A stretch of 22,940 bases of DNA from a virus, in the IMG/VR virus record IMGVR_UViG_3300031972_001609, positions 1 to 22,940 of that record; one strand, given 5' to 3'. This document shows, one piece after another, positions 1 through 22,940 of the stretch (its first letter is position 1; each line of letters starts with the position of its first letter). The notes beneath the pieces are model-generated. The model was not told where the DNA came from. It made no database searches and saw only the letters and a program-made list of their open reading frames with translations. The translations under genes were made by a program, and so were the position numbers.

Positions 1-228
1 CTCGCGAGTAGCTTCCATGTCGCCAATATCATTTAAATATTCAGCTTGAAGTCTTAAATATTCAGCTCGTTGCCTCATACCTTCAACATCACCAGAATCA
101 AACTTAAAATCAACAGTGGCCTTTCCGGAGACCCCCATTTTCTTCATTGCTTCTTTTAATTTAGCATTGTCGCTATTTTCGTCTATTAGCTTTGCTAATT
201 CTTCAATTGATATTTTTCCGTCTGCCAT
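1..228 (-). CDS. N-terminal fragment of an unknown tail-region protein (possibly tape measure), cut by the window edge
   Basis: Only the first 76 residues are visible; the reading frame stays open to base 1. The protein begins MADGKISIEELAKLID and is charged and helix-prone, with a heptad-like stretch near residues 50-70 (EGMRQRAEYLRLQAEYL) suggesting a coiled coil. The ATG at 228 is chosen because GAGGTG lies just upstream, inside the end of the preceding gene, and the two genes abut almost without a gap. Position after sheath, tube and a gp26-like baseplate gene is where a tape-measure gene often sits in tailed phages, but this is inference from context only; I see no family motif. It could equally be another baseplate or tail protein. 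Confidence 0.65.
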   Translation of the reverse strand, partial: MADGKISIEELAKLIDENSDNAKLKEAMKKMGVSGKATVDFKFDSGDVEGMRQRAEYLRLQAEYLNDIGDMEATRE

Positions 229-232
229 TCAT

Positions 233-616
233 TTACACCTCGTCTTTAAAAGGCCAAGTGATCTTTGTTATTTGTTCAAAATGATCAACAGCTTGGTCTA
301 GGACTTCTTTCATTTTTTGAGTTTTTGGATGATCTGTTCCATATTGAACGTAACAATCCAAATATTCCTTTTCAGCAAATATTGCTCTTCCATAGGCTTC
401 AATATCTTGTTGTTCTCCACGAATAACAAATTTAAGTTTTTGACTTTCGTCTTCTTCCTCTTTGACAAGGTTACCCATCACTTGATGAGCACCTAACTGA
501 GCATGCATTTTTACATCTTTTCCGTAAACATAGCGAAGAAACTCTTTGTTCCATTCTCCGAACATTCTTAGCCAACTTTCAGTAAGCAGTTTCTTTTTTG
601 TAAAATCAATAACCAT
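233..616 (-). CDS. Conserved-looking hypothetical protein, 127 aa, tail/baseplate region
   Basis: I do not recognise this protein. It is 127 residues, acidic, probably mostly helical, with two aromatic patches (SWLRMFGEWNKEFLRYVYG near residues 14-32, and ITKITWPFKDEV at the C-terminus). There is no signal peptide or membrane segment. The start ATG at 616 is preceded by GAGGAC and, 18 bases upstream, by a CTATTTA promoter-like element that itself follows a strong terminator, so this gene probably opens a new transcription unit shared with the partial gene downstream. Location between a gp26-like baseplate protein and a possible tape measure suggests a tail assembly or baseplate role; that is inference from neighbours. 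Confidence 0.75.
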   Translation of the reverse strand: MVIDFTKKKLLTESWLRMFGEWNKEFLRYVYGKDVKMHAQLGAHQVMGNLVKEEEDESQKLKFVIRGEQQDIEAYGRAIFAEKEYLDCYVQYGTDHPKTQKMKEVLDQAVDHFEQITKITWPFKDEV

Positions 617-634
617 ATTGTAGTCCTCGTGAAG

Positions 635-641
635 TAAATAG
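635..641 (-). promoter_or_regulatory. CTATTTA promoter-like element upstream of the 127-aa gene
   Basis: On the minus strand AAAACTATTTAC ends 18 bases before the ATG at 616 and begins 12 bases after the terminator hairpin at 654-686. It is one of eight such elements at similar places in the window. A late-promoter role is inferred. Confidence 0.5.
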
Positions 642-686
642 TTTTAAAAACAAAAAGCTAGAAGCTTGTTACTTTCTTCTAGCTTT
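642..686 (-). terminator. Intrinsic terminator after the gp26-like/54-aa gene pair
   Basis: An 11-bp perfect stem (AAAGCTAGAAG with CTTCTAGCTTT, plus-strand 654-664 and 676-686) with an 11-base loop is followed on the minus strand by TTTTTGTTTTT. The hairpin overlaps the last codons and stop of the 54-aa gene. It is among the strongest terminators here. Confidence 0.85.
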
Positions 687-833
687 GTCCATGGCTGTTT
701 TTTCATCTTTAAATTGTTTTTCTAATCTTTTGATAAACCAGTTTCTCAATCCAATCGGAAGATTATACATTTCAATCAAAGACCAACCGCCGTGATATTT
801 TAATAGAAAGAACTGTTCATAAACAGATTCCAT
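669..833 (-). CDS. Small conserved-looking protein, 54 aa, coupled to the gp26-like gene
   Basis: The minus strand encodes 54 residues starting MESVYEQFFLLKYHGGWSLI, then EMYNLPIGLRNWFIKRLEKQ and a lysine-rich tail. The ATG at 833 is only 4 bases after the stop of the gp26-like gene, so translation is probably coupled; no strong Shine-Dalgarno of its own is seen. The aromatic, NLP-x-GLR-x-WF core followed by a basic helix looks like a real folded mini-protein, and its 3' end runs into the terminator hairpin, as expected for a last gene of an operon. From memory, short ORFs with such a NLP-LR-WF core follow baseplate or tail-assembly genes in other marine T4-like phages. The function is unknown; a tail assembly helper is possible. 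Confidence 0.65.
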   Translation of the reverse strand: MESVYEQFFLLKYHGGWSLIEMYNLPIGLRNWFIKRLEKQFKDEKTAMDKARRK

Positions 834-837
834 ATAT

Positions 838-1659
838 TTAGGAGTCAGGCCAAAAAAAGTCCGCGCCGAACGGAACCTCCAGTTCCTGTGTAAAATTACA
901 GGATCTGCAAGTAAAGTCTTGCTTTATTTCAACATTTGGAGATGCTTCTTTATAAATATTTCGAAGGTATCGTGAATCTTTGGTTGGCATTTTATCAATA
1001 TACATATTGATGACATTTCCTTCTTCATGTCCAGCAACTGATGTTATTATTCTTCTGAATTGATCTGTTATTTGACTATCAGGCAAGTTTTTATCTTTCT
1101 TCATTTTCACTTGCTTGGATAGATATAATTCATCTTTTCCATTCATCAATCTCATCTTAATTTCAATCTTCGTCATTGGAGTTATAACAGTTAAAACACC
1201 TGTTTCATCTATTGGTGTCTCTTCGCTCATCTCTTTTATCTTTGGATTTGATAAATCAAAGCTCATTCTATTAGATTCTCCGCAAGATGGGCAATTAACC
1301 TTTGTATCATAATCAAAGCCATAACCAGAGCTACGAGCAGCAATGATAACAGCATTTCTATCTCCTGAGAGCATTGTTTCTGGGTCTATAGATTGATCTT
1401 TTAAAATTGCTTTTAAAAATCTTTCCAAAGCAATACCTTTTTTTAGTAATGATGCGGAAGATAATATATCTTCTTCCTTGGCTGTCATGTATTTTATTTC
1501 AACAGAATCTTTTCCATGCAAAGGGTGATTTTTTGGATATCCAACTCCTTTTGATGGAAGGTCTACTATTTCTGTTGGTGTTATAAAATCAAGGACATTT
1601 GTTGCTGAACCGTCATCAGCTTTTTTTTGATCTTTTTGATCAAGAATATCGTTCTTCAT
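838..1659 (-). CDS. 26: gp26-like baseplate hub protein (T4 baseplate protein family)
   Basis: This 273-residue protein resembles the T4 gp26-type baseplate family: an N-terminal segment with PTEIVDLPSKGVGYPKNHPL (about residues 28-47), then VEIKYMTAKEEDILSS (53-68), LLKKGI and the GDRNAVIIAARSSGYGFDY block (99-117). In the family these parts are the most recognisable. Two CxxC pairs (C123/C126 in CPSC, C251/C254 in CRSC), about 125 residues apart, could join into one zinc site. GAGGTG lies seven bases before the ATG at 1659, and the gene follows the second tail-tube gene by 12 bases. It would act in baseplate hub assembly in the infected cell's cytoplasm. Assignment rests on remembered motifs and on context, not on an alignment. 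Confidence 0.75.
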   Translation of the reverse strand: MKNDILDQKDQKKADDGSATNVLDFITPTEIVDLPSKGVGYPKNHPLHGKDSVEIKYMTAKEEDILSSASLLKKGIALERFLKAILKDQSIDPETMLSGDRNAVIIAARSSGYGFDYDTKVNCPSCGESNRMSFDLSNPKIKEMSEETPIDETGVLTVITPMTKIEIKMRLMNGKDELYLSKQVKMKKDKNLPDSQITDQFRRIITSVAGHEEGNVINMYIDKMPTKDSRYLRNIYKEASPNVEIKQDFTCRSCNFTQELEVPFGADFFWPDS

Positions 1660-1671
1660 TTACACCTCTTG

Positions 1672-2196
1672 TTAATTATCTTCTAACTCAGCATAATCGT
1701 ATGCTATTGTTAAGTCTAATGTAATTAGTTCGTCGTTAGAATAATCTAATTGTCCGAATGAAACATCTTTAATTAAAGGATTGTAAAGGGTCCATTCTTG
1801 TATCTTCTTGCCGTTTGCGTTGATTTGAGTGATTCTGAAATCACCTGCCTCTTTTCCAAACACCATTTTTGCATCTCTGGTCATTTGATTTTTTAATATT
1901 CCGTCTTTTGTTTCTGTGATTTTGTAACCACTTTGCCCTATTCTTTCAAATAGCTGTTGAGAATTTGAAATGGGTTCGCCATCTCCAACTACATCAACAA
2001 TTGTTACGGTAACGTCTTGCCATTCCAACAAGCCGGGATAGTTGAGCTTGTGATTTCCTATTTGATACTTCTGTGTCTCAACTGTAAACTGAGGAAGTTT
2101 AACGGATTTAGCCCAAACCCAAACACCAGCGCCGTTAGATAATATCCAACGATGCTGGCGCAATGGTTCAATTGATGTTACATCATTCCAAAACAC
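1672..2196 (-). CDS. Second tail tube protein (gp19-like paralog)
   Basis: A 174-residue protein clearly related to the 193-residue gene just upstream: both start M-x-FW-x-D, share a (H/F)RW-(I/L) motif, a YPG-x-x-EWQ-(D/T)(V/I)T segment, and end with FG-x-LDY-(S/T)ND(D/E)L-x-T-(L/V)DLTI-x-YD. These are features of the T4 gp19 tail-tube family, whose members stack as hexamers to form the inner tube through which DNA passes. The length is close to T4 gp19 (163 aa). The start is a GTG at 2196 (GTG TTT TGG) with AGGAT upstream, 15 bases after the previous stop. Having two tube-like genes in tandem suggests one is the main tube subunit and the other a variant, for example a tube-initiator or terminator; which is which cannot be told from sequence alone. 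Confidence 0.85.
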   Translation of the reverse strand: MFWNDVTSIEPLRQHRWILSNGAGVWVWAKSVKLPQFTVETQKYQIGNHKLNYPGLLEWQDVTVTIVDVVGDGEPISNSQQLFERIGQSGYKITETKDGILKNQMTRDAKMVFGKEAGDFRITQINANGKKIQEWTLYNPLIKDVSFGQLDYSNDELITLDLTIAYDYAELEDN

Positions 2197-2211
2197 TAGA
2201 TGATTATCCTA

Positions 2212-2793
2212 TTATGTTACTTTGAAGAATTCTGTACCAGCTCCAGCTCCAGCAATAGTGCAAGTAGCCCAGTCATATTTGATTGTTAGATCAACTGTTC
2301 TTAGATCATCGTTAGTATAGTCAAGATCTCCAAACTTTGCTGATTCAATAAATGGGTTTTGTAGTTCCCATTTTTCTAAAGATTCTCCGTCTGCGTTTAA
2401 AATGTCAATTTGTAAATTCTTAAGTCCGGCATCAGTGGCGCCTTTTTTTGAAATAGTTTTGGCATCTCCGATCCCCACAGAAGAATTTTTAATATTATAT
2501 CCGGTCGCAGTTAATATTTGATTAACAAACCCAACAGCATCGGGAGATACAGGATCAACCAAAGTTAAAGTTATTGTTTGCCATTCAACACGACCTGGGT
2601 AATAATATTTATTATCTAAAAAATCATGAGTTACAGAAGTAACATTGAAGGAAGGTGATGTCACGTTCTTTGCGAACCAAAGAACACCTGTGACGTTCCC
2701 GTTGCCACTATCAGTACCGGCACCGTTAAAGGTTACCAGCCATCTAAAGTTTCTTTTCGGTTCAGCAGAGCCATCCGTCCAAAAGTCAGTCAT
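2212..2793 (-). CDS. 19: Tail tube protein (gp19-like)
   Basis: A 193-residue member of the T4 tail-tube family. Visible family features are FRWLVTFNGAG near residue 16, WFAKNVTSPSF (about 40-50), YYPGRVEWQTITLTLVDP (about 64-81) and a C-terminal FGDLDYTNDDLRTVDLTIKYD. The ATG at 2793 has AGGAG nine bases upstream and follows the sheath gene by about 40 bases, the usual sheath-tube order of contractile-tailed phages. Compared with its downstream paralog it carries a small insertion near residues 25-36 (GTDSGNGNVTGV). Placement directly after the sheath makes it the better candidate for the main tube subunit, but this is inference. Confidence 0.9.
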   Translation of the reverse strand: MTDFWTDGSAEPKRNFRWLVTFNGAGTDSGNGNVTGVLWFAKNVTSPSFNVTSVTHDFLDNKYYYPGRVEWQTITLTLVDPVSPDAVGFVNQILTATGYNIKNSSVGIGDAKTISKKGATDAGLKNLQIDILNADGESLEKWELQNPFIESAKFGDLDYTNDDLRTVDLTIKYDWATCTIAGAGAGTEFFKVT

Positions 2794-2833
2794 AATTAAT
2801 TTTCTCCTATTGTTTTATATAATTAGTTTTTGA

Positions 2834-5638
2834 TTAAAATTCAACACCAGATTTTGTTATAACAAAGTCAACAACGATAAATTCAATTGCTCTTGCTGGT
2901 TTGATGTAAATTTTTGCATACATAATGTTTCTATCAACCAAGTCAGCAGTTGTTGTTGTTTCATCAAGAACCAATTTGTATTCTGTAATACCTAAGTTTG
3001 TTTTAACATTATCTAAAACTGTTTGCGCTTGGGTTTTAAATCTTCCCCAAGTTGAGTTTACATTCTGATCAAACAAAATGGTATCTGCGATTACTCCAAT
3101 TCTTCTCTTAAGGTAGATAAGCAATCTACGAACGTTAATACGATCTAAAGCAGAAGGTTTTCTTTGAAGTGTTTTTTGTCCGAATACAACAATTTCACTT
3201 ACTGCTGGAAATTTTGCAATTGGATTGATTCTTGCTTGATATAAGTCATCTCTATTTGCCTTTGTCAAGTGCTCGCTAGTATTAGCAGCTCCTGCCAAAG
3301 ATCCTCGGTTAAACCCAGCTGGTGCAAACCATGGTTGTGACTGAGCTTCAGAAAAACCCAGAGCTTGAACGGCAGCAACAGATGGTGGAACCAATCCGTG
3401 ATCATTATATCTTACCCATGGGTAATACGTTGCGGCGTATGAAGAATCAACTTTTCTACTTTTAAATGTTGATACAATTGAAGATAAAGATCCATAAGAT
3501 TCAACACCAGAATTTTCCCAAGTTGGTAAATATATCGAAGGTATATCCATTATGTATAAGAAGTCTTTTCTTTTGTTTGCTAATTCAACAATATCATCAG
3601 TCAATCCTGTGTTTGTGATTCCCGGCACTGCTAATATATCGTACTGGGTTACTTCAGGATCAGAAATTGTTGATATAGCTTTTTTGATTGAATTATAAGC
3701 ATAAGATGTTGCTTCTGATTTTCCTGACATTATTGTGTTAGAGAATGGGTTTGCATTCTTGATATCTAATCCATCAAATCCACCATGGAAGTAAGCTTTG
3801 TATTGTTTAACACCAAGATCTAAAACAGCACTAACACTGCCACTTAATTTTGATATAGAATCTGCACTAACAGAATAAGATCCTGATTCAAAATGAAAAT
3901 AAGAATCATTTTGTTGAGATTTTATTTCGTCTAAACTGAATATAAAGCTGCGTTCTAGGGTTGCATGTAAAGAGTCTGCATGTTCATTTAAGTTTATGCT
4001 ATTATTTCCTGGTAATGCTCTAACAATGTCATAATAACAAGGAGATATTGCCTGCTTAGGAGATTCACAATGATCAACACCTTGCAGATCATTTTTACTA
4101 TAAGCAGATGTGTTGGTTGTAAGTCTTAATGTTGGCCATTCTAAAGTAAACCTTGATGTACCAACCATACCACCAGAAGCAGCAATATTGTGACCACCAG
4201 GAACTGAGTTTGGATTTATTATAAATGCATTTGAAGAAATAGTACCAGTACCATTTGCGACTGATGTTATTGAAATCTTCTTAGGCTTTGCTGGCCCATA
4301 AAAACCAACAGGTAATGCTAAGGGATCATTGAGAGTTCCATTTTTAACATCATCGGCTAAAACAACTCTAACGTATTCGTTAAGAACTGGATATTCGCCT
4401 CTTATATTATACTTTTTCTGTGTTGCATCCCACTTTTGATATTGTGTTCCAATGACTTTACCAATAAAGTCTTCACGAGCAGGATCTAACGAACAATTAG
4501 CAACCATCATTTCAGCATTATCTGAGAGTCTTTTAATCTTAACAGTAAATCTAGATGGATCTATTGCATCTTGACCTAAGTAAAGATTTTCAATTGTAGG
4601 ATAAAATTCTTTATGGAAAGATTCTCCTTTGTGCAAAGAAACTAGTTTAAACAACTTTCTTTGAGTTGGTTGTCTATCAATAAACCAAGGAGATTCTGAT
4701 GCTTTTGCATCTTTCTTTCTATCTGCCCAGTTAAGACCACCGGCAGTTTGCAAAGGAAAGAGAATTGCAGCTTGTGAACCAAGAGTTGTATTTGTGCTGG
4801 TGTAATCTTTTGTTTTAAGTTCAAAAGTCTCTCCAAGAAAATACTTTTTACTTGAGCCACCAAAGTTAGCAGCAGCTCTTAATTGTTCTGCGTTTGTATT
4901 AAAATCTCCAATAGCGCCACGACTTTTAAAATCAGTCGTAACGGTTTCAACAACAGACGATGTCCCACCTTCTTCGGTATAAACACTAATATTATAAATA
5001 TTTCCAGCTCCACATTTTCTAGCAACTCCAACACCTTTATCGGCAGTATGGTTTGCAGCTTGCTGATTACTCAATCCTGATACTGTACCACTTAAGTGCA
5101 AAGCAGCTCCACTAACATAAAAAATAGCAGCCAAGGACCCAGATGCACTACTGTCATCTGCATTTCCAGTATCAACGAGCGTTTGTTCGGTAATAACCCA
5201 AAGCCCATAAGCTGTAATGTTATCATTAGCAGCAGCATTAGCATTTCCAGCTTCTCCAAGATTCCAACCAGCAGAATAAGCATCAGAGTTAACATTTCCG
5301 TCTTTCTCTCCAACTAATCTAACAAACTTAACAGGAGTTCCAACATTGCTTTCAAAATGCATTTGTGCCGCCATAAGACCATAGTCTGAAAGACTTTGAG
5401 TTCCGTCTCTCCATGCGTCAACTGATCCAACTTCTGTTGAAGATCCTTGCTTTCTTGCTTTACCAAAAAGTGTGGTCATTGTGTCTTTGTCTCTGACAAC
5501 AACAGGCTCTAAACCTGGTCCTTTTGGTGCTGTTCCAATAATCATAATCCCATCGGCTTCAACCTCGGGTGTGATGAACGATTCATCTATCTCATTCAAT
5601 TGCACTCCGGGCGATAAAAAACTAAACTTTCTAGGCAT
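2834..5638 (-). CDS. 18: Tail sheath protein (gp18-like), enlarged
   Basis: A 934-residue contractile sheath subunit. The N-terminus (PRKFSFLSPGVQLNEIDES, then GIMIIGTAPKGP near residues 30-41) and the last ~160 residues (from GFNRGSLAGA near 775, INPIAKFP, RINVRRLLIYLKRRI, FIVVDFVITKSG) match the conserved sheath core that forms the inner layer and donates arms to neighbouring subunits. T4 gp18 has 659 residues, so about 275 extra residues lie in the middle, probably as surface-exposed domains. AAGGAG precedes the ATG at 5638, and a CTATTTA element sits 31 bases upstream, so sheath and tubes may have their own promoter. In the virion the sheath surrounds the tube and contracts to drive DNA delivery. 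Confidence 0.93.
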   Translation of the reverse strand: MPRKFSFLSPGVQLNEIDESFITPEVEADGIMIIGTAPKGPGLEPVVVRDKDTMTTLFGKARKQGSSTEVGSVDAWRDGTQSLSDYGLMAAQMHFESNVGTPVKFVRLVGEKDGNVNSDAYSAGWNLGEAGNANAAANDNITAYGLWVITEQTLVDTGNADDSSASGSLAAIFYVSGAALHLSGTVSGLSNQQAANHTADKGVGVARKCGAGNIYNISVYTEEGGTSSVVETVTTDFKSRGAIGDFNTNAEQLRAAANFGGSSKKYFLGETFELKTKDYTSTNTTLGSQAAILFPLQTAGGLNWADRKKDAKASESPWFIDRQPTQRKLFKLVSLHKGESFHKEFYPTIENLYLGQDAIDPSRFTVKIKRLSDNAEMMVANCSLDPAREDFIGKVIGTQYQKWDATQKKYNIRGEYPVLNEYVRVVLADDVKNGTLNDPLALPVGFYGPAKPKKISITSVANGTGTISSNAFIINPNSVPGGHNIAASGGMVGTSRFTLEWPTLRLTTNTSAYSKNDLQGVDHCESPKQAISPCYYDIVRALPGNNSINLNEHADSLHATLERSFIFSLDEIKSQQNDSYFHFESGSYSVSADSISKLSGSVSAVLDLGVKQYKAYFHGGFDGLDIKNANPFSNTIMSGKSEATSYAYNSIKKAISTISDPEVTQYDILAVPGITNTGLTDDIVELANKRKDFLYIMDIPSIYLPTWENSGVESYGSLSSIVSTFKSRKVDSSYAATYYPWVRYNDHGLVPPSVAAVQALGFSEAQSQPWFAPAGFNRGSLAGAANTSEHLTKANRDDLYQARINPIAKFPAVSEIVVFGQKTLQRKPSALDRINVRRLLIYLKRRIGVIADTILFDQNVNSTWGRFKTQAQTVLDNVKTNLGITEYKLVLDETTTTADLVDRNIMYAKIYIKPARAIEFIVVDFVITKSGVEF

Positions 5639-5669
5639 TTATACTCTCCTTAAAAAAAATATTCAACAA

Positions 5670-5676
5670 TAAATAG
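5670..5676 (-). promoter_or_regulatory. CTATTTA promoter-like element upstream of the sheath gene
   Basis: Minus strand GTTACTATTTATTG ends 31 bases before the sheath ATG at 5638, in the intergenic gap after the gp15-like gene. No clear terminator hairpin precedes this copy. Promoter role is inferred from recurrence. Confidence 0.45.
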
Positions 5677-5697
5677 TAACACGAAAAGCTAAAAGCA

Positions 5698-6534
5698 CTA
5701 ATGTTTATAATCATTATCCTTTGTTTTCCACGGTATTTTGTCTCCAACTATAGATCTTTCACCAGTAATAACTATTTTTGCTCTATTTTCTCTTCTCGCA
5801 TTGAGTGGCTTTGATCTTGAATAGCCTTCTCCCATCAAATATCCAAGGACTTTAATTTGAATTTTTGTTTCAAACATTCTTTCCTCTTCTCCAACATTTG
5901 TGGTGTTGTTGTTCATTGCAAATCCGCTTTGAATAAAAGCCTCATAACGGTGTCCGTCTTTCTCAAATACAAATGAATTGATCTGACCTGTTTCGGTGAT
6001 AAACGGTTGCATAAGATCATTCATTTGCTGTTGATATTCTGTTCTTATTGTAACAGTATACATAATAGACACATAGACCGGGATAGGTGCTGTATAATTG
6101 TCATAAACAATCTGGTTATTGTCTTTTATCTTGCCTGTAGTCTGTTCGTAGTCAGTTGCTTTACTAGCTCTGGAGTTTTGAAAATTTCTAGTCTTATCTT
6201 GATTGATTTTTTTACTTCTTTCTGTTGCACCACCTCGATAATCATTTACTTCTTTTATATTGGCTTGAAAAGCTCCTCGAAATGATGGATCTTTATCCAC
6301 AGAATCTCTATTGACAGACATAAGAGGCAAAATTAACTTTCCAACGCTGTCTCTGTATCTAAAATCGTTTTTAACTTGCCAAGTTCTTTCTGCTCCTAGC
6401 CACAATATAGGAACTTTATACATACCTTTGTTAGTTCTTGTATGTAGGTCCAGTTTTTCATCAACCCATTCAAAAATTCCAGTATCTATCGTCTCTAAAG
6501 TAGACGCTTCATATTTTGTTGTTTCACTCGGCAT
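5698..6534 (-). CDS. 15: Tail sheath stabiliser / tail completion protein (gp15-like)
   Basis: A protein of about 278 residues. The segment RYRDSVGKLILPLMSVNRDS (about residues 39-58), the later PIPVYVSIMYTVTIRTEYQQ with QMNDLMQPFIT (about 150-180), and a C-terminal beta-rich part ending in a charged tail agree with T4 gp15 (272 aa), which forms a hexameric cap on the tail end that joins the head. The frame is open to an ATG at 6546, but the ATG at 6534 (MPSETTKYEAS) is preferred because GGAG lies six bases upstream. It then overlaps the end of the gp14-like gene by 11 bases, so the two are probably translationally coupled. Order 13-14-15-18-19 supports the call. Confidence 0.8.
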   Translation of the reverse strand: MPSETTKYEASTLETIDTGIFEWVDEKLDLHTRTNKGMYKVPILWLGAERTWQVKNDFRYRDSVGKLILPLMSVNRDSVDKDPSFRGAFQANIKEVNDYRGGATERSKKINQDKTRNFQNSRASKATDYEQTTGKIKDNNQIVYDNYTAPIPVYVSIMYTVTIRTEYQQQMNDLMQPFITETGQINSFVFEKDGHRYEAFIQSGFAMNNNTTNVGEEERMFETKIQIKVLGYLMGEGYSRSKPLNARRENRAKIVITGERSIVGDKIPWKTKDNDYKH

Positions 6535-7015
6535 TGAAAACTCCATCTCTTGCTCTTATACAATCAGCTGCTATCTCAAATTGAGTGTCTGCTTGACCAA
6601 AAAGATGCTTTGGTTCGTTTAGTTTGACAATTTCATAAAATATTGATCCATATCTTACAAAATCTCCTTCTCTAACAAAAAGGTTTTGATCTTCTGTTAG
6701 TCTTCTCTTGTGAAACATGACTTTTAAGCCTGTTTTCTTGTCTAAGCCAATGTTATCAACAACCATGGTCTCAACGCCTTGATATTCAACTCTTGCAAAC
6801 ACCCTAACGGGCGGAAGAAATGTCTTATCTATCGCTTCTCCGTATAAAGGATGATAATTTGTGTGCTCGATATCCATTGGAAAGTATAGAATCTGCTGTC
6901 CTGCAACTCTTTCTATAATTTCATCGTTAACTTGTTTTACAAGATTCTTTTCCTTCTCTCCAAGAAACATTGGAGGTGGAGGAGCATCAAGTTTTGACCA
7001 TTTATCGTCTGACAT
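6524..7015 (-). CDS. 14: Neck / head completion protein (gp14-like)
   Basis: A 163-residue protein, shorter than T4 gp14 (256 aa). It has QQILYFPMDIEHTNYHPLYGEA near residues 40-61 and a REGDFVRYGSIFYEIVKLNE then LFGQADTQFEI block at about 115-149. The same EGD...(L/I)FEI...QLGQ pattern occurs in T4 gp14, which sits at the neck between portal and tail. The N-terminus contains a proline run (APPPPMFLGE). The ATG at 7015 follows the gp13-like stop by four bases (GGATAGATAAATG), so they are probably coupled. The missing C-terminal third compared with T4 is the main oddity; shorter gp14 relatives may be usual in this lineage. Confidence 0.75.
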   Translation of the reverse strand: MSDDKWSKLDAPPPPMFLGEKEKNLVKQVNDEIIERVAGQQILYFPMDIEHTNYHPLYGEAIDKTFLPPVRVFARVEYQGVETMVVDNIGLDKKTGLKVMFHKRRLTEDQNLFVREGDFVRYGSIFYEIVKLNEPKHLFGQADTQFEIAADCIRARDGVFNAE

Positions 7016-7019
7016 TTAT

Positions 7020-8267
7020 CTATCCTACAAATATGCCAAGAGGGGCATTTTGAATTATTGCATTTTGGTTATCAATCATGCCTTTGTCTGTTTCAATTAG
7101 TTTAGCATACTCTGTTTCTTCTAAGAGTTTTCTCAACTCTTCTTTAAGAGTTGTTTGCTCATCTTTTGCTTGAGTTAAAAGATCTGAAGCATTTAAGGTA
7201 ATGTTGTCTCCGGGTATTGGAATACTTCCTCCGAACTTTCCTCGGATTTGACCAAGAGTTTCTTTCGAGAGAGCCAAAGAAAAACGCCTTATCCATTGTT
7301 TACCCATTGAATTGATATTTTCATATGGAATGTTTTGAAATGGAAGAGTGTTAACGTTATTTACGCCTCTTTGGCCTGAGTCCACATTATCGTCAAATGG
7401 AGAGTTGGTCTCAATTGTGAATCTAAACCAGAATTTTTCGGGAGACACTTGAGATGGTTTTGGATATAATCTCAATTTGTTGTCTATGATCTCGTATGAA
7501 TAATGGGATGTTCTGGTATATAAATGATCTTCATAAGAAATAGCTTGTAGCTTATTTTGCCAAGAAGGAATTACTTGAAAGGAAGAATCATCAGCATATT
7601 GTCCATAGTTGCTCATATCTCCAACAACATTCAAGCCACCATAGTATCCATAGAATCTCCACATTTGTTGAGGGGATACATAATAAACTTTTCTAATCTT
7701 TATTCTTTTGTCTCCAACTAAACCAGCATATGGAACACCACCAGCAGCTGCTGATGAGCTTACAATTGATTGCAGGTCATAATCTTGACTTTCAGAGTCG
7801 CGATCAAATGAAGCACTATATATGGGCTCTGTTCCGCCAATGCCTGCTTCTGTTGCAAACTTGTCTCCCATTTTGAAAGCATAATCAAATGTAAATTTAG
7901 GATACTTTAGGGACGCTCCCTCAGATCCTGCTGTCACATCTCCTTTGTGATCAAAAGATGCTGTTGGAGAACCAAGAGCAGCACCAAGTGTATTTTTTGC
8001 TTGATGTTGATTTACTATATAAGAATATTCAAGAACTGCTTCTTCGTAATTTGCATAAACGTTTTGTTCTGTTAATTCAATATCAAGAACATCACCACCT
8101 AACCTTTTGTAGGTGAATTTTACTTGCTTCACAGCACCAGTAACAAACTCAGCTGAGCCTGTGTATATGCCCATAGGACAAGCGTCTGCTACATTAGCTG
8201 TGTTTCCTGTTACTGGCAATATGATTGCCGATGTTGTTGATGTTGGTGTTAAGGTGGGTAAAGACAT
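7020..8267 (-). CDS. 13: Neck protein (gp13-like)
   Basis: A 415-residue protein, longer than T4 gp13 (309 aa). Features that fit gp13-type neck proteins are VYANYEEAVLEYSYIVNQHQ (about 68-87), the central KIRKVYYVSPQQMWRF block, and the C-terminal INSMGKQWIRRFSLALSKET then IPIPGDNITLNASDLL followed by a helix rich in Glu and Lys. The protein would bind the portal and complete the head before tail joining. The ATG at 8267 is chosen over one five bases upstream because it keeps the frame. The GGAG ribosome-binding site is in the loop of a small hairpin (8272-8285), and a CTATTTA element is 21 bases upstream. gp13, gp14 and gp15 homologs follow in T4 order. Confidence 0.72.
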   Translation of the reverse strand: MSLPTLTPTSTTSAIILPVTGNTANVADACPMGIYTGSAEFVTGAVKQVKFTYKRLGGDVLDIELTEQNVYANYEEAVLEYSYIVNQHQAKNTLGAALGSPTASFDHKGDVTAGSEGASLKYPKFTFDYAFKMGDKFATEAGIGGTEPIYSASFDRDSESQDYDLQSIVSSSAAAGGVPYAGLVGDKRIKIRKVYYVSPQQMWRFYGYYGGLNVVGDMSNYGQYADDSSFQVIPSWQNKLQAISYEDHLYTRTSHYSYEIIDNKLRLYPKPSQVSPEKFWFRFTIETNSPFDDNVDSGQRGVNNVNTLPFQNIPYENINSMGKQWIRRFSLALSKETLGQIRGKFGGSIPIPGDNITLNASDLLTQAKDEQTTLKEELRKLLEETEYAKLIETDKGMIDNQNAIIQNAPLGIFVG

Positions 8268-8271
8268 ACAT

Positions 8272-8285
8272 GGAACCTCCGTTCC
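8272..8285 (-). promoter_or_regulatory. Ribosome-binding site displayed in a hairpin loop before the gp13-like gene
   Basis: Minus strand reads GGAAC-GGAG-GTTCC: a perfect 5-bp stem whose four-base loop is exactly the Shine-Dalgarno GGAG. It may present or partly hide the site; effect on translation is inferred. Confidence 0.5.
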
Positions 8286-8288
8286 TTT

Positions 8289-8295
8289 TAAATAG
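8289..8295 (-). promoter_or_regulatory. CTATTTA promoter-like element upstream of the gp13-like gene
   Basis: Minus strand AAAACTATTTAAAAGG ends 21 bases before the ATG at 8267 and follows the T-tract of the terminator at 8302-8339. It is part of the 32-base direct repeat also found at 9349-9380. Confidence 0.5.
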
Positions 8296-8320
8296 TTTTA
8301 GACAAAAGAAAAGCCCCAAG
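8289..8320. repeat. Direct repeat copy A (terminator-promoter cassette)
   Basis: This 32-base stretch matches 9349-9380 at 29 of 32 positions without gaps. Both contain TAAATAGTTTT and AAAGAAAAGCCCCAAG (plus strand), i.e. one arm of the terminator, its T-tract and the CTATTTA element. The copies flank the 223-aa and 60-aa genes. Confidence 0.8.
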
Positions 8321-8339
8321 CAATTGGAGAGCAAGGGGC
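8302..8339 (-). terminator. Intrinsic terminator after the 60-aa gene
   Basis: Minus strand GCCCC-TT-GC / GC-TT-GGGGC with a nine-base loop, followed by TTTTCTTTTG. The stem (8313-8321 with 8331-8339) has two symmetrical T-T mismatches, the same design as the terminator at 9361-9396. Confidence 0.8.
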
Positions 8340-8388
8340 AAACGGAGGACTAACACATATGAATTAGTTACTATACAATATAATTAGT

Positions 8389-8556
8389 TTATTCCTCGGA
8401 AGAAGTCGCTTTTTTCTTAGCAGCTTCCGCTTTTTTCTTTGCAGCAGCTTTTTTCTTTGCTTCATCGGCTTTACGTTTTGCTTCGGCTTGTGCCTCTGCT
8501 TTGCGTTCAGCTTTTTTCTTTGCTGCTCTTCTTTTGTTAATTAAAATTGCAGACAT
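8389..8556 (-). CDS. Small Lys/Ala-rich protein, 55 aa
   Basis: I prefer the ATG at 8556 (MSAILINKRR), two bases after the stop of the 223-aa gene, because GGGGA lies eight bases upstream; the frame also allows an ATG at 8571 giving 60 residues that overlap the previous gene. After a short hydrophobic start, the rest is almost only Ala, Lys, Glu and Arg in repeating blocks such as KRKADEAKKKAAAKKKAEAA, ending ATSSEE. It should form one long positively charged helix or coiled coil. Such a protein could bind DNA or RNA, or be packaged in the head, but low-complexity sequence gives no family. Coupling to the 223-aa gene and the terminator right after it show it is the last gene of a short unit. 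Confidence 0.7.
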   Translation of the reverse strand: MSAILINKRRAAKKKAERKAEAQAEAKRKADEAKKKAAAKKKAEAAKKKATSSEE

Positions 8557-8558
8557 TA

Positions 8559-9230
8559 TTAGAATCCCCAACTAGTATCATAACCACGAAGAATAATCAA
8601 AAGCTTTCCAGCTGTGTATTGTGCACCATCGGCTAGATCAGCACCAGTCAAGTAAAGACCTTTTGTATCAACATCAGTTAGTGCAGGAATAGCAGTAACT
8701 TCTGGGCTGGCGTTATCCAAATCTTCATCCATTATTGGAATAATGTGTCTGTCGCCTTCAACAATATTTCCACCACCTGCTAGTAAAAGAAGATCAGGAG
8801 AAGTGATTGCTGTTCCTAATTTGTTACCGGCAGCATAAGTTTCAAATACAACATCGATGTCTAAAGTTCCACCAGCAGGTAATTCAGTACAAATAATTTC
8901 AGCTTCAAAAAGTCTCCCGTGAATACTATTACTCCATTGGAGTAAATGTGCACCTTCAATCGCAGCAGCTAAAGCAGCAGCTTCGTCTGTAGCATCAGTT
9001 GTTGCACCAATAACATCTTGATCAGTATCAGCACTGTGTATGATAGAACTTCCCTTTCCTTGCAAATCAACTAAAATTTGAGTCTCAATGACACCACCAA
9101 ATTTATACATTTTATGTGACACAATGGCGTCTTTAATACCAGCACCTGCTTGTTTAGAACTATCAAGCTCAGCAGCACCTCTTTTCATCATTGCTTGGAG
9201 CCTTTGCGCTCCTAATCTTCTATTTCCCAT
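8559..9230 (-). CDS. Probable virion structural protein, 223 aa (head-associated)
   Basis: The first 20 residues (MGNRRLGAQRLQAMMKRGAA) form a basic helix; the rest looks beta-rich, with CTELPAGGTLDIDVVF (about 113-128), a Gly-rich LLLLAGGGN, and a C-terminal YLTGADLADGAQYTAGKLLIILRGYD. The TAGKLLI...GYD ending and CTE-x-PAGG...DID pattern recall small beta-rich structural proteins common in marine phages, though I cannot name a family. The gene lies directly after the major capsid gene, where T4-like phages carry a vertex protein or accessory head genes, so a decoration or head-fibre role is possible. AGGAG precedes the ATG at 9230 by eight bases. Unusually, about 110 bases of leader with a kissing-loop RNA fold separate promoter motif and start. 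Confidence 0.75.
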   Translation of the reverse strand: MGNRRLGAQRLQAMMKRGAAELDSSKQAGAGIKDAIVSHKMYKFGGVIETQILVDLQGKGSSIIHSADTDQDVIGATTDATDEAAALAAAIEGAHLLQWSNSIHGRLFEAEIICTELPAGGTLDIDVVFETYAAGNKLGTAITSPDLLLLAGGGNIVEGDRHIIPIMDEDLDNASPEVTAIPALTDVDTKGLYLTGADLADGAQYTAGKLLIILRGYDTSWGF

Positions 9231-9264
9231 AATATTTTCTCCTTTTTATAATTATGGACCTGTT

Positions 9265-9336
9265 TTCTGGTCAGTTTCTACCAGCCCCATTCCGGTAGAG
9301 ACAGTGAGCAGGGGCCTCGCTCAAAGGAGACCAGAA
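9265..9336 (-). ncRNA. Candidate structured leader RNA: three-way junction with kissing loops
   Basis: On the minus strand an 8-bp closing stem P1 (TTCTGGTC 9336-9329 with GACCAGAA 9272-9265) encloses two hairpins. P2 is TGAGC/GCTCA (9323-9319 with 9309-9305) with loop GAGGCCCCT. P3 is TCTACC/GGTAGA (9299-9294 with 9282-9277), extendable by G-T and G-C to eight pairs, with GGGG in its loop. Loop 2 GCCCC can pair with GGGGC of hairpin 3. The layout resembles purine-riboswitch topology, but the junction bases do not match that class. It starts about 12 bases after a CTATTTA element and ends 34 bases before the gene, so it is probably the 5' leader of the 223-aa gene. Pairing is read directly; function is unknown. 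Confidence 0.55.
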
Positions 9337-9348
9337 TTCAAGTCGTAG

Positions 9349-9355
9349 TAAATAG
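9349..9355 (-). promoter_or_regulatory. CTATTTA promoter-like element upstream of the leader RNA and 223-aa gene
   Basis: Minus strand AAAACTATTTACTACG lies between the capsid-gene terminator and the structured leader, 118 bases before the ATG at 9230. This is the only copy with a long leader. Confidence 0.5.
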
Positions 9356-9380
9356 TTTTCAAAAAAAGAAAAGCCCCAAG
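9349..9380. repeat. Direct repeat copy B (terminator-promoter cassette)
   Basis: Partner of 8289-8320, identical at 29 of 32 positions. Together the copies bracket the leader RNA, the 223-aa gene and the Lys/Ala-rich gene. Confidence 0.8.
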
Positions 9381-9396
9381 GAAAATCCAAGGGGCT
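9361..9396 (-). terminator. Intrinsic terminator after the major capsid gene
   Basis: Minus strand AGCCCC-TT-GGA / TCC-TT-GGGGCT with a three-base loop (9372-9396), followed by TTTTCTTTTTTT. It lies about 30 bases beyond the capsid stop codon. Confidence 0.85.
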
Positions 9397-9427
9397 CTCA
9401 TGATGAATAAATTCAACTAATCAAAGA

Positions 9428-11284
9428 TTAGGAAGAACCTTCTTCACCTAAAAGACCACGAACAAGTACAATACCGTACATATCAGGACGAACCATCTTC
9501 TTACCGTATCGAGTCATTACGCCTTTACGTGGCACAAAGTCCTCAACACCGAAGATTGTAGGTGTTGTTTGTAGTGGAACGTAAGGTGCATAAACGTATC
9601 CTGATTCTAAGAAAGAATTACCTTTACGTCCAACAAGAATAGCGTTTCTTGGGAAGTAAGGGTCAACGATTACATCAAACTTACGAGAAAGAGAACCTGT
9701 CTTAACAGCTCCGATTTCACCTCTATCAGCATCAGCTGTAACGTTAGCACGGAACCCAGAAGTAAATTCTAAAATATTAGCAACTTCAGGACCACAAACG
9801 ACATAGTTAGCTCCACCACGAAGTGTTTTTAAGTGTATTTGAGCAGAAACATCATTAATGGTTTCAATAAGAGTTTCGTACCATTCTGAAACAGTTCCTG
9901 TAAAATCAGGAGCAGCAGAAGAAGCACCAAGTTCTTGACCAGTTATTTTGTTTACAAAGAGACCTGGGGAACGAGACCAGTAGTACTTAGCAGCAGTTGC
10001 GCCATTTACAAGATCAGCAAGAAGCTCACGGTCGATTTCCAAAGCAATTTGCTCAGAAAGAATAGAAGTCAATTCAACCTCAGCATCAAGATTATGATAA
10101 GCATTCAAATCTTGACCCAACTCAGGTGTCCACTTAGCCTTAAGCTTTTTGGTCTGTGTTGTGATTGCGATTGAATCTACCTTGATGTCAATTTCTGGCA
10201 TCTGTTCTGCACCTTCAAATGGGAAGTTAAATCCGTCAATTGCTCCAAGCTTGTTAGTTGTTGAAGTAATAGCATCTTCCAAAGGTCCTAAGATTTTAGC
10301 TGCATCAATGACAACAGCTGTTGTACCAGTTGCACCTTCAGCATATGTACCACCAGTATCAATGATAAAGAATCTAACAGCAGCGGCTTGTGATGTCAAT
10401 CCAGAATAGATTGCCGATCCACCAGAAGTTCCAGCTTTAACGTGATGAGTTAAACGTCTTACTTGACTACAAGAAGCTAGCGCCATAGATACATCAGTAA
10501 CATTGTCTAAAGCTGTTTTGAGGTCATTACCGTCTGCTGAGAATTGTAACTCAAATGCAGACAAGTTATCAAAGTTTGCTTGAGCTGCAAATTCATCTTT
10601 AGCAATATCAACAACGATGACATGGTCATTAGACTCTACATTCATTAAATCTGGGTCGAATCTCAATAGTCTAGCTTGGGCTTCTGTTAAGTTGCCATCT
10701 AATTTGATAACATTCTTAACAACAATAGCAGCCGCTCCAGCAGCAATTTCAGTAGCAACAGAACCAGTAGGTGAGGAATAGGCATAACCAACTTGTTGTC
10801 TTAGGCCGCCAATGCTTTCAGCATTGGTAGCTTCCACAAGATTAACACCACCTGTGATTTGCGATGCAACTTGATTTGTGCCATAAATTGATTTTTCAGG
10901 TGTATTACCCATGCGAGAAGTCTGGTCGGCTTGACCAGCAACGTTTGGTGAATAAACGAAATCAAGGAAGAAGATAAGACCACTTGGAAGAGACATCGGT
11001 TGAACCGAAACCAATTCATTAGCAATCAAACCTGCAAATACGCGACGAACGATAGGAAACGCCACAGAAGCGAAACCTTCAACATCACCAGCACTCATAG
11101 AAGAACTCTCGCGTAAAAGTTCTTTGGCTTGGTTTTCGAGAAGACGTGCCATGTTTTGACGTGAATTTTGTGTATCTAAACCTTCCAAAAGACCAGTAGC
11201 TTCCCACTTACGTAGTAAAGCTTGACCTTCTTTTTTCATATCACGATTAACAATGCCTTCTGATAATTTTTGTATTATAGACAT
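9428..11284 (-). CDS. 23: Major capsid protein precursor (gp23-like)
   Basis: A 618-residue HK97-fold capsid protein of the T4 gp23 family. Family features are NMARLLENQAKELLRE near residues 44-59, FPIVRRVFAGLIANELVSVQPM (76-97), KKLKAKWTPELGQDLNAYHN (379-398) with DAEVEL and LEIDREL after it, and the C-terminal SGYVYAPYVPL and FVPRKGVMTRYGKK. T4 gp23 is 521 residues; the ~100 extra residues mostly lie between about 110 and 370, suggesting an enlarged insertion domain on the capsid surface. The gp21-type protease cleaves after (L/I)-x-E; LRE at 57-59 is a good processing site, close to T4's Glu65. AAGGAG precedes the ATG at 11284, 27 bases after the scaffold stop. A strong terminator follows. 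Confidence 0.95.
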   Translation of the reverse strand: MSIIQKLSEGIVNRDMKKEGQALLRKWEATGLLEGLDTQNSRQNMARLLENQAKELLRESSSMSAGDVEGFASVAFPIVRRVFAGLIANELVSVQPMSLPSGLIFFLDFVYSPNVAGQADQTSRMGNTPEKSIYGTNQVASQITGGVNLVEATNAESIGGLRQQVGYAYSSPTGSVATEIAAGAAAIVVKNVIKLDGNLTEAQARLLRFDPDLMNVESNDHVIVVDIAKDEFAAQANFDNLSAFELQFSADGNDLKTALDNVTDVSMALASCSQVRRLTHHVKAGTSGGSAIYSGLTSQAAAVRFFIIDTGGTYAEGATGTTAVVIDAAKILGPLEDAITSTTNKLGAIDGFNFPFEGAEQMPEIDIKVDSIAITTQTKKLKAKWTPELGQDLNAYHNLDAEVELTSILSEQIALEIDRELLADLVNGATAAKYYWSRSPGLFVNKITGQELGASSAAPDFTGTVSEWYETLIETINDVSAQIHLKTLRGGANYVVCGPEVANILEFTSGFRANVTADADRGEIGAVKTGSLSRKFDVIVDPYFPRNAILVGRKGNSFLESGYVYAPYVPLQTTPTIFGVEDFVPRKGVMTRYGKKMVRPDMYGIVLVRGLLGEEGSS

Positions 11285-11311
11285 ATTTAATTTCTCCTTT
11301 ATATTATTATA

Positions 11312-12361
11312 TTAGTCTAAGCCAGCAAGTTTTTTCATTCTGGAAGCAAAATCATGCGTCTCGGTAATGTTTTCTTGCTTGCGTCGTGGCAGATGTGCAG
11401 AAAGAACCTGTTTTCTCTGTACTGACTCACTAAGTGATTTTGGACCACGCTCTTTGCGAGTTCCCACTGTAGTTTCTTTAAGAGTAGTGTAAAGAGTCTT
11501 TGCTTCTTTCAAAGTCTCCGCCGTTGCGATAGCTTCGACAATTTTATCTTTTTGTCGCTCATTCAAGGAGGCATCGCGTAAAACTTTATTGCTATACAAT
11601 AGTCTAGCATTTTGTAAAACCATTTCTTCTAACTTACCTTTCATGTCATCAAGAACAGATCTCATTTGATCTTGCTTGTCTTGATACATGAGGACAGAGT
11701 TTTTCAATTCTCCAACCTGTTTTTCTAATTCATCAGCAGCTTCTTTGTGAGCTGTTGATTGTTGTGCTGCCATTTCCATTTCAGCATCATATTTTCTTGC
11801 TCCGTTGTCTGTTACAAAGTGTCCATGCTTGACTTCACCTACATCAACAACGAGGCTTTCATCAATAATCATATCTTCGTCTTCTTCAAGCAAAGATAGA
11901 AGCTCATTTATAAGATCATCTTCTTCTCCTTCTTGTAGAAGTCCTTCTAAACCGCCCATATCTCCACCTCCAGCAGGTTCAGCCTCCATAGGCTCATCAC
12001 TACCTAGACCAACGTCTTGAGCTAATGATTCAGTATCCTGCGGCTGTTCTCCAGCACTTTCCGGATCAGCCTCTGCTTGTGCTTTAATTGATTCCAAATC
12101 AAGCCTAAAATCTTCTGGATTGAATTCAAACTCTAGTTCCATTTCAACAGGTTTGTCTTCTGTAAGATCAGGATCAGAAGCATAAGGAATTTCCATATCT
12201 TCATTAATAGTTTCTAGAGACTCGTTACTTTCTAACAACTCTTCAACAGCAGCTTTAATTTCTGTGGAATATTTGTCAATTACAGCCTGTTCTGCATTTT
12301 TGAGAGCTGCTTCTTTTAAAGCCTTTGCATCCACAATTGCTTGTTCTAACATAGATGACAT
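11312..12361 (-). CDS. 22: Prohead core scaffolding protein (gp22-like)
   Basis: A 349-residue protein directly before the capsid gene. It has an N-terminal helix, a very acidic region (about residues 40-180, with runs such as EEGEEDDLINELLSLLEEDED), a coiled-coil segment near 195-255, and a basic C-terminus ending ASRMKKLAGLD. Composition, position and the RMKKL-type end fit the T4 gp22 scaffold, which forms the core of the prohead and is cut into small peptides by the gp21 protease. Many (L/I)-x-E sites are present, as expected for such a substrate. T4 gp22 is 269 residues, so this one is longer. The ATG at 12361 has AGGAG about eight bases upstream and a CTATTTA element 36 bases upstream. 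Confidence 0.85.
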   Translation of the reverse strand: MSSMLEQAIVDAKALKEAALKNAEQAVIDKYSTEIKAAVEELLESNESLETINEDMEIPYASDPDLTEDKPVEMELEFEFNPEDFRLDLESIKAQAEADPESAGEQPQDTESLAQDVGLGSDEPMEAEPAGGGDMGGLEGLLQEGEEDDLINELLSLLEEDEDMIIDESLVVDVGEVKHGHFVTDNGARKYDAEMEMAAQQSTAHKEAADELEKQVGELKNSVLMYQDKQDQMRSVLDDMKGKLEEMVLQNARLLYSNKVLRDASLNERQKDKIVEAIATAETLKEAKTLYTTLKETTVGTRKERGPKSLSESVQRKQVLSAHLPRRKQENITETHDFASRMKKLAGLD

Positions 12362-12380
12362 CTATAATCTCCTATTCTAA

Positions 12381-12392
12381 ATAAACGTTTAT
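12381..12392. repeat. Perfect 12-bp palindrome ATAAACGTTTAT in the scaffold gene leader
   Basis: A perfect inverted repeat with no spacer lies between the CTATTTA element and the ribosome-binding site of the scaffold gene. It could be a protein-binding site or chance in AT-rich DNA. Confidence 0.35.
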
Positions 12393-12397
12393 CACAA

Positions 12398-12404
12398 TAA
12401 ATAG
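12398..12404 (-). promoter_or_regulatory. CTATTTA promoter-like element upstream of the scaffold-capsid pair
   Basis: Minus strand TAAACTATTTATTGTG ends 36 bases before the scaffold ATG. It would drive scaffold and major capsid genes together, ending at the terminator at 9361-9396. Confidence 0.5.
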
Positions 12405-12434
12405 TTTAGTGAATAAGAAAAGAACACTCTATTG

Positions 12435-13049
12435 TCAAGAGAGAGATATGGTGCCTGTTTTTAATGCACCATCAGAATATTTTACTCTTACTTTGAGTTG
12501 ATTGTTTCCTTCGTCTAGGTAGAAAGAAATACTTTCGTTATTTAAGAACTCAGAAGGTGTTTCGGAGCCGGTTGTCTGTATGATTGTTCTACCGTTAAGT
12601 ATGGTATCTCCTTCTACATGAAGTATAGTGTCTGGATTGGTAGTGCCGATTCCAACACGTCCATTTCCTGCTATCCTCATTCTTTCAGCAGTACCATCGC
12701 CATCTGTCGTCATAAAAATTATTTCATCATTAACAGACTGACAACCTATAATCATCCCCTCTGAAGAGTCAACTTGAATAAACGCTGTATCTACACCATC
12801 GGTCTCAAATTGTATTTCTCTATAATGATTTCCTGCTTTTCCTATTCTCAATCCTTCAGTGACTGAGCCACTAATATGAAGTGGGACGGTTGTTGTTATA
12901 ATGTTGTTCTCAATCTTTAGTCTTGTTGATCCGCTGGTTTGAAAATCTATTTGATCTTCTCCGAAATCTATTAATGTATCTCTCTGTGTATCGTCGGCTG
13001 CTTTGAGGTCTCCGATAACTTGCGAACCTTTTGAATATTTGTATCCCAC
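12435..13049 (-). CDS. Fibre/appendage-like protein, 204 aa
   Basis: The start is a GTG at 13049 with AAGGAG seven bases upstream, and a CTATTTA element 19 bases upstream. The protein is beta-rich with DTLIDFGEDQIDFQTSGSTRLKI (about 25-47), HISGSVTEGLRIG, and NGRVGIGTTNPDTILHVEGD (about 128-147). The GxVGIGTTxPxxxLHV motif is common in phage fibres and other trimeric beta-rich surface proteins, often next to intramolecular chaperone or attachment domains. A weaker copy (NNRVGIGRADPQKTLEV) occurs in the 1536-residue protein of the same cluster. No chaperone domain is seen. Its likely role is a structural piece of a virion appendage; the location on the particle is unknown. Confidence 0.75.
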   Translation of the reverse strand: MGYKYSKGSQVIGDLKAADDTQRDTLIDFGEDQIDFQTSGSTRLKIENNIITTTVPLHISGSVTEGLRIGKAGNHYREIQFETDGVDTAFIQVDSSEGMIIGCQSVNDEIIFMTTDGDGTAERMRIAGNGRVGIGTTNPDTILHVEGDTILNGRTIIQTTGSETPSEFLNNESISFYLDEGNNQLKVRVKYSDGALKTGTISLS

Positions 13050-13068
13050 AACTTTCTCCTTTTAAGAA

Positions 13069-13075
13069 TAAATAG
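13069..13075 (-). promoter_or_regulatory. CTATTTA promoter-like element upstream of the 204-aa gene
   Basis: Minus strand TTTTTCTATTTATTC starts directly after the T-tract of the terminator at 13076-13100 and ends 19 bases before the GTG start. It is the one copy lacking the A before CTATTTA. Confidence 0.5.
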
Positions 13076-13100
13076 AAAAAGGTCGAGCTTTCGCCCGACC
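13076..13100 (-). terminator. Intrinsic terminator after the 567-aa fibre-like gene
   Basis: Minus strand GGTCGGGC-GAAA-GCTCGACC followed by TTTTT: an 8-bp stem (one G-T pair) with a GAAA tetraloop at 13081-13100. Textbook Rho-independent form. Confidence 0.9.
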
Positions 13101-13145
13101 TTCTTTTGAGAACATAAGATAATAATCTTTAAATTTAAAAAATGA

Positions 13146-14849
13146 TTAGAAAATCATCCAGTTGTTTGTACCTTCTAAGATCAACTTAATAGAAGCGTTT
13201 GGTGATTCAAGTTGGATTGAAGGGTAACCATCAAAAGTGTACCCTGACGGAGCAGCACCTGAAATTGTCAAAACAACAGCTTCTGAAACTAAAGGTCCAG
13301 CTTTAATGTTAATTTCATCACCAGCAGAAAAACCAGAAGATGCAATAAGAGCTGTAGCAGAAGCAGTTATATTGAACAAGTCAACCATACTGTCATCAGA
13401 TATAGTCATATTAGCACCAGTGCTTACATTAACAGTTCTTTTGATTTTTGCAGCAGAGTCGGCAGTTACACCAGTTTGGAAGTAAGTCTTTAATGAAGTA
13501 ACATTAATTTGCTTCATAGTGTCATCAGCATCGTTAAATAGCACAGCATCACCATCAACAACAGTAGCTGTTTCTACAGTAGAACCACCATCAAGAAGAA
13601 GGAATTCCGCCGAAGTTACGTTAGCATTACCAACAGCACCAGCAAGAAGTGGAACGTGACCAGTTAAGTCAGGAAGTGTGATTGTCTTATCTGATCCTTG
13701 AGCGTCAGCAGCAGTAAGAATAACTTCATTACCATCTGGGGTTGATCCTTCAAAAGCAACTGAAGAAGTTACAACAAACCCTTGTTGGATTTCTACAGAA
13801 GAGCCTTGAACTATTAAATCACCAGAGATAACAACGTTTCCGTTACCAACTGTTAATTGAGCAGTGTCGTTAACCGACATTTTAATTTCATTTGCTGATC
13901 CAAAATCAATATACTCTTGATTAGCAGCAGTACCAATCTTACCAATACTTGAATTAATAATAGAAGTAATACCAACTTGAGCAGCAGCAACTTTTATACC
14001 ACCAGATCCTAATGCAAGACCAGGGTTTGTGTCTAATTTGATTTGAACTGCTCGATCAGGACCGTTTAAGTCAAGACCACCAGACGAATGAACGTTCACT
14101 TGGAGTACTCCACTGTTTTCACCAAGTCCATCTCCTGCTAAATCCAAAGTATTCACAGAAAGTCCATCACCATCAAGTGTAAGACCAGCGTCTGTTTTTA
14201 CTTTTGCTGTTAAGCCACCAGGAGCTAGTTGAAGACCTGGGTTTGTACCTAATTTGATACCAGCTTGTCCACCAGGACCACTTACATCGAGACCCCCTGA
14301 AGCGTTTAGGTTTAATTTTATCGCGTTAGAAACAACAGTCACACCATCACCAGCAACGTTAGCATCTAACATTGAACCTTCAATTGTACCAGCACCAATT
14401 GTTAAAGCACCACCAGAAGCAACAGTAGCATCACCAGAAATTTTAGCAAAACCGTGTTCTATAATTTTTACAATCTGTGTTTGAACCATTGTAGAACCAG
14501 AGTTATGAACAAATCCGTGACTGTCAAGTAACAAACCAGTTCCGACTGTTGTGCCTCCGTCAACAATGTTTAGCTCAGCAGAAGTCGAGGTGACAGCAGC
14601 TAATTTAGTAAAGTCTGCTTGAACCAAACCACCAACACCATCAAGTGCTAAACCAGCAAGAGTTGTCATATCAGCAGCAACAAGTCCAGAACTAGCAAGA
14701 ATGTTTAGTTCGGCAGGTGTAGCAGTAACAGCTGTTCCACCGATAGATAGAGAAGAACCAGAAAGAGCAGCAGCTTCTGCTTTGATCTGTCCTTCTTGGA
14801 CGAGAGATCCACTTAAACGAGCGGCCCCCAATTGAAATTTATAAGCCAT
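13146..14849 (-). CDS. Fibre/appendage-like repeat protein, 567 aa
   Basis: A low-complexity, beta-rich, Gly/Ser/Thr/Ala-rich protein. The N-terminus has TPAELNIL (44-51) and TSAELNIVDGGTTVGT (89-104), a repeat type frequent in T4-like phage fibres; a third relative, TSAEFLLLDGGSTVET, occurs later. Two longer repeats share SGGLD(V/L)-x-GP...IKL-x-TNPGL-x-L-x-x-GG (about 184-212 and 256-284). The C-terminal ~90 residues, ending IQLESPNASIKLILEGTNNW, resemble the C-terminus of the 339-aa neighbour. AGGAG-like GGAGG precedes the ATG at 14849. A fibre, whisker or head appendage is likely. The protein lacks any recognisable enzyme or receptor-binding motif, so host specificity cannot be judged. 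Confidence 0.8.
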   Translation of the reverse strand: MAYKFQLGAARLSGSLVQEGQIKAEAAALSGSSLSIGGTAVTATPAELNILASSGLVAADMTTLAGLALDGVGGLVQADFTKLAAVTSTSAELNIVDGGTTVGTGLLLDSHGFVHNSGSTMVQTQIVKIIEHGFAKISGDATVASGGALTIGAGTIEGSMLDANVAGDGVTVVSNAIKLNLNASGGLDVSGPGGQAGIKLGTNPGLQLAPGGLTAKVKTDAGLTLDGDGLSVNTLDLAGDGLGENSGVLQVNVHSSGGLDLNGPDRAVQIKLDTNPGLALGSGGIKVAAAQVGITSIINSSIGKIGTAANQEYIDFGSANEIKMSVNDTAQLTVGNGNVVISGDLIVQGSSVEIQQGFVVTSSVAFEGSTPDGNEVILTAADAQGSDKTITLPDLTGHVPLLAGAVGNANVTSAEFLLLDGGSTVETATVVDGDAVLFNDADDTMKQINVTSLKTYFQTGVTADSAAKIKRTVNVSTGANMTISDDSMVDLFNITASATALIASSGFSAGDEINIKAGPLVSEAVVLTISGAAPSGYTFDGYPSIQLESPNASIKLILEGTNNWMIF

Positions 14850-14884
14850 ATTTTAATCCTCCATGAAACAATATGTTATAACAA

Positions 14885-14899
14885 AGACACTGTGTGTCT
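14885..14899 (-). terminator. Weak hairpin between the 339-aa and 567-aa genes
   Basis: Minus strand AGACAC-ACA-GTGTCT followed by TTGTTATAAC: a 6-bp stem, extendable by one G-T pair, with a poor T-tract. It may attenuate transcription or only be a leader hairpin. Confidence 0.35.
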
Positions 14900-14933
14900 C
14901 GGTTTATAAGTAGAAACTAGTTTTTCAATCTAC

Positions 14934-15953
14934 CTAGTAAATGAAGAATTTATTTGTACCATTTGAATATATGTTTACGGCTGCATAAGGAGATTCTAGC
15001 CTTATTGACGATACTCCATCTATGGTATCTGCTCCGGTAGTTTTGACAATTATGTTGTTTGAACTTGCATTTCCACCTTCGTCTTTAACAGTAAAGTATT
15101 GCCCTGCGCTGTATCCTGAAGCAGCAGGTAATCTAATCTCCAGTGAAGCTGTTGCGTTCACACCCAAAATCTTAGATGATGTTGAAGAGGTTGTGTGAGT
15201 TGTAACATTGGTTCTTCCATAGGATACATCTCCCCCTCCTCCTCCTCCGGATGAGGAAGCTTCTGTGATCAATGTATGGGCAAATTTTCCAATGTAAATA
15301 AAACCTCGAGCATAGGTTGGGACAAAATCTGATCTATAATCCTGTATGAAAACTATTCCATTAAAATAATCAATGTACCAATCAATTGCGTTTGTTGGAA
15401 CTATTAAAGCACCGCCATTGTCTGGGTGGGCTGTGTACAAAGATAGCCCATAGTTATTACCAGTTTGAGGGCCGAAAGAAGGGTTAACCAACTGTAAAGC
15501 ACCATTTGTTTCATTTACTGTTTGATTATTGACATATGGGCCGCTACCTTTCCCTGAATAGCTTGAAGAAGCTTGGTAGAAAGAAGGTAGGGAAAGTTTG
15601 TACCCATGCGGACCAGAAGCTTGTGCTTCGTCTCCACCACCAAAACCTACATCGCCAAACGTACCAGTATTTGCATCGTATGTAGTGCCACTGATAGAGT
15701 CAACGACAAATTCTACATATTCTACAGTCACAGGGTCTGAAGCGGATGCACTGAACTTGGTATAAAGAGTTGAATTTGTAACCGTTTGAGGTATTGCTTC
15801 GCCAAATATTATATCAGTTTTTATTTGTACATTAGAAGGTATTGTCTCTTCATAAAATTCTTTTAAATTAGAAGTATGTGCCTTACCAGCTAACTTTTTG
15901 AAAGCTGATATGGTTAAAGATTGGTTTGTTGATCCTGTTCCTGGTACTGCCAT
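14934..15953 (-). CDS. Fibre/appendage-like protein, 339 aa
   Basis: The ATG at 15953 has TTAGGAG overlapping the stop of the 1536-aa gene, so the two are coupled (8-base gap). The N-terminus contains SNQSLTISAFKKLAGKAHTS-like helical sequence, followed by a beta-rich middle with aromatic IDWYIDYFNGIVFIQDYRSD (about 215-234). A six-glycine linker (SSSGGGGGGD, about 250-258) leads to a C-terminal domain of roughly 80 residues ending SIRLESPYAAVNIYSNGTNK then FFIY. That last module also closes the 567-aa protein, and a form of it is common at the ends of phage fibre proteins. A virion-appendage role fits; whether it binds a receptor or another fibre piece is open. Confidence 0.78.
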   Translation of the reverse strand: MAVPGTGSTNQSLTISAFKKLAGKAHTSNLKEFYEETIPSNVQIKTDIIFGEAIPQTVTNSTLYTKFSASASDPVTVEYVEFVVDSISGTTYDANTGTFGDVGFGGGDEAQASGPHGYKLSLPSFYQASSSYSGKGSGPYVNNQTVNETNGALQLVNPSFGPQTGNNYGLSLYTAHPDNGGALIVPTNAIDWYIDYFNGIVFIQDYRSDFVPTYARGFIYIGKFAHTLITEASSSGGGGGGDVSYGRTNVTTHTTSSTSSKILGVNATASLEIRLPAASGYSAGQYFTVKDEGGNASSNNIIVKTTGADTIDGVSSIRLESPYAAVNIYSNGTNKFFIY

Positions 15954-15961
15954 TTTTACTC

Positions 15962-18900
15962 CTAACTATATGCTACTGTTATTCTTTCCATATACCCTAT
16001 CCAGTCTTTATGAGCTGATAGTCTTAAAACTACTGCTTTAGAACCTCCACCAGTTCCTAATTGACTGCCTCCATTAAACGTGACACTAAAAGAGGTGCCA
16101 CCAGTAGATATAGGTGTTGGAGACGACCCCCCAACTAATGCACCAGCACCATCAGAGTCTTTGTTGTTACTGATGTAAGATTTTCCAGCATCAAGCCAAG
16201 CAGTTGATTCTGGTATCTTAACTTCTAGATGAAAGTTTCCATTATTACCAAGAGCAGTAGATTTTTCAACCATAGATCCTGATCCATGCAAAGTTACTGT
16301 TACACTTGATCTGTCATCAGAAGTATTGTTTCTAAAGTATCTATAGTAAGTTCTTGTAGAATTTGTTAGTGTTGAATAATTTGGATTACTATCTGGTGCT
16401 TGTAGTGATCCTCCATCTTTAACATTTCGTGTATCTCCCTTGTTGCCTATTTGGAACGGTGATATCAAATGACCGTTTGATGTAACCATTCCATCATCAT
16501 GAGTTCCACCTGCATTCATAGTGGTTAAAGAATTCCACTTACTAACCGAACCTGTTGCTAAGGCTTGAGTTCCATAATTACCCGATACTATTCTATAAGA
16601 CTCCATTCCAAAATATTCTAGTGTGTTTTCGTTTGTACTACCAACAGATCCTGAGTATATCATGAAATAATTTTTACTAAGAGATGTTGATGTTCTGTCT
16701 GTTTTAAATGGGTGTATTACTTTTGAATTAACTGTTACACCATAAGATGTAAACTGGCTCAAACCACCACTGATTGAAACACTAGGGGATGCATCGAAAA
16801 GAACAGTACCAGTAACTTGAAAATTAGTTAAATGACAATTAGTTGAGTTATTTAAAGTACCAAAAGCAAGTGTGCTAGCAGCAGAAGAAGTTGTGTTTAT
16901 ACCAGAACCAGAAATTCTAATATTCGATATCGAACATCTTGTGGTAGTTGGAAAACTAATTGCACTCCCTGTTGGGTAAACATTTCTGTAAAAATTAGAC
17001 GCTATATAGGTATAACTCCCTGTTGGTCTTGATGCAAAATATCCAATTCCTGATTGATAATACTTTGTTGTGTGTCCAAAGTTGCTCAATGCCGCAGATG
17101 ATATAGCAGTATCATTAACTGATCCAGATGGATCAACAAGCCATTCTACATAATTTGTTGTAGTATTCGAATCAGCTATTCTATGTATAACTCTGGCATA
17201 GTTCCATCCCTTGTTTTGATCAGCTGTTCCTACTTGATAAGAACCGGTTCTGTAAGTTTTAGTATAATCCGGAATACTGCCGGCTGTTCCAAAAAATACA
17301 GGCGATACTGTAAACCCTGATGAGTTTCCATTCAAACTATTAGTTATGCCCGATAAAGTTACTAAGGAAGTTGTATGAACTTCCGCTCCATTTACCTCCA
17401 GTACTAAAGAACCAGTGAGTCCGTTTTTAAAAGAGTTGGCTGTGTAGTTGGACCCACTTGCACTAACATCTTCATTTAAGGTACCAACTATTGTGGGAAA
17501 AGAAGAAAAGATTCCTCTACGATTTCCTGAAACTCCGTAGATGTCATTACTATTCAAGTTAATCATAGATCCTTTTCCAGATCCAGTAACAGAGCTATAA
17601 AAATTTACAACATTAGAAGAACCAAAGGATAGTTTTGCTGTTTTGTTTGAATTGTTGCAATCAATATTGTCTAGCGCGTGAGAAGCGACTGGTGTGTTTG
17701 TAGAGGCACTTAAGAAAAATTCTAATTTTGATATATACCCAGCCCATGATTCATCAGCTAGAATCTTGATAACTGCTTTGTTTCCATTATTTAATGAAGC
17801 AGTCCCTATGGTAAGAAAATGGATGTTATTTCCATTGTCAACGTCATTTGAGGCTCCTTGTACTAATGCTCCATTTCCATTTTGTGTTTGGCCGTAAACA
17901 AAATTTTGAGAAATATCCATCCAACCGGTTGTTCCGGGCACTTTTATAAAGAAGTGTGCATTCGAGGCAGCCAAAGTAGAGTTGTTAAAAGTAGTTGAAT
18001 TCTTGGTTGTTACTATTTTAAAGTTACTAGTATTAACACCACTAGAATTTGTCAATACTCTATAAAAAGTTCTAGTTCCTGTTAAAGTATTATAATTGGG
18101 TTGTCCTGATTCGACATTTAATAAGGTGCTAAAGTTACCACTATTCGGTACATCATCATCAACAGGACTATATAATCTTTGATTGTAGAACAAAAGTCCA
18201 TCTTGGTGTCCATCAACATTTGAACCAGTCATATGTGTTTGGGAATTCCAAGCAGCAGCATCAACAGTTACAGAGTTCTGCGTATCATAAGAGGCTGATG
18301 TTATTCTGTAGCTTTCGTCATGAAAGCTTTCAACCAAGTTGGAACTAGCTAAAATTCTGTTATCAATTAAGAACCCATTAGTCGTGGTAGCAGAACCAGC
18401 ATTAGAAAGATTGGCTTTAAGTGGGTGAGTTGCGCTGATATTTGCTGTTAAAGACCCACTTAAAAGGCTAGTAACGTTAACTGCTAGACTTCCTGTGGTG
18501 CTTATAACTTTTGTGTTGTTGTCTCCTCCACCTAAAGCAGGTACAGATTGTGCTGTTGGTGTTGAACTGTTTGTTACTGTGAATGTTATGGTGTTGGTAG
18601 TAGAAGGGTAAACATTCTTATACATATTATTTAAAGCTACTTTGTAATTAGCGTTTGAGCCTGTATTGTATTGTATACCGGAAAGATACTTTGAACCTCT
18701 TAAAACTATGTTTTCAATTCTAGGATTAGTGGCTGTTAAAGCCGCAGCCGCTCCTTCAGGGTCTGATATCCATTCTATATAATTGGTAGTATAGTCAGTT
18801 GATCCAACTGTGTGTATGACTCTTGCATAGTTCCACCCTTTTCTGTGCCCTGTTGAGGAAATTTTATATTTAGCTGTTCTGTGTTTAAATATATACCATT

Positions 18901-20572
18901 CAGAGTTATTTCCATCATACGAAGAAGCAGAAACAGATACATTGACAAACCCAGAGTTACTAGTTAAAGATGAAGCAGATCCTGTTGCTGGGTTGCCTGC
19001 TCCTGCAAAAGCAGCAAGGTTAATTGTATGAACAGTGGCCCCGTTTAATTCTAACTTTAAAGTTCCTGTCTCAGCATTCCCAAATGCACCAGAAGAGTAG
19101 GCCATGTAATTGTTTGTAACACTTGGTGCTGTGTTAAAGTTCAGTGACCCTGTAATGTCATGAGAATCATAAACCCCTAATCTTAAATTGTTGGCACTCG
19201 AACTATATTGATAAGTTGCATTTCTAGCAACAGCTGAAAAACCCGCAGAAGTTGCAGAAGAAGAATATCCTGAAATTGCATTAGATCCATCAAAAGATAA
19301 TTTGGCTGATACTCCTGTTTTAGAATCAGCATTTATAAGACTTAAATTAGGTGCAGGAGATGGGGCTAGTATTTTCAAAACTTCATTAAACTTATCAACA
19401 GCGGTTCCAATCGGCGTTGATGATACAAAATCTGCAAACAAGCCATCAGTGTAAGAACCATCTTCTGCATTGCCTATTGTTGAGCTACCACCTGCGCCAC
19501 CAGGACCAGAAGAAGATGTTAGTACTATGTTATTATTGGAATCTAATGCGAGGTAACTGCTAGTTGTTGCGGTTCCTGCTACGAGACCTGTTAGTTTCAT
19601 AGTAGAGCCTGTTATAGAGCCACTAGTTTCAATTGAACCCGAGAGGAATGTTTTATTACCAGTTGGCGAAATAACCATAACACCATTGGCCAATGTTTTA
19701 AAATCTGTGTATATGTTTGAAGAAACTCCAAGTTGATACTTGGAATATGATAATCTCATTTGAACATCATCTGTTTTTAGAACTTCAAGTGTTTTTTGTG
19801 GATCTGCTCTACCTATTCCAACTCTGTTATTCGACGAATCGACTTTTAGAGAATTAGTATCAACTGTGACGTCACCAGCCACTGTTAGTGTTGATAAGGT
19901 ACCAACTGAGGTTATGTTAGTTTGAGCAGCTGTTGTTATTGCTCCTGCAATGTTGGTAGCAGAAAGTGTTGCACTAGAGGGGTTGTAAGTAAATGTTCCT
20001 GTGTCGTCCAATAAGGCATTTGATTCATCATTAAAGACTACGGGGAAATTAGTATTAGCCGAGCTGTCTGTAACTGTTACTTTTGATGAGACTCCTGTGA
20101 CGTCTCCAATTATACTCCCAGCTGTTACTGTCCCGAAAACTCCAATACCACCTGATACTGCTGTTGAACCAGTGATAAAAGTGACTGTAAGTGGGGACGC
20201 AACAGTTGCAGCAGTAACACCTGTTAAGTTTGAACCATCTCCAATAAATGAAGAAGCAGTTATATTTTGGTTTACTCGAACTGAACCAGTAAAAGAATGA
20301 ACATCATCATTACTATCTCCAAACTTAGAAGACCCAGTAACTGATAGTTTAATAATGTTTTTTGTTGTTGTATCAATATTGTATTCATTAGCATAGATCG
20401 GCCCAGAGATATACAACGCCCCAGTTAACGCTACTATGCTTGTAGCAGGATCAAATGTTAATTTTGGCGATCCAGTTAACTCTGTGGCATTTTTTCTTAC
20501 CTGTATTGAATTTACTGATCCACCGATACTTTGATTGCTGCCACTTATGTATGCCCAACCGAATTCACCCAT
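15962..20572 (-). CDS. Giant fibre/appendage protein with internal duplication, 1536 aa
   Basis: The N-terminal ~360 residues have fibre-type sequences: IGDGSNLTGVTA (110-121), NNRVGIGRADPQKTLEVL (248-265) and many SGS(I/V) turns. Next come DGLFADFVSSTPIGTAVDKF and EVLKILAPSPAPNL (376-410), a segment I have seen in structural proteins of marine T4-like phages. From about 422 on, two ~550-residue copies of one domain follow (422-955 and 977-1536). Both contain KGWNYARVIH, a TNY(I/V)EW, an N-x-x-Y-(K/R)NVYP, an ESYRI, a PNY(N/S)TLT, and a W(A/I)GY near their end. The ATG at 20572 has AGAGAGG upstream. Likely a long virion fibre or neck appendage; no enzymatic motif is visible. Confidence 0.85.
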   Translation of the reverse strand: MGEFGWAYISGSNQSIGGSVNSIQVRKNATELTGSPKLTFDPATSIVALTGALYISGPIYANEYNIDTTTKNIIKLSVTGSSKFGDSNDDVHSFTGSVRVNQNITASSFIGDGSNLTGVTAATVASPLTVTFITGSTAVSGGIGVFGTVTAGSIIGDVTGVSSKVTVTDSSANTNFPVVFNDESNALLDDTGTFTYNPSSATLSATNIAGAITTAAQTNITSVGTLSTLTVAGDVTVDTNSLKVDSSNNRVGIGRADPQKTLEVLKTDDVQMRLSYSKYQLGVSSNIYTDFKTLANGVMVISPTGNKTFLSGSIETSGSITGSTMKLTGLVAGTATTSSYLALDSNNNIVLTSSSGPGGAGGSSTIGNAEDGSYTDGLFADFVSSTPIGTAVDKFNEVLKILAPSPAPNLSLINADSKTGVSAKLSFDGSNAISGYSSSATSAGFSAVARNATYQYSSSANNLRLGVYDSHDITGSLNFNTAPSVTNNYMAYSSGAFGNAETGTLKLELNGATVHTINLAAFAGAGNPATGSASSLTSNSGFVNVSVSASSYDGNNSEWYIFKHRTAKYKISSTGHRKGWNYARVIHTVGSTDYTTNYIEWISDPEGAAAALTATNPRIENIVLRGSKYLSGIQYNTGSNANYKVALNNMYKNVYPSTTNTITFTVTNSSTPTAQSVPALGGGDNNTKVISTTGSLAVNVTSLLSGSLTANISATHPLKANLSNAGSATTTNGFLIDNRILASSNLVESFHDESYRITSASYDTQNSVTVDAAAWNSQTHMTGSNVDGHQDGLLFYNQRLYSPVDDDVPNSGNFSTLLNVESGQPNYNTLTGTRTFYRVLTNSSGVNTSNFKIVTTKNSTTFNNSTLAASNAHFFIKVPGTTGWMDISQNFVYGQTQNGNGALVQGASNDVDNGNNIHFLTIGTASLNNGNKAVIKILADESWAGYISKLEFFLSASTNTPVASHALDNIDCNNSNKTAKLSFGSSNVVNFYSSVTGSGKGSMINLNSNDIYGVSGNRRGIFSSFPTIVGTLNEDVSASGSNYTANSFKNGLTGSLVLEVNGAEVHTTSLVTLSGITNSLNGNSSGFTVSPVFFGTAGSIPDYTKTYRTGSYQVGTADQNKGWNYARVIHRIADSNTTTNYVEWLVDPSGSVNDTAISSAALSNFGHTTKYYQSGIGYFASRPTGSYTYIASNFYRNVYPTGSAISFPTTTRCSISNIRISGSGINTTSSAASTLAFGTLNNSTNCHLTNFQVTGTVLFDASPSVSISGGLSQFTSYGVTVNSKVIHPFKTDRTSTSLSKNYFMIYSGSVGSTNENTLEYFGMESYRIVSGNYGTQALATGSVSKWNSLTTMNAGGTHDDGMVTSNGHLISPFQIGNKGDTRNVKDGGSLQAPDSNPNYSTLTNSTRTYYRYFRNNTSDDRSSVTVTLHGSGSMVEKSTALGNNGNFHLEVKIPESTAWLDAGKSYISNNKDSDGAGALVGGSSPTPISTGGTSFSVTFNGGSQLGTGGGSKAVVLRLSAHKDWIGYMERITVAYS
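15965..17644 (-). repeat. Coding repeat 2 (C-terminal copy) in the 1536-aa protein
   Basis: Codes for residues about 977-1536, from TAKLSF to the end, and matches the copy at 17708-19309 motif by motif. The offset grows from about 543 to 581 residues along the copy, so several insertions separate them. Confidence 0.75.
17708..19309 (-). repeat. Coding repeat 1 in the 1536-aa protein
   Basis: Codes for residues about 422-955, from SAKLSF to the FFLSAS stretch. Shared ordered motifs with repeat 2 include TG(T/S)L-x-LE-(L/V)NGA-x-VHT and KGWNYARVIH. Confidence 0.75.
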
Positions 20573-20582
20573 TTAAACCTCT

Positions 20583-20984
20583 CTAAAATGTGCTACATGA
20601 AGCATAAACTGCATCCGGAGCATCACCCCAGGCACCAGTATCTCTAACAAAAGCTACTCGATCTATTCCGTAAATTTCTATTACATAGGTCGTGGGAACG
20701 GTCACTGCATCACAGTTTATTATTGTAAAATATGACCAGATTCCTGTTGCATGATGATAAGCCCAAATCTCTATATCTTGATCCGGTGCTCCACCAGCAG
20801 CAGGATCCACTGTTATGTGAAGATATCGTTGATTTTCTGTAACATAACCTCCGCTTCCATCTGTGGCTGTAATTCCTGACGGTACAGCATCGTGGGCTAT
20901 TACAGCAATAGCCACTGCATCCTTGCCTGCTATATTTTTTGGTCGTCTTGTACGACCCCAACTGTTATATCTATGTATTGACAT
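20583..20984 (-). CDS. Hypothetical protein, 133 aa, probably beta-rich and structural
   Basis: I do not recognise this protein. It begins MSIHRYNSWGRTRRPKNIAG, a basic stretch, followed by alternating hydrophobic strands and aromatic segments (YLHITVDPA, IEIWAYHHATGIWSYFTI, TYVIEIYGIDRVAFVRDTG) and ends ASCSTF. No membrane segment is seen. AAGGAG precedes the ATG at 20984, and a CTATTTA element 23 bases upstream suggests that it opens the transcription unit of the large fibre genes; the 1536-aa gene starts only 10 bases after its stop. Given size and fold type, a small head or appendage attachment protein is possible. This is inference from composition and context. Confidence 0.7.
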   Translation of the reverse strand: MSIHRYNSWGRTRRPKNIAGKDAVAIAVIAHDAVPSGITATDGSGGYVTENQRYLHITVDPAAGGAPDQDIEIWAYHHATGIWSYFTIINCDAVTVPTTYVIEIYGIDRVAFVRDTGAWGDAPDAVYASCSTF

Positions 20985-21007
20985 TGTTAACTCCTTAAAA
21001 ACTACTG

Positions 21008-21014
21008 TAAATAG
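21008..21014 (-). promoter_or_regulatory. CTATTTA promoter-like element after the bS21 gene
   Basis: Minus strand GACTATTTACAG begins one base after the bS21 stop codon and ends 23 bases before the 133-aa gene. With the flanking bases it makes a palindrome AAATAG-T-CTATTT (21009-21021), so the element reads both ways here. Confidence 0.5.
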
Positions 21015-21015
21015 T

Positions 21016-21222
21016 CTATTTTCTTCGTTTTTTCTCTTCTTTTATTCTTCTTCGAATAGCTCGTTTTTTTGCCATGCGTTTTTTCTCTGAAGGTTTTACA
21101 AAATGTCTCCGGTCTTTGATTTCATCAATTATACCAAGTTTCTTGCATTTTTTTATAAAACGCTTGACAACTCTTTCTAGGTTGTCTTTCTTTTTAACAC
21201 GATAAGTATAATTATTTGCCAT
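21016..21222 (-). CDS. rpsU: Phage-encoded ribosomal protein bS21
   Basis: A 68-residue, strongly basic protein matching bacterial small-subunit protein bS21 (E. coli 71 codons) along nearly its whole length. RFIKKCKKLGIIDEIKDRRH aligns with the RF-x-x-x-C-x-x-(A/L)G-(V/I)-x-E(V/I)(R/K)-x-R signature, and KPSEKKRMAKKRAIRRR with the KP(T/S)-x-x-(R/K)KR-x-(A/K) region. bS21 sits near the 3' end of 16S rRNA and aids initiation; phage copies are known, for example in a SAR11 T4-like phage and in very large phages, and are proposed to tune host ribosomes to phage mRNA. The ATG at 21222 overlaps the preceding gene by 11 bases with AGGT upstream, so translation is coupled. Being in the late operon implies production during virion assembly. 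Confidence 0.92.
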   Translation of the reverse strand: MANNYTYRVKKKDNLERVVKRFIKKCKKLGIIDEIKDRRHFVKPSEKKRMAKKRAIRRRIKEEKKRRK

Positions 21223-21631
21223 CTTTACCTGCCATTTTTTGCCATATCATTGAGGATTTGCCCACAAAAGATGAGATATCAACGCCCGGGTCTTTTGGGT
21301 CAACATCAGACAAAGCACCTCTTCCTGATTCTTTAGCGGAAGTAGTCGGGGTGGTTCCTTCAAAAAGGTTTACTCCGTTGTATGCATCAGCTCCGATTGA
21401 TTCCATCATTTTTTGTTGTTTGTTTTTCAACCTTGCTTTTGCTTGTTCGTCTGTTTCGTATTGAGGTTGTTGTTTTTTTGGAAACCTTTGTTTGGTTTCA
21501 ACAATAGGTTGCCCAACACCTTGAACCACTTCGCTTATAATTGTTGAAAGAGTTCCATCTTCGAAGATAACTTCTTTAATGCACTCTTTTATTAATGGCT
21601 TTAGCATTTGTTTTAATTCTTTCTTATTCAT
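21212..21631 (-). CDS. Hypothetical protein, 139 aa, between prohead protease and bS21
   Basis: No family recognised. The N-terminus MNKKELKQMLKPLIKECIKE is an amphipathic basic helix, followed by VIFEDGTLSTIISEVVQG, a Gln/Lys-rich charged middle (KQRFPKKQQPQYETDEQAKA), then DAYNGVNLFEGTTP and a C-terminus with VDISSFVGKSSMIWQKMAGK. The helix resembles the start of the 151-aa protein upstream, and IFE at residues 22-24 would fit a gp21-type cleavage site, so it may be a prohead core or internal head protein. The stop of the protease gene and this ATG share one base (TAATG), with GAGGGA as ribosome-binding site. Position near protease and scaffold supports a head role, but nothing proves it. 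Confidence 0.7.
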   Translation of the reverse strand: MNKKELKQMLKPLIKECIKEVIFEDGTLSTIISEVVQGVGQPIVETKQRFPKKQQPQYETDEQAKARLKNKQQKMMESIGADAYNGVNLFEGTTPTTSAKESGRGALSDVDPKDPGVDISSFVGKSSMIWQKMAGKDGK

Positions 21632-22260
21632 TAGTCCCTCAAAATCTTATTAAATAGGTTGTCGATTTGATTTTCTTTACCCTCAGCAATCTTAAATTTC
21701 ATCGCTCCTCTGTTCATTCTAGAGTTTGTATTCTTCGGAGCAACATAAGCATTAGGCGTTGAAGGTTCTGCAACGATATCAAAACATATTAATTGAAAAT
21801 CTTCTTCAACAACAGTATCGCCCATTGATTCTCTCACAGAACCAAGACCTCGTGAAGAGATGCCGAGCTTTACACCAGCGTTGATAAGATCCTTGAGGAT
21901 TCGACCAGACGGTGTGTCAAGTACTTTTATTTTTCCCATAACGTCTTTGCCTTCCCACCAGCACTCGGTGATCATGTGCGAGACATTCTTTAGATTTATA
22001 ACAGAATCATCAGGATGATCTAACTCACCTGTTGCTCTATTATCTCTTACGATTTGTTGATAGTTTTCAATTTCTTTCTTTAGAACTTTCTCTGGATAGA
22101 CACGTCCGTTACCATTCTTCTTGTCTGCGGTCTGAATACGACCAACAAGATAGACGGCTCCTTCCTTGATTACTTCGCGCTTTTGTGATTCGCTAAGGCG
22201 ATCAATACACGTTCCATCAGGACATAGTTCAAAAAATTCTGTTAATAATTGTTTACTCAT
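21631..22260 (-). CDS. 21: Prohead core protease (gp21-like)
   Basis: A 209-residue serine protease of the T4 gp21 type, near the 212 residues of T4. It has VYLVGRIQTADKKNGNGRVY (36-55), the GELDHP motif with the probable catalytic His82, the KLGISSRGLGS motif with the Ser at 135/136, and FDIVAEPSTPNAYV with Asp161, the usual His-Ser-acid layout of this fold. It cuts scaffold, capsid and internal head proteins after (L/I)-x-E during head maturation, inside the prohead. The ATG at 22260 (MSKQLLTEF) is preferred over upstream in-frame ATGs because GGAG lies six bases before it. A GC-rich hairpin (GCGGG/CCCGC) sits about 20 bases upstream. A CTATTTA element at its 3' end may serve the next gene. 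Confidence 0.93.
   Translation of the reverse strand: MSKQLLTEFFELCPDGTCIDRLSESQKREVIKEGAVYLVGRIQTADKKNGNGRVYPEKVLKKEIENYQQIVRDNRATGELDHPDDSVINLKNVSHMITECWWEGKDVMGKIKVLDTPSGRILKDLINAGVKLGISSRGLGSVRESMGDTVVEEDFQLICFDIVAEPSTPNAYVAPKNTNSRMNRGAMKFKIAEGKENQIDNLFNKILRD
21651..21657 (-). promoter_or_regulatory. CTATTTA element inside the end of the protease gene
   Basis: Minus strand AACCTATTTAATAAG ends 19 bases before the ATG of the 139-aa gene, the same spacing as intergenic copies. Because it encodes Asn-Leu-Phe-Asn it may be coincidental. Confidence 0.3.
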
Positions 22261-22273
22261 TTCTTTCTCCATT

Positions 22274-22288
22274 AAATGCGGGCGCAAC
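22274..22288 (-). promoter_or_regulatory. GC-rich hairpin upstream of the protease ribosome-binding site
   Basis: Minus strand GCGGG-TTGCG-CCCGC makes a 5-bp all-GC stem about 14 bases before the protease start. No T-tract follows, so it is not an obvious terminator; a leader structure is more likely. Confidence 0.35.
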
Positions 22289-22297
22289 CCGCTTGAG

Positions 22298-22351
22298 TCA
22301 GCTGCCTGAACAGCAACGACGAACTGGTTGTAGCATCCATTTTTTATTCAT
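22298..22351 (-). CDS. Candidate minigene, 17 aa
   Basis: An ATG at 22351 preceded by GGAG at six bases encodes MNKKWMLQPVRRCCSGS and stops at 22298, filling the gap between the 151-aa gene and the protease. The ribosome-binding context TAATGGAGATAAAG is nearly repeated before the protease (TTAATGGAGAAAG). It could be a leader peptide, a small prohead component, or chance; 17 codons are too few for coding statistics. The final third overlaps short inverted repeats (GCTG/CAGC), so the region may act as RNA instead. Confidence 0.35.
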   Translation of the reverse strand: MNKKWMLQPVRRCCSGS

Positions 22352-22362
22352 CTTTATCTCCA

Positions 22363-22818
22363 TTATTTAAAAAATTTCATTTTATTCTTAAGTTTATTTA
22401 TTTTTTCAGCATCAGTGTTAGGATCAAGTGTATCTATTTTTTGCTGAATCAGTTGTGCCATTTGAGCATTTTTTGCAGCTTTTTTATCTCCAATAGGAGC
22501 TTTCTTGTTGTCACTAGAATCACTAGATGAACTAGGCATATCTAACCCATAAGCTTTAGCTATAGCGTCTCGTTCCATAGGAGTTCCGTCTGCGGGACTA
22601 AACTTGTGTCCTTTTTTAACAAGCATTGGAGCAGCATGCCATAACGCCTCAGCTGATTCTTTATCGCCTTGTTCTGCTGTGATAAAATACTGTGCTATTA
22701 ATTCTTCATCAATAGAGCCATCTGCTGGTGAAAAAATGGGCATTAAATTAGCTTCTTTTAAAACTTGATTAAGTTCTTCTTTTATTATTTGTTTTAATTG
22801 TTCATTTGTTATTTTCAT
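22363..22818 (-). CDS. Possible internal head protein with capsid-targeting-like N-terminus, 151 aa
   Basis: The ATG at 22818 (MKITNEQLKQII) is preferred: AGGAAG lies six bases upstream and the start overlaps the upstream stop as ATGA; an in-frame ATG at 22839 would overlap more. The first 22 residues form an amphipathic helix ending VLKE-A, which fits the (L/I)-x-E cleavage rule of the neighbouring protease and recalls T4 internal-protein targeting peptides. Two copies of FSPADG-(S/T) occur (29-35 and 73-79), each followed by an acidic helix, then a Ser-rich linker (96-102) and a Lys-rich helical tail. A head-internal or core protein is my best guess; the family is not recognised. Confidence 0.7.
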   Translation of the reverse strand: MKITNEQLKQIIKEELNQVLKEANLMPIFSPADGSIDEELIAQYFITAEQGDKESAEALWHAAPMLVKKGHKFSPADGTPMERDAIAKAYGLDMPSSSSDSSDNKKAPIGDKKAAKNAQMAQLIQQKIDTLDPNTDAEKINKLKNKMKFFK

Positions 22819-22940
22819 AATATCTTCCTTTTGTTGCAATTGCAGTTTGCTTCTTTTCTCGGTATTCTCAATCCGAAGTCATCGACCAACATAGAAATTA
22901 GATAAGATGTTCCAGCAGAGATCCAACCACAGATAAAGAA
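22815..22940 (-). CDS. C-terminal fragment of an unknown gene, cut by the window edge
   Basis: The frame is open from base 22940 to a TGA at 22815 that overlaps the next start (ATGA), leaving 41 residues. They start FFICGWISAGTSYLISMLVD, a largely hydrophobic stretch that might be part of a membrane or buried helix, and end RIPRKEANCNCNKRKIL with two cysteines close together. Too little is visible to assign a family. In T4 the genes before the protease are the portal and small prohead proteins, but this end does not clearly match a portal. The overlap with the following gene supports that it is a real coding end. Confidence 0.5.
   Translation of the reverse strand, partial: FFICGWISAGTSYLISMLVDDFGLRIPRKEANCNCNKRKIL

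What the first reader, a model, noticed from the sequence alone, without database searches (positions are those of the whole stretch)
9265..9336. Kissing-loop, three-way-junction RNA in the leader of a capsid-adjacent gene
Read directly: an 8-bp closing stem, two hairpins (5 bp and 6-8 bp) and complementary loops GCCCC and GGGGC. Such a fold is much more organised than expected by chance in an AT-rich leader and sits right after a promoter-like element, between the major capsid and a virion-type gene. The topology is like that of purine riboswitches, but the junction sequence is not. It might sense a metabolite, bind a phage protein, or stabilise the mRNA of an abundant protein. This may be an undescribed RNA class in this phage group.
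Basis: partly seen in the sequence, partly recalled or inferred. Interest (0 to 1): 0.75.

Follow-up and report, generated by a model that had tools for sequence, protein, structure and literature searches.

The report
Phage capsid-gene leader RNA with kissing loops
Between the main shell gene and the next gene of an uncultured T4-like virus there is a real, conserved folded RNA (two hairpins whose loops pair with each other) at the start of the next gene's message; over 130 related virus sequences keep the fold while changing the letters, and it matches no catalogued RNA family, so it is probably an undescribed RNA that controls production of a virion protein.

Summary
The element is an RNA on the MINUS strand (all window genes are there). 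It is somewhat larger than reported (9344-9257) and lies at the 5' end of the late mRNA of the gene after gp23, the major capsid protein (MCP). A covariance model built only from a divergent subtype finds the window copy on the minus strand (E 2.9e-10). About 137 IMG/VR relatives keep P0, P1, P2, P3 and the L2-L3 kissing pairs. Seventeen of 31 pairs show changes on both sides. Kissing 5-mers occur as GCCCC/GGGGC, GCCAC/GUGGC, GCGGC/GCCGC and GCCGC/GCGGC, and stayed complementary in searches that never asked for it. No Rfam match, no match in cultured-phage records; one copy per phage contig, in the gp23 region. Junction J1/2 carries an invariant CUCCU that can pair with the gene's own Shine-Dalgarno (SD) sequence. 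That pairing would cross P0/P1, which suggests a two-state translation leader. Identical leaders precede different protein bodies that share a basic N-terminus. Structure, strand and conservation are shown. Function (5'-end protection plus control of ribosome access) is inferred. A metabolite-riboswitch reading is not supported beyond topology.

The parts
9428..11284 (-). gp23-type major capsid protein gene, upstream neighbour
   Evidence: PHROG 138 major head protein, E 5.5e-68
9361..9396 (-). Terminator-like hairpin AGCCCCUUGG..CCUUGGGGCU with U-run, after gp23
   Evidence: Read directly; stem folds at -15.5 kcal/mol, z -2.9
9349..9356 (-). Late-promoter-like motif ACTATTTA
   Evidence: ACTA[AT]TTA occurs 9 times on the minus strand, mostly just before genes, and not on the plus strand; present in 132 of 137 homologous leaders
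9339..9344 (-). P0 5' strand GACUUG, at the probable transcript start; pairs with 9262-9257
   Evidence: 98.6% of cells paired in 72 subtype-B sequences, changes mostly to G-U
9329..9336 (-). P1 5' strand UUCUGGUC; pairs with 9272-9265
   Evidence: Whole-helix compensatory replacement among subtype A; changes on both sides in subtype B
9325..9329 (-). Invariant CUCCU (last P1 base plus J1/2), complementary to the SD at 9243-9239
   Evidence: Present in every element, including loci found without asking for it; best complement of the SD in 127 of 127 leaders
9305..9323 (-). P2 hairpin UGAGC/GCUCA with 9-nt loop L2 GAGGCCCCU
   Evidence: P2 99.3% of cells paired, two pairs with changes on both sides
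9311..9315 (-). Kissing 5-mer GCCCC in L2; pairs with GGGGC at 9288-9284
   Evidence: Four complementary kissing pairs in the family; blind test
9274..9302 (-). P3 hairpin (UCUACC/GGUAGA, extended by GU/AC beyond a mismatch) with 11-nt loop L3 GGAAUGGGGCU
   Evidence: 10 of 11 P3 pairs in subtype B have changes on both sides
9284..9288 (-). Kissing 5-mer GGGGC in L3
   Evidence: As above
9265..9272 (-). P1 3' strand GACCAGAA
   Evidence: As P1
9257..9262 (-). P0 3' strand CAGGUC
   Evidence: As P0
9257..9344 (-). Whole structured element
   Evidence: Covariance-model match, 43.9 bits, E 2.9e-10, by a model that holds no sequence of this subtype
9239..9243 (-). Shine-Dalgarno sequence AGGAG
   Evidence: Read directly
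8559..9230 (-). 223-aa gene served by the leader; N-terminus MGNRRLGAQRL; probable virion (decoration) protein
   Evidence: N-terminal signature follows every element; beta-rich model, mean pLDDT 80; role inferred from position

Best explanation
An undescribed structured RNA forms the first ~90 nt of a late phage mRNA, between gp23 and a probable virion-protein gene. SHOWN by comparison: helices P0-P3, the L2-L3 kissing helix, the strand, an invariant CUCCU at the first junction, and attachment to genes starting MG-x-RR-x-[GS]-xx-RL. INFERRED: it controls how much of the next protein is made, in two ways. (i) P0 starts at or next to the predicted transcription start, so the folded state buries the 5' end and should shield the message from 5'-end-dependent decay. 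(ii) CUCCU can pair with the gene's own AGGAG, but only if P0/P1 open; so folded leader means ribosome site free, opened leader means ribosome site masked. The kissing loops would help lock the folded (ON) state during transcription, before the SD sequence is made. Whether a protein, a metabolite or folding kinetics alone tips the balance is unknown. My likelihoods: real conserved RNA 0.97; leader controls expression of the downstream gene 0.8; SD switch as described 0.45; 5'-end protection contributes 0.5.
For: Covariation: 17 of 31 pairs with both-side changes, 207 cells against 63 in shuffles, slid controls 32-46% paired against 93.3%; RNAalifold finds P0, P2, P3 unaided; model of subtype B detects the window's subtype A. 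Kissing complementarity kept in sets where it was not asked for. Strand: 169 G-U against 33 A-C cells. P0 starts 4-5 nt after the promoter motif in most leaders. Phages without the element have a 5' hairpin before this gene (73% with MFE < -5) but rarely before other late genes (8%); 5' structure protects bacterial mRNA from RppH and 5'-tethered RNase E (PMC3997798). CUCCU invariant and the best SD complement in 127/127 leaders, median -9.4 kcal/mol; SD-free and SD-masked states nearly balanced in subtype B, medians +1.0 and +1.4 kcal/mol.
Against: No transcript, probing or expression data. CUCCU-SD pairing shows no covariation at flanking positions (T/A 111, T/G 6, C/A 4, T/T 3, C/G 1), and an invariant junction could equally be a tertiary or ligand site. 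In the window's subtype A the SD-free state wins by about 5 kcal/mol, so little switching is expected there without a partner. The predicted +1 rests on a motif and T4-type spacing. In nested folding only 51% of element leaders have a pair within the first 6 nt of the first 45 nt. Kissing energies are not in the calculation.
Confidence: 0.5

Rival explanations
1. Pure 5'-end stabiliser: the fold only protects the late mRNA from pyrophosphate removal and 5'-end-dependent decay; CUCCU belongs to the tertiary fold and is not an anti-SD.
For: Other phages of the group place unrelated simple hairpins at the same 5' position of this gene; 5' hairpins stabilise bacterial mRNA (PMC3997798); no SD covariation.
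Against: A simple hairpin would do; the sequence conservation of junction and loops exceeds what a stem needs, and CUCCU is exactly anti-SD in all leaders.
Confidence: 0.25
2. Protein-binding operator: a phage protein, perhaps the shared basic N-terminus MGNRRLGRKRL of the downstream proteins, binds the fold and represses or activates translation.
For: Among the gp23 loci all 17 genes with the MG-x-RR signature have the element and none of 10 with MGTKR does; the N-terminus is arginine-rich and shared by otherwise different proteins.
Against: In L120 a related gene copy has the N-terminus without the element; leader and body vary independently; the N-terminal helix may simply bind the capsid.
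Confidence: 0.12
3. Metabolite riboswitch with purine-riboswitch-like architecture.
For: Same topology: P1, two hairpins, L2-L3 kissing; strongly conserved junction J1/2.
Against: No Rfam riboswitch match even at E<=10; junctions J2/3 and J3/1 differ between subtypes A and B, unlike a conserved ligand pocket; the regulated gene is not metabolic; P2 and P3 have unequal lengths in subtype B.
Confidence: 0.08
4. DNA-level exchange cassette: the leader is kept because it gives homology for swapping virion-protein genes, like the mobile regulatory cassettes reported for T4-type phages (Arbiol et al. 2010, known here only as a citation).
For: Leader similarity does not follow the protein body (Spearman 0.085) but weakly follows the MCP (0.33); window and L114 have an identical leader with bodies 43% alike; L124/L263 have bodies 83% alike under different leader subtypes.
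Against: DNA homology alone would not produce compensatory changes in five helices; selection acts on the RNA fold. Exchange may be a by-product.
Confidence: 0.05

Closest known systems
Purine / 2'-deoxyguanosine riboswitch aptamers
   Same: Three-way junction with P1, P2, P3 and loop-loop (L2-L3) pairing, in an mRNA leader
   Different: Different junction and loop sequences, 5-bp Watson-Crick kissing helix, unequal P2/P3 lengths in subtype B, outer P0, virion gene instead of purine genes, no Rfam match
5'-terminal stem-loop stabilisers of bacterial mRNAs (ompA, papA type)
   Same: Helix at or next to the mRNA 5' end, high-output gene expected
   Different: Far more elaborate and sequence-conserved; 5' end not mapped; stabilisation untested
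Translational (Shine-Dalgarno-sequestering) leader switches
   Same: Leader holds a segment complementary to its own SD, exclusive with another helix
   Different: No ligand or regulator known; alternative pairing inferred from complementarity and energies only
T4-type phage promoter/stem-loop mobile regulatory cassettes (Arbiol et al. 2010)
   Same: Promoter plus RNA stem-loop region next to exchangeable genes
   Different: Here a late promoter, a covarying kissing-loop fold and one site per contig; the cassette paper itself was not held, so the comparison rests on my recollection and its title

Membership tests
Purine riboswitch | Match to the Rfam purine covariance model | tested here: not met
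   No purine match at E<=10 for the window or the L044 element
Purine riboswitch | Three-way junction with L2-L3 loop-loop pairing | tested here: met
   Topology and kissing covariation
Purine riboswitch | Ligand binding at a conserved junction pocket | not testable with these tools
   Only J1/2 is conserved across subtypes; binding needs experiment
Any described RNA family (Rfam release 15) | Gathering-score match | tested here: not met
   No match in window or six divergent loci
5'-terminal mRNA stabiliser | Helix at the mRNA 5' end | tested here: inconclusive
   P0 starts 4-5 nt after the promoter motif in most leaders; transcript start not mapped
5'-terminal mRNA stabiliser | Lengthens mRNA half-life | not testable with these tools
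   Needs experiment
SD-sequestering translational switch | Conserved anti-SD exclusive with another conserved helix | tested here: met
   CUCCU invariant, best SD complement in 127/127 leaders, pairing crosses P0/P1
SD-sequestering translational switch | Covariation between anti-SD and SD | tested here: inconclusive
   Core invariant on both sides; flanks do not covary
T4 mobile regulatory cassette | Dispersed copies at several intergenic sites | tested here: not met
   One copy per contig in nine element-bearing contigs of 62-195 kb

The most novel reading that the evidence does not exclude
A new class of phage RNA switch: a kissing-loop three-way junction at the 5' end of a late mRNA that toggles between a closed form (5' end buried, ribosome site free) and an open form (ribosome site masked by the first junction), responding to a capsid protein or another infection-state signal, and serving as a common expression platform in front of exchangeable virion surface proteins.
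Probability: 0.3. Interest if true: 0.85.

Novelty: new variant of a known kind. Interest (0 to 1): 0.7.

Why it matters
Here is a complex, covariation-proven RNA fold in the leader of a phage virion gene. It is widespread in a T4-like group that I met only in metagenome contigs, is absent from Rfam release 15, and comes with natural sequence variation that makes mutational tests straightforward. If the mechanism holds, it is a concrete case of virion-protein dosage control by a leader RNA. It also shows a conserved RNA plus N-terminal module in front of exchangeable protein bodies.

Tried and rejected
Plus-strand RNA: rejected (no gene there, no model match at the locus, G-U/A-C asymmetry). 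Known Rfam family: none. Presence in cultured phages: blastn with both subtypes found nothing relevant. Presence in bacterial genomes: 16 pattern hits in genome contigs, none confirmed by the covariance model. Other copies within a genome: none. Covariation of J1/2 flanks with SD flanks: absent. Autoregulation through the protein body: made unlikely by body exchange under identical leaders. Structure search of the 223-aa protein gave no informative solved match. Circularity guard: my descriptor required kissing complementarity and the patterns fixed both loops, so the kissing claim rests on the MCP-route loci and on scans that left L3 free. The T4 mobile-cassette paper and the survey of 224 candidate RNAs were not held.

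Full report
WHAT IS THERE. The window is a 22,940-base virus record with T4-like structural genes (gp21-type protease, gp23 MCP, tail sheath and others), which all lie on the minus strand. On that strand the order is gp23 stop (9428), a terminator-like hairpin with a U-run (9396-9361), the motif ACTATTTA (9356-9349), the structured element (9344-9257), AGGAG (9243-9239) and the ATG of a 223-aa gene (9230). ACTA[AT]TTA occurs nine times on the minus strand, mostly just before genes, and not on the plus strand, which fits a late promoter. The minus-strand leader folds 3.3 standard deviations below shuffles, modest evidence by itself.

COMPARATIVE PROOF. A search with gp23 returned 80 loci chosen with no regard to the leader; one more locus came from the 223-aa protein. 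Of the loci with at least 200 nt downstream of gp23, 17 carry the element, and L003 has it in a shorter tail. They range from identical to strongly divergent. Pattern scans added more, about 137 in all. Two subtypes exist: A (window; kissing GCCCC/GGGGC, L3 of 11-13 nt) and B (kissing GCCAC/GUGGC, GCGGC/GCCGC or GCCGC/GCGGC; both loops 9 nt). RNAalifold on the sequence-only alignment of 72 subtype-B sequences recovers P0, P2 and P3 unaided. Counting the full structure gives 93.3% of cells paired, 17 of 31 pairs with changes on both sides, 207 such cells against 63 in shuffles, and slid controls at 32-46% paired. A covariance model from subtype B alone finds the window copy at 43.9 bits, E 2.9e-10; with filters off it stands far above every other place in the window. 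Subtype A shows whole-helix replacement of P1: UUCUGGUC/GACCAGAA, GCGCGGUC/GGUCGCGC, GCCCGGUC/GGUCGGGU.

KISSING LOOPS, TESTED BLIND. My descriptor imposed loop complementarity, so I relied on sets where it was not imposed. In loci found with a pattern that fixed L2 only, 91 of 93 model matches show an L3 complementary to L2, whether the variable L2 base is A or C. The two flagged exceptions have their L3 cut by the alignment window; the sequence reads GGAATATGGGGCT. In scans that left L2 partly free and L3 wholly free, the eight model-confirmed hits printed all keep complementarity, including L348 with the swapped pair GCCGC/GCGGC and L328 with GCGGC/GCCGC. The distinct elements of the gp23 route do so too.

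STRAND. Counting pairs as read on the gene strand gives 169 G-U cells against 33 A-C cells; on the opposite strand these would exchange roles. With gene direction, promoter motif and terminator this assigns the RNA to the minus strand.

WHERE IT OCCURS. One copy per contig in nine element-bearing contigs searched whole, four of them 185-195 kb, in the gp23 region. Two exceptions are informative: in L120 and L179 the element lies about 0.8 kb beyond gp23. In L120 the space holds a second gene copy with a similar N-terminus and a short plain leader, so the element goes with the downstream gene, not with the gp23 message (L179 was not inspected). There is no match in cultured-phage records, in Rfam or in bacterial genomes.

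WHAT FOLLOWS IT. Every element is followed by AGGAG and, with a few misread starts, by a gene beginning MG-x-RR-[LIMVF]-[GSA]-xx-RL or a close variant. The bodies fall into several groups (one large, about fifteen small). Leader similarity tracks gp23 weakly (Spearman 0.33) and the protein body hardly at all (0.085): the window and L114 have identical leaders but bodies 43% alike, and L124/L263 have bodies 83% alike under different subtypes. The body is thus exchanged relative to a constant leader and N-terminus. The window protein is predicted as an N-terminal helix plus a beta-rich domain (mean pLDDT 80) with no informative solved relative; 'decoration protein' is an inference from position.

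HOW IT MOST LIKELY WORKS. Two anatomical facts stand out. First, P0 begins about 4-5 nt after the promoter motif in most leaders, so the mRNA 5' end is probably in or next to a helix. Phages of this group without the element put a simple hairpin there, and they do so for this gene (73% with MFE below -5) but rarely for other late genes (8%). 5' structure is known to protect bacterial mRNA against RppH and 5'-tethered RNase E (PMC3997798). Second, the start of junction J1/2 carries CUCCU in every element, including sets in which it was not asked for, and this is the best complement of the gene's SD in 127 of 127 leaders. Pairing CUCCU with the SD crosses P0/P1, so the two exclude each other in a nested fold. 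Computed energies are nearly balanced in subtype B and favour the SD-free form by about 5 kcal/mol in subtype A. I infer a leader that buries the 5' end and keeps the SD free when folded, and masks the SD when P0/P1 open. The weak point is that CUCCU-SD pairing shows no covariation and may be incidental to a tertiary role of the junction.

VERDICT. The RNA is real, conserved, on the minus strand and not in Rfam. It is a new family of a known kind, the structured cis-regulatory leader; the switch mechanism is a testable inference. The resemblance to purine riboswitches is architectural only.

Noticed in passing
L120 about 4348-5200 (and probably L179): A second, related virion-type gene copy (NRRLGRKRL N-terminus, GTG start) lies between gp23 and the element-bearing copy and has a short plain leader without the fold: a natural comparison of two copies in one phage.
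   Followed up: partly
L021, L035, L047, L054, L063 and similar gp23 loci: Genes starting MGTKRVG[WL]AR after gp23 have a different leader: a 5' hairpin such as AGGAGAAAUCCUUU, whose 3' arm could also pair with the SD, hinting at a parallel, simpler design.
   Followed up: no
window 8296-8388 (-): Another terminator-like hairpin followed by a late-promoter motif before the 415-aa gene at 8267-7020, repeating the terminator-promoter arrangement.
   Followed up: no
subtype-B leaders, e.g. L044 2140-2155: A conserved palindrome GUUAUUGCAAUAAC between P0 and the SD, overlapping the P0 3' strand (GGUUAACGUUAACC in L072); absent from subtype A. It could be a further switching hairpin or a protein site.
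   Followed up: partly
window 15962-20572 and 13146-14849 (-): Very long repetitive virion-type proteins (1536 and 567 aa); the 1536-aa protein has no PHROG match.
   Followed up: no
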